Source of the DNA: Proteinivorax tanatarense
GTDB taxonomy: Bacteria; Bacillota; Proteinivoracia; Proteinivoracales; Proteinivoracaceae
Reading direction: 5' to 3'
Assembly (NCBI RefSeq): GCF_040267685.1
Contig: NZ_CP158367.1
Location: forward strand, 1,674,001 to 1,738,000
DNA: 64,000 bases
Part shown: positions 1 through 64,000 of the stretch, one piece after another
How positions within the stretch are numbered: the first letter of the stretch is position 1
Layout: each line of letters begins with the position of its first letter
Notes under the pieces: model-generated
The model's input: only the letters and a program-made list of their open reading frames with translations
What the model was told of the DNA's origin: nothing
Databases searched by the model: none
Program-made: the position numbers and the translations under genes

Positions 1-1445
1 ATAACATTTATTACTTCCTCAGCAACAGCTTCTGATATGGCATTATTACCTCCGATAATAAATGGTGTACCTTGAACCTCAAAAATATAGGATAAAATGT
101 TTGAATTTATTTGATTTTGTCGAGCTAACAAAATCGGCTTCCCGGTCTGCGCCGCTAATACTGAACTGGCCAAGGCATCGGGAAAATCTTCCCCAGTTGC
201 AACGACCACACCGTTATAGTAACCTGTGTCAAATTCCTTAGCTATCTCTAAAGAGGTTTCATAGCGGTCAGCTCCTGATATCCTATTTATTGTTACCCCC
301 TCATTTTCAAGTTGTGTAACAACACTTTTAGAAACAGCATTTTCTCCACCTACAATTACGACATTTTTTACGTCCCACTTGGCAATCGCCTCATTTGTAG
401 TATCGCGAAGGTGGTCTTTTGGGGTAAATAGTATAGGAACACTTTTTTTTGCAGCAACTGGTGCTATTGATAGTGCATCAGGATAGTTATTTCCCGTAGC
501 GAGAATTATGGTATCTTCTTGGTTTTCTTTTCTTAATTCATTACCGATTTCTATAGCTGTTTCATACCTATCTCTACCACTTAATATAGTAACTTGGTAC
601 CCTAAGGATTTAAGTTGTTTATCTACTGTAGAAGAAACAGCATTTTCACCACCTAGGATGTAAATATGATTTACACCTAACCTCTTTAATTCTTGTTTAG
701 TCGCATCATGTAAAGAATCTTTGCCTGTTAACAAAATCGGTGCATTCATTTGATATGCCAGCGGGGCTCCAGCTAGTGCATCTGGAAAATCTTCTCCACT
801 TGCTAATACTGCTATATCCGCTCCTAATGGCCAACCTTCTTTACTAACTTCCACAGCAGTAGTGTAGCGACAAGGACCAGATATTCTAAATTCTGATTCT
901 TCAAAGTCAGAAAAGGCAACTATTTCATTGTACTGGTTCGTAGTGCTTGGAAATGAGTAGTCGCTTATTACCTGCTCTTCCTTTTCGATTGCATCTTCTT
1001 CGGTTGCATCTTCTTCAGTTGCATCTTCTTCAGTTGCATCTTCTTCGGTTGCATCTTCTTCGGTTGCATCTTCTTCGGTTGCACCTTCTTCAGTTGCATC
1101 TTCTTCAGCTGCATCTTCTTCGGTTGCATCTTCTTCGGTTGCATCTTCTTCGGTTGCATCTTCTTCGGTTGCATCTTCTTCGGTTGCATCTTCTTCGGTT
1201 GCATCTTCTTCGGTTGCATCTTCTTCGGTTGCATCTTCTTCGGTTGCATCTTCTTCAGCTGCATCTTCTTCAGCTGCATCTTCTGTTACAATCTTTTCGT
1301 CAGGTGCATTTTCAATAGAAAAGTTATTTTTGTTAGCCTCTATATAGCTTTTTTCTTCGTTGTCATGTGCTAAAGTTGGTAAAGAAAAAGAAAAAACCAT
1401 AACAATAGCTAGCATAAGGGCAAAAAATTTCCGTGCTTTTCTCAT
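1..1445 (-). CDS. Cell-wall-binding repeat 2 (CWB2) surface protein, 3' end outside window
   Basis: The reading frame is open from an ATG at 1445 (GGGGGG ribosome site 7 nt upstream) to the window edge, so at least 481 residues are encoded and the C-terminus is missing. Residues 1-26 form a signal peptide with a hydrophobic core, probably cleaved after Leu-Ala in TLAHDN. Residues about 57-152 are 19 tandem copies of the pentapeptide TEEDA (variants AEEDA), encoded by a 15-bp direct repeat. From about residue 186 three CWB2 (Pfam 04122) repeats follow, recognisable by SGxDRYETA, ATGxxxPDAL and VGGxNAVS motifs. In Clostridia CWB2 triplets anchor surface proteins to anionic cell-wall polymer. 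The protein is therefore inferred to be exported and wall-bound, with the acidic repeat as a spacer. No functional domain is visible in the part present. Confidence 0.88.
   Translation of the reverse strand, partial: MRKARKFFALMLAIVMVFSFSLPTLAHDNEEKSYIEANKNNFSIENAPDEKIVTEDAAEEDAAEEDATEEDATEEDATEEDATEEDATEEDATEEDATEEDATEEDATEEDAAEEDATEEGATEEDATEEDATEEDATEEDATEEDATEEDAIEKEEQVISDYSFPSTTNQYNEIVAFSDFEESEFRISGPCRYTTAVEVSKEGWPLGADIAVLASGEDFPDALAGAPLAYQMNAPILLTGKDSLHDATKQELKRLGVNHIYILGGENAVSSTVDKQLKSLGYQVTILSGRDRYETAIEIGNELRKENQEDTIILATGNNYPDALSIAPVAAKKSVPILFTPKDHLRDTTNEAIAKWDVKNVVIVGGENAVSKSVVTQLENEGVTINRISGADRYETSLEIAKEFDTGYYNGVVVATGEDFPDALASSVLAAQTGKPILLARQNQINSNILSYIFEVQGTPFIIGGNNAISEAVAEEVINV
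991..1275 (-). repeat. 15-bp in-frame minisatellite (19 copies)
   Basis: Nineteen head-to-tail copies of a 15-bp unit (plus-strand GCATCTTCTTCGGTT) lie inside the CWB2 gene and encode TEEDA. Units differ only by GGTT/AGTT/AGCT endings and one GCACC. Copy number changes would keep the frame. Confidence 0.95.
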
Positions 1446-1537
1446 TGTGACACCCCCCTTTCGTTTATAAGTTTCACACCATATTTTGCTACATCAACTT
1501 AATTCGACAAAAAGTATATATTTCCTTCAAGAACAAA

Positions 1538-1564
1538 AAAAAAAGCGTTGGTCACGCTTTTTTT
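1538..1564 (-). terminator. Rho-independent terminator after the glycosyltransferase gene
   Basis: An 11-bp stem (AAAAAAAGCGT with ACGCTTTTTTT, 5-nt loop) lies just past the stop at 1575 and ends in a T tract on the minus strand. Confidence 0.75.
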
Positions 1565-1574
1565 ACTTAGCATT

Positions 1575-2756
1575 TTAATTTTTAGATTTATTAATATGCT
1601 TATTACTTTGCTCAAATAAAAGTTTTGAGTATTCTCTGTGTAATCTTTCTACCACTAAATTTTCATCAAAATTATTAAGAATTAGTTCTATACCATTTTT
1701 CTTATACTGCTCTCTTTTACATGGTTTACCAATTAGTTCTTTTAGAGCTTCGGTCATCGCTGTAACTTCACCATAGGGAACTAAGGTTCCAGTATGTTGA
1801 TCTTTTATAATTTCCCTTGTACCTAACACGTCAGTTCCAATTACTGGAATTTGCGCTGTCATCGACTCCATAATTATGCGAGGCAACCCCTCTTTTTTTG
1901 AAGGTAGCACTACTAGCTGGGTTATTGCTAGTAACTCTGTAATATCCTCTACATACCCAACTTTCTTAATATAGTGTTGTAAGTTAAGCTGTTTAATTTT
2001 TTCATCAATCTTCTGTTCATAATCTGATTCATAGCCAAAATTTCCTCCGGCTAATAGAACGATTATCTTGTCATCACCAGTTTCATCTATATATTTTTTT
2101 AGAGCTTTTAGAAAAAACAAATGTCCTTTAACCGGTTCTAACCTAGCATACAAACCTATAACAAACTTATCTTTTATGTTATATTTTTTTAATATTTGAT
2201 CTTGTGGTTTTTGCTTAATATTATTTTTTATTTCATCAATATTTACCCCGTTTCCTTCATAGATAGCTCTTTGGTTAGGAACTAAGTTATATTTTCTAAT
2301 TTGATTAAGGTCTTCATGGTTTTGAGAAAATATTATATCAGTAAACCTTCCAACAAATTTTTCACACAACTTATAAGCATGAAATTTTATTTTTTTCTGG
2401 TTAGAGTAGAAAGACAAACCATGGGATGTATGGATGATATATGGTACTTTAGCAAGTTTTGCTGCAGTGCGCCCAATAATTCCAGCTTTTGAACTGTGGG
2501 TATGAACAATAGTGAATTTATACTTTTTTAGATATCTAGCTAATTTAAAAATAGCTACCAAATCTTTAAAAGGTCTAATTTCTCTATGAATATCAATATT
2601 ATGCGTAGTTATTCCTTCTTCTATAATATCATCCCTGTATTTACAAAAAGGAGCCATAACATGGACTTCATATCCCTTAGATTGTAATCCTTTTAATTTA
2701 TTTAACATTAACTTCTTTATAAAAAAGTCTGTGTTGGCAATGTGCAGTATTTTCAT
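1575..2756 (-). CDS. Glycosyltransferase family 4 protein
   Basis: The protein (393 residues) has the GT-B two-domain architecture: an N-terminal acceptor domain beginning MKILHIANTDFF and a C-terminal nucleotide-sugar domain with the EX7E motif in EGLPRIIME at about residue 290, followed by TDVLGTREII. Such enzymes move a sugar from a nucleotide donor to a lipid-linked or polysaccharide acceptor on the cytoplasmic face. The start chosen is the ATG at 2756, preceded by AGGAGG at optimal distance; an in-frame ATG at 2774 lies upstream of that site. The gene follows a WecA/TagO-like phosphosugar transferase with 39 bp between them, so the two probably act in the same envelope-polymer pathway. 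Donor and acceptor cannot be told from sequence. Confidence 0.85.
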   Translation of the reverse strand: MKILHIANTDFFIKKLMLNKLKGLQSKGYEVHVMAPFCKYRDDIIEEGITTHNIDIHREIRPFKDLVAIFKLARYLKKYKFTIVHTHSSKAGIIGRTAAKLAKVPYIIHTSHGLSFYSNQKKIKFHAYKLCEKFVGRFTDIIFSQNHEDLNQIRKYNLVPNQRAIYEGNGVNIDEIKNNIKQKPQDQILKKYNIKDKFVIGLYARLEPVKGHLFFLKALKKYIDETGDDKIIVLLAGGNFGYESDYEQKIDEKIKQLNLQHYIKKVGYVEDITELLAITQLVVLPSKKEGLPRIIMESMTAQIPVIGTDVLGTREIIKDQHTGTLVPYGEVTAMTEALKELIGKPCKREQYKKNGIELILNNFDENLVVERLHREYSKLLFEQSNKHINKSKN

Positions 2757-2795
2757 AATATCCTCCTGTTGCATAAAAAATATAAAAACTTCATG

Positions 2796-3857
2796 CTAAT
2801 CTGTCGCATTTGCCTTTTCTATCGTTGTAGCAACCTCTTTTACAGATACTTTATAATATATAGGAAGTATAACTTTTTCAGGGGTATATGCAACATATGA
2901 CAGCGCTAGCATAAAAATCGCCATAATAATGGTTATAAATAAACTTGATACTATTAGTGTTGTGACTCCAGCTACTGCCGCTATGAGGCTTAAAGCTCCT
3001 AAAATATAACAACTGTTACACGGAGAAACATTTTGAGCTAATAATTTGTGGTGTATATGTTTACAGTCTGGAGAGAAAATAGGTTTTTTATTGAGGGAGC
3101 GTCTTATAATTGCACAGCCCGTATCAAAAATGGGTATAAATACTAAAAAAATAAATCCCATAGTTTGGACGTTACTATTTTGACCAATTATATCTAAAGA
3201 AGCTAATGAAATGATATAACCAAGCTGCAAACTTCCACAGTCTCCCAAAAAGAGTTTAGATGGATGTTTATTAAATATATAAAAAGCTATAGTAGCTCCT
3301 AGGTAAATTAATATTAGTCCTTGAAGTGAGCTTCTAAAAATTATAGTAACTAATGCAAGCATTGTTAGGGCTATTATAGAAAGTAAGGAGGACAGTCCAT
3401 CTAATCCATCAATTAAATTTACTGCATTCATTATCGCTGTTATCCATAAAACTGTAAATATCATAGAATAGATATAACTTAGATAGATTGTCGTATTCCC
3501 CAATGCTATATAATTAAGCTCAAAACCAAGGTAAAAAGTTATTAGCCCAATAAAAATTTGACATATAAGTTTGTGATTTGCTTTTAATGAATATATGTCA
3601 TCTAATATACCTAGTATAAATACCAAGGTTATGGGAATAGCAACATTTAGCGGTACAACTATAAATATAAAGTTAGTAACCAAAAACGAAAGATAAATTG
3701 CAATTCCTCCGGAACGAGGTTTTGCAGTCTTGTGTATTTTGCGATTGTTAGGTTTATCTAAGATAAACATTGTTCCAATTCTTATAACAGCAGGCATTAA
3801 AGTAAAACTAATAAAAAAACCAAAAAACAAAAGTAGTATCTTCCCCAAACCTATCAC
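2796..3857 (-). CDS. Polyprenyl-phosphate phospho-sugar transferase (MraY/WecA/TagO family)
   Basis: A polytopic membrane protein of 353 residues with about ten or eleven hydrophobic segments. Family signatures are present in order: KPRSGG near residue 47, DDIYSLKANHK (the Mg-binding DD) near 87, NLIDGLDGL near 147, FLGDCGS near 204 and the cytoplasmic HIHHKLL near 268. The family transfers a phospho-sugar (typically GlcNAc-1-P) from UDP-sugar to undecaprenyl phosphate, starting wall teichoic acid or another envelope glycan. The HIHH motif points to the WecA/TagO branch rather than MraY. The start is GTG at 3857; its ribosome site is weak. It is the first gene of a two-gene unit with the downstream glycosyltransferase. 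It fits the nearby LCP proteins, which attach such undecaprenyl-linked polymers to peptidoglycan. Confidence 0.85.
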   Translation of the reverse strand: MIGLGKILLLFFGFFISFTLMPAVIRIGTMFILDKPNNRKIHKTAKPRSGGIAIYLSFLVTNFIFIVVPLNVAIPITLVFILGILDDIYSLKANHKLICQIFIGLITFYLGFELNYIALGNTTIYLSYIYSMIFTVLWITAIMNAVNLIDGLDGLSSLLSIIALTMLALVTIIFRSSLQGLILIYLGATIAFYIFNKHPSKLFLGDCGSLQLGYIISLASLDIIGQNSNVQTMGFIFLVFIPIFDTGCAIIRRSLNKKPIFSPDCKHIHHKLLAQNVSPCNSCYILGALSLIAAVAGVTTLIVSSLFITIIMAIFMLALSYVAYTPEKVILPIYYKVSVKEVATTIEKANATD

Positions 3858-4087
3858 CCCAGTTTTGTTCTTTATATATCAAGATTTCTTTATTTATTAG
3901 TAATCTTATATAAAGAACTTCAAAGTATTATTATTCACTTATGTGTTAATTTAGTACGTGATTATATATAGAAAAATTAAGTTTTTTTAAGCAAAACTGA
4001 ATATAACATCAACAACGACTGACTCTTATTTTAGCATAATATCAAGAGAAAAGTAAGATACAGTTTTTAAAAGTTAACAAATAAACT

Positions 4088-4129
4088 AAAAATAAGCCTT
4101 GTAATTTATAGTGTGCAAGGCTTATTTTT
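4088..4129 (-). terminator. Terminator after the MucBP/Ig-like LCP gene
   Basis: A 13-14-bp stem (AAAATAAGCCTTG paired with CAAGGCTTATTTT) begins about 5 nt beyond the stop at 4134. Confidence 0.8.
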
Positions 4130-4133
4130 ATAA

Positions 4134-6059
4134 CTATGGAGTTAACGGCTCATCTTTAAATATATACGATTGTAGCTTCTTGGCAACTTCTTCAATATCA
4201 AATACATAATAATATACTCCATTTATCATCTGCCCTCTTGCAACAGAAGAGTCCGGGTATTGTTGTTGTTCAATGGTTGTGATGTTTTGCATTACTGTTT
4301 TACGACCTAAGTTTAGCATTTCTGTAGATGTCAGGTTAGTTGTTAAGTGTGGAAAAACATCATTTAACATTCTAGGATAAGATGTAACCGGTGTATTTAA
4401 TCCAGCCTCGATAGCTGATTCCATAATATCCCTTTGTCTCCTTGCCCTTTCAAAGTCGGAATCTATTTTTCTTATACGGGAAAACCTAAGGGCTTGTTCC
4501 CCATTAAGAGTATACGTCCCTGCTCCGTTAATGCCACTTAGTTGCCTAGCTTCTGCCTCAGTTACATATACTTCTACTCCCCCTACGGCGTCTACTATAG
4601 CGGGCATGGAATCAAAGTTAACCGATACAAAGTGCCTAATGTCTAGCCCAAAGTTTTGATTAATTGTTTTAATAGCTAGTTCCGGTCCTCCGAAAGCGTG
4701 GGCATGGTTAATTTTATCCATCCCTCTACCGGGTATTTCTACATATGAATCTCGTACAATAGATGTTATTTTGATTTTTTTGTGTATTTCATCCAGGGTT
4801 AGTATCATTATTGCATCACTACGTCCACGCATATCCCCTTCTGCATCTATACCAAAAACTGCTATATTTGTTATACCCCGCTCACCTTCACCGGTAATTC
4901 CTAATGATTCATCATCTTGAGAGATTCGCTCTCTTTCTATTCTACCTAAAAGGTACATTGAGCCTAGGTAAAAAAATAAGATGCTAGCTAATAGTGCCGA
5001 TACAACGGATATAATTATTTTCTTTTTGCGACTTTTAGGTTTTCGTTTTCCTATTGGTTTTTCGCTTTGAGTTTTTTCAATAGGTTCAATTGGAGTAGCT
5101 GTTTTCTCCGAAGGCTTAGGTTTAGTCTGTTTAACCTGTTTTCTTTTTACTTTTAAGTAATAATAGACAGCGCCAGCAATTGCAGCAATTGCTAGGATAA
5201 TTGTCATTATACCCCAAAAAGTACCAAAAAATCCTTTTGGTTTTTCCTCGATATCGACCGTAAAGGTTGTTTCAAAGTCTTCATAAATAACATAAACTTC
5301 TTGTTCTTGGTAAGGCTCTGTACTGTCAAATCCTTCAATTGTTAAATCTTCTGATGGAAGTAGCTCTTCTGTGCCGTCAGTAAAAACTTTGCTAACTACT
5401 AGTCCATCGGTATCAAGCTCTTCACCAACAAAGTAATGGGTTTTAAATGGATAATTATTTATGATAATTTTTGCTATTTCTAGTTCTTCTTCATCTTCAG
5501 TTTCAGTTGGTGTTCGAGGAATTTCTCTGTATATAAAGGTAACCTCTTTTGTTTGTCCATCTTGAGATAAAGTAACTCTTTCTGTAGATGGGCTTATAAG
5601 CTCATAGTCGGAAAAAGTAAATGCATCAAAAGTGTATGTCCCCATGTTTTGATTATTTAAAACAGTGGGATCTTTTATGCTGTTTCCGTATTCATCAATA
5701 TAATAGACGATGATACTTCCTTTAGGATCTGCCTGAGGTTCTGGTTCAGGTTCTGGTTCTGGTTCTTGCCCTTGTTCTGACTCTTGCTCTTGTTCTGACT
5801 CTTGCTCTTGTTCTGATTCTTGCTCTTGTTCTGACTCTTGCTCTTGTTCTGACTCTTGCTCTTGTTCTGACTCTTGCTCTTGTTCTGACTCTTGCTCTTG
5901 TTCTTGTTCACCATTTGTATCGTTATCGTTTGTAACGTCTTCTACATCATCATTGTTGTTTGCATCATTGCTTTCAGCCCAAGCATTAACTGTTACAATG
6001 TTTGCCAATAAAAAAAATACTAAGGCTATTAAGAGACACTTTTTCATCATTTTTTTCAT
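4134..6059 (-). CDS. LytR-CpsA-Psr (LCP) family protein with extracellular MucBP-like and Ig-like domains
   Basis: The 641-residue protein is a large member of the LCP family, which ligates undecaprenyl-pyrophosphate-linked glycopolymers to peptidoglycan. Visible in order: signal peptide (1-28); seven EQEQES hexapeptides and an EP run (about 51-110); a MucBP-like domain (GSIIVYYIDEYGN..., about 113-180); an Ig-like domain of the Big_3 kind (FVGEELDTDGLVVSKVFTDG, about 195-275); a transmembrane helix (about 280-302); a lysine-rich stretch; a second helix (about 347-370); then the LCP domain (395-560) with RSDAIM, IVRDSYVEIPG, KINHAHAFGG, LNGEQALRFSRIRK and FERARRQRD, so the acidic and arginine residues of the active site are kept. 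Inferred topology: N-terminal domains outside, a short basic cytoplasmic loop, LCP domain outside. The start has GTGGGGT upstream and a terminator follows. Confidence 0.9.
   Translation of the reverse strand: MKKMMKKCLLIALVFFLLANIVTVNAWAESNDANNNDDVEDVTNDNDTNGEQEQEQESEQEQESEQEQESEQEQESEQEQESEQEQESEQEQESEQGQEPEPEPEPEPQADPKGSIIVYYIDEYGNSIKDPTVLNNQNMGTYTFDAFTFSDYELISPSTERVTLSQDGQTKEVTFIYREIPRTPTETEDEEELEIAKIIINNYPFKTHYFVGEELDTDGLVVSKVFTDGTEELLPSEDLTIEGFDSTEPYQEQEVYVIYEDFETTFTVDIEEKPKGFFGTFWGIMTIILAIAAIAGAVYYYLKVKRKQVKQTKPKPSEKTATPIEPIEKTQSEKPIGKRKPKSRKKKIIISVVSALLASILFFYLGSMYLLGRIERERISQDDESLGITGEGERGITNIAVFGIDAEGDMRGRSDAIMILTLDEIHKKIKITSIVRDSYVEIPGRGMDKINHAHAFGGPELAIKTINQNFGLDIRHFVSVNFDSMPAIVDAVGGVEVYVTEAEARQLSGINGAGTYTLNGEQALRFSRIRKIDSDFERARRQRDIMESAIEAGLNTPVTSYPRMLNDVFPHLTTNLTSTEMLNLGRKTVMQNITTIEQQQYPDSSVARGQMINGVYYYVFDIEEVAKKLQSYIFKDEPLTP
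5772..5910 (-). repeat. 18-bp in-frame minisatellite (7 copies)
   Basis: Seven near-identical 18-bp units inside the LCP gene encode EQEQES and run on into GQEPEPEPEP. One unit carries a silent T for C change. The repeat produces an acidic spacer between the signal peptide and the MucBP-like domain. Confidence 0.9.
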
Positions 6060-6159
6060 ATTTTATACCCCACATTTATTAAAGTTATTTTTAACCCATA
6101 CTTCTCCCTTATATTCGACAAAAAATTGTTATATCCTCTTTTTCTTCCTATTTAAGACC

Positions 6160-6400
6160 GAATTTACAATTTACAATGGACAACTGTTTTAAAAAGGCAA
6201 AGTTCAAGGGCGAATTTACAATTTACAATTTACAATGGACAATTAAGACCCACTTAGTTATCCTGAACACTGCCAACTGCCTTTGTTTCCATGAATTATT
6301 ATGGCCGGCACTGAGGCCGGCCACTACCGCTTTGCGGGGGGGGGATTTGCTTTTCCGCTTTCTGCTTTCTGCTTTCCACCTTCCACTTTCCCCCTTCCCA
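6160..6400 (+). repeat. Composite intergenic repeat, copy 1 (modules a, d, e)
   Basis: The gap between two LCP genes holds: module a, twice (AT-rich TTTACAATTTACAATGG text at 6166-6182 and 6211-6245); module d, a GC-rich double hairpin at 6302-6338; and module e, a pyrimidine tract of CTTTCCAC-type words at 6351-6400. The tandem modules b and c seen at other loci are reduced to a few words. The same modules in the same order recur at 7425-7555, 14300-14590, 25021-25505 and around the split IS481 copy. Confidence 0.75.
6302..6338 (+). repeat. GC-rich double hairpin (module d)
   Basis: Two adjacent hairpins: GGCCGGC paired with GCCGGCC across a 5-6-nt loop, then CCGC-TTT-GCGG. Much more GC-rich than its surroundings. 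Other copies at 7471-7507, 14511-14548 and, inverted, 25079-25114. Confidence 0.8.
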
Positions 6401-6405
6401 CATTA

Positions 6406-7360
6406 TCAGTATGTCATTTTTTTTGCTTTTTTTCTCCATTTTAGTATGTCTATGCTTAGGTACTCTTTGTTGTTTGTTTTAATTTTTTCTCCTTCTATTT
6501 CCTTTACTTTTACTGTGGTGTTGGGTATTTTGTATAGAATTTTGCGGTGGGATAGAGCTTCTGTTGGTCCTATGTTGGTGTGTAGATGTGGTTTGACTTC
6601 TAGAATTAAGCTTATGTATTTTGGTATGTTTCTTACACTTATTATATCAGTGGTCATTTGGGTTATAGCTTCATCAGCAGGGGTCCCTGCTGGAGGGGTT
6701 TTTACTCCCAGTTGGGATTCGAAGGCATGCATTATTTCTCTAACTGAGCTTCTTGATATTTTTACATAGTAATGTATGTCTATATCTAGTAGCATTTCTA
6801 TGGATGTTATTAGACCTTCTATGCCTAAAGCACCATATGATGTTCCAAGCTGATTATATCCTCTTGTAGGTATTTTTGCATATGTTTCTTTTGGTAATAT
6901 TATCATTCCAATCTTTTCGCTCTCTTCGTTGTATTGGGTTATCATTAAATACTCAGCTTCATAATTATTAGTTCTTATAAAAAGGGTATTTATCAGGTTA
7001 GAATCCTCAGTAGTACGCCCTTGTGCATATATTTCTTCCATTTCCTCTGATAATGTTTTACCTTGCTCATGCTCCTTATTATTCTTCTTTTCTTTTACTT
7101 TTTCTTTGATTTCATTATTATCTTTTTTTTCTTGACAAGAACTAGAAGGTTTTTTATCTACACTTTCTGGACAGTTGTTAAAATAGCTTTTGTATTCAAG
7201 TAATTTGCTGTCTTCAAGAATAAAGTATTCAGCTTTATTTGGCACCGATGTATTAAAGATTTTATCATATGTGTTATGGGTTAATACTGAACCATAGGCA
7301 AGTAAAGGAAAAAATATTAAGATTAAGATAGCAAATGATATTTTCTTGATTTTTAGTCAT
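6406..7360 (-). pseudogene. Decayed LCP-family paralogue
   Basis: The frame from a GTG at 7245 to 6406 gives 279 residues that align with the LCP protein encoded at 11940, for example LMITQYNEESEKIGMIILP and the matching C-termini. The family core is lost: KINHAHAFGG has become a run reading YNQLGTSYGALG, and the LNGxxAL...R.R and R..RQ region that carries active-site arginines is deleted. Upstream of the GTG the same frame encodes a membrane anchor (KIKKISFAILILIFFPLLAY) up to a TGA at 7357-7359 but has no ATG/GTG/TTG there. Removing one A from the A5 run at 7350-7354 would join an ATG at 7358-7360 to this anchor. Both defects suggest a gene in decay; a soluble product from the GTG, or a rare start codon, cannot be excluded. 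Confidence 0.7.
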
Positions 7361-7424
7361 CCTCCCTATTTAAATAGCAAAAACTGAACTTGCAATTAAA
7401 ACCTATTTGATGGCCAGTTGGTCA

Positions 7425-7555
7425 ATTAAAAGCTGAATTTACATTTTGCAATGACAATTGACAGACTTTGTGGTCCGGCACTGAAGCCGGCCACTACCAC
7501 TTTGTGGAACGTTCTCCCATCCACTTTTTACTTTTCCCTTTTTCTTTTTCACCTA
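7425..7555 (+). repeat. Composite intergenic repeat, copy 2 (modules a, d, e)
   Basis: Module a text (AATTTACATTTTGCAATG) is followed by the double hairpin at 7471-7507 and a pyrimidine tract (CATCCACTTTTTACTTTTCC). In this copy the second hairpin reads CCAC-TTT-GTGG where other copies read CCGC-TTT-GCGG, so both sides of one base pair changed together. Confidence 0.65.
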
Positions 7556-9717
7556 TTCATAATTGAGCTGGGTAGGGATTTTATACTTGGCCACGAAAAC
7601 GTATAAATTAGCTACATGCTGGGACCAAGTTCTTTTTCCAAACTAGCTACATGCTTGGTCGGTAATAAAAAAGATTAATTATTAGCTAATGGATTAATTC
7701 TACAATTAAAATAAGGGTGTTTTATACCACCTTAGATGCCATAGAGGTTTTACAGACCCGGCATCATATCTAGTTTCAAATGTCCAGACCTTAGTCCCAG
7801 CAGAATGAGCATAATATCGATGTTTTCGTGGCCAATACATGTTTTGATCCTATCCTTCCTTTTTCTCAGTTACACTGTGGCTTCCTTCACCCCTTACCAC
7901 TATAAAATATAAAATGACAGTTTAAATTCTTATTAGCCACGAAAACGTATAAATTAGCTACATGCTGGGACAAAGTTCTTTTCCAAACTAGCTACATGCT
8001 TGGTCAGTAGAAAAATATGGCTAACCATTAAACTAATATAGCTTTTACTACTTATAGATAATTATAAAAATCATACTAAAGGTTATACCACCTTCTATGC
8101 CATAGAAGTTCTACAGACCCGGCATCACAACTAGTTTCAAATGTTCAGATCTCAGTCCCAGCAGAATGAGCATAATATCGACGTTTTAGTGGCAAATAAA
8201 TGTTTTGACCTGTCCTTTCTTTTTCTCCTTCACCATGCAGCTTCCTTTAAACCTTACCACTATAAAATATAAAATAACAATCTAAAATCCTTAATTGGCC
8301 ACGAAAACGTATAAGCTAGCTACATGCTGGGACAAAATTCTCTTTCCAAACTAGCTACATGCTTGGTCAGTAATAAAAAAGATTAGTTATTAGCTAATGG
8401 GTTAATTCTACAATTAAAATAAGGGTGTTTTATACCACCTTAGATGCCATAGAGGTTCTACAGACCCGGCATCATATCTAGTTTCAAATGTCCAGATCTT
8501 AGTCCCAGCAGAATGAGCATAATATCGACGTTTTAGTGGCCAATACATGTTTTGATCCTATCCTTCCTTTTTCTCAGTTACACTGTGGCTTCCTTCACCC
8601 CTTACCACTATAAAATATAAAATGACAGTTTAAATTCTTATTAGCCACGAAAACGTATAAATTAGCTACATGCTGGGACAAAGTTCTTTTCCAAACTAGC
8701 TACATGCTTGGTCAGTAGAAAAATATGGCTAACCATTAAACTAATATAGCTTTTACTACTTATAGATAATTATAAAAATCATACTAAAGGTTATACCACC
8801 TTCTATGCCATAGAAGTTCTACAGACCCGGCATCACAACTAGTTTCAAATGTCCAGATCTTAGTCCCAGCAGAATGAGCATAATATCGACGTTTTAGTGG
8901 CCAATACATGTTTTGATCCTATCCTTCCTTTTTCTCAGTTACACTGTGGCTTCCTTCACCCCTTACCACTATAAAATATAAAATGACAGTTTAAATTCTT
9001 ATTAGCCACGAAAACGTATAAATTAGCTACATGCTGGGACAAAGTTCTTTTCCAAACTAGCTACATGCTTGGTCAGTAGAAAAATATGGCTAACCATTAA
9101 ACTAATATAGCTTTTACTACTTATAGATAATTATAAAAATCATACTAAAGGTTATACCACCTTCTATGCCATAGAAGTTCTACAGACCCGGCATCACAAC
9201 TAGTTTCAAATGTTCAGATCTCAGTCCCAGCAGAATGAGCATAATATCGACGTTTTAGTGGCAAATAAATGTTTTGACCTGTCCTTTCTTTTTCTCCTTC
9301 ACCATGCAGCTTCCTTTAAACCTTACCACTATAAAATATAAAATAACAATCTAAAATCCTTAATTGGCCACGAAAACGTATAAGCTAGCTACATGCTGGG
9401 ACAAAATTCTCTTTCCAAACTAGCTACATGCTTGGTCAGTAATAAAAAAGATTAATTATTAGCTAATGGATTAATTCTACAATTAAAATAAGGGTGTTTT
9501 ATACCACCTTAGATGCCATAGAGGTTTTACAGACCCGGCATCATATCTAGTTTCAAATGTCCAGACCTTAGTCCCAGCAGAATGAGCATAATATCGACGT
9601 TTTAGTGGCAAATAAATGTTTTGACCCTTCTTTCCACGACATAAACATTTACAACTTGTATGTTTGCCTATGACTAAGTAAGTCACAATAGTAAAATGAA
9701 ATTTAAAATTCTTAATT

Positions 9718-10372
9718 GGCCACGAAAACGTATAAACTAGCTACATGCTTGGTCAGTATCAGGAAATAGTTACCTATTCAACTAATTACATCCTCAAATA
9801 TTTTATACACTATGTTTTAAACCAATTTTGAGTTATTTTAATAATTTTAAAGGATTTATGTGTTTTACAAAGAACATTTTTCTAAAAGATAATAGGCGGT
9901 GTGGCAGAAATGTTGTTATATGAAAAATTAGCTAAAGATGTGCTTGACGCTAGCATTGAAGTGCACAAAATTCTTGGTAGTAACTTGTTAGAAGCAAATT
10001 ATGAAAAAGCATTGTTTCACGAGTTAAGGCTGAGAGGATTCGATTGTAAAAGACAAGAACCTATTAATGTTTATTACAAGGGAGTTGAAATTGGTATTTA
10101 TTATGCAGATATAGTAGTAGAGGATAAAATTATATTAGAATTGAAATCTGCAACAAGCCTATGCAACGAACATCTGGCTCAGGTTATACACTATTTAAGT
10201 GCGACAGATTACTCTTTGGGTTTACTTATAAATTTCGGTGCCAAGAAATTAGAATTTAAAAGGGTTTTAAAAAATTAATAATTCTAATACTTTATCTCAC
10301 TACAAAACTTATAAATATGCGTTGCTCATTAACAGAAAAATTAACACTTTTTTCATCTTAGTGTCCCAGCAG
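9718..10372 (+). repeat. Foldback repeat copy 7, interrupted or loaded by the GxxExxY gene
   Basis: The left arm is present (GGCCACGAAAACGTATAAAC, then AGCTACATGCTTGGTCAGTA to about 9757). The right arm is recognisable only as TCTTAGTGTCCCAGCAGAA near 10355-10373. Between them, in place of the usual loop, lie an AT-rich leader and the GxxExxY gene. The outer right end is diverged. Confidence 0.6.
9910..10278 (+). CDS. GxxExxY family protein (PD-(D/E)XK nuclease superfamily)
   Basis: A short protein of about 122 residues matching the GxxExxY family (Pfam 13366): HKILGSNLLEANYEKAL near residues 18-34 contains the name-giving Gly, Glu and Tyr. A nuclease-like core follows, YYADIVVEDKIILELKSA near 65-82, with the spaced Asp and ELK expected of PD-(D/E)XK folds, then HLAQVIHYL. 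The family is widespread but its biological role is not established. The start is taken as ATG 9910, 9-10 nt after AGGCGG; an in-frame GTG lies at 9901, too close to that site. It is the only gene in the array and runs against its neighbours. Its position where other copies have a loop suggests it belongs to the element. Confidence 0.85.
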   Translation: MLLYEKLAKDVLDASIEVHKILGSNLLEANYEKALFHELRLRGFDCKRQEPINVYYKGVEIGIYYADIVVEDKIILELKSATSLCNEHLAQVIHYLSATDYSLGLLINFGAKKLEFKRVLKN

Positions 10373-11892
10373 AACAAATAAGTATCAACTCAAGTGAAGC
10401 AATTGATAACTAAGCGCAATCTTTCAGTAAAACACAAAATGCCAATTGGCCGTAGAAACTAAAATAGTAAATGACAATCTAAATTCTTATTAGCCACGAA
10501 AACGTATAAACTAGCTACATGCTTGGTCAGTAGAAAAATATGGCTCACCATTAAGCTAATTATATCCTCTACTTATTTATAAAAGCTCTGTAAGTAATGT
10601 GATAATTATAAAAATCATACTAAGTAAACTATATACTACCTTTTATGCCATAGAGATCTTAAAGACCCCGCATCAAAACAAGTTTCAAATGTCCAGATCT
10701 TAGTCCCAGCAGAATGAGCAAATTATCGACGTTTTCGTGGCAAATAAATGTTTTGCACCTTCTTTCCACGACATAAACATCTACAACTTGTATGTTTGCC
10801 TATGACTAAGTAAGTCACAATAGTAAAATGATATTTAAAATTCTTAATTGGCCACGAAAACGTATAAATTAGCTACATGCTTGGTCAGAAAAATATGGAT
10901 AACTATTAAGCTAATTATAGCTTTTACTACTAAAAACTCTGTAAGTAGTATGATAATTATAAAAATCATACTAAGGAAACTTTATACTACCTTCTATGCC
11001 ATAGAGGTTCTACAGACCCCGCATCACATCTAGTTTCAAATGTCCAGATCTCAGTCCCAGCAGAATGAGCATAGTATCGACGTTTTCGTGGCAAATAAAT
11101 GTTTTGACCTGTCCTTTCTTTTTCTCCTTCACCATGCAGCTTCCTCTACCACTATAAAATATAAACTGACAATCTAAATTATTAATTGGCCACGAAAACG
11201 TATAAATTAGCTACATGCTGGGACAAAGTTCTTTTCCAAATTAGCTACATGCTTGGTCAGTAAAAAAATATGGATAACTATTAAGCTAATTATAGCTTTT
11301 ACTACTTATTGATAATTATAAAAACCATACTAAAGGTTATACTACCTTCTATGCCATAGAGATCCTGCAGACCCGGCATCACATCTAGTTTCAAATGTTC
11401 AGATCTTAGTCCCAGCAGAATGAGCATAGTATCGACGTTTTCGTGGCCAATACATGTTTTGATCCTATCCTTCCTTTTTTCAGTTACACTGTGGCTTCCT
11501 TCAAACCCTACCACTATAAAATATAAACTGACAGTTTAAATTCTTATTAGCCACGAAAACGTATATATTAGCTACATGCTGGGACCAAGTTCTTTTTCCA
11601 AACTAGCTACATGCTTGGTCGGTACGGTAATAAAAAAGATTAATTATTAGCTAATGGGTTAATTCTACAATTAAAATAAGGAAACTTAATACCACCTTAG
11701 ATGCCATAGAGGTTCTACAGACCCGGCATCACATCTAGTTTCAAATGTTCAGATCTCAGTCCCAGCAGAATGAGCAAATTATCGACGTTTTCGTGGTAAA
11801 TAAATGTTTTGTAACTTGACTCTCTTGCTTTTGACTTGTAATTACCACTACCAGGTTCACAGACTTTCAGCACTTGCTAGACATATACTAGT

Positions 11893-11929
11893 AAAGGACC
11901 TGTTAAGCGGTATGCTTAACAGGTCCTTT
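11893..11929 (-). terminator. Terminator after the second LCP gene
   Basis: A perfect 15-bp stem (AAAGGACCTGTTAAG with its complement, 7-nt loop) sits 11 bp beyond the stop at 11940 and marks the edge of the repeat array. Confidence 0.8.
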
Positions 11930-11939
11930 GGGTTTATAG

Positions 11940-12950
11940 TTAATATGTCAAATTCTGAGCTTTGTTTCTTGCTTTTTTCATGTCTACTTCTAAGTAATAA
12001 ATTCCGTTTATCATTAGCGAGCCCCCTGATAGAGTTTCGCTTTGGACATTGGAGCTGGATAAGCTATTGAAAGCACGCCAATTGTTTGTTACTACCGTTG
12101 GCGTTATATCTGTACGAACGAAAGGACTTATTTCCTCCATTATCTGCAGATACCTAGTGACATTACTAGCCTTTGTTAATTCATCCATTATTGCCATCAT
12201 AACTTGTTGTTGTCGTTCAATTCTACCGAAATCTCCTCTATTATCTGAACGGAAACGTACATAATGTAAAGCTTCGCTACCATTTAAATGGTGGGTGCCT
12301 TTATGCATAAATACTGAACCATCAGTATTATCAATAATATCATTGGCAACATAGACCTCTACCCCACCAAGGACATCTATCATTCTCTCAAATGATTCCA
12401 TATCGATTCTAGCATAATGGTCTATATGAATATCCAAAAAGTCTTCTATTGTTGTTCTTTGTCTATTTACTCCTCCAAATGCATGGGCATGATTAATTTT
12501 ATCATAACCTCGTTCAGGAATTTTTACATACGTATCCCTAGGAATTGATAGCATAGCAGCTTCTTCAGTCTGTTTATTATATTGAGCTATCATAATCGTA
12601 TCTGCTCTAGGGCCATCTACTCCTAATAAAAGTATATTAAGTAAATTAGGATCTTTTTCACTTTTGGGTTGTGCATATAACTCATCCATATCTCTTCTTA
12701 TTCTGTCGACCCGAGACAATGTTTCTTCATCTTCTGGTTCAGGAGCAAGCTCCCCAATCTCTTGACTTAAAGAATCATCAAAGTCAGAAGTATCATCATG
12801 TTCAGCCTCGTCAAACATGGTATTATATAAGGCAAATATTCTATACCCTATGCTCCCTCCCCATATTAACAGTGGTACTAATAGCAATATACAGATTAAA
12901 ATTATTTTTTTCTTTTTTTTGTTTGGTTGTTTTGCAGTTCTTTTCCCCAG
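11940..12950 (-). CDS. LytR-CpsA-Psr (LCP) family protein
   Basis: A standard-size LCP protein with one N-terminal membrane anchor (IILICILLLVPLLIWGG) and an extracellular catalytic domain. Seen in order: NILLLGVDG, RADTIMIAQYN, LSIPRDTYVKIPERG, DKINHAHAFGG, DVLGGVEVYV, LNGSEALHYVRFR and FGRIERQQQ, so the conserved Asp and Arg residues are present. It is expected to attach an undecaprenyl-linked glycopolymer to peptidoglycan. The start is uncertain. A TTG at 12887 lies inside the anchor without a ribosome site. The open frame continues to a TGA at 12957-12959 and reaches a CTG at 12950, 9 nt after GGGAG, which adds a plausible Lys-rich cytoplasmic end. Alternatively a GTG at 12960 is separated from this frame by one base in an A-rich run. 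It flanks the repeat array opposite its decayed paralogue. Confidence 0.85.
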   Translation of the reverse strand: MGKRTAKQPNKKKKKIILICILLLVPLLIWGGSIGYRIFALYNTMFDEAEHDDTSDFDDSLSQEIGELAPEPEDEETLSRVDRIRRDMDELYAQPKSEKDPNLLNILLLGVDGPRADTIMIAQYNKQTEEAAMLSIPRDTYVKIPERGYDKINHAHAFGGVNRQRTTIEDFLDIHIDHYARIDMESFERMIDVLGGVEVYVANDIIDNTDGSVFMHKGTHHLNGSEALHYVRFRSDNRGDFGRIERQQQVMMAIMDELTKASNVTRYLQIMEEISPFVRTDITPTVVTNNWRAFNSLSSSNVQSETLSGGSLMINGIYYLEVDMKKARNKAQNLTY

Positions 12951-12960
12951 TTTCTTTCAC

Positions 12961-13440
12961 TCCCTATTATTTTGAAAATTTAAGTAGTTGCAAAACTATA
13001 TAACACGATATAACAGCGATTTTATAAATAATTTTAAAAAAAATTTACCAAACGCCTGAGTGAAAATGTCATATGAGCATTTTGCAATTACCTAGATTCG
13101 AACATTACCCTGGACGATTGAAAAAATTAAAGGCTTTTCTATGCTTCTTAATACAAGAGAGTTTTCTTTTTAAAACTACTAAGTTACTTTTTGAAAACAC
13201 AAATACCCAATCAGTTTTATGTAGCCTAAATAGTCTAACTATAGGAATGAGTCGATATTCATACCTGTTTATATCAGAATTTCCCCATACGTCTTTAACA
13301 TTTTTTCAACCTAGAACAAGCATCATGTAAGACATTATATAACATAATTCGCCATAGATAAAGAGCAAGTTTTAAATTGTTATATTGAATTATTATAAAA
13401 TTAAACTCCGTTAATAAGTTCTTAAGTCAGCTAACCACCA
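12961..13440. other. Intergenic stretch without a supported gene
   Basis: About 480 bp of AT-rich DNA. An 85-codon plus-strand frame at 13073-13330 has no ribosome site, no recognisable motif and no neighbour on its strand, so it is not called. The promoter of the downstream LCP gene presumably lies near its left edge, but no clear -35/-10 pair was found. Confidence 0.5.
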
Positions 13441-14271
13441 TTAGATTCGCTTTATACCCCCACCAACATAAACTTTGAAATGATTATTGTTTCCAGTTTT
13501 TAGTTTTACTTTTATCTCCGAAGGCCTGTCCATTGTATATCCTTGTTCCATTACATATGATTTTAAGCTGGGAGAGTAATATTTTTGCAAATAGCATGCT
13601 AAAGCACCATTAGATGTACCAGTTGCTGCTTCTTCATTGATTCCGTAAAGAGGAGCAAAGTTTCTAGCATGAGCGTTGGAATTATGAAGTGACTCTAAAG
13701 TAAAAGCATGGATACCTACAATATTCAACTTTTTGCTTAGTTCCTTTATTTTATCAAAATTTGGTTTTAGGTTATATAGTGTTTTCAGTGATTTTACTGG
13801 TAAAATAAGGTCTGCTAATCCTGTAGACATAATTTGGATAGGCATATTTTCTAAATAATCTAAATTGTGAAAGCAACCCCTCATATCTGATGGTCTTATG
13901 ATGTCCAAGTATTTGGGTTTTGTTTGTTCCATCAACACTTCTTTTTCTTTTATTTTGATTTGTAGAATTCCAGCCTTTGTTTGTTGGGTGTAGATTTCGT
14001 TAGTGTTTATTTTTTTTAAGTCTCTAAGCAAGTTAAACACAGCGATTGTAGCGTGACCACATAGATCTACTTCGCTGGTTGGAGTAAAAAACCTTACTTT
14101 AAAATCAGCTAATTGTGATTGGCTAACAAAGGCTGTTTCAGAGTAGCCAACTTCTGCAGCTATTTTTTTCATTTGCTGTTCCGTTAAATTATCTGCGTCA
14201 AACACCACTCCCGCAGGATTACCACCATTTTTCTGAACAGCAAAGGCGCTTACTTTATGTATTTTAATCAT
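13441..14271 (-). CDS. PhzF family isomerase/epimerase-like protein
   Basis: 276 residues with the PhzF signatures: VSAFAVQKNGGNPAGVV at the start, GYSETAFV near 45, VRFFTPTSEVDLCGHATIA near 62-80 and NEEAATGTSNGALA near 210. The glutamate of GYSETAF corresponds to the general acid/base of PhzF. The family adopts a diaminopimelate-epimerase-like fold; PhzF itself isomerises dihydro-3-hydroxyanthranilate in phenazine synthesis, but most bacterial homologues have unknown substrates and no other phenazine genes are here. ATG 14271 is chosen because GGAGGT lies 7 nt upstream; an in-frame TTG at 14286 precedes the ribosome site. The gene is flanked by repeats on its upstream side. Confidence 0.85.
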   Translation of the reverse strand: MIKIHKVSAFAVQKNGGNPAGVVFDADNLTEQQMKKIAAEVGYSETAFVSQSQLADFKVRFFTPTSEVDLCGHATIAVFNLLRDLKKINTNEIYTQQTKAGILQIKIKEKEVLMEQTKPKYLDIIRPSDMRGCFHNLDYLENMPIQIMSTGLADLILPVKSLKTLYNLKPNFDKIKELSKKLNIVGIHAFTLESLHNSNAHARNFAPLYGINEEAATGTSNGALACYLQKYYSPSLKSYVMEQGYTMDRPSEIKVKLKTGNNNHFKVYVGGGIKRI

Positions 14272-14299
14272 ATGGTTTACCTCCAAAAGCTCTTTTTAA

Positions 14300-14590
14300 A
14301 GGGCAAAAGCGGATTTACAACCTTACTTAATAAAGGCGAATTTACAATTTACAATGGACAATTGACAATTAAGACCTTAGTTGGATGGTTAGTCAGTTGG
14401 TCAGTTGGTCAGTTGGACCAGCCATCAGCCACCAGCCACCAGCCACCAGCCAACTGCCACCTGCTAACTGCTACCTGTCAATAAACCACCTTTGTTCCAA
14501 TATATTGTTATGGCCGGCACTGAGGCCGGCCGCTACCGCTTTGCGGGAAGTTATTTGTCATTTCACCTTTCACTTTCCACTTTCCCATTA
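14300..14590 (+). repeat. Composite intergenic repeat, copy 3 (all five modules a-e)
   Basis: The clearest full copy. Module a: TTTACAATTTACAATGG and ACAATTGACAATTAAGAC (14338-14373). Module b: tandem 8-bp GGTCAGTT words (14389-14418). Module c: tandem CCACCAG words running into CAACTGCCACCTGC (14421-14480). Module d: double hairpin (14511-14548). Module e: CACTTTCCACTTTCCC (14561-14586). Confidence 0.8.
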
Positions 14591-14594
14591 CGAT

Positions 14595-14616
14595 AAAACC
14601 CAGCTTGTGCTGGGTT

Positions 14617-14618
<2 letters not shown>
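14595..14618 (-). terminator. Terminator overlapping the mnmA stop codon
   Basis: A 10-bp stem (AAAACCCAGC with GCTGGGTTTT, TTGT loop) starts in the stop codon of mnmA. Confidence 0.75.
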
Positions 14619-15711
<1,093 letters not shown>

Positions 15712-15929
15712 TCACCACCTTTCTTTATTTTCAAGTTTAATCCCTTTACTCTATATATAGTAAAATATTATCATTAACACCCTAATAGATGCAAGGATAT
15801 TATCTTCTAATTAAAAAACTAAAATTATAAGATTAAAGAAGCTTTCAAAGTTACCTAATCAACTAAAAAAATAGAGGGTCCCTCAGCAACCTAGCCAAAG
15901 AACCCTTTCACATAATTAACTAATCAAAG

Positions 15930-16039
15930 TTCATAACAAGCAGGACGATGGTAGTTGGCAGGTAGCTGGTGGTAGTTGGCAGATGGCTGGCGGCAGGGGG
16001 CAGGTGGTAGTTGGCAGATGGCAGGTGGCTGGTCCAACT
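15930..16039 (-). repeat. Composite intergenic repeat, copy 4, left part (module c)
   Basis: Tandem GGCAGGTAGCTGGTGGTAG and GGCAGATGGCTGG words, the inverse of module c. The run stops exactly at the left end of the IS481 element. The missing modules b and a, in the same inverted orientation, reappear directly after its right end at 18683-18830, so the insertion split one repeat. Confidence 0.7.
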
Positions 16040-17158
16040 TGTTCGGTCAGGACATGGTTAACAAAAATGGTCCAACACATGGTTAACAAATCATATAAAA
16101 TGTTAGGTGAAAATTCATAAGGAGGTTTCACCTAATGCCATGGGAGGAGAAAAGTAAAGTGGATCAAAGAGAAGAGTTTGTTAACCGTGCACTAACCGAA
16201 AAAATATCTTTTACAGACCTATGTGCTGAATATGGCATAAGTAGAAATACAGGTTACAAGTGGAAACACAGGTATGAACAATATGGGCTTCAAGGATTAA
16301 GGGACCTAAGTAAAAGGCCCAAGGAGAGCCCCCAAAAGTTATCAGAAGACTGCATTATAAAAATACTAAATATTAAACATGCTCACCCCTCCTGGGGAGC
16401 CCGTAAGATACAAAAGATTTTCGAAAAAAATTATCCTTTTGAAAGCGTACCTTCTGAAAGTAGCATAAAAAGAATTTTTGAAAAAGCTGGGTTAGTTAAA
16501 AAAAGAAGAGTTAAAAGAGCTGATACTAACCAAGATGCGCTTAGGCAGCTTATCCAGCCTGAAAAACCTAACGATGTTTGGTCGGTCGACTTTAAAGGTT
16601 GGTGGTACTCCACTGATAACAAAAAATGTGACCCCTTAACTATCAGAGACGACGATAGTAGATACCTTCTTGCGACACGATTATTGCAAAGACAAGCCAC
16701 AGAACCTGTAAAAGAAGTGTTTGAAGAGGTATTTAAAAAGTATGGCCTTCCAAAAACCATTAGAAGTGATAACGGCACACCTTTTGCGCATAGAGGGAGT
16801 TTATTAGGACTAACTAGGTTATCAGCTTGGTGGATGTCACTGGGAATTATTCCAGATAGGACAGAAGTTGCCAAGCCTCAGCAAAATGGCGGTCACGAAA
16901 GAATGCACAGAGATCTAAAAGCTGAGGTCCAAAAAATTAATAACAGTACTTATTCCCACAACCAAAAGATAGTTGAAGAATGGAGAAGAGAGTTTAATCA
17001 TGTAAGGCCTCATGAGGCACTAGACTATCAAACGCCAAGTGATAGGTACACGCCATCTGAAATTAAATATAATGATGCTAGAATAAAAATAGGAGAACTT
17101 AAACATAGTAATTTCTGTATCTGATATAATATAGAAGTCAGATAAGGAGAGATTTATT

Positions 17159-17455
17159 ATGAGTAAAAAAAACAAAAGATATAGTGAAGAGTTTAAACAG
17201 GATGCCGTCAATTATTATTACTCCTCTGGAAAATCAATAAAAGCATCTGCATCAGATCTTAATATTAGTTCCTCGGGTCTTGCAGGATGGATTAATAGTG
17301 CTAAGGCAAATGAAGGGGTTGTCAACCACCGTGGCTCGGGAAATTATTCATCCGATGCTGAAAAAGAAATTGCTAAATTAAAAAAAGAATTAAGAGACAA
17401 AGAGGATGCACTTAATATCTTAAAAAAGGCCATAGGCATACTGAACGAAGATTAA
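17159..17455 (+). CDS. IS3-family transposase OrfA
   Basis: 98 residues with the helix-turn-helix of IS3-type OrfA (RYSEEFKQDAVNYYY...SASDLNISSSGLAGWI) and a C-terminal leucine-zipper-like coiled coil (EKEIAKLKKELRDKEDALNIL). It binds the element's ends. Near its 3' end a slippery A6G (17422-17428) allows -1 ribosomal frameshifting: the shifted frame reads on through GHRHTERRLTEAIY into OrfB, as is typical for the family. The ribosome site is AAGGAGAG upstream of the ATG. Confidence 0.92.
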   Translation: MSKKNKRYSEEFKQDAVNYYYSSGKSIKASASDLNISSSGLAGWINSAKANEGVVNHRGSGNYSSDAEKEIAKLKKELRDKEDALNILKKAIGILNED

Positions 17456-18327
17456 CTGAAGCAATCTATATAGAGGTAAAAGCAGCCTCGGAAAAGCGCC
17501 GAATTTCAGTTAACAGTGTGCTTAAAAAACTAGGCGTTTCATCATCAGGTTATTATAGCTGGAAAAAGAGAACCACCTCAAACCAAGAGTTAAGAAAAAG
17601 ATCTCTTTGCACAGAAATTACCGAGATATATAATGAATCACATCAAATATATGGAGCACCTAAGATCACTTCTATATTAAAATCCAGAGGGCATGCAGTA
17701 TCAGAAAAGACTGTGGGCAACTATATGAAAGAGCTTGGTATTAAAGCAATTTGGGTAAGTCCTTATACGAGAACTACAATAGACCCAGATTTTGATTCTA
17801 AGCTTAAAAATGTATTAGATAGAAACTTCAACCCCAAAGCCCCTAATACAGTGTGGGTAACAGATATTACTTATATCCCCACAATTACAGGATTTGTATA
17901 TTTAACATCAGTAATGGACCTATATTCAAGAGCTATAGTAGGTTGGCATCTGTCAGATAGTTTATCTACTGCTGGGGTTGTTAAAGCCATTGAAAATTCT
18001 AAGAGAAATAATGTTTTAGATACTCCTGTTATTATTCATAGTGACAGAGGGATTCAGTATGTTTCAAAAGCATATTTAAAAGCAACTCCAGCTGAAAAAT
18101 TTATTCACAGCTATTCAAGGAAAGGTAATCCCTGGGATAATGCTGTAATAGAATCATTCCATTCTTTAATAAAAAGGGAATGGCTTAATAGGTATGTCAT
18201 TAAAAACCTTATGCATGCTCATGAGTTAGTCTTTGAATATATAGATGCTTTTTATAATACCAAAAGAATTCACGGTCACTGTAAAATGGAGTCGCCCCAT
18301 GAGTTTGAAAAAAAACATGCTATATAA
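17423..18327 (+). CDS. IS3-family transposase OrfB (expressed by -1 frameshift)
   Basis: The catalytic part of the transposase. Its frame is open from the slippery site; the first in-frame start, GTG 17518, gives 269 residues. The DDE integrase core is complete: Asp in VTDITYIPT, Asp in IIHSDRGIQY, and Glu in NPWDNAVIESFHSLIKREW about 35 residues later. The upstream HTH_21-type segment (YNESHQIYGAPKIT) is also present. The product is expected mainly as an OrfAB fusion. No disabling mutation is visible, so the element may be active. Confidence 0.9.
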
Positions 18328-18682
18328 ATTAGATTACAGGTTTACTAAATTTAACTTGTCCTTTTTCTTGACATAGAACCATAATGGCAATGTGGATGAG
18401 ATTATTTATCCGGTCAGTTTTGAGCGAAGGAAGGTAAATTCAAACGGTGCAGTGAAAATCAAATCCATAGAAATAACATTAAGTTATGCGTTATATGGCT
18501 ATCACGTTGGCTTGAGTCAAAAAGATGAACATAACAGACTAAATGTTTGGTTTAACAGATTTTTATTAGGTGAAATTGACTTGCAAACCTATAAGTTTTA
18601 CACTATTCAAAATGAAGAAAATAACAAGAAGTGTTAACCATGTCCTGAACCAAAAGTGTTAATCATGTCTTGAACCTGTACC

Positions 18683-18830
18683 AACTGACCAACTGACCAA
18701 CCAAAAAGGTCTTAATTGTCCATTGTTAATTGTAAATTCGCCCTTACAAGGGAGGTTGTAAATTGTAAATTCGCCCTTATTAAGTAAGGTTGTAAACTCG
18801 CCTTTATTATTATCCTGTCTCACCAACTAG
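18683..18830 (-). repeat. Composite intergenic repeat, copy 4, right part (modules b and a)
   Basis: CCAACTGA 8-bp words (module b inverted) followed by TTGTAAATTGTAAATTCGCC-type text (module a inverted). It is the continuation of the repeat cut at 16039. Confidence 0.7.
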
Positions 18831-18835
18831 GAATG

Positions 18836-21124
18836 TTAGCTTAAAACTTTGGATACGGTGGTAAGTATGTCATCTCCATTATAAGGTTTTTTCACGTATC
18901 CATCAAAGCCATAATCCTTATAATAGGCCATTACGGGGTCATTTGAGTAACCGCTGGTAACTATTGCTTTAATGTTTGGATCTATTTTTCTAATTTTTTC
19001 TATTGCTTCTTTGCCACCCATTCCCCCCTGAATTGTTAAATCCATAATTATTAGATCGTAATACTTCTGGTTTTTAGCTACGCAAGATACTTCTTCTATT
19101 GCCTGCTCACCAGTTGTTACTAAATCAACATCAAAGCCTATATTTGTTAATACTGTTTCCAGAATATGCCTGATTCCTTTTTCATCATCCATAACCAATA
19201 TTTTTCCACTTTTTTTATATATTTCACCATCTTCAAGAATAATGTTTTGCTTTAACTTCTCAGCTTCTTTATTTGTTGCCGGTAGATAGAAGCTCACATT
19301 AGTTCCTTTCCCTTCAGTTGACTCTACTATCATATGGCCGCCATGATTTTTTACTATTGAAAATGCTGACGATAAACCTAAACCGCTACCTTTTTCTTTA
19401 GTTGTGAAATATGGGTCAAAAACTTTTTCTAAATTTTCTTTGGATATTCCTATTCCTTGGTCAGCTACTGTAATTTTAGTGTAACTCCCTGCTATTAAGG
19501 GGATATAGTTATCATTATAAACCTCAGTATTTTTTCCTGTTATTTTAATTGTACCACCGTTAGGCATCGAATGCATAGCATTTAAGAGCAGATTATTAAG
19601 CACTGCGTTAATTTGACCTCGATCTATTTCTACAGGATGTAAGTCTTCTTCTATTTGATACACACACTTAATTGATGAACCTCTTAAAATAAAGCTTGCT
19701 GTTTCAACAATAAGTTCTTTAAGTGTAGCTGTTTCTTTTACAGGGGAACCTCCTTTTGAGAAAGTTAACAGCTGATATGTCAACCCTTGTGCAGTATCCA
19801 AAGCTTTTTCGGTTTCAATTATATAATCATCTTTGGTTTTTCCCTGCATAGATAAACACAAGTTACCTTTTATGACAGTTAAAATATTGTTAAAATCATG
19901 AGCTATCCCACCTGCTAGTACTCCTAAAGATTCTAGTTTTTTATTTTTCATAATTTCTTTTTCTAGCTCTATTCTCTCTGTTATATCAGCAAAAGCTATG
20001 ACATATCCATGAGATTTCCCATTTTTGTCTAAAAGCTTTGCACATTTTAGCACTATACTTTTTTGTTCCCCACTTATGGTTTTTAGTTTAAAATGCCGTT
20101 GCTTATTTAACGATAAAATTCCCTTGTCCTTATGTATTGTAAACAAGTTAATAGGTCTTTTACATCTTGGCTGAAATATAGAGAGCACTTCCCAAATTCG
20201 TCTTCCAAATACATTCTGTGACTCAATCCCTAAAATCTCTTCACCAGTTTTATTTAAAGTTATCACTCTACCATAGAGGTCAGTGGATATTACTCCTTCT
20301 GTAACGCTTCGCAGTATTACGTCTAAATGTTCTTTTTTCTTATATAAATCTTCTTGTATTTTATCTCTTTTTTTAAGATCAGATATACCAAATATCGGAA
20401 TTAGAAAGGTGATGACTGTTAATAATAAAATAGAAATAATTCCCTGTCTCTCTGCATATTTTAGTTCCCTGGAGCGTGATTGAATATAGGAACTATAAAG
20501 TTGATTTATTAACTGATACTCATCTTCCCTAGTTTTTTCATATGCTGAGCTATACAATAGTTCTACGGTATAACTTTCTAAATCAATATTATCCACATCG
20601 ACAGCTACAGAAGTTGGATAAAAAGTCTCTTTTGAAGCCTGAAGCCTATCGTCACCGTGGTTTAACGCCTTAAATGAGATAATGTTTTCATGTTCTCTTA
20701 GTTTCGATGATAAATAAATTATTAAATGTTCTTTTTCCGTTAAGCTTTCTGCAAGAATTTTTAGATCGTTTAATATAACCTGCTGTTGTTGCTCTTCTAA
20801 ACTTGGTTCTATTGAATTTAAGAGTTCCTGACGGCCGCCCCTTAGATGCAATTCTTGATATTCATCTAAAGATGTAATGTCATTTAGAACTCCTATCCGC
20901 CTTGAATGTTCAGTCAATTGATTTGACATAACAAGGTAGTCTAAACACTGCTTTCTAAAAACAAGTTTCTCATTATGTATACTTGACTGAGTAGTAAATG
21001 CAATTGTAATAAAAGTTACTGATATAATCAAACCAAAAGATAAAGTGATATATGTTAATATAGAGTTTGATAAAACACTTTTATATTTTGATACTTCTCC
21101 ACTACTAGTTCTGAGGAATTTCAT
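18836..21124 (-). CDS. Hybrid sensor histidine kinase with C-terminal receiver
   Basis: 762 residues, inner membrane. Domains in order: transmembrane helix (about 20-45), an extracytoplasmic sensor region rich in helices (45-220), second helix (about 225-250), PAS domain (260-385, with GIESQNVFGRRIWEV), a dimerisation domain with the phospho-acceptor His in GGIAHDFNNILTVIKG near 405, a HATPase_c domain (N box NNLLLNAMHSM, G1 DQGIGI, G2 GSGLGLSSAF) and a receiver (640-760) with Asp in LIIMDLTIQG and Lys in YVKKPY. The HDFNN version of the H-box is usual for NtrB-like and hybrid kinases. Signal and partner are unknown; no response-regulator gene adjoins, so output may pass through the fused receiver to a phosphotransfer protein elsewhere. 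Confidence 0.92.
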   Translation of the reverse strand: MKFLRTSSGEVSKYKSVLSNSILTYITLSFGLIISVTFITIAFTTQSSIHNEKLVFRKQCLDYLVMSNQLTEHSRRIGVLNDITSLDEYQELHLRGGRQELLNSIEPSLEEQQQQVILNDLKILAESLTEKEHLIIYLSSKLREHENIISFKALNHGDDRLQASKETFYPTSVAVDVDNIDLESYTVELLYSSAYEKTREDEYQLINQLYSSYIQSRSRELKYAERQGIISILLLTVITFLIPIFGISDLKKRDKIQEDLYKKKEHLDVILRSVTEGVISTDLYGRVITLNKTGEEILGIESQNVFGRRIWEVLSIFQPRCKRPINLFTIHKDKGILSLNKQRHFKLKTISGEQKSIVLKCAKLLDKNGKSHGYVIAFADITERIELEKEIMKNKKLESLGVLAGGIAHDFNNILTVIKGNLCLSMQGKTKDDYIIETEKALDTAQGLTYQLLTFSKGGSPVKETATLKELIVETASFILRGSSIKCVYQIEEDLHPVEIDRGQINAVLNNLLLNAMHSMPNGGTIKITGKNTEVYNDNYIPLIAGSYTKITVADQGIGISKENLEKVFDPYFTTKEKGSGLGLSSAFSIVKNHGGHMIVESTEGKGTNVSFYLPATNKEAEKLKQNIILEDGEIYKKSGKILVMDDEKGIRHILETVLTNIGFDVDLVTTGEQAIEEVSCVAKNQKYYDLIIMDLTIQGGMGGKEAIEKIRKIDPNIKAIVTSGYSNDPVMAYYKDYGFDGYVKKPYNGDDILTTVSKVLS

Positions 21125-21328
21125 GATTCACCCCCTGAGTCTTAAGTCCCACCATGTTATATTTCGACATAATTTTACAATAACCTTTTACATTTAGCAA
21201 TTTTTTCATAAACTCCGCTCAAAAAATGGTCAATCTTGATTTAGTGGCAAAAACTCTACTAAGGGACTTTAATTTTTGATATAAAAAATCTATTACAAAC
21301 GCAGGCGAGCTTCCATTTGTGCAGCAAA

Positions 21329-21380
21329 AAAGTGTCTATCTTAAAACAGAAGAATATTCCTGTTTTAAGATAGACACTTT
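21329..21380 (-). terminator. Terminator downstream of the racemase gene
   Basis: A perfect 21-bp stem (AAAGTGTCTATCTTAAAACAG and its complement, 10-nt loop) about 105 bp past the racemase stop. The rest of 21125-21484 shows no gene. Confidence 0.75.
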
Positions 21381-21484
21381 AACCGTTTGCAAAGATCCTT
21401 ATTTCAGATATTTAATTTGTAAAAGCCAATCATATTAGCTAAGAATCAACAAGTCAGCGTAAAAAAACCTAAGGTTTGTAAATT

Positions 21485-22189
21485 CTATCTGTTAATAGGT
21501 TTTATGTCGATTTTTGCATAATTTAATATAGACATTGTTAATACATCCAAGGGATCAATAAAGGGATACTGTAAATTAAAATGTTCTTTTAAAATAGATA
21601 GTTCTGTACATCCTAAAATAACTGGCTTGACTCCTTGTGAGAATAGCTGGTTAACACACGATTGAAACTTTTCCTGACTTTTTGGTATTTTTCCTGCTTT
21701 TATATTATAGATAACATCCATTATATATTGTTGACAGTTAGCATCTAAAGAATGACTTTTATGACCATATCTAAATAATGCTTCATGATATACCTTAGAG
21801 CTAATTGTACCATCTGTAGCCAATATTCCCACCCCAGTCCCATCGGGAAAGTTATTAGTTATTAACTTACAGGTTTCGTCTATCATGTTTATAATTGGAA
21901 TTTGTACCTTATGTTGTATCGCCTTATAGAAAACATGGGCTGTATTGCAAGGCATAGCAAGGAAATCAGCTCCCATCTTTTCTAAACTTTGCGCAGTTTT
22001 TATTAACTCTGGAGTTGGATCTACTCCATCGCCTAACACATAAGCAGTGCGATCAGGTATGTCGGTATTATTATTAATCAGAACATTTAAATGCTGTTGA
22101 TCTTTGGCAGCATCAGTTCTGCATACTATTCTTTTAAAAAGTTCAGCGGTTGCTAATGGCCCCATCCCGCCAATTATCCCAAGTTTCAC
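21485..22189 (-). CDS. Aspartate/glutamate racemase family protein
   Basis: 234 residues from the GTG at 22189 (GGGGAGG 7 nt upstream; the longer frame to 22231 ends before that site). The pattern KLGIIGGMGPLATAELFKRI opens the protein, the first catalytic Cys is in AMPCNTAH near 82, and the second in ILGCTELSIL near 193. This two-cysteine, cofactor-independent fold interconverts L- and D-aspartate or related amino acids in the cytoplasm. The substrate cannot be assigned from sequence; the GGMGP start resembles the YgeA/RacX type of broad-specificity racemases. A strong terminator follows, so it is probably monocistronic. Confidence 0.9.
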   Translation of the reverse strand: MKLGIIGGMGPLATAELFKRIVCRTDAAKDQQHLNVLINNNTDIPDRTAYVLGDGVDPTPELIKTAQSLEKMGADFLAMPCNTAHVFYKAIQHKVQIPIINMIDETCKLITNNFPDGTGVGILATDGTISSKVYHEALFRYGHKSHSLDANCQQYIMDVIYNIKAGKIPKSQEKFQSCVNQLFSQGVKPVILGCTELSILKEHFNLQYPFIDPLDVLTMSILNYAKIDIKPINR

Positions 22190-22231
22190 TTTATCCTCCC
22201 CTTTCCTACTTTTCATTTTTAAGAACAACAA

Positions 22232-22605
22232 CCCTAACCCCTACGCATAAAATGAAATTAAATTATAGTTTTATACAATAACATTATTGTAACACATATA
22301 TATATAATTGGATACTTTATGACAATTTGTCAATTACACTCTTTTATTCCGTTTTTATAAACCTCTTTATTGCCCAAGAAATGTTTTTATCTGTGTTTAA
22401 CATTCATTTTCTCCCTATATCTTCTTTTTACTGCTTTCTTCGCCATGCCTACCTTTGATATTGCGTGTTTTGACAACGTTTTTAGCTATTTTGCGGGATA
22501 GTAAAGTAGTATGAAAATTGCTTAACAGATTTCACTAGGTTCCTCTAAGGGAATTAGGTTATCGTTAAGCAACTAGTGGAACTAAGCTGTAAGCTGCCAT
22601 AAAAA
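22232..22605. other. Intergenic stretch with one small hairpin, no supported gene
   Basis: About 370 bp of AT-rich DNA upstream of the racemase gene. The only structure noticed is TTGCTTAAC (22518-22526) paired with GTTAAGCAA (22564-22572) around a 37-nt loop. No open reading frame with a ribosome site was seen. Confidence 0.4.
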
Positions 22606-22645
22606 TAATTAACCCAACTGCTTTTTATAAACAGTTGGGTTAATT
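22606..22645 (-). terminator. Terminator after kbl
   Basis: A stem of about 14 bp (TAATTAACCCAACTG with CAGTTGGGTTAATTA, 11-nt loop) immediately past the kbl stop. Confidence 0.8.
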
Positions 22646-22648
22646 ACT

Positions 22649-23836
22649 TTAGAGAATTTTCATTTCTTTTCCTACTTTTTGAAATATATCTACAGCCTTA
22701 TCTAACTGTTCTTTTGAATGGCCAGCAGTAACCATACATCTTACTCGTCCTGTTCCTTTTGGTACAGTTGGGAAGATAATGCCGGAGACAAACACCCCAT
22801 TTTCCAGAAGTTTTTTGCTAAACTCCATAGTTTCTGCTTCGTCACCTATAATAACAGGTGTTATCGGTGTCTCGCTCTTTCCTAAGTCAAAACCTAGAGT
22901 AGAGAGCTTTTCTTTAAAATATTTAGCATTTTCCCAAAGTTTGTCAGTATACTCTGTTGTCTCCATTAACATGTTAACAGCTTCTGTTATTGGCGCTACT
23001 GCCGCAGGAGGCAAGTATGTGCTGAATAATAGTGGACGACCACGGTGACTTAGCCATTGTTTCATGGTCTTTTTACCGGCTACATAACCACCAATTACTC
23101 CGATAGCTTTAGACAGAGTTCCGATAGTAAAATCCACTCTTCCATGAAGCCCAAAATGGTCTACTGTACCACGTCCACTTTCTCCCAGAACACCAGAGCC
23201 GTGAGCATCATCTACATAAGTCATAGCATTATATTTTTCAGCTAAATCAACAATTTCCGGAAGTGGTGCTATGTCCCCATCCATACTGAAAACACCATCA
23301 GTTATTATTAAAACGTTATTGTAATTATCTCTTCTTTCTTTCAATATTTTTTCTAGGTCTTCCATGTCACTGTGCTTATAAACAGTTTTGTCTGCTCTAC
23401 TTAAGCGACAACCATCTATTATACTAGCATGGTTTAGCTCATCAGAAATAATCAAATCACCTTTTTGGGTAATAGCTTGTATAGCTCCAGCGTTACAATT
23501 AAACCCTGATTGAAAAACCATAACCGCTTCTTCTCTTTTAAATTCTGCAAGTTTTTGTTCTAAGTTCTCATGAATATCCATATTACCAACAATAGTTCGC
23601 ACAGCACCAGCACCTACCCCATGACTTTCCACTGCTTTAACTGCTGCCTCTTTTAATCTAGGGTGGTTAGCAAAGCCAAGGTAGTTATTTGAAGAAAGGT
23701 TTATTACTTTTTTGCCATTTAATATGATTTCAGATTCGTTTGGCCCCTCTAAAACAGGTAGTTCTCGATAAACACCTTCTTCTTTAAGTTGCTGGATGTT
23801 TTCTTTTAGATAGTTTAGTTCATGAACATTGCTCAT
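22649..23836 (-). CDS. kbl: Glycine C-acetyltransferase (2-amino-3-ketobutyrate CoA ligase)
   Basis: 395 residues from ATG 23836 with AAAGGAG upstream. A pyridoxal-phosphate enzyme of the alpha-oxoamine synthase family: [11 protein letters not shown] near 52, [13 protein letters not shown] near 78, the PLP-contacting [10 protein letters not shown] near 205 and the Schiff-base Lys in [16 protein letters not shown] near 240. It cleaves 2-amino-3-ketobutyrate with CoA to glycine and acetyl-CoA. It lies 23 bp downstream of tdh in the same operon, which gives the complete two-step threonine degradation route, consistent with amino-acid catabolism. Confidence 0.96.
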
Positions 23837-23859
23837 AAATATATATCTCCTTTCAAACT

Positions 23860-24909
23860 TTATTTTTCGTGTGGATAAAGAACTACTTTTCCGCAATCTC
23901 CAGATTGCATAAGCTCAAAGCCTTTTTTGAAGTCTTTCATTGGCAAACGATGGGTTATTACCGGCTCAATATTTAAGCTGCCAGATTCCAATAACCCTTT
24001 AACTTGAAACCAAGTCTCATACATTTTCCTGCCTGCTATCCCTTGAATAGTAATTCCTTTAAATACTACGTCATTAGCGATGTCCAGTGGCACTTCTCCA
24101 TTTGGAATACCTAACAACGAGACTCTCCCCCCTAATTTAACATACTTTAGGGACTGCTTTATAGCTGTAGGATTTCCTGACATTTCCGCTATTACATCTA
24201 CACCTTTTCCATCAGTAGCGTCTAATACTTTATTTACAGGATCTTCATTAAGAGGATTGATAACTATATCTGCACCTAATTTTTCCGCTAATTCCATGCG
24301 GTATTCATTGACTTCTAAAGCTATAACTTTGGAAGCTCCTGAGGCTTTAGCAACTGCTACTGCAAAAATCCCTATGGGACCACACCCAACCACGGCTATA
24401 GATTTACCAACTATATCACCTGCTAGCACTGTTTGGACAGCGTTCCCTAACGGTTCTTGCACAGAAAGATATGCTGGATCAATTCCTTTTGGATTAACCC
24501 ATGCGTTTTCTGCAGGTATAGCTACATATTCTGCATAGGTTCCATCTATGTCTACTCCTAATATTTTTGTTTCTTCACACAAGTGGGCTTGCCCTGTCCT
24601 ACATAACTCACATTCATTACAAACGATATGGGTTTCTGCCGAAACCATATCACCTTTTTTTACTAAAGTTACATCTTCTCCAATTTCTACTACCTCACCA
24701 CTGAACTCGTGCCCCATAACATAGGGTGGTTTAATTCTACTTTGAGACCACTCATCCCAGTTATAAATATGAAGGTCAGTTCCACAAATGGAAGTAGCCA
24801 TAACTTTTACTAATATTTCATCTGCTTTAGGTTTTGGGATATCCTTTGTTCCTAAGACAGCTCCTGACTTAGGTTCTTCTTTCATTACAACCTGCATTTT
24901 GTTTGCCAT
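23860..24909 (-). CDS. tdh: L-threonine 3-dehydrogenase
   Basis: 349 residues, medium-chain zinc dehydrogenase. Catalytic zinc ligands are Cys in [17 protein letters not shown] and His-Glu in [11 protein letters not shown]; the structural zinc site is [15 protein letters not shown]; the NAD-binding glycines are in [13 protein letters not shown] near 172. The [15 protein letters not shown] text distinguishes Tdh from other alcohol dehydrogenases. It oxidises L-threonine to 2-amino-3-ketobutyrate with NAD. AGGAGG precedes the ATG. First gene of the tdh-kbl operon. Confidence 0.97.
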
Positions 24910-25020
24910 GCTAATTCCTCCTTTTAAGTTTTTACCAAAACTTTTCTATAATAATTATTTTCAACAAATATTAAATAAACTCCTTTAATATTTTGTTGAT
25001 ATTTATGTTACAAAAAGTCT

Positions 25021-25505
25021 CCAAAATAGATAATGGAAAGCGGAAAGTGGAAAGTAGGAAGTGGAAAAGCAAATCCCCCCGCAAAGCGGCAGCGGCCGGC
25101 CTCAGTGCCGGCCATAACAATGTATGAAAACAAAGCTGGTTTATTGGCAGGTAGCAGTTGGCAGGTAGCAGTTGGCAGGTAGCAGGTGGCTGGTGGCTGG
25201 TGGTGTTCAGGATAACAAAGTGGGTCTAAATTGTCCATTGTAAATTGTAAATTGTAAATTCGCTTTTATTAAGTAAGGTTGTAAATTCGCCCTTATTAAG
25301 TAAGTTTGTAAATTCGCCTGTCCAACTAACCAACTGACCAACTAACCAACTGACCAACCATCCAACTAAGGTCTTCATTGTCAATTGTAAATTGCAAATT
25401 GTAAATTGCAAATTGTAAATTCGCCTTTATTAAGTAAGGTTATAAATTCGCCTGTCCAACTGACCAACTGACCAACTAACCAACTGACCAACTGACCAAC
25501 TCAGT
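25021..25505 (-). repeat. Composite intergenic repeat, copy 5 (modules a-e, inverted, expanded)
   Basis: The longest copy, in minus orientation: module e (GGAAAGCGGAAAGTGG, 25031-25067), module d (hairpins 25079-25114), module c (GGCAGGTAGCAGTT words, 25147-25202), then module a and b text expanded into alternating blocks (TTGTAAATTGTAAATTCGCC, CCAACTGA, ATTAAGTAAG) up to 25505. Order and polarity agree with copy 3. It fills the gap between tdh and asnS. Confidence 0.8.
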
Positions 25506-25546
25506 ATAACACATAACAATAATATTAGTATAGACTATAAAAGAGT

Positions 25547-25594
25547 AAAAATCCCTAACCCACACTTGCCAAGCATGTGGATTGGGGATTTTTT
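25547..25594 (-). terminator. Terminator after asnS
   Basis: AAAAATCCCTAACCCACA pairs with TGTGGATTGGGGATTTTT, leaving an 11-nt loop, 14 bp past the asnS stop. Confidence 0.8.
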
Positions 25595-25607
25595 ACATAA
25601 AGTATGT

Positions 25608-26900
25608 TTAAGGATACATTCTATTTAGCATTCTAGGGAATGGTATGGTTTCTCTGATGTGATCTAACCCACAAACCCAAGCTACTGTACGTTCTAGACC
25701 AAGTCCAAATCCAGAATGAGGGACTGAACCATATTTTCTTAAATCAATATACCACTGATATGCGTCTAGTGGTAGGTTCTCTTGCTCTACTCTTTCCATC
25801 AATAAATCAAGACTTGAAATTCTTTCACTTCCACCAATAATTTCTCCATACCCTTCAGGGGCTAGCAGGTCAGCTGCCAAAACAACTTCTGGGCGTTGTG
25901 GGTCTGGTTTCATATAAAAACTTTTTATTTTAGTTGGATAATGGGTTACAAAAACAGGTTTTTGAAACTGTTCTGCAATGATTGTTTCGTGAGGTGCACC
26001 AAAATCATCACCCCATTTAATATCTTCTCCTTTTTCCTGGAGTAACTCAATAGCTTTGTCATAGGTAATACGAGGAAAGGGCGCTTTTATTGATTCTAGT
26101 TTTGTCAAATCCCTATCAAGGACTTCCAGTTCTTTTTTATTGTGTTCAAGTACTTCCTCAACAATGTATGTTAGGTAATTTTCTTGTATTTGTAAATTTT
26201 CTTCAAATTCTACATAAGCCATTTCTGGTTCTATCATCCAAAATTCTATTAAATGACGACGGGTTTTAGACTTTTCTGCTCTAAAAGTTGGCCCAAAGCA
26301 ATATACCTTACCTAACGCTAACGCAGCTGCTTCCATATATAGTTGACCACTTTGACTTAAATATGCTTTGGTATCAAAATAATCAGTTTCAAACAATGTA
26401 GTTGTACCTTCGCAAGATGAAGGAGTAAGAATTGGAGCGTCAACTAAAGTAAAGCCATCTTTATGGAAAAAATCTCTAGTTGCCTTTACCAAAGTATCCC
26501 TTATTTTCATAATAGCAACCTGTCTAGGGGAACGAAGCCATAAATGACGGTGATCCATCAAAAAGTCTGTGCCATGTTCTTTTTTGGAAATAGGGTATTC
26601 ATCTGCTTTATGTACTAGTTCAACGTTAGTAATGGATAGCTCATAACCTGAAGGGGCCCTGTGATCTTCTTTTACAATCCCTTCTACGGTTACAGAGGAT
26701 TCCTGTGACATCTCTTTTACTTTGTTAAAAAGTTCTTCTCCTACGTCATTTTTAACCATTACTCCTTGAATAAATCCTGAACCATCCCGCACTTGCAGAA
26801 AGTGAATTTTTCCACTAGAACGCAAATTATATAACCAACCCTGTAACTTTACTTCCTTGCCATTATATTTAGCAATTTCTTCAATACTGGTATGTAACAT
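25608..26900 (-). CDS. asnS: Asparaginyl-tRNA synthetase
   Basis: 430 residues. An N-terminal OB-fold anticodon-binding domain ([26 protein letters not shown]) is followed by the class II core: motif 2 [23 protein letters not shown] near 212-235 and motif 3 [27 protein letters not shown] near the C-terminus. Motif 3 ending PFPR and the absence of aspartate-specific insertions fit AsnRS rather than AspRS. It charges tRNA-Asn with asparagine. ATG 26900 has GGAGGT upstream. A sigma-A-type promoter lies 50-80 bp upstream and there is no T-box leader in the short gap, so expression appears not to be tRNA-regulated. Confidence 0.96.
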
Positions 26901-26950
26901 AATACTGACCTCCACTTTCTTGATAATAATTCGTTTTTTATTATCTAATT

Positions 26951-26979
26951 ATTATAACATTTATTCTATACTATATCAA
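26951..26979 (-). promoter_or_regulatory. Sigma-A-type promoter of asnS
   Basis: TTGATA (26974-26979) and TATAAT (26951-26956) on the minus strand, separated by exactly 17 bp. Confidence 0.7.
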
Positions 26980-27040
26980 TGTGGCTTTTTTAAGATCATA
27001 GCATCTATAAAACAATCATTTTTTAATTTAGTTGTTGCAA

Positions 27041-27077
27041 AAAAGCAAGGTTGCTTTTTCTTGTCAACCTTGCTTTT
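27041..27077 (-). terminator. Terminator after cheX
   Basis: A perfect 13-bp stem (AAAAGCAAGGTTG and complement) about 65 bp beyond the cheX stop. Confidence 0.7.
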
Positions 27078-27141
27078 GTTTAATATTTTTCTTAGTATTG
27101 CTTTTTTAAATTGTTTAACTCCGCTGAAACTTTATTGAACA

Positions 27142-27600
27142 TTACTGAACCGCTACATTTACTTCCACTATGAGACCATCTGCTTCCATTTCTATGCATA
27201 TGTAGTGCTTTGTATCGCTTCGCATTTTAAAATCTTCCCCATACATCAATGTGGGGGTGGAAATATTAGTTTCAATGCCACTGTTAGAAAATTGAGTGCT
27301 GGCGTTAGCAGTTAACATGTTACCCAGTTCAGACAGTGCACTTTGACTCATTTCATTTAATTCTTCAACAGGTGCCCCCATCATCATTTTTGAAGCAATT
27401 TTTTTGGCATTTTCTTCTGAAATATTATATATAACATTGCCTTTAACATCTCCCACAAGACCGATATTCATAGCAACGCCTTTTGTACTTATTGTGTTTG
27501 ATTTTAGTGATATATCGCCTCTCTTTACTTCAACAAAACCCAGTTGAGGCATAATTTCAGTAAAGGCTGTTATAAATGGATTTATAATTTTAGAATCCAT
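27142..27600 (-). CDS. cheX: Chemotaxis protein CheX (CheY-P phosphatase family)
   Basis: 152 residues from ATG 27600, with a run of Gs upstream as ribosome site. The CheC/CheX/FliY fold is recognisable by NPFITAFTEIMPQLGF at the start and SALSELGNMLTANAST near 87-102, which carries the catalytic ExxN pair (Glu and Asn in ELGN) used to dephosphorylate CheY-P. CheX usually acts as a dimer in the cytoplasm. The gene overlaps by 11 bp the end of a receiver-CheX fusion gene, so the two are translationally coupled and likely act on the same phosphorelay. Confidence 0.88.
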   Translation of the reverse strand: MDSKIINPFITAFTEIMPQLGFVEVKRGDISLKSNTISTKGVAMNIGLVGDVKGNVIYNISEENAKKIASKMMMGAPVEELNEMSQSALSELGNMLTANASTQFSNSGIETNISTPTLMYGEDFKMRSDTKHYICIEMEADGLIVEVNVAVQ

Positions 27601-28453
27601 CGTACCCCCCCTTTTTAAATCCAATATTCAGCTGAATTTCACCCAGCTCGGATTGGGCAACCATGCTTTTTACTTCAATATTTGCATTAGATATTGTTAA
27701 TGACTCGCCATGCAGCACCGTAGGCGGTGCCACTCTCAAATTATACAGCTTGTTTTTTCTATTAAGCATGGAACAGGCGTTTCCTCCAACTACATTGGCA
27801 AATTCACCCATAAAGGCCATTAATTCATCTTGGTTTTTTGTCTCCCGCTTTAGGACTAAATTAGATATCTTGTTTGCTGTTTGATGGGACATATCTAGTA
27901 CCATTCTTCCAGAACAACTCCCAATTATCCCTACAACGACAGTTACTCCTCTTGAATTCATCTCTAAAGATTTATTTTTACACTCTTCTACTTGTGGTAG
28001 TATTTTAGCAAATCTATTTAGATTATCTAAAAAACTTTCTTTAAAAACATTATAATAACTGTTTTGTAACTCCAAAAAGATTTTTTCATCTTGTAAAACC
28101 GAATCTATGGCTGTTTTAAGCTCTTCAGGGTCAACTGGCTTTTGTACAAATCCTGATATTTTATGCTGTTTTGCTTTTTTTTCAATTACATCATCTTTCA
28201 TAGAGCTTACCATAATAACTTTAATGTCATTATTTATTTTATGAATTTCTCTTGTACACTCAAAACCATCAGTTCCAGGTATTGTAATATCCATGGTCAC
28301 TAGGTCAGGTGTATTGTTTTTTACAAACTCAATGGTTTCTTCCAATGATCCTGCTTCACCTATTACCTGATGCCCCAAATCTGTAATTATGTCTCTTAAA
28401 ACACTTACTGAAAAAGGTGAATCATCTACAACTAATATTTTTGCTTTTTCCAT
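27590..28453 (-). CDS. Response regulator receiver fused to a CheX-like domain
   Basis: 287 residues. Residues 5-120 form a receiver domain: acidic pair in VVDDSPFS, phospho-acceptor Asp55 in LVTMDITIPG, Thr/Ser in VSSMKDD and Lys104 in FVQKPVD. Residues about 125-285 are a CheX-like domain with the ExxN phosphatase motif in GEFANVVGGNACSML. Such a chimera could be a phosphatase switched by its own phosphorylation, or a phosphate sink. It is followed by a free-standing cheX that overlaps it by 11 bp. AGGAGG precedes the ATG. The kinase partner is not adjacent; cheR lies about 16 kb away in this window. Confidence 0.9.
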   Translation of the reverse strand: MEKAKILVVDDSPFSVSVLRDIITDLGHQVIGEAGSLEETIEFVKNNTPDLVTMDITIPGTDGFECTREIHKINNDIKVIMVSSMKDDVIEKKAKQHKISGFVQKPVDPEELKTAIDSVLQDEKIFLELQNSYYNVFKESFLDNLNRFAKILPQVEECKNKSLEMNSRGVTVVVGIIGSCSGRMVLDMSHQTANKISNLVLKRETKNQDELMAFMGEFANVVGGNACSMLNRKNKLYNLRVAPPTVLHGESLTISNANIEVKSMVAQSELGEIQLNIGFKKGGYDGF

Positions 28454-28610
28454 TCTGCAGCCTCCTTTTTTATCAACTCAAACATAACTAGCTATATTAC
28501 ATATTGAATAATAATTAATTATAAACCAAAGTGTAAAGAAAGTTAAGGGGAAATATAATTAAATTATAATTTTTTATCTCATAACAACTACTTTTATGAT
28601 CATTGATTTT

Positions 28611-28646
28611 AAAAAAGAAAACCCTCACAGCAAAGGGTTTCTTTTC
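28611..28646 (-). terminator. Terminator after mgtE
   Basis: AAAAGAAAACCCT pairs imperfectly with AGGGTTTCTTTT around an 8-nt loop, 60 bp past the mgtE stop. Confidence 0.65.
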
Positions 28647-28705
28647 TAAAGTAAAATTTTCATCAATGGGGTTTTCAATCAGTTGACATAGCTAATCAGC
28701 TAGTC

Positions 28706-30058
28706 CTACAGATACTCCATAAAAGTCATTGCGATGTAAAAATAAATCATCAAGCCTGTAACGTCTTTTATTGTTGTAACAAAGGGTCCAGCTGTTACTG
28801 CTGGGTCAACTCCTAATCTTACAAAAAAGATGGGTATTAAGGTTCCTATTGTCGCTGCCAATGTCACTGTACAAAACATTGCTAAGCCGACAACTACACC
28901 AAGCATAGGGTTGCCTTGCCACAATGCTGCCGCACCAGCTACTGATACTCCACAAACTATTCCCATAATCAAGCCTACTTTAAAATCTTTAAAAAAATAA
29001 CCAAACATATCTTTGGGCATAATTTCACCGGTAGCTACTCCACGGACAAATACTGTAGATGATTGAGATCCTACATTTCCTCCCATATCCATTATAACAG
29101 GAATAAATGCAGCTAAAGCTATGACACTTGCTAGAGTGTCTTCATACGAGTCTATGACAAATCCAGAGATTAGCCCTCCTAATAAACAAACAATTAACCA
29201 AGGTAACCTTGCTTTTGCTGTTGCCAGGACGCTAGCATGGACTAAACTCTCTCCTTCTTTTTCAGAAGTTCCAACTAAGTGATAAATATCTTCTGTAGTT
29301 TCTTCTTCAATAACATCCATAATATCATCTACCGTTATAATTCCTAAAAGCTTATTTTCGCTATTTACCACAGGTATAGCTAAAAAATCATACTTTTGCA
29401 CTATGCTGGCAACTTCTTCCTGGTCTGTTTCAACATTAACTGAAAGGATATTAGTACGCATTATCTGGCTTAAGGTTTCATCATCAGGAGAGGCAATTAG
29501 TTCTCTTAATGAAATTACACCCACAAGCCTTTCTTGCTCATCAACTGTGTAAAGATAATAAACTGTTTCTGCTGAAGGAGCCAGCTCTCTCAATTTGCTT
29601 AAGGCTTGTTTTACTTTGGTGGTTTCTTTAAAAGCAATATATTCGGTGGTCATAAGTCCACCAGCTGAGTCTGTAGGATAATTTAGTAGCCCAGTTACTT
29701 CATCTACATCTTCTTTGTTCATATTCTTTAAGATACTTTGAGCTTTTTGGTTTTCCAGTCCTCCTAAAAGGTCAGCAACATCATCAGAGGGCATAAAATG
29801 TAATATTTTTGCAGATCGCTTATCGGCCATTGTAGAGATTATATTAGCCTGCTCAGCTATTTCTAGCTCACCTAAAATTAGCGCAGCTTCTTCATCATTA
29901 AGAAGCTCAAATACCTCACTTTGCTCTACTGGCTCCATTTCAGTTATCATTTCCGCAATATCTTGGGGTAATATATCATCTAATATATCCGTTCGTGCTT
30001 TGTCTCTAATTTTTAGGTATCTTAAAATTTTCATCCATGCTTCTTTTTCCATTGTCAT
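28706..30058 (-). CDS. mgtE: Magnesium transporter MgtE
   Basis: 450 residues. Order of domains: cytoplasmic superhelical N domain (about 20-125, with PQDIAEMITEMEP and DDVADLLGGL), two CBS domains (about 135-255, ending in GIITVDDIMDVIEEE), a long connecting helix and five transmembrane segments with PVIMDMGGNVGSQSS, the conserved pore/Mg-site region. MgtE is a Mg2+-gated channel; the cytoplasmic part closes it at high internal Mg2+. An M-box riboswitch in the leader adds control of expression by the same ion. The ATG at 30058 is preceded by AGGGGTG; a GTG at 30067 overlaps that ribosome site. Confidence 0.96.
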   Translation of the reverse strand: MTMEKEAWMKILRYLKIRDKARTDILDDILPQDIAEMITEMEPVEQSEVFELLNDEEAALILGELEIAEQANIISTMADKRSAKILHFMPSDDVADLLGGLENQKAQSILKNMNKEDVDEVTGLLNYPTDSAGGLMTTEYIAFKETTKVKQALSKLRELAPSAETVYYLYTVDEQERLVGVISLRELIASPDDETLSQIMRTNILSVNVETDQEEVASIVQKYDFLAIPVVNSENKLLGIITVDDIMDVIEEETTEDIYHLVGTSEKEGESLVHASVLATAKARLPWLIVCLLGGLISGFVIDSYEDTLASVIALAAFIPVIMDMGGNVGSQSSTVFVRGVATGEIMPKDMFGYFFKDFKVGLIMGIVCGVSVAGAAALWQGNPMLGVVVGLAMFCTVTLAATIGTLIPIFFVRLGVDPAVTAGPFVTTIKDVTGLMIYFYIAMTFMEYL

Positions 30059-30208
30059 TGTTATCACCCCTGTTTTGTGTTATAAAGTCAAACTTCAATA
30101 AATAGGGTTTTTGCCCCAACGATCACAGTTAAAGCAATAGAGATAATACTAGCCCCGCTTTCATTTTGAATTCTCAAAATTTATAAATTGGGGTACAACC
30201 ACTTAGCC

Positions 30209-30430
30209 AAAAACAAAGCCTTCCTCAAAAAGAGAGGAAGGCATAAAGGCGCTATTGTAGCGTGCACCTACCTCATACGTTTGGGCTTTGACACTATATG
30301 ACGTAGAGCTTGTGCTCAGCTGTGTTAAGCATGCCTTATTTCGGCAGTGCCTGTTCTACCCATTGGCGTCTCTGGACATTTCTGGGCAACAGCCTATGTT
30401 CATATAGTAGCCTCACCTAACGAGATACTA
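30209..30430 (-). ncRNA. M-box (Mg2+-sensing) riboswitch with terminator, upstream of mgtE
   Basis: On the minus strand the leader contains conserved M-box text in order: GTTAGGTGAGGCT, CAGGCTGT-like pairing, GCCCAGAAATGTCCAGAG, ACGCCAATGGGTAGA, AGGCACTGCCG, AATAAGGCATGCTTAACA and GGTGCACGCTACAATAG. An intrinsic terminator follows (GCCTTCCTC with GAGGAAGGC, 30218-30242, then T-rich). The M-box class is established as a Mg2+ sensor that favours termination when Mg2+ is plentiful; the aptamer ends just before the terminator as that model needs. Confidence 0.93.
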
Positions 30431-30445
30431 TTTTAGTATGCTTAT

Positions 30446-30474
30446 AGTCTAAATCGAATTTAGTACAATGTCAA
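30446..30474 (-). promoter_or_regulatory. Sigma-A-type promoter of the M-box/mgtE transcript
   Basis: TTGACA (30469-30474) and TAGACT (30446-30451) with a 17-bp spacer on the minus strand. The -35 lies immediately past the stop codon of the primase-helicase gene, so the mgtE transcript starts right at its end. Confidence 0.75.
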
Positions 30475-30475
30475 C

Positions 30476-32989
30476 CTAGTTTGGCATATTTTTTTCTAGA
30501 GATTCCCCAGCAGGATCTATAAACCTTAAATAACGGTCATCAAATACAAGGGTGGCAATTCCAGTTTTACCAGTTCTATTTTTAGCAACTATTACTTCGG
30601 TGTCATTTTCTTTACCTTCAGCCTTAGCTTCTTCTAAAGCTTCTACACTTACCCTTGCATGCCTATATAAAAACACAATCATATCGGCAAATTCTTCAAT
30701 ATTACCAGATTCCCTTAGGTCTGAAACTTGAGGTCGCTTATCTTGCCTTTGGCTATAGTTTCGATTTATTTGAGAAAGAAGAATAATTGGCACATCCAGC
30801 TCTGAAGCTAGATTCCTAAGCTGTAGTACTATATCACCCACTGCTCGGGAGGTAGTTTGCGTCCCATTTTCAGGTATTGATATTGTCTGCAAGTAGTCAA
30901 TAACAACAAGACCTAAACCACCCATTTGAGCCTTCATACGACGTAGTCTTGCTCTTATTTGAGATACATTTATCCCTCTTTGGTCACTTACCCGTAAAGG
31001 CAAATCGTACAATAAGTTAAGTTTTTCTGTAAACTCATTAAATTGCTCATCAGACAAGTCACCTTGTTCGTACTTTTGCGAATCTATTCTAAGCTCTTGG
31101 ATTATCAATCTATCCATTACTTCTTCTGCACTCATCTCTAAACTAACAAAAGCTACCGGCAAGTTTCTCTTTAAGACATTGCGTACAAGGTTAAGACTAA
31201 ACGCTGTCTTACCTGTTGAAGTTGCTGCTGCTAGTATTATTAGGTGTTTATTTTTAAACCCATTAGTAAGGTCATCTAAAGACATATACCCTGTCATCAG
31301 TCCTCTCGGAGCCATGCCCTCTTTCCTTTTTACGTACTCTTCCAGTCTGTTAGCAAGAAGTTCGTTGGTATTAAAAATTGACTTATTGCTACCTCCCATA
31401 TCTGTAGCTTGAAATATTACTTCTTGAGCCTTGGATTGAAGAGAGTCTACACTTTCTTTTTCATTTGTACTCACTATTGTCTCAATTTCTTCAGCCGCTT
31501 TTATTAAGTTTCTCTTTGAATTTAACTCAAATAGAACATTAACAGCTTTTTGCAGTTCATCTGCTGGAGGAATATTATCAGTCAACTTTTTGTATAGTTC
31601 TTCTCCATTTTGCAGCGATTGATCTTTCATAATATCTAAATATAAGTTAAACTTTGTTACTTCTCCCGTTGATTGATATTGCTCGAAAACTTTTTGAAAA
31701 AGCAAACGGTTTGTGTTGTTGTAAAAAAGTTCAGGTGTTAACGTATCTGCGACTTCATCTAGCTTTTTAGGGTGCTCCAACAATATTCCTAGAACCTTTT
31801 GTTCAGCTAACAAATCGTTTGGTAATTCCTTAGAAAGACCTAAATGTTCCATTATTTGCAGCCTGGGTTTTCCCCAGCGCATTTCTAAATAATTTATTAA
31901 ATTTTCTAGTATCATTACATCATATACGTTGTTATTTACATAATCCTTAGCTACAATATACTCTTTTTCCGCAGAACTTTGGTCATTTAACAATTGCTTT
32001 AAAATTATATAGTCTGCACTTTTATGCTCTGCTAAAACTTCCCTTAAAGCCTGCTCTCCTTCTGCCATTAAAACATCGTTGGGGTCTTTATGTTCTGATG
32101 AAAGAGTGGCCACTCGAATATCTAGTTTAGAATCTACTTCATATAATGTTTTTTTGTTTTTCGCTACGCTTTTTAAACCAGTACTATCGTTATCAGGAAC
32201 AAGTACCACCGTCTTATCTTTTTTACACAGACGTGATATTATCTGAGCTTGCTCCGTAGTCATAGAATCTTTCATCACACCTACTACAGCTTTGATACCA
32301 CTTTGCCATAAGCTTATAACATCAAAGTATCCTTCAACCACGTAAAGACTATCATCTATATTTTTACGCGCATTATGAAGGTTATATAGAAGTTCAGCTT
32401 TGTTAAATACTTCGTCATTGCGGGAATTTTTGTATTTAGGTTCTACCCCGTCATCTAAAAATCGCCTACTGAACCCGACGACTTTTCCAAATCCATCGTG
32501 AATAGGGATGACTACAGAATTGTCAGAACTTGAATAGCCTAAGTCAAAGTCTTTAATGGTTTCAATAGAAAAACCACGCCCTTGTAAATACTTTTTCCCT
32601 GTGTTTTCAGTTTCAACTAACTGCTTTTGTGTGGTTTGTACCTGGCTTTGATTTTGCTTTACTCTAGCTCTTTTCTTTCTATACTTAGCTGGGTCTACAG
32701 ACTTAACCTCTATACCTGCTTTTTCTGATAAAAATTGCATAGCTTCGCTAAAGTCATAATTATAGTAATCTTTAACAAACTCTATAACACTTCCTCCTGC
32801 TTTACAGCCAAAGCAGTAAAAACTCTGGGTTTCTTCATAGACCGTTAGCGAAGGGGTATCTTTATCATCATGAAGTACACATTTCCCCTGGTGCAAATTC
32901 CCTTTACGTTGTAAATCTGTATACTCACCTATAAAATCAATTATATTAACTTTTTCTTTGACTGCGTTAATTGCTGATTCTATATCCAT
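30476..32989 (-). CDS. DnaG-type primase fused to DnaB-type replicative helicase
   Basis: 837 residues joining two normally separate replication enzymes. Residues 1-100: DnaG zinc-binding domain with the CHC2 ligands Cys37, His40, Cys59, Cys62. Residues about 130-320: primase catalytic core, with VVIPIHDGFGKVVGFSRR, PKYKNSRNDEVFNKAELLY, the TOPRIM Glu219 in VVEGYFDVISLW and the metal-binding DND at 266-268. Residues about 390-495: DnaB N-terminal domain. Residues about 560-835: RecA-like helicase motor with Walker A ATSTGKT ending at 595, SLEMS at 616, Walker B VVIDYLQ and ESGNIEEFADMIVFLYRH. All catalytic motifs look intact. It should prime and unwind DNA as one hexamer, analogous to phage T7 gp4 but built from complete bacterial parts. 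The upstream genes are a DnaI-like loader (17 bp away) and a DnaB/DnaD-like initiator. No phage genes adjoin. The start is ATG with GGGGT upstream. Confidence 0.92.
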   Translation of the reverse strand: MDIESAINAVKEKVNIIDFIGEYTDLQRKGNLHQGKCVLHDDKDTPSLTVYEETQSFYCFGCKAGGSVIEFVKDYYNYDFSEAMQFLSEKAGIEVKSVDPAKYRKKRARVKQNQSQVQTTQKQLVETENTGKKYLQGRGFSIETIKDFDLGYSSSDNSVVIPIHDGFGKVVGFSRRFLDDGVEPKYKNSRNDEVFNKAELLYNLHNARKNIDDSLYVVEGYFDVISLWQSGIKAVVGVMKDSMTTEQAQIISRLCKKDKTVVLVPDNDSTGLKSVAKNKKTLYEVDSKLDIRVATLSSEHKDPNDVLMAEGEQALREVLAEHKSADYIILKQLLNDQSSAEKEYIVAKDYVNNNVYDVMILENLINYLEMRWGKPRLQIMEHLGLSKELPNDLLAEQKVLGILLEHPKKLDEVADTLTPELFYNNTNRLLFQKVFEQYQSTGEVTKFNLYLDIMKDQSLQNGEELYKKLTDNIPPADELQKAVNVLFELNSKRNLIKAAEEIETIVSTNEKESVDSLQSKAQEVIFQATDMGGSNKSIFNTNELLANRLEEYVKRKEGMAPRGLMTGYMSLDDLTNGFKNKHLIILAAATSTGKTAFSLNLVRNVLKRNLPVAFVSLEMSAEEVMDRLIIQELRIDSQKYEQGDLSDEQFNEFTEKLNLLYDLPLRVSDQRGINVSQIRARLRRMKAQMGGLGLVVIDYLQTISIPENGTQTTSRAVGDIVLQLRNLASELDVPIILLSQINRNYSQRQDKRPQVSDLRESGNIEEFADMIVFLYRHARVSVEALEEAKAEGKENDTEVIVAKNRTGKTGIATLVFDDRYLRFIDPAGESLEKNMPN

Positions 32990-33006
32990 TATTACCCCTC
33001 CTTTCC

Positions 33007-34008
33007 TTAGCTAGGACTTCTTAAATTTCCCGTAAGTTCTAATATTTTACTGGTTTCAATACATCTCCAGATAACTCTTTCACCGTAAAGGTCATTTCGT
33101 GCTCGTTCTTCTAACTCTGTTAGTGTAAAATTTGAAGTTACTATGGTGGGCAGTAAGTTACGATATCTAGTGTCTATTATTTGTCCTAAATGTTTTTGGG
33201 AAAATTCTGTATTTTTTTCCATACCTAAATCATCTAATAGCAGCACCGGAACCGTGGTTATTTTGCGTAAAATTTGTCCTTCTGTTTCCCCTTCTTCTTT
33301 ACCATATGTTTGACGAATCCGATCTAATAAATCAGCATAGACAATGTAGTTAACTGAAATTCCTTTTTGTAATAGATGATTAGCTATGCAACCTAACAAA
33401 TATGTTTTACCTCCCCCTGTCTTTCCATAAATATATAAACCATGGGGGAAAGTTTTACTGTCGTTGTAGTTTTGAATAAGCTTATTTAGGTATATCTTTG
33501 TTTCATTATACATGGTCAATGCATTATCTCGATCTTCTTTATTATAGAGGCTAAAATCTGCCTTATTAAAGGTAGCATTAACTAACTTAGGTGGTAGTCC
33601 TGCTGACTTTTGTTTTAGTATCATATTATTTTTTTTATTACATGTACATAGTTGTACTTGCTTTTCATTATAAATTTTTCCGCTATCTTTACATTTTGAG
33701 CACTGCCAATTAGGTTCTTTATAGTTAGTTGATATGGAGTATTTGGCTAAATACTGCTGCTTTTGATTTATTGCTTTGGAAAGCTCTGTCCTCATCTTAT
33801 CTAAATCTGCTACTTTTTCTCCTTTAAACTTTTTTGCCAAGTTATTGGCTATCTTACTTTGTAATATGCCAATTCTATCATCTAACTTTTCTAGTAAAGG
33901 GTGAGATTTATATAGGTTTTCTAGAAACTTTTTATGTTTTCTTTGGGCAACTAGTTTTGAAGAATAGTTATCATTATCAAGCAATTCTAGATAAGGATTT
34001 TTTTCCAT
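33007..34008 (-). CDS. dnaI: DnaI/DnaC-like helicase loader (AAA+ ATPase)
   Basis: 333 residues. The N-terminal half is helical and contains a zinc knuckle (CSKCKDSGKIYNEKQVQLCTC near 103-123), as in Bacillus DnaI. The AAA+ domain follows: Walker A YGKTGGGKT near 195, Walker B VLLLDDLG near 256, sensor-1 Asn in IVTSNFT and an arginine-finger region ERVIWRC. DnaI-type proteins load the hexameric helicase onto DNA during initiation and restart. The ribosome site AGGAGGT overlaps the stop codon of the preceding DnaB/DnaD-like gene. Its natural client here is presumably the fused primase-helicase encoded next. Confidence 0.9.
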   Translation of the reverse strand: MEKNPYLELLDNDNYSSKLVAQRKHKKFLENLYKSHPLLEKLDDRIGILQSKIANNLAKKFKGEKVADLDKMRTELSKAINQKQQYLAKYSISTNYKEPNWQCSKCKDSGKIYNEKQVQLCTCNKKNNMILKQKSAGLPPKLVNATFNKADFSLYNKEDRDNALTMYNETKIYLNKLIQNYNDSKTFPHGLYIYGKTGGGKTYLLGCIANHLLQKGISVNYIVYADLLDRIRQTYGKEEGETEGQILRKITTVPVLLLDDLGMEKNTEFSQKHLGQIIDTRYRNLLPTIVTSNFTLTELEERARNDLYGERVIWRCIETSKILELTGNLRSPS

Positions 34009-34010
34009 TT

Positions 34011-35108
34011 TTATTTACCTCCTTTATAACTAACTTTTTTCTTTTCTATCGCTTGCTCCAACTCTGATTTTGAGTGCCGCTGACTGTACTCCTTCCCTAT
34101 CTTTGGAGAGTCAGACTTTTTATCACTATAAAACAAATTTTGCTCGACATCTTTTTTGCTGGTAACCTTCGCTTTTAATAAGTTGTTCATCCATCTATTC
34201 ATGTAAGCTACGGTTGGAGAGCCTTTACCCTTGAAAAGCCCCTTACGTATAACTTGTTTTATGCCCTCTTTAATGATATCTTCTTTTAATCCTTCTCCAT
34301 TTTCAGGGCTAATCCAACTATTAACCATCGTACGTTCTTCAGGTGTTAACGAGTCATAGTCTTTATTTAGTTCTTTTTCCACCATGCGGTAAATTTGCCA
34401 GTTTCGTTTAAAAGCTTCATCTTTTGCGTATAAGTCTTTAAAGGTTTTAATACCCTTTAATTGCCAGTCTTTTACTATCTTATCTGTATAATTGCTAGGG
34501 CATCCTCTTATTCCAGAAAACTGAATTTTCTTTTTTGTTCTTCTTATAAGCTCTTCCATTAGCTCCACATCTTGGATTTGCTCAAACCAGTAATCAAATT
34601 TTTGCCGCAGCTCTTTGGTTCCTATAAAATTGCATTCTGACATAAATCTTGCCACCAGTTCATCTTCTTTTTGAGCAACAGTAAGATGATTGGTGTGTTG
34701 AGGCAAAGTTTGTTCATTTTTATCTATTTCATTTTTGGGGATTTCTTCAAAGTAGTCATCTAAGAGAGTGAAGAAGCGCTTTTTAGTTTCTATTTCAATT
34801 TGTTCATTATCCTTTACAAACTTAATAAACTGGTCAGTAGCCATGGGCTCTTTTAAAACCAGTTTATTTTCTTCCTTATCTAGGAGCTTGTATTTTTTTA
34901 ATAAATTTAAAGATGTTTTGCCAGTACTTTCACGCATTTGTAGCTGTAAATATAAATCCTTAATTGATATAGATTTTTTATTATCTATACAATGCTTTAA
35001 GTATATCCATAATGATATAGCTTCAAAACCAATCAGTGGTGCATATAATTCCAAAAGTTGATGTTTTACTATGGTATCTTTTTTTACATTTCCTTCTATA
35101 ATAAACAC
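34011..35108 (-). CDS. DnaB/DnaD-like primosome initiation protein
   Basis: About 365 residues. An N-terminal winged-helix-like region (VKHQLLELYAPLIGFEAISLW, typical of DnaD_N) is followed by an acidic linker and DnaD/DnaB2-type domains: one bears the YxxxIxxW motif (YTDKIVKDW near 215), another ends in a related PTVAYMNRWMNNL. In Bacillus, DnaD and DnaB proteins remodel origin DNA and recruit the DnaI-helicase complex. The start is uncertain: AGGAGG is followed after 12 nt by GTG 35108, which is chosen; the frame is open to a TTG at 35138 that lies before the ribosome site. It heads the replication cluster, two bases before the loader gene. Confidence 0.85.
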   Translation of the reverse strand: MFIIEGNVKKDTIVKHQLLELYAPLIGFEAISLWIYLKHCIDNKKSISIKDLYLQLQMRESTGKTSLNLLKKYKLLDKEENKLVLKEPMATDQFIKFVKDNEQIEIETKKRFFTLLDDYFEEIPKNEIDKNEQTLPQHTNHLTVAQKEDELVARFMSECNFIGTKELRQKFDYWFEQIQDVELMEELIRRTKKKIQFSGIRGCPSNYTDKIVKDWQLKGIKTFKDLYAKDEAFKRNWQIYRMVEKELNKDYDSLTPEERTMVNSWISPENGEGLKEDIIKEGIKQVIRKGLFKGKGSPTVAYMNRWMNNLLKAKVTSKKDVEQNLFYSDKKSDSPKIGKEYSQRHSKSELEQAIEKKKVSYKGGK

Positions 35109-35175
35109 TTTTAATCTATTCCTCCTTGATATAAGCAAGGTAAATTATACATCAAATATTGACATGTGAAAAGAG

Positions 35176-36216
35176 CTAATTAGCAAAAAAGCTTTCTATC
35201 CCCTCTGCTAAAGATTGGGCTATTTTTTCAATCATATCTGAATTGGATAGCATTAATTCCTCAGTAGGGTTGGTGATAAACATAAGCTCTACTAGAGCGC
35301 CGATAAACTGGTCGCTGCTTAACACAGTAAAGTTTGCCGGGTGGATTCCTCTATCTCTTCGCTCTATATCAGTTGAAAGCTGTTCTTGCAATACTTCTGC
35401 CAGTTTCTTGTTGTTATGACCCTGAATTACATTAGGATTATAAAATGTTTCTATACCTTGTACAGAGGAAATATCACTGGCATTGTTATGTATAGAAATA
35501 AATAGATGAGCACCGAAGTCTTCCGCCATTTCTACCCTTGTCCATAAATCTTGAACATATGAAGTTGGATATGGTCTATAATCATCGCTACGGGTTAAAA
35601 GGACCTCAGCTCCTTTACTTTCTAATATTTCTTTAAGTTTTAAAGAAATATCTAAAACTACATCCTTTTCTAAAGTGCCAGTTGGACCTTGAGCCCCTCC
35701 ATCTGGGTACCCATGTCCTGGGTCTATAACAATCTTTTTTCCTTCTAAACCCCAATCTAATATCTTTATAAATATACCATCTTCATCGATGGTAACCTGA
35801 TATGGACCTAAACGTTCTAGGGGTAACGAAAAAACTATAGAGTCATCACCAATTTGTTGTACAGTTGCAACATCTGATACGTGAGTTTTTTGACTAAAAT
35901 CATACTCATGATAGACATCGGTTACACTTATTTGTAGTTTTCCATCATTAGTATGCATTTGAACATTCTCTTTCTCTAAATTAACAAACCTAAATGCTAA
36001 GACTCGATTGTTGTCAGCATCGTTTATGGTACTAAATTCAATAAAGTGGTTATGCTTATTAGACTGAATTGCATTAAGTGTAGGTAATGGTTCATTATTA
36101 GGTGTACTTATGGATTGCAAAAAAAATATTACAGTGGTGGCAAGCAAAGCCAGCACCATAAATAATGTCCTGCGACTTAATTTCTTCTTTTTATTGTTAA
36201 AAAGTTTTTGGGGCAT
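35176..36216 (-). CDS. N-acetylmuramoyl-L-alanine amidase (Amidase_3, CwlD-like)
   Basis: 346 residues with an N-terminal membrane anchor (LFMVLALLATTVIFFLQS), an AMIN-like beta-rich region (about 60-150) and an Amidase_3 catalytic domain (about 155-345). Zinc/catalytic residues are visible: His in VIDPGHGYPDGG, Glu in GTLEKDVVLDI, His in LFISIHNNASD and Glu in ALVELMFITNPTEE. It cleaves the bond between muramic acid and the peptide stem outside the membrane. The overall layout resembles CwlD, the sporulation amidase involved in cortex muramic-lactam formation, and AmiC-type enzymes; the spore genes nearby make CwlD plausible but not proven. GGAGG lies upstream of the ATG. Confidence 0.87.
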   Translation of the reverse strand: MPQKLFNNKKKKLSRRTLFMVLALLATTVIFFLQSISTPNNEPLPTLNAIQSNKHNHFIEFSTINDADNNRVLAFRFVNLEKENVQMHTNDGKLQISVTDVYHEYDFSQKTHVSDVATVQQIGDDSIVFSLPLERLGPYQVTIDEDGIFIKILDWGLEGKKIVIDPGHGYPDGGAQGPTGTLEKDVVLDISLKLKEILESKGAEVLLTRSDDYRPYPTSYVQDLWTRVEMAEDFGAHLFISIHNNASDISSVQGIETFYNPNVIQGHNNKKLAEVLQEQLSTDIERRDRGIHPANFTVLSSDQFIGALVELMFITNPTEELMLSNSDMIEKIAQSLAEGIESFFAN

Positions 36217-36306
36217 AGTCGTTCCTCCATCTTATTTCATAGATTCTTGTGTAGAATATAAAATTCGACAAATGTCTATCAAAGTCCTTTAAAAAATTAT
36301 TAATAT

Positions 36307-36337
36307 AAAAAGACTACCTTTAAAATTGGTAGTCTTA
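36307..36337 (-). terminator. Terminator downstream of the lipoprotein gene
   Basis: AAGACTACC pairs with GGTAGTCTT around a 9-nt loop, flanked by A and T/A runs; 140 bp past the stop at 36477. Confidence 0.65.
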
Positions 36338-36476
36338 AAAGATGGTATTTTAATCAGCAAAGCCTTTTTACTGTGCCAGTAGATTTTTAGCTACTACTTG
36401 CTAATTCTATACTTACAATTATTATACTTTTTCATGTAAACAAGATTTTGCAACTGGTTAATCTAAGTTAAACATT

Positions 36477-37049
36477 TTATCTTTCAATTGTAGCAGAATC
36501 CATAATATGTGCAAACTTGTTATGGTAATAATCTGTATCAGAGTCTTGAGGGTAGGTCATGGTAATTAAAACATAATAACGACGATCATTTTCAGGATTT
36601 ACATATTCATAGTAAAGTTGCTCTCTATATACATCCAATCCATCATCGGTATCAGTTATTTTTACATGTACTGCTTCCTCATCTAAACCATCTATTTCCA
36701 CTTCTTGCTTATCTACTATAACATCAGGTTCAGAATCAACTAACCTTCTAACATTGGGCAAATTTGTGGAGTACCATATTTGAAACTGCCCATGGTCATC
36801 TTCAAAATCCTCTTGTGTTGCTCTTGATAATGTGTTATCCCAACCCTTTTGTGGCACTTCTATCAAAAGATTAAGGGAAGAAAATTCCAGTGGCATAAAC
36901 TCTGCATTCTCATCTACCACCACCTCTTGTTCATTTTCAGCTTCTTCCTCTTCTGGTTTTGCATCTACTTCAGCTTCATTTGATCCACATCCTAAAACTA
37001 ATACAGGAACTACCATAAGCAAAAATAATAAAACTCCTATTTTTTTCAC
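36477..37049 (-). CDS. Lipoprotein of unknown function
   Basis: 190 residues from GTG 37049, which has AAGGAGGG at good distance; the open frame extends further up without a ribosome site. A lipoprotein signal peptide (VKKIGVLLFLLMVVPVL) ends in the lipobox LVLGCGSN, so the mature protein is lipid-anchored at a Cys. An acidic linker (EEEEAENEQEVVVDENAE) is followed by a beta-rich domain of about 130 residues with many Trp/Tyr and Asp residues, ending near the C-terminus. I do not recognise the family. It resembles PsbP/MOG1-like or stress-type extracytoplasmic lipoproteins only in layout. Confidence 0.8.
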   Translation of the reverse strand: MKKIGVLLFLLMVVPVLVLGCGSNEAEVDAKPEEEEAENEQEVVVDENAEFMPLEFSSLNLLIEVPQKGWDNTLSRATQEDFEDDHGQFQIWYSTNLPNVRRLVDSEPDVIVDKQEVEIDGLDEEAVHVKITDTDDGLDVYREQLYYEYVNPENDRRYYVLITMTYPQDSDTDYYHNKFAHIMDSATIER

Positions 37050-37236
37050 GTTTTCGCCCTCCTTATTTTTTAAGTAGATTACAAAATTTAACAACAGCTG
37101 TTGTCATGCAATAACCATACATGACTTCAGCAAGTTTTTGATAAATCAAGTAGTTTTGCAATCCCCAATTTCTTTAATACTAGAATATTCTATATAACAA
37201 CCAATAATTCCTTCTTTTTTGTAATAAAAAAGAAAT

Positions 37237-37272
37237 AAAGGAAGATTGGCTTTGATGCACCAACCTTCCTTT
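37237..37272 (-). terminator. Terminator after deoC
   Basis: AAAGGAAGATTGG pairs with CCAACCTTCCTTT, one mismatch, 10-nt loop, 20 bp beyond the stop. Confidence 0.75.
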
Positions 37273-37292
37273 GTAATGTTTTTGTAACTATT

Positions 37293-37970
37293 TTAGTAGT
37301 CGGATTTTTCGGTTGCAGAACCTTTTACTATCTCCACACTACTTGATGCTCCAATCCTAGTTGCGCCACTTTCTACCATTGTATAGGCAGTTTTTTGGTC
37401 CCTTACACCACCAGAGGCTTTTACGCCAATTTCAGGTCCTACAGTTTGGCGCATTAGCGTTATATGTTCAGCAGTTGCACCACCAGTTCCAAATCCCGTT
37501 GAAGTTTTTACAAAGCTGGCTTGTGCTTGGACAGAAAGTTCACAGGCCTTAACAATTTCACTATCTGTTAAATAACAGGTCTCCAGAATTACTTTTACAA
37601 CAGTTCCATTTGCAGCATCTACAACAGATTGAATATCTCGTAATACATCATCCCATTTTTTTGATTTTAAAAGACCTACGTTAATTACCATATCTATCTC
37701 AGTAGCACCTTTAGAAATTGCATCCTTTGTTTCAAAAGCCTTTGTTTCTGAGGTTGAAGCTCCAAGTGGGAACCCAATAACTGTGGTTATTCCTACATTT
37801 GATCCATCTAATTCTTTTTTCGCTTGTTCTATGTAGCTGGGGTTCACACAAACTGTAGCAAAACCATATTCTTTAGCTTCATTGCAAATTTTTGTTACTT
37901 GTTCAGGAGTGGATTGCGCTTTAAGTAAAGTATGGTCAATCATGCTAGCTAATTTTTGGTCAAAAGTCAT
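37293..37970 (-). CDS. deoC: Deoxyribose-phosphate aldolase
   Basis: 225 residues with the class I aldolase barrel of Deo[10 protein letters not shown] at the start, TVCVNPSYI near 40, VIGFPLGAS near 64, EIDMVINVG near 90 and the Schiff-base Lys in [11 protein letters not shown] near 153; a second active-site Lys is in [10 protein letters not shown] near 181. It splits 2-deoxyribose-5-phosphate into acetaldehyde and glyceraldehyde-3-phosphate in deoxynucleoside catabolism. No other deo genes are adjacent and a terminator follows, so it appears monocistronic. AAAGGAG precedes the ATG. Confidence 0.96.
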
Positions 37971-38051
37971 ATAAAATTCTCCTTTCTATTGTAAGACATC
38001 TGACAAGTTAATTATATTTCTTTTTACACTTTTTTTCAAGTTTTGGATATA

Positions 38052-38804
38052 TTATTTCCAATCTTTTATAATTTCAAGCAACCTATAATTAGTAAAATCA
38101 AAATGGATGGGACATACTGAGACAAAGTTCTTTGAAATTGCATAAACATCTGACTGTCTATTGCTAACATCCTGATTACGTTCACCAGAAAGCCAGTAAT
38201 AATGTTTTCCTCTGGGGTCTTTTCTCTTTTCAAATGGGTTTTTATACCTCACCTGACCTAATACGGTATATTTTAATCCCTTAATTTTATTTTCCTCCCC
38301 ATCAGGAACATTTATATTTAATAGTGTATCTTTAGGTACATTATTGTTATACATAAGCTTCGCAAACCTGTAAGCTACATTAGCGCTATACGAAAAATCT
38401 ATATTATCTGCGCTAACTAGTGATATCGCTATTGCAGGAACTCCTGAAACTGCTCCCTCGATAGCAGCAGAAACTGTGCCTGAATACAAAACATCGGTTC
38501 CTAAGTTAGGCCCAATATTTATACCTGATATTACCATGTCAATTGAATCGTCAACTAGTTCCGCAAGACCCAGTTTAACACAATCCGTAGGGGTGCCATC
38601 AACAGCCCACGAAATAGCTTTTTCCCATTTAGTAACTTTCTGGGCTCTTAGTGGGCTATGCAGTGTTATAGCCTGTCCACTAGCGCTTCTCTCTCGATCT
38701 GGAGCAACCACATAAACTTTTGCCTCTTTTTTTAAAAAAAAATTGACTAATTCATCAATTCCCTGTGCATAAATTCCATCATCATTTGTTATTAAAATTT
38801 TCAA
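38052..38804 (-). CDS. surE: 5'/3'-nucleotidase SurE
   Basis: 250 residues with SurE motifs: MKILITNDDGIYAQGI (metal-binding Asp-Asp), VVAPDRERSASGQAITLHSPLR, GTPTDCVKLGL, ISGINIGPNLGTDVLYSGTVSAAIEGA and a C-terminal DVYAISKNFVSVCPIHFD. SurE is a metal-dependent survival protein that dephosphorylates nucleoside monophosphates in the cytoplasm. The start codon is TTG at 38804 with AAGGAG 8 nt upstream. The gene is transcribed away from the YhcN/YlaJ gene, leaving a divergent intergenic region of about 117 bp. Confidence 0.96.
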   Translation of the reverse strand: MKILITNDDGIYAQGIDELVNFFLKKEAKVYVVAPDRERSASGQAITLHSPLRAQKVTKWEKAISWAVDGTPTDCVKLGLAELVDDSIDMVISGINIGPNLGTDVLYSGTVSAAIEGAVSGVPAIAISLVSADNIDFSYSANVAYRFAKLMYNNNVPKDTLLNINVPDGEENKIKGLKYTVLGQVRYKNPFEKRKDPRGKHYYWLSGERNQDVSNRQSDVYAISKNFVSVCPIHFDFTNYRLLEIIKDWK

Positions 38805-38921
38805 GTTTTTTCACTCCTTATGAAAAATTTTCTATAGTTAACTTTATTACTCAGTATAACCTTTTTCTTAAATGGAAAATATATAAATGAACATATTTTT
38901 TGGGTTAAAAGGAGGTATAAA

Positions 38922-39491
38922 ATGAAAAATATCAGGTTTTTCTTGATATTAGTTTTAACATTAACTATTTTTGTTGCCGTTGGTTGTAGGATAAACCCAA
39001 GTCCGGCTCCAGCTCCAGAAGAACCAGAAAATCAAAATATGCAGCCAACTGAAAGGGATACACCAACAGATCCTGACGTTTCTCCTGAAAATATTGAAAA
39101 TCCTGACCAACAAAGACTACCTGACCAAGGTCAAACTAGACCCAATGATGGTATGATGACCGAAGAAAACTTAGCAGAAGATATTGCTAACAGCGTTAGT
39201 AATATGACTGGTGTGGAAACTGCTCATGTTGTAGTAGTTGGCAATATGGCTATGATAGGCATTAACACAAGTGCAGAAGATAGTAGACATGTTAAAGATA
39301 AAGTTACTACGGAAGTAGAAGGTCAGCATGAAAATATCGATCAAGCGATTGTTACAGCTGACCCAGAATTGACAGAACGAATTGGTAAAATAGCAGATCA
39401 GCAAAGACGTGGAGAGCCCATAAGTCAGTCGTTAAATGAAATTAATCAAATTCTTCAAGAAATACGGCCAGATGCCGATACAGCGGAATAG
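38922..39491 (+). CDS. YhcN/YlaJ family sporulation lipoprotein
   Basis: 189 residues. A lipoprotein signal peptide ends in VAVGCRIN, a proline-rich, acidic low-complexity linker spans about 25-75, and a compact C-terminal domain (MTEENLAEDIANSVSNMTGVETAHVVVVGNMAMIGI... to RIGKIADQQRRGEPI) matches the YhcN/YlaJ family found in endospore formers. Members are lipid-anchored proteins of the forespore inner membrane with roles in germination or spore assembly that are not fully defined. AAGGAGG precedes the ATG and a strong terminator follows. The spore-protein gene lies directly downstream on the same strand. Confidence 0.85.
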   Translation: MKNIRFFLILVLTLTIFVAVGCRINPSPAPAPEEPENQNMQPTERDTPTDPDVSPENIENPDQQRLPDQGQTRPNDGMMTEENLAEDIANSVSNMTGVETAHVVVVGNMAMIGINTSAEDSRHVKDKVTTEVEGQHENIDQAIVTADPELTERIGKIADQQRRGEPISQSLNEINQILQEIRPDADTAE

Positions 39492-39525
39492 ATAAAAAAA
39501 GTGCCTGTGGGGCGCTTTTTTTATC
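39491..39525 (+). terminator. Terminator after the YhcN/YlaJ gene
   Basis: A 15-bp stem (GATAAAAAAAGTGCC with GGCGCTTTTTTTATC, one G-T wobble) starting at the stop codon. Confidence 0.85.
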
Positions 39526-39596
39526 TATTTTAGTAATTATCTTCTAGGATAGTATTGTAGTTTGATACAAAAAATATACCTAGGAGGTGGTTTTAG

Positions 39597-39824
39597 ATGG
39601 CTGCAAGAAGAAGGAGAAAAACTATACTTCCACCGGAAGTTTTAGATGAGTTTAAGTATGAGGTTGCTAACCAACTCGGTCTCAAGGAAAAAATCGACAG
39701 GGTCGGTTGGGGAAATATGACAACTTATGAATGTGGTAAGATTGGCGGAAGAATTGGAGGAGCTATGGTTAAGTCGATGATAAAAAGTGCACAAGAGCAA
39801 ATGATTAAAAAGGGAGAACTCTAG
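39597..39824 (+). CDS. Alpha/beta-type small acid-soluble spore protein
   Basis: 75 residues. The family pattern is clear: LDEFKYEVANQLGL around residues 17-30 is the region cleaved by the germination protease GPR (between Glu and Val or nearby), and GGRIGGAMVKSMIKSAQEQ near 50-68 is the conserved DNA-binding helix. These proteins coat and protect forespore DNA. The N-terminal AARRRRKT is unusually basic. A strong AGGAGGTGG ribosome site suits a highly expressed late forespore gene. No convincing sigma-G promoter could be drawn by eye in the 70 bp upstream. Confidence 0.92.
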   Translation: MAARRRRKTILPPEVLDEFKYEVANQLGLKEKIDRVGWGNMTTYECGKIGGRIGGAMVKSMIKSAQEQMIKKGEL

Positions 39825-39835
39825 TTCTCCCTTTT
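39808..39835. terminator. Terminator shared by the spore protein gene and the convergent small gene
   Basis: AAAAGGGAGAACT pairs with AGTTCTCCCTTTT with a 2-nt loop; A and T runs on both sides allow function in both directions. It lies between the convergent stops at 39824 and 39837. Confidence 0.8.
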
Positions 39836-39836
39836 T

Positions 39837-40199
39837 TTATAACAACAAATCATTTAAGGAATTACTCTTTTTTAGTTTTATTAACTGCCCACAATAAAAA
39901 CACTGTATCTTATCTTTATGAACTGTATATTCATCATAGTATAACTTTTTACCACAGGAGTAGCATTTTATAGGGCTTATAATTCCCCCTATATAAATTA
40001 TTCCGTCATAGAGTTTAAAGTATTTTTCATCAATTAAATCGCCGGGCATTGTGCTAAATTTTTCAATTGCATCTCCATCTAAATACTCAGTTCTTTGCTT
40101 ACCTAGATAAATATCAGGATGTTGTTTAAAAAAAACAACAACACTTCCATTTTTCACATCAATAGACAACTCATTTTCATCTATTAATTTTAATATCAT
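39837..40199 (-). CDS. Hypothetical protein with a zinc-ribbon-like motif
   Basis: 120 residues from ATG 40199 (AGGTGGGG upstream; an in-frame GTG at 40211 overlaps that site). The N-terminal two-thirds is mixed alpha/beta with no known motif. The C-terminal part has paired cysteines, CYSCGKKLYYDEYTVHKDKIQCFYC, spaced like a zinc ribbon. I do not recognise the family. It may be co-transcribed with the histidine kinase ahead of it, 78 bp away. Confidence 0.65.
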   Translation of the reverse strand: MILKLIDENELSIDVKNGSVVVFFKQHPDIYLGKQRTEYLDGDAIEKFSTMPGDLIDEKYFKLYDGIIYIGGIISPIKCYSCGKKLYYDEYTVHKDKIQCFYCGQLIKLKKSNSLNDLLL

Positions 40200-40277
40200 A
40201 GTTTTCCCCACCTTTTATCAAGCTTTTATTAATTACTATTAAAAACTCAATAAAAAATGCTAAAAAAGAAGAAAACT

Positions 40278-42047
40278 TTAATATTCTAATTTTCCGTTTA
40301 AGTCTTCAGGGAGTGTTATAGTAACTTTAGTTCCTTGATTTAGCTTAGACACTACTTCTATATTACCCCTTAGTTTTTTTATAATACAGTTGCAGTAATA
40401 TAAACCCAGTCCTTGATTGGCATTATCTTTTGTAGTGTAATAAGGATCAAAAATTTTTAAATATTGGTCTTTTCCAAACCCCACCCCATTATCAATAACA
40501 TCAATTTTAATATTAGAACCTTCTGTGTAGCCTTGCACTTCGAGCAATCCTTCATCTATGTTTTTTTCTAAAATTGCTTCTACAGAATTTTGTAAAATAT
40601 AATTTAAACAAATAGATAATAATCGGATGTCAACAAATGCTTTTAAATTGTTAGCTTCAATATTAAAGTCAATATTTGAAAACCTAGATTTATAATCATT
40701 AGTAACTTCTTTTAATAAGACAGATAAGTCAATCCACCTTAATCTTTCTTCGTTTAAGCAGCTATTTGCAGTAATTGTTAACCTCTCTAAACTAATTCCC
40801 GTTTGGTTTAGCGCCTCTTCGATATTTTCTATGTATGATAATAGCACATGGTTATTATCGCACCCTTTTTCAATCTTTTGCCTGGTCAACTGGAGAAACC
40901 CTGATGCGACTGTTAATGGATTTTTTATTTCATTTGCAGTCCCAGCAGCTAACTGTTCTAAGGACTCTAACTTGTTTTTGATATTTTCTTCTTTTTGTTT
41001 CTCCATTTCTTCTGTAACATCCTTAATAAGAATTAAAAAAGAGACTAACTTATCCTTTAATGGTTTCTCATTGGCTTTTACCTTTAAAAAATTTAAGCTA
41101 TAGTATCTTTCCGTTGTCGGCTCATAAAAATGATCGAGAAGGTCATATTCCCCTTTACACCTTCCTAAATACTTAGCCATGAAGCTATTAGAAAAAACTT
41201 CTAACACTGGTTTGCCTAGTATATTTTTATCGGTAATTTGCGAGATATCTAGCATCTTTTCATTAAAAGCTAAAACATTATATTTATGATCTAAAGCTAA
41301 AAAACCATAGTTATGAAATTCAATAAAATAATTTAAAGACTCTTTATAAATTCTTTTATTCTTCCCTATGTCCATCATATTATTTAAAATACTAATGCAT
41401 AAAATACACACGCCATACCCTAAAAAAACTCCACCGATAGCAAGGAAAATATTAACTTCATAAAGCTCAAAGTACAGCTCCACAATTGCTAGAATTCCCA
41501 CAAATTGTATTATGTAAAAGGTAAGAGCCCAAGGTAAGTTTATTACATTATTTAATTTTAAGTTTGACTTTGCATAAACGGCTAAATACAAAATGTAGTA
41601 GTTAAGTATTGCGTAAGTTGAAAGAGTTATACATACTAAAAACATAGTGTTATTAACTATGTTAGAAAAAAAGCTGTAAGCTATACCAGCAACTAATAGG
41701 GGAATAACTTGTCTACCTAAAGTTTTAATCATAGATGAAAAATTATAATCTTGATTTAGTATAATAACCATAGTTAAAGTATAAGCAGTAACAACAGTAA
41801 AAGTACTATCAAAAATAAAGAATAAAGATATAACAAAAGGCATGTCAAATGCTACATAAAGAGAGCCGTATACTGTATCGCGATAAAAATCAATTCCTAG
41901 CAGAATGAGTGTTATACTAGATATAAACCAAAGGTCTGTGATTGTTAATGAGTCGATATTCCAAAAAAGAGCGCCTGCAAAATAAAGAAACAGGACAAAC
42001 AAAAAAATAAATGAAAATAAATCATTTAACTTCTTTATAAAACTCAA
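40278..42047 (-). CDS. Membrane sensor histidine-kinase-like protein with Asn in place of the phospho-acceptor His
   Basis: 589 residues from a TTG start (AAGGTGTGAT upstream). About seven or eight transmembrane helices fill residues 1-225; a PAS domain follows (about 235-345), then a HisKA-like segment and a HATPase_c domain with N box NYILQNSVEAI, G1 DVIDNGVGFG and G2 NQGLGLYYCNCII. The H-box, expected as HEIKNPLT, reads NEIKNPLT: codon 372 is AAT. Everything else needed for ATP binding looks intact. The protein may be a pseudokinase, a partner in a heterodimer, or a phosphatase-only sensor, since a His at this position is required for ordinary autophosphorylation. No response regulator adjoins. 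Confidence 0.88.
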   Translation of the reverse strand: MSFIKKLNDLFSFIFLFVLFLYFAGALFWNIDSLTITDLWFISSITLILLGIDFYRDTVYGSLYVAFDMPFVISLFFIFDSTFTVVTAYTLTMVIILNQDYNFSSMIKTLGRQVIPLLVAGIAYSFFSNIVNNTMFLVCITLSTYAILNYYILYLAVYAKSNLKLNNVINLPWALTFYIIQFVGILAIVELYFELYEVNIFLAIGGVFLGYGVCILCISILNNMMDIGKNKRIYKESLNYFIEFHNYGFLALDHKYNVLAFNEKMLDISQITDKNILGKPVLEVFSNSFMAKYLGRCKGEYDLLDHFYEPTTERYYSLNFLKVKANEKPLKDKLVSFLILIKDVTEEMEKQKEENIKNKLESLEQLAAGTANEIKNPLTVASGFLQLTRQKIEKGCDNNHVLLSYIENIEEALNQTGISLERLTITANSCLNEERLRWIDLSVLLKEVTNDYKSRFSNIDFNIEANNLKAFVDIRLLSICLNYILQNSVEAILEKNIDEGLLEVQGYTEGSNIKIDVIDNGVGFGKDQYLKIFDPYYTTKDNANQGLGLYYCNCIIKKLRGNIEVVSKLNQGTKVTITLPEDLNGKLEY

Positions 42048-42119
42048 AAAATCACACCTTTCTCAACTTTCAAATAATCACAATTAATAGTATTCTTTCT
42101 TTTAGTTAAATTCCCTTTA

Positions 42120-42812
42120 TTATTTTATATTTTTTTGGAAAATTTCCAAAGTACTTCCATCACTAATTATATTTATGTAATTTTTTTTTGAAATGGGTAT
42201 TAGGTCCTCTTTTGCAAATGAACTTTTTTTGTCCAGTGACCCTATATAAAAAAAGTTCTCTAAGGAAAATTCTTTTTTAACTTTGGTATATATGGTTATA
42301 TCGTTAGAAATTACAAATTGAAAGTCATGATACATGTCAAGCTTTTCTAAATTTCCTTTTTCTTCAACAATCAAAAAATTTAACCGGTTAATCTTTAACA
42401 TTATCACGCCACTGTCAATAATATCTAAATAAGAGTTCTCACTTAAAGAAAAATGGCTGCCTTTGCTCAAAAGATTCTCTTCGCCATCTCCATAAAAATC
42501 TTCCATATAAACAGTTAAAAAGTCTTCCAAGGAAAGGTTTAAGTGAGTTAAGTTTTTATAGGGCCCTAGGTATATTAAGTGCTCATTGTTGTTAGTATTA
42601 ATAATGAGTAACGGCTTGTTTTCTACATTAAAAACTTGTAAGTAATAATAATATGGTCGGTTAGGTTTTTGGTTTCTATCGATAAGGTCATCTCCTAAAA
42701 CCTGTACATTGTAGTCCTCAAGAAATACAAAAGTAACAAGGAAAATTATAGTTGGAATTACCACTAATTTTGCTCTTCTTGTAATTTTATTTAACAAGTA
42801 ACTCACTCCCAC
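42120..42812 (-). CDS. Hypothetical membrane-anchored extracytoplasmic protein
   Basis: Up to 230 residues. One N-terminal hydrophobic anchor (LVVIPTIIFLVTFVFLEDY) is followed by an outside domain of about 190 residues rich in beta strands and aromatic residues (for example PLLIINTNNNEHLIYLG and DMYHDFQFVISNDITIYTK). I do not recognise the family; the pattern vaguely recalls the degenerate metallo-beta-lactamase tail of ComEC but lacks its metal motifs. The GTG at 42812 has no ribosome site; a TTG at 42797, 6 nt after GGGAGTG, is the likelier start. It lies 72 bp upstream of the histidine-kinase-like gene and could be its extracellular partner. Confidence 0.65.
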   Translation of the reverse strand: MGVSYLLNKITRRAKLVVIPTIIFLVTFVFLEDYNVQVLGDDLIDRNQKPNRPYYYYLQVFNVENKPLLIINTNNNEHLIYLGPYKNLTHLNLSLEDFLTVYMEDFYGDGEENLLSKGSHFSLSENSYLDIIDSGVIMLKINRLNFLIVEEKGNLEKLDMYHDFQFVISNDITIYTKVKKEFSLENFFYIGSLDKKSSFAKEDLIPISKKNYINIISDGSTLEIFQKNIK

Positions 42813-42867
42813 TTATTGATGTTTTTTTTATTATTCAGTATAATGGTATAGATGGGGGTGATATTTT

Positions 42868-43410
42868 ATGACTCGACAAGTTCAAAGCAAAAATAAAAAC
42901 AACTCTAAAATTAAGCTAAAAATGAGCTCAAAGTTATTAAGAATACTTAAGCTAACTTGGATTCCTGCTCTATGTGTTTTGTTATTCGCAATAGGCATGC
43001 AGGTAGGCATAAGCTACATTTGGGAAGCAGGTAGCGTTACTACAGAACCCGTTCTTAATAGCATTACTGCTATATGGAATGATGAACACGAGCATGAGGT
43101 CAGTTACAGCTGGAACAAAAACGAAGAAATTTCTGCAGATGTTATAAAAGAAAGAAATGATGATGCAGCAACATTGGTAGTAACAACTCATGAAGGTGAA
43201 TCTAAATCTTTTGAGCTAAGTTATGGTATTGAAAGAGATGAAGATGATAGCATTATTAAAAGATATTTAATAGTAAACGGTGAAAAAGTTAGAAGTGTTG
43301 AAGGTGAAGAAGAAGCCATAGTTTATAATGTTCCTGGTTCTCCTATAGATTACAACCTTTTTTCTAAAGACATGTGGTCTGGTTTTTGGCAAGCTATTAA
43401 AAATTTTTAA
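42868..43410 (+). CDS. Hypothetical membrane-anchored protein
   Basis: 180 residues with a Lys-rich cytoplasmic tail (SKNKNNSKIKLK), one membrane helix (LTWIPALCVLLFAIGMQVG) and an acidic extracytoplasmic domain of about 130 residues with no recognised motif. GGGGTGAT precedes the ATG. It is divergent from the hypothetical gene at 42812, from which only 55 bp separate it, and is followed by the tRNA cluster. Unknown family. Confidence 0.7.
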   Translation: MTRQVQSKNKNNSKIKLKMSSKLLRILKLTWIPALCVLLFAIGMQVGISYIWEAGSVTTEPVLNSITAIWNDEHEHEVSYSWNKNEEISADVIKERNDDAATLVVTTHEGESKSFELSYGIERDEDDSIIKRYLIVNGEKVRSVEGEEEAIVYNVPGSPIDYNLFSKDMWSGFWQAIKNF

Positions 43411-43493
43411 CAATTTTTGCTATTATAGAACTAGTACTATTGTGTAATAATATAGTTAGATATAAAAAATTAATTAAAAAATTGTTTTACCCC

Positions 43494-43522
43494 TTGACTG
43501 CGGTTTAAAAATGTTTTATACT
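43494..43522 (+). promoter_or_regulatory. Sigma-A promoter of the five-gene tRNA cluster
   Basis: TTGACT (43494-43499) and TATACT (43517-43522) with a 17-bp spacer, 12 bp before the first tRNA. Confidence 0.85.
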
Positions 43523-43534
43523 AGATATCGTTGT

Positions 43535-43611
<77 letters not shown>

Positions 43612-43622
43612 GTGAATGATTA

Positions 43623-43698
43623 GCCGACGTAGCTCAATTGGCAGAGCAGCTCACTTGTAATGAGCAGGTTGCGGGTTCGAGTCCCATCGTCGGCTCCA
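43623..43698 (+). tRNA. tRNA-Thr (anticodon UGU)
   Basis: 76 nt with encoded CCA. Acceptor GCCGACG/CGTCGGC; anticodon stem GCTCA/TGAGC around CTTGTAA. Confidence 0.97.
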
Positions 43699-43702
43699 AT
43701 TG

Positions 43703-43788
43703 GGAGAGGTTCCCGAGTTGGCCAAAGGGGGCAGACTGTAAATCTGCTGGCTCCGCCTTCACTGGTTCGAATCCAGTCCTCTCCACCA
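43703..43788 (+). tRNA. tRNA-Tyr (anticodon GUA)
   Basis: 86 nt with encoded CCA and the long variable arm of a class II tRNA. Acceptor GGAGAGG/CCTCTCC; anticodon stem GCAGA/TCTGC around CTGTAAA. Confidence 0.97.
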
Positions 43789-43794
43789 TAACGT

Positions 43795-43870
43795 TGGGCC
43801 GTCGCCAAGTCGGTAAGGCACGGGACTTTGACTCCCGCATGCGTAGGTTCGAGTCCTGCCGGCCCAGCCA
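43795..43870 (+). tRNA. tRNA-Gln (anticodon UUG)
   Basis: 76 nt with encoded CCA. Acceptor TGGGCCG/CGGCCCA; anticodon stem CGGGA/TCCCG around CTTTGAC. A substrate for MnmA thiolation. Confidence 0.97.
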
Positions 43871-43887
43871 TTTTTTTTGCTAATTGC

Positions 43888-43963
43888 GAGCCATTAGCTC
43901 AGTCGGTAGAGCACCTGACTTTTAATCAGGGTGTCCCGTGTTCGAATCGCGGATGGCTCACCA
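43888..43963 (+). tRNA. tRNA-Lys (anticodon UUU)
   Basis: 76 nt with encoded CCA. Acceptor GAGCCAT/ATGGCTC; anticodon loop CTTTTAA. A substrate for MnmA thiolation. Confidence 0.97.
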
Positions 43964-43975
43964 TAAAGATTATTT

Positions 43976-44013
43976 AAGTGTGTTAAGATAGTATATCTTA
44001 ACACACTTTTTTT
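43976..44013 (+). terminator. Terminator of the tRNA cluster
   Basis: Perfect 15-bp stem (AAGTGTGTTAAGATA and complement, 3-nt loop) followed by T7. Confidence 0.9.
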
Positions 44014-44023
44014 ATATGTAAAG

Positions 44024-44087
44024 AATATAAAATCCGACTAATCTATGCCCTACTCAAGGACAAATAAATTAATCGGATTTTTATATT
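44024..44087 (-). terminator. Terminator after cheR
   Basis: AATATAAAATCCGACTAAT pairs with ATTAATCGGATTTTTATATT with minor mismatches and a 25-nt loop, 18 bp beyond the cheR stop. Confidence 0.65.
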
Positions 44088-44104
44088 AACTTAAAACTTT
44101 AAAA

Positions 44105-44875
44105 CTAAATTTTTTTATAAAAAAAGGTATCTAAAGACTTAAAAGCTAGATTATCAGCAAAGAATATTTGTTCGGTACTTCCCACAAATAATATACCATT
44201 ATCATTTAACGAGTGATTAAATCTTTTATATATGTCTTTTTTAGTTGATTCTTTAAAATATATCATTACATTTCTACAAAGTATTAAGTCAAAATTTCCA
44301 GGATACTTATTCTCTAAAAGATTATGTTTATCAAAACTTATGTTTCTTTTCAACTTTGGATCTACTGAAAACTGATTATTGTCAACGTCTATATACTTAT
44401 CATATCGACTAGGAATGCCAGATTTTTCTTTTAAGTTATACACTCCTTTTTTGGCTTTACTTAATATTTTCTCATCTATATCAGTTGCTAATATTTCGTA
44501 TTTTAACCCTTTATTTTCAAAAAGCATGGCCAGTGAATATGGTTCTTGGCCTGAGGAACAAGCGGCGCTCCACACTCTAATTTTATCTTTTCCATTGGCA
44601 ATTAATGGCAATACCTTTTGTTCTAGTACCTCCCAACGCTCTCTGTTACGAAAAAACTCTGAAACATTTATCGTTACTCGATCCAAGAATTCTTCTAGCG
44701 CTTGTGGAGATGTTTTAATCAGTTTTATATACTCATCATAGCTAGCTAGTGACCTTTTTTCGATCAAGGAATCTAACCGCCGTTTCATCTGTTTTTCTTT
44801 ATAATTACTTAGATCAATTCCTGTTATTTTAAATACTTTGGTAGTAAAGTCATTATAGTTTTGTTCTGTTAGCAT
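44105..44875 (-). CDS. cheR: Chemotaxis protein methyltransferase CheR
   Basis: 256 residues. The N-terminal all-helical domain contains YKEKQMKRRLDSLIEKR; the linker NVSEFFRNRERWEVL is typical; the S-adenosylmethionine-binding domain shows VWSAACSSGQEPYSLAML, ILATDIDEKILSKAKKGVY and LILCRNVMIYF, ending in FVGSTEQ. CheR methylates glutamates of chemoreceptors, using S-adenosylmethionine, for adaptation. It stands alone here with its own terminator, about 16 kb from cheX and the receiver-CheX gene. Confidence 0.96.
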   Translation of the reverse strand: MLTEQNYNDFTTKVFKITGIDLSNYKEKQMKRRLDSLIEKRSLASYDEYIKLIKTSPQALEEFLDRVTINVSEFFRNRERWEVLEQKVLPLIANGKDKIRVWSAACSSGQEPYSLAMLFENKGLKYEILATDIDEKILSKAKKGVYNLKEKSGIPSRYDKYIDVDNNQFSVDPKLKRNISFDKHNLLENKYPGNFDLILCRNVMIYFKESTKKDIYKRFNHSLNDNGILFVGSTEQIFFADNLAFKSLDTFFYKKI

Positions 44876-45067
44876 ATATAAGTCCTCCCAGTATGTATTT
44901 TAACTTTATTATTTATTCTATATTTTATGGTTAAATCCTTTTTTAATTGAAGAATAGTAAAGTTAATAGTTTTTGTTTGAAAATTACTCCGTTATTAAGT
45001 GAAACTTCAAAAGTTTCTCTTATCTTCTGTTTTGTCTGTTTAGAATAACTTGGATAGTACAAAATGC

Positions 45068-45113
45068 AAATGTCTGCTTTAAACGAAATAACTCTGTTTG
45101 AAAGCAGACATTT
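45068..45113 (-). terminator. Terminator after the GltS-like gene
   Basis: AAATGTCTGCTTTAAAC pairs with GTTTGAAAGCAGACATTT, one bulge, 11-nt loop, 20 bp past the stop. Confidence 0.75.
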
Positions 45114-45131
45114 TATTAAATATTTTATATA

Positions 45132-46532
45132 TTATTTTTTAAAGAAAAACAGTCCAAAAGCTAGAAGTATCAAAGTAACTAAACCTGTGAATATAAGTAT
45201 ACTAATCGGTCCAAATTGATGAATTAAAGGCACAGAAGCTGCAGTAAAAAGTCCTCCTCCTACAAATGGTTCAAACATCAACTGTTTATAGCCAAATGAT
45301 TCAAGTGCTGGGGATTTATTTTCAGGATCAGCTACTCGCATTAGCATAAGTCCTGTTGCTGTTACCCCCATTGACTGACCGAAATCACCAATGCCCCTCT
45401 CAAACCAATAAGACGGCAGAATTTTAGGTGCAAGAAGCCAAAAGGCAAAGGTGGTCCATAGAATACCTCCTAACGCTAGAACTGTAAAAGGGATTATGTT
45501 GTCGGCAATTACCGAAAGATTAAGAGTTGCCAATGCACTAACTATTAAAATATCAAGGGCAAAACCTTGTATTCTAGCTATTAAATCAGCATCTAGGGTG
45601 TTGTATTTGTCTGTTTTGTCCAACATAAACTGAGTTATTATCCCTCCAAGCATTGCTAGTGGAAATAACGGCACATAAATAAATAGGTACACTCCTGTGA
45701 TGGCTCCCCAAGTAGCTGCCTCTATCAATATAAAGCCTTGTAAAATTGCGTATCCAATCAAAATTGATACAGCTATATATCCAAAGTGAAGTGACAAAGG
45801 CTCTATTGACTCTGCCCTTGTACTTAAGTAGCCAGCCGGGCTTCTTTGATCTAACTCCGTTAATCCTTTTTTCTCGATATCGTCCCTTGAATTTATATTA
45901 TTTTTTATGCTGAGCTTATTTTTTCTTATCCCTAAATTAATAAAAGTTATGCCTATTATTGCGCCACCCAGCACTCCAACTGTTGCCAGACCTATAGCTA
46001 AAGCTTCACCATCTTCAAAGCCCATTTCTGCAAAGGTATTCCCTAAACCTGCTGCAGTTCCATGGCCTCCTACAAAAGCAATTTCAATTAACGCACCTGC
46101 TAAAGGGCTAACGTCAAATACAGGACCTAAAAATAAAATTACAAGTAAAAGCCCCACTACATACTGGCCAAAAGAGATAATATAGCCTAGTACTACTTGA
46201 GGTCCGGCAAGTTTCCACACTTTATTTAAGCTTGGAAGTGCTTGTCCCAAAAAAAGAGCTGCAAACACTATATTTATCATTAGCGAAGGCAGAGCGCTCC
46301 ATGTGGTCAAGCTATATTCGGGGAACAGTCCTGCCTCAAACCACAGACTAATACGTGACAAATCAAAATGTCCTAAAACTTCTGGCCCTAGTATCAAAGC
46401 TAAAAAACCAGCTATCAAGGAACTAGGTAGAAATAAGTTCTGCAAAATAGGGGTTTTAATTCTGATTAATTTTCCTATAACTAATAATAATCCTAATAAT
46501 AATAAACTAAATCCTATTGCGCCTGCTGTCAT
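45132..46532 (-). CDS. Sodium/glutamate symporter family (GltS-like) transporter
   Basis: 466 residues, about 11-12 membrane segments. The two inverted halves of the ESS (GltS) fold are visible: FLPSSLIAGFLALILGPEVLG near 35-55, EIAFVGGHGTAAGLGNTFAEMGFEDG near 152-176 (the substrate/Na reentrant region), an acidic cytoplasmic loop, and DFGQSMGVTATGLMLMRVADPENK near 385-410. The family imports glutamate with Na+. Specificity for glutamate versus related dicarboxylates is inferred from the GGHGTA and MGVTATG motifs only. GGGAGGT precedes the ATG; monocistronic with its own terminator. Confidence 0.87.
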   Translation of the reverse strand: MTAGAIGFSLLLLGLLLVIGKLIRIKTPILQNLFLPSSLIAGFLALILGPEVLGHFDLSRISLWFEAGLFPEYSLTTWSALPSLMINIVFAALFLGQALPSLNKVWKLAGPQVVLGYIISFGQYVVGLLLVILFLGPVFDVSPLAGALIEIAFVGGHGTAAGLGNTFAEMGFEDGEALAIGLATVGVLGGAIIGITFINLGIRKNKLSIKNNINSRDDIEKKGLTELDQRSPAGYLSTRAESIEPLSLHFGYIAVSILIGYAILQGFILIEAATWGAITGVYLFIYVPLFPLAMLGGIITQFMLDKTDKYNTLDADLIARIQGFALDILIVSALATLNLSVIADNIIPFTVLALGGILWTTFAFWLLAPKILPSYWFERGIGDFGQSMGVTATGLMLMRVADPENKSPALESFGYKQLMFEPFVGGGLFTAASVPLIHQFGPISILIFTGLVTLILLAFGLFFFKK

Positions 46533-46798
46533 ATAAAAACCTCCCTTTTGTTCTTTAGTTATATAGAATACAAATTGTAAAATAAAACTTCAATCAATGA
46601 AATTAGCTTTTCCCCACCCTGATTGCTAGTTAAACCTACTAAAATTAACTACAAAATTGCTAGGCTTAAGTGTAGTTTAACTCATTGTAACTTTTTCCTA
46701 CCTGTATTTAACAGCAATGAAATCATTTATTTTATACAAGCTCCCTATATTGTATTATCTGTTATAACTTTTAAAAGTATTTACAAGAGTATAAAACA

Positions 46799-46838
46799 GA
46801 AGATTCCTCAATAGCCCTAGGCTACTGAGGAATCTTCA
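46799..46838 (-). terminator. Terminator overlapping the end of the SRPBCC gene
   Basis: GAAGATTCCTCAATAGCC pairs with GGCTACTGAGGAATCTTC; the stem includes the last codons and the stop of the gene. Confidence 0.65.
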
Positions 46839-47266
46839 ATTTCTTGTTTGATTGCTGAAAGCATATCATCACAGTTTTGTTTTATGATGATTTTTGCAAT
46901 TGGATTTAAAAGTGAAGCAATCATAGGAACACCAAATTCAAAATCTACATCTAATGTTACCCTAGTTTGATCATCTTCCGTTGTTAGCTTCCAACTTCCT
47001 TCAAACTTTTTAAGGTCCCCTTCTACCAGAGAGTACGTTATTATATAATTATTTGGATCAAAAAGATCTTTTTCCTTCCAATTAAAAGGTTTGCCTTTTA
47101 AAACTGTTTTCCATTGGGTAATTGTAAAACCTTCCCCTTGTTCAATAACTTCTACGGAATTTACATTTTCCATGAAATTAGGATACCCTTCCATGTCACT
47201 GACGATCTTATATACCTTTTCTATATCCTTTGTATCAATATTTATACTAGACTCTATATATGGCAT
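46817..47266 (-). CDS. SRPBCC family protein (polyketide cyclase/dehydrase-like)
   Basis: 149 residues with the helix-grip fold pattern: IESSINIDTKDIEKVYKIVSDMEGYPNFMENVNSVEVIE at the start, TQWKTVLKGKPFNWKEKDLFD in the middle and a long C-terminal helix (IASLLNPIAKIIIKQNCDDMLSAIKQEIE). The fold (Pfam 10604/03364) makes a hydrophobic cavity for lipids, polyketides or quinone-like ligands. The ligand is unknown. The gene stands between an intergenic gap and the hairpin-repeat array that starts 16 bp upstream of it; its promoter must therefore lie within, or be supplied by, the repeat. Confidence 0.82.
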   Translation of the reverse strand: MPYIESSINIDTKDIEKVYKIVSDMEGYPNFMENVNSVEVIEQGEGFTITQWKTVLKGKPFNWKEKDLFDPNNYIITYSLVEGDLKKFEGSWKLTTEDDQTRVTLDVDFEFGVPMIASLLNPIAKIIIKQNCDDMLSAIKQEIEDSSVA

Positions 47267-47518
47267 AACTACCCTCCTTTCTAATACCGGGGAATAAATT
47301 CCCCTCTACGTTTTGGAACGCTACATATACCGTAGATACTATTTTCCCGGGATATATTCCCTCTACGTTTTAGGACGTTACATAAACTGTAGCAATTGCA
47401 TACTGTTTCTAAGGAGTGTGTTTCCCCTTTACTACCTAAACTATCGAAAACATCTATCTCCTGCATATCTATACCATCCCCAACGTAGCAGGTAATTTAT
47501 TGCCTGCGGACATCGAAG

Positions 47519-48849
47519 GGTACAGGTTCAAGACATGATTAACACTTTTGGTTCAGGACATGGTTAACACTTCTTGTTATTTTCTTCATTTTGAATAGTG
47601 TAAAACTTATAGGTTTGCAAGTCAATTTCACCTAATAAAAATCTGTTAAACCAAACATTTAGTCTGTTATGTTCATCTTTTTGACTCAAGCCAACGTGAT
47701 AGCCATATAACGCATAACTTAATGTTATTTCTATGGATTTGATTTTCACTGCACCGTTTGAATTTACCTTCCTTCGCTCAAAACTGACCGGATAAATAAT
47801 CTCATCCACATTGCCATTATATTTAATTTCAGATGGCGTGTACCTATCACTTGGCGTTTGATAGTCTAGTGCCTCATGAGGCCTTACATGATTAAACTCT
47901 CTTCTCCATTCTTCAACTATCTTTTGGTTGTGGGAATAAGTACTGTTATTAATTTTTTGGACCTCAGCTTTTAGATCTCTGTGCATTCTTTCGTGACCGC
48001 CATTTTGCTGAGGCTTGGCAACTTCTGTCCTATCTGGAATAATTCCCAGTGACATCCACCAAGCTGATAACCTAGTTAGTCCTAATAAACTCCCTCTATG
48101 CGCAAAAGGTGTGCCGTTATCACTTCTAATGGTTTTTGGAAGGCCATACTTTTTAAATACCTCTTCAAACACTTCTTTTACAGGTTCTGTGGCTTGTCTT
48201 TGCAATAATCGTGTCGCAAGAAGGTATCTACTATCGTCGTCTCTGATAGTTAAGGGGTCACATTTTTTGTTATCAGTGGAGTACCACCAACCTTTAAAGT
48301 CGACCGACCAAACATCGTTAGGTTTTTCAGGCTGGATAAGCTGCCTAAGCGCATCTTGGTTAGTATCAGCTCTTTTAACTCTTCTTTTTTTAACTAACCC
48401 AGCTTTTTCAAAAATTCTTTTTATGCTACTTTCAGAAGGTACGCTTTCAAAAGGATAATTTTTTTCGAAAATCTTTTGTATCTTACGGGCTCCCCAGGAG
48501 GGGTGAGCATGTTTAATATTTAGTATTTTTATAATGCAGTCTTCTGATAACTTTTGGGGGCTCTCCTTGGGCCTTTTACTTAGGTCCCTTAATCCTTGAA
48601 GCCCATATTGTTCATACCTGTGTTTCCACTTGTAACCTGTATTTCTACTTATGCCATATTCAGCACATAGGTCTGTAAAAGATATTTTTTCGGTTAGTGC
48701 ACGGTTAACAAACTCTTCTCTTTGATCCACTTTACTTTTCTCCTCCCATGGCATTAGGTGAAACCTCCTTATGAATTTTCACCTAACATTTTATATGATT
48801 TGTTAACCATGTGTTGGACCATTTTTGTTAACCATGTCCTGACCGAACA
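47519..48849 (-). mobile_element. IS481-family element, copy 2, intact
   Basis: 1331 bp, ending (minus orientation start) TGTTCGGTCAGGACATGG and beginning (plus) GGTACAGGTTCAAGAC. Flanked by an AAG direct repeat (47516-47518 and 48850-48852); removing element and duplication restores the hairpin-repeat text CATCGAAGCCCAAATGG seen in other units. Same length and same transposase as copy 1. Confidence 0.92.
47564..48754 (-). CDS. IS481-family transposase, full length
   Basis: 396 residues. N-terminal helix-turn-helix region (residues about 15-60, FTDLCAEYGISRNTGYKW), an HTH-like linker (PSWGARKIQKIFEKN), the DDE core with Asp in WSVDFKGWW near 150, Asp in IRSDNGTPF near 211 and Glu in NGGHERMHRDLK near 253, and a C-terminal tail (FERRKVNSNGAVK... 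to NNKKC) that is lost from copy 1 by insertion. AAGGAGGTTTCACCTA precedes the ATG. It should be able to move both copies of the element. Confidence 0.95.
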   Translation of the reverse strand: MPWEEKSKVDQREEFVNRALTEKISFTDLCAEYGISRNTGYKWKHRYEQYGLQGLRDLSKRPKESPQKLSEDCIIKILNIKHAHPSWGARKIQKIFEKNYPFESVPSESSIKRIFEKAGLVKKRRVKRADTNQDALRQLIQPEKPNDVWSVDFKGWWYSTDNKKCDPLTIRDDDSRYLLATRLLQRQATEPVKEVFEEVFKKYGLPKTIRSDNGTPFAHRGSLLGLTRLSAWWMSLGIIPDRTEVAKPQQNGGHERMHRDLKAEVQKINNSTYSHNQKIVEEWRREFNHVRPHEALDYQTPSDRYTPSEIKYNGNVDEIIYPVSFERRKVNSNGAVKIKSIEITLSYALYGYHVGLSQKDEHNRLNVWFNRFLLGEIDLQTYKFYTIQNEENNKKC

Positions 48850-50276
48850 AAGCCCAAATGGCTCCCACTTCTAACCTCTCACTTCTCACTACTCAAAACA
48901 CTTCTCACTACTCAAAACTATTAGCTTAGGCTTCAGCAAATTTATGCTAATCTTCCTCTTATCCCGGGGAATGAATTCCCCTCTACGTTTTAGGACGTTA
49001 CATATACTGTAGCAATTGCATACTGTTTCTAGGGAGTGTGTTTCCCCTTTACTACCTAAACTCGAAAAACACCCATCCACAGCACATCTATACCATCACC
49101 AACGTAGCAGGTAATTCATTGCCTGCGAACATAGAAGCCCAAATGGCTCCCACTTCTAACTTCTCACTTCACACTACTCAAAACTATTAGCTTAGGATTC
49201 CACAACTTTATGCTAATCTTCCTCTTATCCCGGGGAATGAATCCCCCTCTACGTTTTGGAACGCTACATACTGTAGATACTGTTTCCTCGGGGGAATAAA
49301 TCCTCTCTGCGTTTTAGGACGTTACATATACTGTAGCAATTGCATACTGTTTCTAAGGAGTGTGTTTCCCTTTAACTACCTAAACCATCGAAAAACACCC
49401 ATCCACAGCACATCTATACCACCACCAACGTAGCAGGTAATTCATTGCCTGCGGACATAGAAGCCCAAATGGCTCCCACTTCTCACTACTCATAACACTT
49501 CTCACTACTCAAAACTATTAGCTTAGGCTTCAGCAAATTTATGCTAATCTTCCTCTTATCTCGGGGAATGAATTCCCCTCTACGTTTTGGAACGCTACAT
49601 ACTGTAGATACTGTTTCCTCGGGGGAATGAATTCCCCTCTACGTTTTAGGACGTTACATATACTGTAGCAATTGCATACTGTTTCTAGGGAGTGTGTTTC
49701 CCCTTTACTACCTAAACTATCGAAAAACACCCATCCACAGCACATCTATACCACCACCAACGTAGCAGGTAATTCATTGCCTGCGAACATAGAAGCCCAA
49801 ATGGGTCCCACTTCTCACTTCACACTACTCAAACGGTAATTCATTGCCTGCGGACATCGAAGCCCAATGGTTCCCACTCCTAACCTCTCACTTCTCACTA
49901 CTCAAAACACTTCTCACTACTCAAAACTATTAGCTTAGGCTTCAGCAAATTTATGCTAATCTTCCTCTTATCCCGGGGAATGAATTCCCCTCTACTTTTT
50001 GGAACGCTACATACTGTAGATACTGTTTCCTCGGGGGAATAAATCCTCTCTGCGTTTTAGGACGTTACATATACTGTAGCAATTGCATACTGTTTCTAAG
50101 GAGTGTGTTTCCCCTTTACTACCTAAACTATCGAAAACACCTATCTCCTGCATATCTATACCATCCCCAACGTAGCAGGTAATTTATTGCCTGCGGACAT
50201 CGAAGCCCAAATGGGTCCCACTTCTAACCTCTCACTTCACACTACTCACTACTCAAAACACTTCACACTACTATTC

Positions 50277-51527
50277 TTATAAATCTTCAACAAATGGTTG
50301 CGTGGCTTGTAACCCTTCTTCAAGTATGGACAGCACCTTATCTATCTCATCCTTTGTAATAGTTAGAGGAGGCTCAATGCGAATTATTTTCTCATTATTT
50401 AAGGTATATGCTACTAAAAGTCCCCTCTCAATGGACTCGCTCATTAACATCCCACCGATACCTTCTTTTGTAAATTCAAGACCTAATAACAACCCCATTC
50501 CTCTAACTTCCTCTATTAAGTCGGGATATTTATTTTCCAATTTTCGTAGACCATTTAAAAAATACTCACCGTTTTCAGCAGTTTTTTCTATTAAGTCCTT
50601 TTCCTGTATAAATTTAATAGTTTCCATTGCTGCAACACATGCCAAAGGATTACCACCAAAAGTAGATGTGTGTAGCATAGGAGCATCTATATACTTTTCC
50701 CAAAGCTTATCTGTTGCTACATATGCACCAATAGGCATAACACCCCCACCAAGAGCTTTGGCGAGGCAGATAATATCTGGGGTAATATCATAATGCTCAC
50801 AAGCAAACATTTTACCTGTCCTTCCCATACCTGTTTGAACCTCATCAACAATTAACAAAATGTTGTTTTGGTCACATAACTTTCGCAGCTGTTTAACATA
50901 ATTATTGGGAGGAACTATTATCCCGCCTTCACCCTGTATTATTTCTATAATTATCGCTGCTGTTTCTTGATTTATCTCATTTTCAATTGCTTCAATATCA
51001 CCGAAAGGTACATGCTTAAAACCAGGCAACAGTGGCATAAACGGTTCTTTAAACAAGTCTCTTCCTGTTGCACTAAGTGCTCCTAAAGACTTGCCATGAA
51101 AACCACCTTTAGTGGCAATTACTTCTTTTTTGCCTGTTGCGATTTTCGCAAGCTTTAAAGCTCCTTCAACAGCTTCAGTACCACTATTACAAATAAAAGA
51201 GTATTTAAGGTCGCCAGGAGTAATATCTGCTAACAACTCACTTAACTGGGCCATTGGTCGATTAATAAGTATTTTTGAAGAAAGAGCCATTTTATCTAGT
51301 TGAGATTTTACCGCTCCGACAACCTGACTATTACAATGCCCCACATTTATCGATCCATAGCCACCTAAGCAATCTATGTACTTTTTCCCTTCGTTATCAT
51401 AGATGTATATTCCGTCAGCCTTTTCTTCGGTGTTTGCCAAACCCATGAATTTAAACAATCTTGCCATGGCTGGATTGACATATTCTTCATATTGACTTAA
51501 AGTTTTTTCAATGGAGTCAGCCATCAT
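50277..51527 (-). CDS. Class III pyridoxal-phosphate aminotransferase (putrescine/acetylornithine aminotransferase-like)
   Basis: 416 residues. Class III signatures: YIDCLGGYGSINVGHCNSQV near 50, FICNSGTEAVEGALKLAKI near 108, GGFHGKSLGALSATG near 140, the PLP-stacking LIVDEVQTGMGRTGKMFA near 223-240 and the Schiff-base Lys in IICLAKALGGGVMPIGA near 262. Overall text (for example NPAMARLFKFMGL) resembles putrescine and other omega-amino-acid aminotransferases more than ornithine ones; the exact substrate is not decided by sequence. ATG ATG at 51527/51524 with GGGAGGT upstream; the second ATG has the better spacing. Confidence 0.87.
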   Translation of the reverse strand: MMADSIEKTLSQYEEYVNPAMARLFKFMGLANTEEKADGIYIYDNEGKKYIDCLGGYGSINVGHCNSQVVGAVKSQLDKMALSSKILINRPMAQLSELLADITPGDLKYSFICNSGTEAVEGALKLAKIATGKKEVIATKGGFHGKSLGALSATGRDLFKEPFMPLLPGFKHVPFGDIEAIENEINQETAAIIIEIIQGEGGIIVPPNNYVKQLRKLCDQNNILLIVDEVQTGMGRTGKMFACEHYDITPDIICLAKALGGGVMPIGAYVATDKLWEKYIDAPMLHTSTFGGNPLACVAAMETIKFIQEKDLIEKTAENGEYFLNGLRKLENKYPDLIEEVRGMGLLLGLEFTKEGIGGMLMSESIERGLLVAYTLNNEKIIRIEPPLTITKDEIDKVLSILEEGLQATQPFVEDL

Positions 51528-51631
51528 TTTACCTCCCTTATTATATTTTTACAAAGTAATATTATTACATTTTATATTCAAAGTATACCATTTTATTATT
51601 TCGTTAGCAATAAACCCTAATTTTACCAATG

Positions 51632-51643
51632 TGATTTAAATCA
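51632..51643 (+). promoter_or_regulatory. Candidate FNR/CRP-type operator upstream of the hemerythrin gene
   Basis: A perfect palindrome TGATTTAAATCA, preceded by TG, 60-75 bp upstream of the start. It matches the TGAT-N4-ATCA core of FNR-type sites. Chance AT-rich palindromes are common, so this is only a suggestion. Confidence 0.35.
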
Positions 51644-51705
51644 TTTATAAAATTACTATTGATGTATAAACTATAACCATAAATAAAATAATGGAGGGTT
51701 ACAAT

Positions 51706-52266
51706 ATGAATGCAATTGAACTAATGATAGAAGAGCATAAAGTAATTAAAAAGGTTTTATCTGCAATAAGAGCAGCTTCTATTACACTTTTAGACAGTAA
51801 TAAGGTTGATTATGACTTCTTTACTAATGCTATAGATTTTGTTCGCAACTTTGCTGACAAGCATCATCACGGCAAAGAAGAGGAAATGTTATTTTATTTA
51901 ATGCATAAGCACCTATCGGAAGAAGATGTTAAAGAACCTCTTAGTGGTATGTATGCAGAGCACGATCTAGGTAGGCTGTTTATAAGCAACTTAGAATACG
52001 CGTTAGAAAATCATCAAAACGGGAATAATGGTGCAAGAGTTGATATAATAGCCAATGCAATAGCTTATACCGACCTTTTAAAAAGGCATATCGACAAAGA
52101 AGATAATGCTATATTTAAGTTTGCTTTGCGTAGTTTAGATGACCATACTATTGAAGAACTTAATTCTACAGTTGAAAAATATGAAAAAGAAAAATCAGAT
52201 ACAGTAAAAAGATATCATCAAATGGCAGCAGATTTAGAAAAGAAAGTTAGTACGGGAGTTCGTTAA
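51706..52266 (+). CDS. Hemerythrin-like domain protein
   Basis: 186 residues from ATG 51706 (GGAGGGTT 8 nt upstream; an ATG at 51691 lies before that site). The four-helix hemerythrin pattern is visible: His in IEEHKVIKKVL near 10, HHH and Glu in FADKHHHGKEEEMLF near 53-62, His in YAEHDLGRLF near 88 and HIDKEDNAIF near 130-140, giving the usual His/Glu/Asp di-iron ligands. Such cytoplasmic proteins bind O2 or NO or store iron, and in anaerobes help with oxygen or nitrosative stress. The C-terminal extension is a charged helix. It is transcribed alone on the plus strand, possibly under an FNR-like operator. Confidence 0.9.
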   Translation: MNAIELMIEEHKVIKKVLSAIRAASITLLDSNKVDYDFFTNAIDFVRNFADKHHHGKEEEMLFYLMHKHLSEEDVKEPLSGMYAEHDLGRLFISNLEYALENHQNGNNGARVDIIANAIAYTDLLKRHIDKEDNAIFKFALRSLDDHTIEELNSTVEKYEKEKSDTVKRYHQMAADLEKKVSTGVR

Positions 52267-52366
52267 ATAAAACAATTAGGTTTTAACTGCCTGTTGTCCC
52301 ACTTGCAATCTTTGGATTCCCATCAGTTGTTAAGTGGGGCCTACAGCCTGTTAGCGAAAATGATGT

Positions 52367-52825
52367 TTAAACTGTATCTCTTTCTATTAAAGGTGTTTCT
52401 TTAATTGCTGAGGTTGCTAGCTGGTCACAACGTTCGTTTTCTGGGTGACCCGCATGGCCTTTAACCCAATTAAATTCCACATTATGTTTTTCCACTAATT
52501 CCAATAGTCTTTTCCATAAATCTGAATTCAATGCTGGTTTATTATTGGATCTTAACCAATTATTTTTTTCCCATTTATAGACCCATTTTTTGTTAATGGC
52601 ATCTACTATATATTTAGAGTCAGAATAAACCTTTACATTACAACTTTCTTTTAAAGATTCCAACCCCTTTATTATCGCCATAAGCTCCATTCGATTATTG
52701 GTTGTAGAAGCATAACCCTGAGATTTTTCTTTTATGTGTTCTTTGTATTTCAGTACAAACCCATATCCTCCTGGGCCTGGATTACCAGAACAAGCTCCAT
52801 CTGTATAAAGTTCAATTTCCTTCAT
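52367..52825 (-). CDS. rnhA: Ribonuclease HI
   Basis: 152 residues from ATG 52825 (GGAAG upstream). The RNase H fold and catalytic residues are present: Asp in IELYTDGACSGNPGPGGYGF, Glu in TTNNRMELMAIIKGL, Asp in KVYSDSKYIVDAINK, and His/Asp in VKGHAGHPENERCDQLA. The basic handle region (KKWVYKWEKNNWLRSNNKPALN) is present, marking the E. coli RNase HI type. It degrades RNA in RNA-DNA hybrids in the cytoplasm. Confidence 0.96.
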   Translation of the reverse strand: MKEIELYTDGACSGNPGPGGYGFVLKYKEHIKEKSQGYASTTNNRMELMAIIKGLESLKESCNVKVYSDSKYIVDAINKKWVYKWEKNNWLRSNNKPALNSDLWKRLLELVEKHNVEFNWVKGHAGHPENERCDQLATSAIKETPLIERDTV

Positions 52826-52934
52826 GATTTTCACTTCCTTCTTTTTATGACTGATACACTTTAAATTTTAGATATTACATAACAAATCACATTAATTTTT
52901 TACCTCTATTTCCCCTCTTTTCATTACTGTTCTA

Positions 52935-52963
52935 TTGACAAATCTTTGAAACTATTGTATTAT
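52935..52963 (+). promoter_or_regulatory. Sigma-A promoter of tRNA-Pro(GGG)
   Basis: TTGACA (52935-52940) and TATTAT (52958-52963) with a 17-bp spacer, 26 bp before the tRNA. Confidence 0.8.
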
Positions 52964-52989
52964 ATTTATTGTTGTATTGCAAATAATAT

Positions 52990-53066
52990 CGGACTGTAGC
53001 GCAGTTTGGTAGCGCACCACGCTGGGGGTGTGGGGGTCGCAGGTTCAAATCCTGTCAGTCCGACCA
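52990..53066 (+). tRNA. tRNA-Pro (anticodon GGG)
   Basis: 77 nt with encoded CCA. Acceptor CGGACTG/CAGTCCG; anticodon stem CCACG/TGTGG (one G-T) around CTGGGGG. Second proline isoacceptor in the window after UGG at 43535. Confidence 0.95.
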
Positions 53067-53084
53067 TTACTAATTTTAAAAAGT

Positions 53085-53113
53085 AAAGTTCTTGATTTTC
53101 AAGGACTTTTTTT
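53085..53113 (+). terminator. Terminator after tRNA-Pro(GGG)
   Basis: AAAGTTCTTG pairs with CAAGGACTTT (one G-T), 5-nt loop, then T run. Nothing else is seen between here and 53298. Confidence 0.75.
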
Positions 53114-53298
53114 GTGCTTAAGTTTAATTAGTCATCCAAACAATGATAATTTACAGATATTATTTACATATTCACCGCTTCAAGTTGTAATTTTCACAAC
53201 GTATTTTAGCATACTGTCAATTTTCTAGGATTATAAAACTTAACTTAAATCCTTTAAAAGAACCCATTTGGAATACTAGCTAAGCTATAGTTTAAAAA

Positions 53299-53338
53299 AA
53301 CCAGCAAAAGCCAATAAGCTTTTGCTGGTTTTTTTTTA
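53299..53338 (-). terminator. Terminator after spoIVA
   Basis: AACCAGCAAAAG pairs perfectly with CTTTTGCTGGTT around CCAATAAG, directly next to the stop, with A/T runs on both sides. Confidence 0.85.
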
Positions 53339-54814
53339 TAAAATTATAGCTATTAGCCCTCCATTACCTTCGTTAATTATCTTTTCTAAAGTTTCCTGAA
53401 GTTTTTCTTGGGCACTTGGTGGCATATTATCTAATTTCCCTTGAATACCACCTTTAACTAGGTCATGGAGTGATTTTCCAAATATGTTAGATTCCCAAAT
53501 TTTCTCTGGGTTTTCTTCAAATTCATCCATAATATAATTAACTAGATCCTCACTTTGTTTCTCAGTCCCAACTACAGGAGCAAATTCCGATTCAACATCT
53601 ACTCTAATCATATGAATAGACGGAGCACTAGCTTTTAATTTGACACCAAAGCGACTCCCTTGTCTGACAATTTCAGGTTCATCTAAACTCATCTCTTGCA
53701 GCTGAGGTGGCACTACACCATAACCAGTACCTTTTGCTTGTGTCAATGCTCCTTGAATAGCTTGATAATCTTTATTTACTTTTACTAACTCTCTTAACTG
53801 TGTTAATAAGTCTTCAGGGCCCTTTAGTTCTAATCCTGTTTGTTCTGAGGTGATTTTATAGAATAAATCTTCAGGGCATTCCATTCTAATTTTAGCTTGA
53901 CCAGTTCCTAAATCAACATCATCTAGGTTGATATTCTCTAAAAATTCTTTACCTCTAACCTCCGCTATACCACTATCTAAGTCTCTTACTTTTTCAAGTT
54001 TTTCCATAAAATGCTTAACTATAGCATCGAATTCCTCTCTCAGCCAATGGTCTTGCTCTAACGTTTCTACCCAGTTAGGCATCTTTATCTTTACTTCTAC
54101 TATTGGAAACTCAAATAATGCCTCCTGCAGTATCTCATTTATATCATCTACTGCTAATCGAGAAACATCCATGGGAACCACCGGTCTTTTGTATTTTTCC
54201 TCTAAGTCGTGTTTCAATAACATTGCATGCTCTCCTGTAGGGTCAGAAGAATTTAATAGCACAATAAAAGGCTTGTTAATTTCCTGTAGTTCGGCAATTA
54301 CTCTTTCTTCTGCTTCGATATAGTCACTTCTATCCATTTCTGAAAAGCTTCCATCGGTGGTAACTACAACTCCAATCGTTGAATGGTCGGTGATGACTTT
54401 TCTTGTTCCGTACTCAGCAGCCTGTTGAAATGGTATTTCTTCCTCAAACCAAGGGGTGGATACCATTCTTTCCCCTCTCTCATCTGAATAACCAAAAGCC
54501 TTAGGTACAGTATAACCCACACAATCAACTAGTTTTACGTTCATGTGTAAATTATCGTTTATAGTAACAGTTACTGCATTTTCAGGTATAAATTTCGGTT
54601 CAGTAGTCATTATAGTCCTTCCACCACTACTTTGAGGCAGTTCGTCCTTAGCTCTTTCTTTTTCACCTTCATTTTCTATGTTTGGTAACACTAGCTGTTC
54701 CATAAACTTTTTAATAAAAGTTGATTTCCCAGTTCGAACAGGACCTACTATACCCAAATAAATGTTTCCACCAGTTCGTTCTACGATGTCTTTATAAAGA
54801 TCAAATTCAGCCAC
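53336..54814 (-). CDS. spoIVA: Stage IV sporulation protein A
   Basis: 492 residues, the normal length. SpoIVA is the ATP-hydrolysing scaffold that polymerises around the forespore and forms the base of the coat. Visible: the N-terminal GTPase-like domain with Walker A GIVGPVRTGKSTFIKKF near 20-35, DELPQSSGGRTIMTTEPKFIP (sensor/switch Thr), a DCVGYTVP motif near 98, VVVTTDGSF near 150, the middle domain, and the C-terminal anchor (IWESNIFGKSLHDLV... to the last residues GGLIAIIL), which in Bacillus contacts SpoVM and SpoVID. Start GTG with GGAGG 9 nt upstream. A candidate sigma-E promoter lies 50-75 bp upstream. Confidence 0.98.
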   Translation of the reverse strand: MAEFDLYKDIVERTGGNIYLGIVGPVRTGKSTFIKKFMEQLVLPNIENEGEKERAKDELPQSSGGRTIMTTEPKFIPENAVTVTINDNLHMNVKLVDCVGYTVPKAFGYSDERGERMVSTPWFEEEIPFQQAAEYGTRKVITDHSTIGVVVTTDGSFSEMDRSDYIEAEERVIAELQEINKPFIVLLNSSDPTGEHAMLLKHDLEEKYKRPVVPMDVSRLAVDDINEILQEALFEFPIVEVKIKMPNWVETLEQDHWLREEFDAIVKHFMEKLEKVRDLDSGIAEVRGKEFLENINLDDVDLGTGQAKIRMECPEDLFYKITSEQTGLELKGPEDLLTQLRELVKVNKDYQAIQGALTQAKGTGYGVVPPQLQEMSLDEPEIVRQGSRFGVKLKASAPSIHMIRVDVESEFAPVVGTEKQSEDLVNYIMDEFEENPEKIWESNIFGKSLHDLVKGGIQGKLDNMPPSAQEKLQETLEKIINEGNGGLIAIIL

Positions 54815-54864
54815 CTTACATTACCTCCTCCTAAAAAAATTACAAATTAACTTACAAACTTTTT

Positions 54865-54891
54865 ATTGTATATATATGCCTTCACAATACT
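54865..54891 (-). promoter_or_regulatory. Candidate sigma-E promoter of spoIVA
   Basis: On the minus strand AGTATT (54886-54891) and TATACAAT (54865-54872) are 13 bp apart, close to the sigma-E patterns (…ATATT and CATACAnT). spoIVA is a known sigma-E gene in Bacillus, which supports but does not prove this. Confidence 0.45.
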
Positions 54892-54983
54892 ATTATTACA
54901 AATAAAATAAATAGAGCTATTTTTTTATTTCGCCTAATATATAAAATAAAGCATGTAAGTAAGGAGGCTACCCAAAAAACACA

Positions 54984-55046
54984 AACTAAAAAAGGGCTAG
55001 TCCAAAATATTTTTAAGATATTTTTATGACAGCCCTTCTAGTTTTT
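54984..55046 (-). terminator. Terminator after gpsA
   Basis: AAACTA/TAGTTT and AGGGCT/AGCCCT pairings around an AT-rich loop, beginning at the gpsA stop. It separates the gpsA operon from spoIVA. Confidence 0.6.
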
Positions 55047-56073
55047 ACCAGTTTCCATCTTGTGGCATTACTACTTCTTCAATTTCTTTTGTTTTACCCC
55101 GTAGCATCAAGTCAGTAACTGCTTCTTTAGGGTCTTTATCCTCAAATAACACCTTATAAATTTGCTTAGATATAGGCATTTCTACTCCATACTTTTCCGC
55201 TAAATGATTTACACTTTTAGCTGTTTTAACACCTTCAACAACCATATTAGTTTCTGATAAGATTTCTTCTAAACTTTTCCCTTGGCCTAGTAAGTTGCCT
55301 GCTCGCCAGTTTCTGCTATGTTGGCTAGTGCAAGTGGCTACTAGATCTCCTATGCCAGAAAGTCCTGCAAAGGTCATTTTTTCACCACCCATTGCTACTC
55401 CCAACCTAGCTATCTCTGTTAACCCCCGTGTTAGTAAGGCAGATTTGGTATTGTCACCAAATTCCAAGCCATCTGAAATTCCAGCTCCTAATGCTATTAT
55501 ATTTTTTAATGCCCCACCAGTTTCTACACCGACAACATCAGGGTTGGTATAAACCCTAAGTTTAGGTCCCATAAATGCATCCTGTACAGCTTCAGCAACT
55601 TCTTTTTGTTTGGCTGCTACTACAGTTGCAGTGGGTATATCTTTGCCCACTTCTTCCGCATGATTGGGCCCTGACAAAACGGCAACAGGGTGATTTTCCC
55701 CTAATACATCCTGTATAACTTCAGACATCCGCAAAAGGGAGTTTTGCTCAAATCCCTTAGAAGCTGTAACAATAATAGTTTCTTTTGGTATTGTATTTTT
55801 GATTTTTTCACAGATAACTCGAACAGCCGAAGACGGCGTCACAATTACAACTATTTCACTTTCAGCAATACATTTATCTATAGATGAGGTTATTTCTACA
55901 TTAGCGGGAATAATAGCACCTGGTAAATATTTAATATTTTCACGAACTTTATTTAGGTTCTTTGCAGATTCTTCCGTTCTAGTCCACAAAGAAACTTTTC
56001 TGCCGTTTTTAGCAAAGCTTGTTGCCAGCGCTGTTCCCCAACCTCCTGCTCCTAAAATTGAAATTTTTCTCAA
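55045..56073 (-). CDS. gpsA: Glycerol-3-phosphate dehydrogenase [NAD(P)+]
   Basis: 342 residues. N-terminal Rossmann glycines in ISILGAGGWGTALA, substrate site in VSLWTRTEE, SGPNHAEEV near 137, and the C-terminal helical domain with GALKNIIALGAGISDGLEFGDNTKSALLTRGLTEIARLG near 190-228, including the catalytic Lys. It reduces dihydroxyacetone phosphate to sn-glycerol-3-phosphate for phospholipid synthesis. Start TTG with AGGAGGGAG upstream. It lies 14 bp after plsY, whose product uses glycerol-3-phosphate directly. Confidence 0.97.
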   Translation of the reverse strand: MRKISILGAGGWGTALATSFAKNGRKVSLWTRTEESAKNLNKVRENIKYLPGAIIPANVEITSSIDKCIAESEIVVIVTPSSAVRVICEKIKNTIPKETIIVTASKGFEQNSLLRMSEVIQDVLGENHPVAVLSGPNHAEEVGKDIPTATVVAAKQKEVAEAVQDAFMGPKLRVYTNPDVVGVETGGALKNIIALGAGISDGLEFGDNTKSALLTRGLTEIARLGVAMGGEKMTFAGLSGIGDLVATCTSQHSRNWRAGNLLGQGKSLEEILSETNMVVEGVKTAKSVNHLAEKYGVEMPISKQIYKVLFEDKDPKEAVTDLMLRGKTKEIEEVVMPQDGNW

Positions 56074-56087
56074 TGTTACTCCCTCCT

Positions 56088-56678
56088 TTAAATATCACCA
56101 ATTTTCCTTTCCTGACCGTTTAAAAGTCTTGCAATATTTTGCCGATGGGTAAACCATGCTAAAATTGTTAAAATAAATGTGAGTACAGTATAATAAGCAC
56201 CATTATCTACTAATAACATAATTAAAAACGGTGCTATCAAAGTAGCAACAAGTGATGCCAAAGACATATATCTAGTAATATAAATAATAGTAGCCATAAG
56301 AACAACTAAAATTATAAAAGAAGTAAATGACAAAGCTGCTATTACACCCAATGTTGAAGCTATACCTTTTCCCCCTTTAAAATTAAGAAAAATCGGCCAG
56401 TTATGTCCAATAATTACAGCAAGAGCTGAAAAAATTATTAATAATTCATTGTCAAATAATGATATAGCAATTGCAACTGCAAAGTATCCTTTTAAAATGT
56501 CCAATATTGATACCGCCGCAAAAGCCTTGATTCCTAAAACCCTATGAACATTTGTAGCTCCTGCATTTCCGCTACCATAATTTCTAATGTCTATACCGGA
56601 ATGAAGTTTAGAAACAATATAAGCAAATGAAACTGAACCGATAATATAACTTACAATTATCCATAGCCAATTAAGCAA
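56088..56678 (-). CDS. plsY: Acyl-phosphate:glycerol-3-phosphate acyltransferase PlsY
   Basis: 196 residues, five to seven membrane helices. The three PlsY loops are recognisable: SYIIGSVSFAYIVSK with DIRNYGSGNAGATNVHRVLG near 30-50, GHNWPIFLNFKGGKGIASTLG near 93-113, and RHQNIARLLNGQERKIG near the end (typical R-H-x-N-I-x-R-L). It makes lysophosphatidic acid from acyl phosphate and glycerol-3-phosphate. Start TTG with GGAGGGAT upstream; 14 bp separate it from der and gpsA, so the three are co-transcribed. Confidence 0.97.
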   Translation of the reverse strand: MLNWLWIIVSYIIGSVSFAYIVSKLHSGIDIRNYGSGNAGATNVHRVLGIKAFAAVSILDILKGYFAVAIAISLFDNELLIIFSALAVIIGHNWPIFLNFKGGKGIASTLGVIAALSFTSFIILVVLMATIIYITRYMSLASLVATLIAPFLIMLLVDNGAYYTVLTFILTILAWFTHRQNIARLLNGQERKIGDI

Positions 56679-56692
56679 TGTTATCCCTCCTT

Positions 56693-58012
56693 TTATTCAC
56701 TTCTTTGTCTTACACCTATCCTTATCGGAGTCCCCTTAAATCCAAAAGTTTCTCGTAGTTGATTCTCTAAAAACCTAAGATATGAAAAATGCATTAAATC
56801 AGGGTCATTTACAAACATAACAAAAAAAGGTGGATTTACTGACACTTGACTTGAGTACATTATTTTCAGCCTCTTTCCTTTATCTGAAGGAGGTGGAGTT
56901 ATAGATGTAGCTTCTATGATGATTTCATTAAGTAAGCTTGTTGGTATTCTAGTACAGGCATTTTCATACACTTCCTCAGACATAGATATAAGCTTAATAA
57001 CTCTTTGACCTGTCTTAGCAGACACAAAAAGGATTGGAGCATAATGTAAAAAAGGTAGTTCTCTTCTAACTTCTTTTGTAAAATCATTAGTAGTTTGATT
57101 ATCTTTTTGAACTAAATCCCATTTATTTACGGTGATAATCGTTGGCTTCCCTTGTTCATGGGCAATACCTGCTATTTTTTTATCCTGTTCTGTTATACCA
57201 TCTTCTGCATCAATTACTAAAAGAGCAACATTACACCTTTCTATACTTCTTATGGCACGAAGTACACTATAATACTCAATTCCCTCAGAAATTTTACTTT
57301 TTCTACGCAAACCAGCAGTATCTACTAAAATGTATTCTTTGTCTTCATAGATAAATTTACTATCTATAGCATCCCTTGTAGTTCCTGGGATATCGCTAAC
57401 AATTACTCTTTCTTCCCCTAATAATCTATTTACCATCGAAGACTTTCCTGCGTTTGGTTTTCCGATAAACGCTAACTTTAAACTATCTTCATCCTCTTCT
57501 GCAGGTGAGCCTGCGGGGAAATTATCGACAATTTCATCTAATAGTTCTCCAACTCCTAAACCATTAGATGCTGAAATAGCAGTTAAGGAGTCAAATCCCA
57601 GAGTATAGAACTCATATATGTCACTTTCTTGTTTTTTATACTCTTCAATTTTATTCACAGCTAAAACTACGGGTTTATTTACTTTTCTTAAAATAGACGC
57701 TATGTACTGATCCTCAGCTGTAACTCCAACTCTCCCATCTACAACATAAATTATCACATCACATTCATCAACAGCTATTTGTGCTTGTTTTGTTACTTCA
57801 CCTGCTAAAGAGTCTTCCTTTTCAAAAACCATACCTCCGGTATCAACTACATAAAAACTATTGTTTAACCATTGGGCCTTACTATAAAGCCTATCCCTAG
57901 TGGCCCCAGGCTTATCCTCTACAATGGCAAGTCGCTCTGATACCAATCTATTAAACAAAGTTGATTTTCCAACGTTAGGTTTTCCTACTATAGCTACTAC
58001 TGGTAGTCCCAT
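56693..58012 (-). CDS. der: Ribosome-assembly GTPase Der (EngA)
   Basis: 439 residues with the two tandem GTPase domains that define Der: G1 VGKPNVGKSTLFNRL near 9 and IGKPNAGKSSMVNRL near 183, each followed by DTGG/DTAG (G3) and NKIE/NKWD (G4), and a C-terminal KH-like domain ending in TPIRIGVRQRS. It acts in 50S subunit assembly. Its start overlaps the end of the upstream DUF512 gene by 16 bp, so the two are translationally coupled. Confidence 0.98.
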   Translation of the reverse strand: MGLPVVAIVGKPNVGKSTLFNRLVSERLAIVEDKPGATRDRLYSKAQWLNNSFYVVDTGGMVFEKEDSLAGEVTKQAQIAVDECDVIIYVVDGRVGVTAEDQYIASILRKVNKPVVLAVNKIEEYKKQESDIYEFYTLGFDSLTAISASNGLGVGELLDEIVDNFPAGSPAEEDEDSLKLAFIGKPNAGKSSMVNRLLGEERVIVSDIPGTTRDAIDSKFIYEDKEYILVDTAGLRRKSKISEGIEYYSVLRAIRSIERCNVALLVIDAEDGITEQDKKIAGIAHEQGKPTIITVNKWDLVQKDNQTTNDFTKEVRRELPFLHYAPILFVSAKTGQRVIKLISMSEEVYENACTRIPTSLLNEIIIEATSITPPPSDKGKRLKIMYSSQVSVNPPFFVMFVNDPDLMHFSYLRFLENQLRETFGFKGTPIRIGVRQRSE

Positions 58013-59310
58013 TTTTTCCCTCCTAAAATTTCTATAATCTCACTAGGCTGATCTACAGCTTTTATCTTAGTGTTAAGTTTTTGCTCTAACTCATTTAATG
58101 TCCAACCATCTAAAAAAATTGGGTTATCATCTTTTAAGCAACTTCGAGGAATAAAAATTATATCTCCTGATATTTTATCTTTAAGAGAGTTAAATATATC
58201 CTGCCCAGTTAAAAGTCCTGCTACAGTTATTGAACTTCCAAAAAACGAATTTTCTACCATGATGCATTGACTATTTACATTGGAAATTCTATTTAATGTA
58301 GAATCCAGACTTTTAACATAATTATATGCCGACTTTGATGTAACTAAGGTTAGCTGCCATTTTTTATGAACCTTAGGCAAACTTTTTTTGACTAATTTTA
58401 AATCTTCCATAAATAATGAAATTATTCCAATTCCATTTTCTAACTGAGGATAATCTTCATAATATTCCTTTGAAGGGATATCAGTCTGTGAATTAACGTA
58501 GAATTCGTCAGCAGCGTAAATTATTGATTTTCCACACTTTCTTTTATATCTATTTCTATAATAGTCAATAACTTGTATTACTTTTTTACTTTCTTCTTTA
58601 TTAAACTTTTTAAGCGGGAAGCAACTAGTTCGGTGTGATGTCAATCCTACAGGAACCGCCGATAAAGATAGAAGACTAGGAATTAATTCTTCTAAATCCG
58701 TTAAAGTTTTTTCTAGATGTTTTCCATCATTTAAGCCTGGACATAAAACCAATTGTCCGTGAAAATCAATACCTGCATTGGATAATTTATTTAAAATTTG
58801 GGTTATTCCTTTTGCTTTGGGAGTTCCCATTAGTTTTTCTCTAGTTTCATCTTCGCTGACATGTATGGATATGTATAAAGGGCTTAGATTTAACTTAATA
58901 ATCCTTGAAATCTCTTGTTGTGTCAAATTAGTCAAGGTTACATAATTACCATATAAAAAAGATATGCGGTAATCATCGTCTTTAACCCCTAAAGTCTTTC
59001 TCATCCCTAGTGGTAGTTGATCTATAAAACAAAAAACACAGTTATTGTGACAGCTCTTGATTTTATCTAATACTGGATTTTCAAAAATTATTCCTAGATC
59101 TTCGTGAAATTCTTTTTCAATTTCAAAAATATATTGTTCACCATTGGATTTTTCAATACAAAGACTAATATATTCTTCTGTTTGTAATAAGTTATAATCA
59201 ATTATATCTTCTGGAACTTGATCATTTATTGCTACAAGAAAATCTCCCTTTTTTATTTTCAGCTGATGAGCAATTGAGTTGGTTGCTGTATCTTTTATTT
59301 TATGTTTCAT
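57997..59310 (-). CDS. DUF512 / radical SAM-like iron-sulfur protein
   Basis: 437 residues. Layout: PDZ-like N-terminal region (about 10-65, SIAHQLKIKKGDFLVAINDQ), a radical SAM-type cluster motif CHNNCVFCF near 88 (CX3CX2C) with a barrel core (YGNYVTLTNLTQ, SPLYISIHV) and the DUF512 C-terminal domain (from about 230, VGLTSHR, IIYAADEFYVNSQ, and SITVAGLLTGQD). The family (TIGR03279) is widespread in Clostridia and cyanobacteria; its reaction is not established. It is consistently found upstream of der. Coupled to der by a 16-bp overlap. Confidence 0.9.
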   Translation of the reverse strand: MKHKIKDTATNSIAHQLKIKKGDFLVAINDQVPEDIIDYNLLQTEEYISLCIEKSNGEQYIFEIEKEFHEDLGIIFENPVLDKIKSCHNNCVFCFIDQLPLGMRKTLGVKDDDYRISFLYGNYVTLTNLTQQEISRIIKLNLSPLYISIHVSEDETREKLMGTPKAKGITQILNKLSNAGIDFHGQLVLCPGLNDGKHLEKTLTDLEELIPSLLSLSAVPVGLTSHRTSCFPLKKFNKEESKKVIQVIDYYRNRYKRKCGKSIIYAADEFYVNSQTDIPSKEYYEDYPQLENGIGIISLFMEDLKLVKKSLPKVHKKWQLTLVTSKSAYNYVKSLDSTLNRISNVNSQCIMVENSFFGSSITVAGLLTGQDIFNSLKDKISGDIIFIPRSCLKDDNPIFLDGWTLNELEQKLNTKIKAVDQPSEIIEILGGKKWDYQ

Positions 59311-59360
59311 TATATAGTTTCACCTCTGTTTGTTATAACATGTTTAATTATCATATAAAA

Positions 59361-59837
59361 CTATATTTTAGTCAAGATATTGGTGTTTCCTGAACTTATT
59401 TGTTTTGCTGCATCAACTGCTTTTATCAATTCTTCCTCTGAATTTATTATGCCTGTTGCAGTTATTGATGTGCCTAATGTTTTAAAATTTAAAACTTTAG
59501 ATATAAAGCCACCCAGTTTAACGTAAAAAGAAATATTCACTAGGCAATCTATCAATATATAATTATCGTCTCTAATTTTATGGGCTGCTAAAAAGTTTTC
59601 TGCAAATTTCACAATCAGCTTTTTATTTTTTCCTAAACCAACAAAATATATTTTATTACCTTTTTTATCTTCCCCTAATTTAATTGGTATCCCTCGATTT
59701 TCGGGAATGGTTAAATCAAAGTAGGGGAGTTTTAATATTTTTTCTTTTGTTAAAGGAGGGGAAATTATCTTTAAATGCAATGCTGCTGCTACTACAGAAC
59801 TATGTGCTCCACCGTAACAGTAATAGAAAATTTTCAT
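59361..59837 (-). CDS. DUF3189 family protein (second of a tandem pair)
   Basis: 158 residues beginning MKIFYYCYGGAHSSVVAAAL, the characteristic start of DUF3189. It is paralogous to the next gene upstream, with matching FVGLGKNKKL and FISKVLNFKTLGTSITATGI regions. Function unknown; the domain occurs in Firmicutes often near sporulation and der-operon genes. The CYGGxHSS start recalls a nucleotide- or metal-binding loop but this is a guess. Its ATG overlaps the upstream gene's stop by 4 bp. Confidence 0.83.
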   Translation of the reverse strand: MKIFYYCYGGAHSSVVAAALHLKIISPPLTKEKILKLPYFDLTIPENRGIPIKLGEDKKGNKIYFVGLGKNKKLIVKFAENFLAAHKIRDDNYILIDCLVNISFYVKLGGFISKVLNFKTLGTSITATGIINSEEELIKAVDAAKQISSGNTNILTKI

Positions 59838-60304
59838 TTTTGTTTTCCCTCCTCTAGCTCTTTTATATTTTGTTCTACTAGATTTACAATATTAAAAAAA
59901 GCCCTTTGGGTACCAAAGATAACCAAAGGGCGACCAACTGCTTTTAATCCTAAAGCCCTAGATAAAAATCCTCCTATTCGCATATGCCAGTTTACTGCAG
60001 GCATTGTGTTAACAAAAATATATTCATCGCTATTTACTCCCATAACCGCCGCAATATTTTTGACACATTTTTGGGAAAATTCTGGTTCACTTTCTAGACC
60101 CACTGAATAAACTAAGTTTCCCCGATAATCTGTTCCTATAAATTGAAGAACACCATGGTCGCCTGCCTTTTGTGAATCATAGAAAGCTAAAGATAAAAGT
60201 GTTTTAGCTTTAGGTACTTTGTGTTTTTCTATAAGACCACAATGTACGTAACCAGATAAAACTGAAGAGTGGGAACCTCCATAGCAATTATAGATTATTT
60301 TCAA
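59834..60304 (-). CDS. DUF3189 family protein (first of a tandem pair)
   Basis: 156 residues, starting at TTG 60304: KIIYNCYGGSHSSVLSGYVH, then FVNTMPAVNWHMRIGGFLSRALGLKAVGRPLVIFGTQ. Clear paralogue of the downstream gene, with about the same length. Function unknown. It is 12 bp from the preceding small YIEGIA-associated gene. Tandem duplication with both copies intact suggests distinct or heteromeric roles. Confidence 0.83.
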   Translation of the reverse strand: MKIIYNCYGGSHSSVLSGYVHCGLIEKHKVPKAKTLLSLAFYDSQKAGDHGVLQFIGTDYRGNLVYSVGLESEPEFSQKCVKNIAAVMGVNSDEYIFVNTMPAVNWHMRIGGFLSRALGLKAVGRPLVIFGTQRAFFNIVNLVEQNIKELEEGKQK

Positions 60305-60316
60305 TCCTAACTCCCC

Positions 60317-60520
60317 CTAATGTTTTACTAGCATTAACACTCCATTTTCTAAGTCATGAAGCACAGACATGGTTATTCTAGAAATATACATGGAGATTTT
60401 TTGCTGTTCTTCCTTATTTTTAGCTATAAATATAGGTGCCATACCTCCTTGAATAACTTTATCTTTACTGTCTTCTGTTACCACTATAGCAACTATCACT
60501 CTAACTAATTCTGTACTCAT
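60317..60520 (-). CDS. Small conserved protein, likely the capping-complex subunit for YIEGIA
   Basis: 67 residues (MSTELVRVIVAIVVTEDSK to ENGVLMLVKH), a beta-alpha-beta-like small protein with no membrane helix. It directly follows the YIEGIA-family gene with a 2-bp gap, and small genes of this size and position are annotated in Firmicutes genomes as partner of the YIEGIA protein; that name is recalled from annotation, and the assignment rests on position and general similarity. Role presumed in sporulation. Confidence 0.6.
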   Translation of the reverse strand: MSTELVRVIVAIVVTEDSKDKVIQGGMAPIFIAKNKEEQQKISMYISRITMSVLHDLENGVLMLVKH

Positions 60521-60522
60521 AG

Positions 60523-61446
60523 CTAACCCTCCTCCTGTTTAATGTGCCTACCAACTCCTGATAAGCTAGGCTTTGCAATGGCACTTTCTAGAACAGGGGT
60601 CCTTTCTACAGCATCTATTAAATCTTCAATAGTGCCATGGGTGGGAACTATATATAGTGCTACATAACCATTATCTTCATTTCTTCTAGCTAAGGGAGTA
60701 AACTCCGGAGTGTCCACATCTTTATATATACCCATAAGTTTTGAAGCGATATGAACTAGTGCCTGTCTTTGTCCGACGTTTCCTAAAGTTGCAACCGCAT
60801 CGGCATCTTTGGGTTTTATCATTACTGCTAACCCTTTTTCCAAAATCGTTTCTTTAGCTTCCTTAAGACCAATATTCATAATTTGAATGTCATCTACAAA
60901 AAGATTTGCATCATCAAATCTAATCTCAGCTTGGTCAACATCAGCTATATCAATTATCCGTTCTCCTTCCATCAATTTAAGTGCTCCATAAATTAGGCAA
61001 ACTGCTATAGCTGCACCACCTAAAAGACCCCAGTAAATTGTTGTAAACTCTATGATTAAAGTGGTCACAAGGCTGGTAAAGATGGCTATCAAAATGACCA
61101 AATAATTTCTTGCCTCAAATGCTCTAGCAACTCCTTCTATAAAGTCTTCCCCTCGGGGAACCAGTTCAGTAACTTCAAGTTTTTGTAATGTTTCTCGCTC
61201 CATGTTTCTAATTTCTCTAAATTGTTGAGCTGCCAAAGCCAGAAAAGTTACAGCAGCAAAGTCTTGATCAATTAGAGCCGGTATTGCCACCGACCCAAGT
61301 GCTGCTGCTATAAATCCTAAAGATAAATGAATTAATGAACCGTGTGGGTTTGTTGGGTATTGTCGATAGTCTGTTTTCAACATTATGAAACGAGATAAAG
61401 TGCCCACAAAAGTTGAAAAAGCAACAATATATAGATATTGGTCCAT
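60523..61446 (-). CDS. YIEGIA family membrane protein
   Basis: 307 residues. N-terminal membrane segments (YIVAFSTFVGTLSRFIML and IHLSLGFIAAALGSVAIPALI), the name-giving motif as FIEGVARAFEARNY near 102-115, two more helices (LVILIAIFTSLVTTLIIEF and GLLGGAAIAVCLIYGAL), then a soluble C-terminal domain of about 135 residues. The family is the one that includes Bacillus YphB/SeaA, a sporulation protein encoded next to der. Its start overlaps the spoIIP stop (TAATG), so the two are coupled. Molecular function unknown. Confidence 0.85.
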   Translation of the reverse strand: MDQYLYIVAFSTFVGTLSRFIMLKTDYRQYPTNPHGSLIHLSLGFIAAALGSVAIPALIDQDFAAVTFLALAAQQFREIRNMERETLQKLEVTELVPRGEDFIEGVARAFEARNYLVILIAIFTSLVTTLIIEFTTIYWGLLGGAAIAVCLIYGALKLMEGERIIDIADVDQAEIRFDDANLFVDDIQIMNIGLKEAKETILEKGLAVMIKPKDADAVATLGNVGQRQALVHIASKLMGIYKDVDTPEFTPLARRNEDNGYVALYIVPTHGTIEDLIDAVERTPVLESAIAKPSLSGVGRHIKQEEG

Positions 61447-62705
61447 TACTTATCACCATCATCTTTTTTATCTTTGTCTTTTTTTTGTTTTTTCAGTTGA
61501 TTTGCAAATTCTTTAGTAGTGAAGTTTTTTAATTTACTTCCAACTTCACCAATTCCACCACTGTTTATTACTAAAAATGCTATCCCACCTACTGCTGCTA
61601 TACCTAAAATCCATAAAATACTTCTACCTGCAGTTCCAAGTCCCCCACCAGCGTCTCCTCCATCGCCTGGGTCCGCCAAAATACCTGCTTGTCCATCACC
61701 TTCTCCCTCCCCATTTTGGGCTTGACCATTATATATTTCCTGCTCAACCACATCTGCAAAAGCGGTTATTCCCTTTTTTGCCAACTCTTTCTCTTGAGTG
61801 TAGGTTCCAACTTCTAACAAAATAGCCCTAGGCGATAAGTCTTGATTATAAGAACCATTAGCCATGAATATACCTTTCATTAGACCTGGATGTAGTTCAT
61901 CTCCAGTAGCTTTTAATGACTCTGCAAACCTTTCAGTTTCTGCCATGTTTTGATTTTGTTGGCCTACTACTAACATGACTTGAGCTACCTCTTCTCCATC
62001 CGCTTCTCCTGCATACTGTTCTTCAGGTACGGCATCACGGTGAACATCAAAAAGAGCTGCTGGGTTTTCCTTTAAAAGTTCTTCCACCGTTCTTCTAGAT
62101 CTTTTATAAGCTCCTGAGTCATGAGGATCATGGGCTTGCTCAGAAAAAATAACTTCATATCCCCTATCTCCCATCTCATCTTTAAACCTTTCTCCAACGT
62201 CAAAAATCCCGCCATCTTCATCTATACTTTCAGTACCGTCTGTTGGAACATAAGATTCGTCTGAGTGTGTATGATATATCGCTATGGGACCTTGACCGTT
62301 GTTTTCTCCTTGTGCAGAAGAAACAAAAGCAATTCTAGATCTTAAGCCTGTAATAAAACTAGGACTACTTTCTTGATACTCAAAATTCCTTAAAGTAACC
62401 TCCTTCACTAAACGAGCATCAGCTCTTAACTGTTCATTGTCTACTTGGTATACCTCATAAAGATTATTGTCAGAGCAAATAAAACGATCGTCAACATGTA
62501 TAATCCTAGCCGTTTTCATAACCACTTCATCCTCAGGTCCGTACATTGTATAGTACTGACCTTCCCTTAGTTCTGTTTGAGAGGCAAGATCAAAAAAATC
62601 TTCTATAATATTGTCTGCTTCGACTACATTAGTTTTTTCAGTAAACAGAATTGGAGTCATAAGCAATAAAATCATTATAATGATAATCGAACCTAATTTT
62701 CTCAT
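61446..62705 (-). CDS. spoIIP: Stage II sporulation protein P (amidase/endopeptidase)
   Basis: 419 residues. N-terminal membrane anchor (GSIIIIMILLLMTPILF), then the SpoIIP catalytic domain: IYHTHSDESYVPTDG near 143-157, FDVGERFKDEMGDRGYEVIFSEQAHDPHDSGAYKRSRRTV, LFDVHRDAVP near 218 and AILLEVGTYTQ near 297, containing the metal-binding His/Glu and catalytic Glu. SpoIIP degrades peptidoglycan during forespore engulfment with SpoIID and SpoIIM. Unusually a second transmembrane helix (ILWILGIAAVGGIAFLVI, about 367-385) and a Lys-rich tail follow the catalytic domain. It sits in a run with der-region genes rather than beside gpr. Confidence 0.92.
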   Translation of the reverse strand: MRKLGSIIIIMILLLMTPILFTEKTNVVEADNIIEDFFDLASQTELREGQYYTMYGPEDEVVMKTARIIHVDDRFICSDNNLYEVYQVDNEQLRADARLVKEVTLRNFEYQESSPSFITGLRSRIAFVSSAQGENNGQGPIAIYHTHSDESYVPTDGTESIDEDGGIFDVGERFKDEMGDRGYEVIFSEQAHDPHDSGAYKRSRRTVEELLKENPAALFDVHRDAVPEEQYAGEADGEEVAQVMLVVGQQNQNMAETERFAESLKATGDELHPGLMKGIFMANGSYNQDLSPRAILLEVGTYTQEKELAKKGITAFADVVEQEIYNGQAQNGEGEGDGQAGILADPGDGGDAGGGLGTAGRSILWILGIAAVGGIAFLVINSGGIGEVGSKLKNFTTKEFANQLKKQKKDKDKKDDGDK

Positions 62706-62719
62706 GCTTTGTAAACCCC

Positions 62720-63460
62720 CTACTTTTTTTTGCCTTTTTTGCGTTTCTCATCTAAGGATGCAACTTTTCCTTTTGTTTTTTTATCATCTTTCTTTAGCAT
62801 ATTAGCTAACTCTACGCCTTTAAGGTTTTTCTTTAACTCTTCAGGCCGGTCTTCGCTTGGTCCTCCTTGAATCCTTTCTCTTGTTTCTCCTATGAGTTCT
62901 GCTAAAGCTACAGCTAATATACCGGCAATTACTACAGAATCAAAAATTCCTGCTCCGCCTATAACAGTTGATGCTTCACCTCCGTCTATGGCTACTGACA
63001 CTACATAGAAAATATCTGTTAGCACCACACCCATTATTCCTGCTATAAACGCACTTCTTCGGGAGCGTCCAGCTAAATACCCTACTATACCAGCAACGAT
63101 TGGATACATATATAATGGGTCTATAACCATAGCTCCTGGCTCTTCAGGCATATATCTCTCTACACCCCATACCGCTACTGCTGCCACTAAGGATGCTATA
63201 GCTGCTCTTACTCGCTCTTTTGTTGTGTTTGCTTTATAAAACAAATAACCTACCAAAATTAATGGAACCAAGCCACCACCGATATTTATCCCTAAATTAT
63301 TACCTAACGGAATATCCGGCAAGTAGGCTCCTATAAACATAGCAGCTATAAACGCTAGAGCTGCTTTATCGGTTAATCTCAATCTATCTAGTATCCTCTG
63401 GGCAAAACCAAAAAATACTAACACTGCAACTATTGTGAGAACAATAGGTCCAACTGGCAT
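62720..63460 (-). CDS. DUF1614 family membrane protein
   Basis: 246 residues from ATG 63460, where AAGGAGG is in good position; the open frame extends to 63565 with no ribosome site. About seven hydrophobic segments, with RLTDKAALAFIAAMFIGAYLPDIPLG near 28-53 (the family's conserved region) and GAGIFDSVVIAGILAVALAE near 185. The C-terminal tail is highly basic and cytoplasmic. DUF1614 proteins have no established activity. It is 14 bp upstream of spoIIP and belongs to the same operon; role likely in sporulation or the envelope. Confidence 0.8.
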   Translation of the reverse strand: MPVGPIVLTIVAVLVFFGFAQRILDRLRLTDKAALAFIAAMFIGAYLPDIPLGNNLGINIGGGLVPLILVGYLFYKANTTKERVRAAIASLVAAVAVWGVERYMPEEPGAMVIDPLYMYPIVAGIVGYLAGRSRRSAFIAGIMGVVLTDIFYVVSVAIDGGEASTVIGGAGIFDSVVIAGILAVALAELIGETRERIQGGPSEDRPEELKKNLKGVELANMLKKDDKKTKGKVASLDEKRKKGKKK

Positions 63461-63542
63461 GTTTTTTCCTCCTTTTGCTTGTTGTTCATTAAATATATTT
63501 TCCTTAGCGATAATAAGGTATGTATGTTTTTGATAAAAAAAT

Positions 63543-63569
63543 AAAAATGCGGGGAATTCCCGCATTTTT
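63543..63569 (-). terminator. Terminator after the S1-domain gene
   Basis: AAAAATGCGGGGA pairs with TTCCCGCATTTTT, followed by a T-rich stretch, 14 bp beyond the stop. Confidence 0.85.
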
Positions 63570-63582
63570 ATTTTATAGTATT

Positions 63583-64000
63583 CTATTTTTTCTTATCAAA
63601 TAGATCTTTAAAACGTTCACCTAAATTAACTTCTAGGTTTTCAGTTTCAGCATACTCGTCAAAGTTTTCTTTAGGTTGGGCTTCTTTAATGCTTAAGCTA
63701 ACTCTTTTTTCTTCTGGTTTAACATCTAAAATTTTAACTTTTACTTCTTGCCCAACCTCTAATATTTCACTTGGATTACTTATATGCTCTTCGGAAATTT
63801 GTGAAATATGTACCAAGCCATCTACACCATCTACGACTTCTACAAAAGCTCCGAATCCTGTAAGTCTAACTACTTTACCGTCAACTATATCACCAACATT
63901 TAGTTTTTCCATAGCTTGGTCATAAGGACTTTTTTGAGTAGCTTTTATGCTTAATCCTATTCTTTTTTCCTCTGGTTTAACATCAAGAACTTCAACCTCT
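63583..64000 (-). CDS. S1-domain protein, ribosomal protein S1 homologue (5' end outside window)
   Basis: The frame is open to the window edge, so only the last ~139 residues are seen. They comprise the end of one S1 repeat (EVEVLDVKPEEKRIGLSIKA) and a complete last one (LNVGDIVDGKVVRLTGFGAFVEVVDGVDGLVHISQIS... SLSIKEAQ), then an acidic tail ending FKDLFDKKK. This multi-S1 layout, next to der-region genes, corresponds to the YpfD/RpsA-like protein of Firmicutes, or the HMBPP-reductase-S1 fusion found in many Clostridia; the N-terminal part needed to distinguish them is missing. S1 repeats bind RNA. Confidence 0.88.
   Translation of the reverse strand, partial: EVEVLDVKPEEKRIGLSIKATQKSPYDQAMEKLNVGDIVDGKVVRLTGFGAFVEVVDGVDGLVHISQISEEHISNPSEILEVGQEVKVKILDVKPEEKRVSLSIKEAQPKENFDEYAETENLEVNLGERFKDLFDKKK

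Follow-up and report, generated by a model that had tools for sequence, protein, structure and literature searches.

In bacteria, the primase DnaG and the helicase DnaB are near-universally separate proteins, and the transient contact between them is a standard explanation for the timing of Okazaki fragments. In E. coli, no more than three DnaG molecules are bound per DnaB hexamer, DnaG exchanges, and lower DnaG leads to longer Okazaki fragments; T7 gp4, by comparison, is a one-component system (PMC12593628). In T7 gp4 and the mitochondrial protein Twinkle, a zinc domain, a TOPRIM primase core and an SF4 helicase share one chain; both proteins lack a DnaB N-terminal domain (NTD) and act on phage or organelle genomes. 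Two further sets of one-component proteins are relevant here. The Selenomonas plasmids pSRC3 and pSRC4, together with viral-contig proteins (at our loci L236, L238, L239, L241, L242, L245, L246 and L248), encode a family of about 660-670 aa, with the TOPRIM motif PDND present in both plasmid members checked. Bacillus phage vB_BpsS-140 encodes an 857-aa "DnaG" (AZS49250.1; L043:5989-8562) with the domain order CHC2, primase core, TOPRIM, DnaB_N, DnaB_C.

Here, we describe a primase-helicase fusion gene in Proteinivorax tanatarense, found in the 64,000-nucleotide stretch of DNA that was analysed (the window). Like T7 gp4 and Twinkle it joins a zinc domain, a TOPRIM primase core and a helicase on one chain, and like T7 gp4 its primase half has a short RNA-polymerase domain (RPD). 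Unlike them, it carries a complete cellular DnaB, with NTD and a RecA-like motor of cellular DnaB rather than gp4 type, and it lies beside DnaI-like and DnaD-like loaders in a bacterial genome that has PolC and DnaE and whose chromosome has no other primosome. We conclude that this protein is very likely both the sole chromosomal primase and the sole replicative helicase of its class, with a phage-type primase placed on a host DnaB. In the open literature (subscription papers lay outside the search), no bacterial lineage was found described as having only a fused primase-helicase or as having lost dnaG.

Domain content and surroundings of the fused gene

Features of the fused gene and its immediate surroundings, in window positions
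Feature	Position	Strand	Basis
Primase-helicase fusion gene, 837 aa	30476..32989	(-)	ATG start, uninterrupted frame
CHC2 zinc-binding domain, residues 5-97 (C37, H40, C59, C62)	32699..32977	(-)	Pfam PF01807
Primase RNA-polymerase domain with TOPRIM, residues 129-325 (E219, D266-N267-D268, D302)	32015..32605	(-)	Pfam, alignment, fold model
Primase core C-terminal helices, residues 326-386	31832..32014	(-)	LINK profile; helices in model
DnaB N-terminal domain, residues 388-500	31490..31828	(-)	Pfam PF00772 at 389-485
DnaB RecA-like motor, residues 561-825 (Walker A 590-595, Walker B around D698)	30515..31309	(-)	Pfam PF03796, invariant motifs
DnaI/DnaC-like AAA+ helicase loader, first neighbour upstream of the fusion, 17-bp gap	33007..34008	(-)	
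DnaB_2/DnaD-like primosome initiation protein	34011..35138	(-)	Pfam PF07261
Intrinsic-terminator-like hairpin 3' of the fusion gene, 9-bp stem, T-rich tail	30218..30242	(-)	Consensus match only

Five Pfam domains are found along the protein, all scoring far above cut-off: CHC2 at residues 5-97, DNAG_N at 158-208 (covering only profile positions 78-128), Toprim at 215-307, DnaB_N at 389-485 and DnaB_C at 563-824. PDB profile matches to DnaB span residues 391-831. In an alignment of 12 homologous fusions, the zinc ligands C37, H40, C59 and C62, the residues E219 and D266/N267/D268, and Walker A T590-K594 are invariant in all 12, as is D302. The zinc site, E219, the DND triplet and Walker A are thus as the initial annotation had read them. 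That annotation had also described a complete DnaG joined to a complete DnaB, of which the fusion itself and the DnaB half are borne out, with an NTD and a RecA motor bearing Walker A and B and the DnaB signature motifs (TIGR00665 score of 341.4 bits, below the curated equivalog cut-off of 385.25). The primase half shares with bacterial DnaG the zinc domain with CHCC ligands (12 of 12), the primase core fold and the catalytic TOPRIM acids (E, DxD, D), but lacks the full N-terminal subdomain of the RPD and the C-terminal helicase-binding domain, and its score of 265.3 bits against the NCBIfam dnaG model (TIGR01391) falls below the curated cut-off of 283.6. Because both the helicase-binding domain and a 37-38-residue RPD segment present in 27 of 27 chromosomal-type DnaGs are missing, this half is, judged by its sequence, not a complete DnaG. 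Residues 326-386 pass directly into the DnaB NTD, and no intein-like insertion is seen in the alignment.

Purifying selection acts on all parts of the fusion, which differs from its nearest relative by a dN of 0.054 with saturated dS. That a sequencing error had joined two frames is excluded by this value and by the presence of the same colinear fusion in all 13 class genomes at 49-93% identity. Conservation is among the lowest at the primase-helicase junction and in the DnaB NTD, and the ratio of NTD to RecA identity is 0.57 within the fused clade versus 0.66-0.81 in unfused groups. In other bacteria the DnaB NTD is where DnaG docks; the faster divergence of the fused NTD fits the loss of this docking role, and the part that the NTD plays in a fused ring may therefore differ.

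A model of the primase half (pLDDT 90) contains the complete primase core with its C-terminal helices and matches the DnaG cores 5guj and 4edg; its matches to T7 gp4 and Twinkle are weaker. The predicted primase fold is intact. The full-length model, built with seven sequences, reaches a pLDDT of 63, and the relative placing of the halves is therefore not taken from it.

The window operon runs from the dnaB_2/DnaD-like gene through the dnaI-like gene to the fusion, all in the same direction. This operon is conserved in synteny across the class, and the dnaI-like and dnaB_2-like genes keep their position in sister families as well, with the window DnaI-like loader 36-69% identical to its counterparts. 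The other neighbours have housekeeping functions (among them asnS, mgtE, a CwlD-like amidase gene, deoC and surE). Elsewhere in the window (27142-28453, minus strand), a gene for a CheX-type CheY-P phosphatase of 160 aa lies beside one for a 287-aa fused CheY-CheX protein (CheY at residues 6-119, CheX at 136-277).

Primase and helicase genes across the class

The window genome is a single closed contig of 3.09 Mb, 98.4% complete, and contains one match to CHC2 (PF01807) and one full match to DnaB_C (PF03796), both in the fusion gene. A second PF03796 match is partial (29 bits, profile positions 2-91) and falls in a 456-aa frame that is probably RadA. Separate copies had been expected, if anywhere, with dnaG near rpoD and dnaB near rplI, and both loci lack them: dgt (HD domain) is followed after about 345 bp by rpoD, and the order around rplI is DUF2232 gene, rplI, M20 peptidase. 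A search for an archaeal-type (AEP) primase, PF01896, as a second primase found none. The genome encodes both PolC and DnaE; apart from the primosome, its fork thus resembles the usual one of Bacillota.

This pattern holds across the class, sampled here as 13 genomes from families f1 to f4 (three single-contig, ten drafts). With the fusion as query, each of the 13 returns exactly one colinear full-length place at 49-93% identity, except that in the draft G010 the match comes in two pieces flanking an assembly gap. An apparent triple fusion of DnaI, primase and helicase in that same genome (1260 aa, L051:4867-8649) was rejected as an assembly artefact, its frame crossing two runs of N. In every class genome the fusion is the only DnaG-like and the only DnaB-family match. 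A full-length DnaG from the sister-family genome G232 likewise finds only the fusion, in two blocks covering approximately DnaG residues 6-165 and 194-381, and no match to the DnaG C-terminal domain is found with this query in the 13 genomes.

The fusion also appears specific to the class. Across 398 phylum genomes, fusion-query scores among the matches listed were 948-1620 bits within the class and at most 545 bits elsewhere, the latter covering the DnaB part only; none of the 385 genomes sampled outside the class has a fusion among these matches. A scan of 84,980 species with two short peptide patterns recovered seven full-length fusions, all from class members. The suggestions in the initial annotation that separate dnaG and dnaB genes might be missing and that the fusion might be confined to a clade are both upheld by these comparisons.

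Origin of the two halves

The helicase half has a clear bacterial relative. In trees it is sister to the DnaB of sister families (support 99.6/100). The protein of those families is encoded in the same dnaB_2-like/dnaI-like operon but stands unfused, at about 465 aa, and their dnaG is found at the dgt-rpoD locus. Trees that place the helicase half with the RecA domains of phage fusions or plasmids are rejected (AU p 0.0006-0.002). An origin of this half from the vB_BpsS-140 fusion was discarded because the DnaB half of that protein does not group with the class (AU p 0.0006); the phage protein is 26% identical to the class fusion. The vB_BpsS-140 fusion is apparently an independent event, in a phage.

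The primase half points elsewhere. The initial annotation had proposed that the docking domain of DnaG was replaced here by a short covalent link; the domain is indeed absent, yet the primase half looks phage-type rather than like a trimmed host DnaG. It groups with the pSRC3/pSRC4 and viral-contig one-component primase-helicases (97.9/98, and 98.3/98 with more viral sequences), which are its closest relatives, helical linker segment included, although their RecA motor shows no close relationship to the fusion's DnaB half. Alternatively, the lineage may have fused its own DnaG to DnaB after that DnaG had lost its docking domain, the phage-like look of the primase half being a product of fast evolution after the fusion and of long-branch attraction. 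We regard this as unlikely, while noting that local matches to host DnaGs show 30-42% identity in the zinc and core segments, that the overall fold is nearest to DnaG cores and better matched to them than to T7 gp4, and that the best PHROG of the primase half is a general DnaG family. Identity to the phage-type family is 28-31% and the phage-family branch is long, so an artefact of the tree model is possible; the branch leading to the class is, however, of ordinary length in the primase trees. Forcing the primase half to group with host or sister DnaGs is rejected by the AU test (p 0.004 and 0.002 on a reduced taxon set; p 1e-5, 4e-6 and 0.002 with viral relatives added). The fusion and the phage one-component primases lack exactly the same 37-38 residues of the RPD. 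A primase/helicase family, phrog_239, is matched by the fusion and not by a host DnaG. The TOPRIM motif PDND and a downstream KDxND are common to the fusion and the phage-type family, whereas 27 host DnaGs have YD/FD-x-D and DPD(E/S/D) at these places, and outside the class the LINK profile (residues 326-386) matches nothing but the one-component proteins of phages and plasmids. Most likely, then, a phage-type primase was grafted onto the host DnaB. In the pSRC3/pSRC4-type proteins the RecA motor directly follows the helical segment, whereas in the fusion a complete DnaB including the NTD follows it, and a domain swap at the junction of helical segment and DnaB is the simplest reading of the sequences. 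A transfer in the reverse direction, by which phages would have acquired a bacterial primase, is the less likely course, since the tree, with its unproven root, has other phage primases branching between host DnaGs and this group.

Two other readings concern what the gene does rather than where it came from. As the initial annotation recognised, fusions of this kind could be accessory enzymes of a prophage or plasmid, with a normal dnaG and dnaB missed by our searches, and mobile-element examples do exist in vB_BpsS-140 and in pSRC3 and pSRC4. This is extremely improbable for the class: no integrase or phage genes were found near the fusion, its neighbours are housekeeping genes in class-wide conserved synteny, the match is single in three single-contig and ten draft genomes, and in almost every other genome of the phylum the same searches do recover dnaG and dnaB as separate genes. 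It is also rather improbable that the fusion is a precursor from which internal initiation or proteolysis yields a separate helicase, and perhaps a separate primase, giving mixed or separate primosome subunits as with T7 gp4A and gp4B. The short form of T7 gp4, a helicase-only product, does arise from an internal start (PMC12593628; also annotated), and the poor conservation of the fusion's junction and NTD is in keeping with this reading, but a simple scan found no internal in-frame start that is conserved and has a ribosome site, and the alignment is free of intein-like insertions.

A putative one-component primosome and its evolution

Were the fusion the only primosome, as we favour, its working can be sketched from the protein families involved. 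We infer a hexamer of the DnaB type. The DnaI-like and DnaD-like proteins encoded next to the fusion would load it, and it would travel 5'->3' along the lagging-strand template. Up to six tethered primase heads would sit above the DnaB N-terminal tier of the ring and receive the emerging single strand, priming in cis. The zinc domain of one head would probably help an adjacent core, and the primers made would then pass to PolC/DnaE. A fixed 1:1 ratio of primase to helicase would follow from the fused gene, and a step of DnaG recruitment or release would not exist. Taken as a whole, we judge it reasonably probable that a free-living class replicates its chromosome with a chimera of a phage primase and its own DnaB after complete loss of dnaG, six primases to six helicase subunits and with no DnaG cycle to time Okazaki fragments.

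A class with no primase or helicase other than a covalent fusion of the two is a natural experiment on whether the DnaG-DnaB contact is needed. It also bears on the release of the loader when the primase stays attached, and on the evolutionary interconversion of one- and two-component primosomes. The fusion looks like a phage replication module within a cellular core replisome, comparable to Twinkle in mitochondria; unlike Twinkle, it belongs to a free-living bacterium and the module is joined to the host's own helicase.

Gene orders in relatives suggest how such a protein may have arisen. Five sister-family genomes (G158, G278, G232, G362 and G091) have a dnaB_2-like gene, a dnaI-like gene and an unfused dnaB (about 465 aa); the three checked for dnaG (G232, G158 and G091) all carry it, at about 600 aa, in the interval from dgt to rpoD. 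More distant genomes, G027 and G036 among them, have a dnaB_2-like gene followed by dnaB, without dnaI. These orders imply a stepwise path in which dnaB joined the dnaB_2-dnaI operon, a primase was fused on, and dnaG was lost. Under this scenario, an operon dnaB_2(DnaD-like)-dnaI-dnaB would already have been in place in the ancestor, with dnaG still a gene of its own at the dgt-rpoD locus; the donor would have been a phage or plasmid one-component primase-helicase with zinc domain, primase core and helical linker, lacking a DnaB NTD; recombination would have joined the donor's primase part, with the reading frame kept, onto the N-terminal end of the whole host DnaB; and the host dnaG would have been lost once the fusion had arisen.

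Two observations on unfused DnaB genes were made along the way. The sister-family genome G278 has two DnaB-family matches (C13:32134-33477 and C4:89480-90838), one of the operon type and the other scoring like the ordinary type. In G147 (C1:3550237-3551805), the DnaB match begins unusually early on the profile (302-828) within a 548-aa frame, perhaps reflecting an N-terminal extension.
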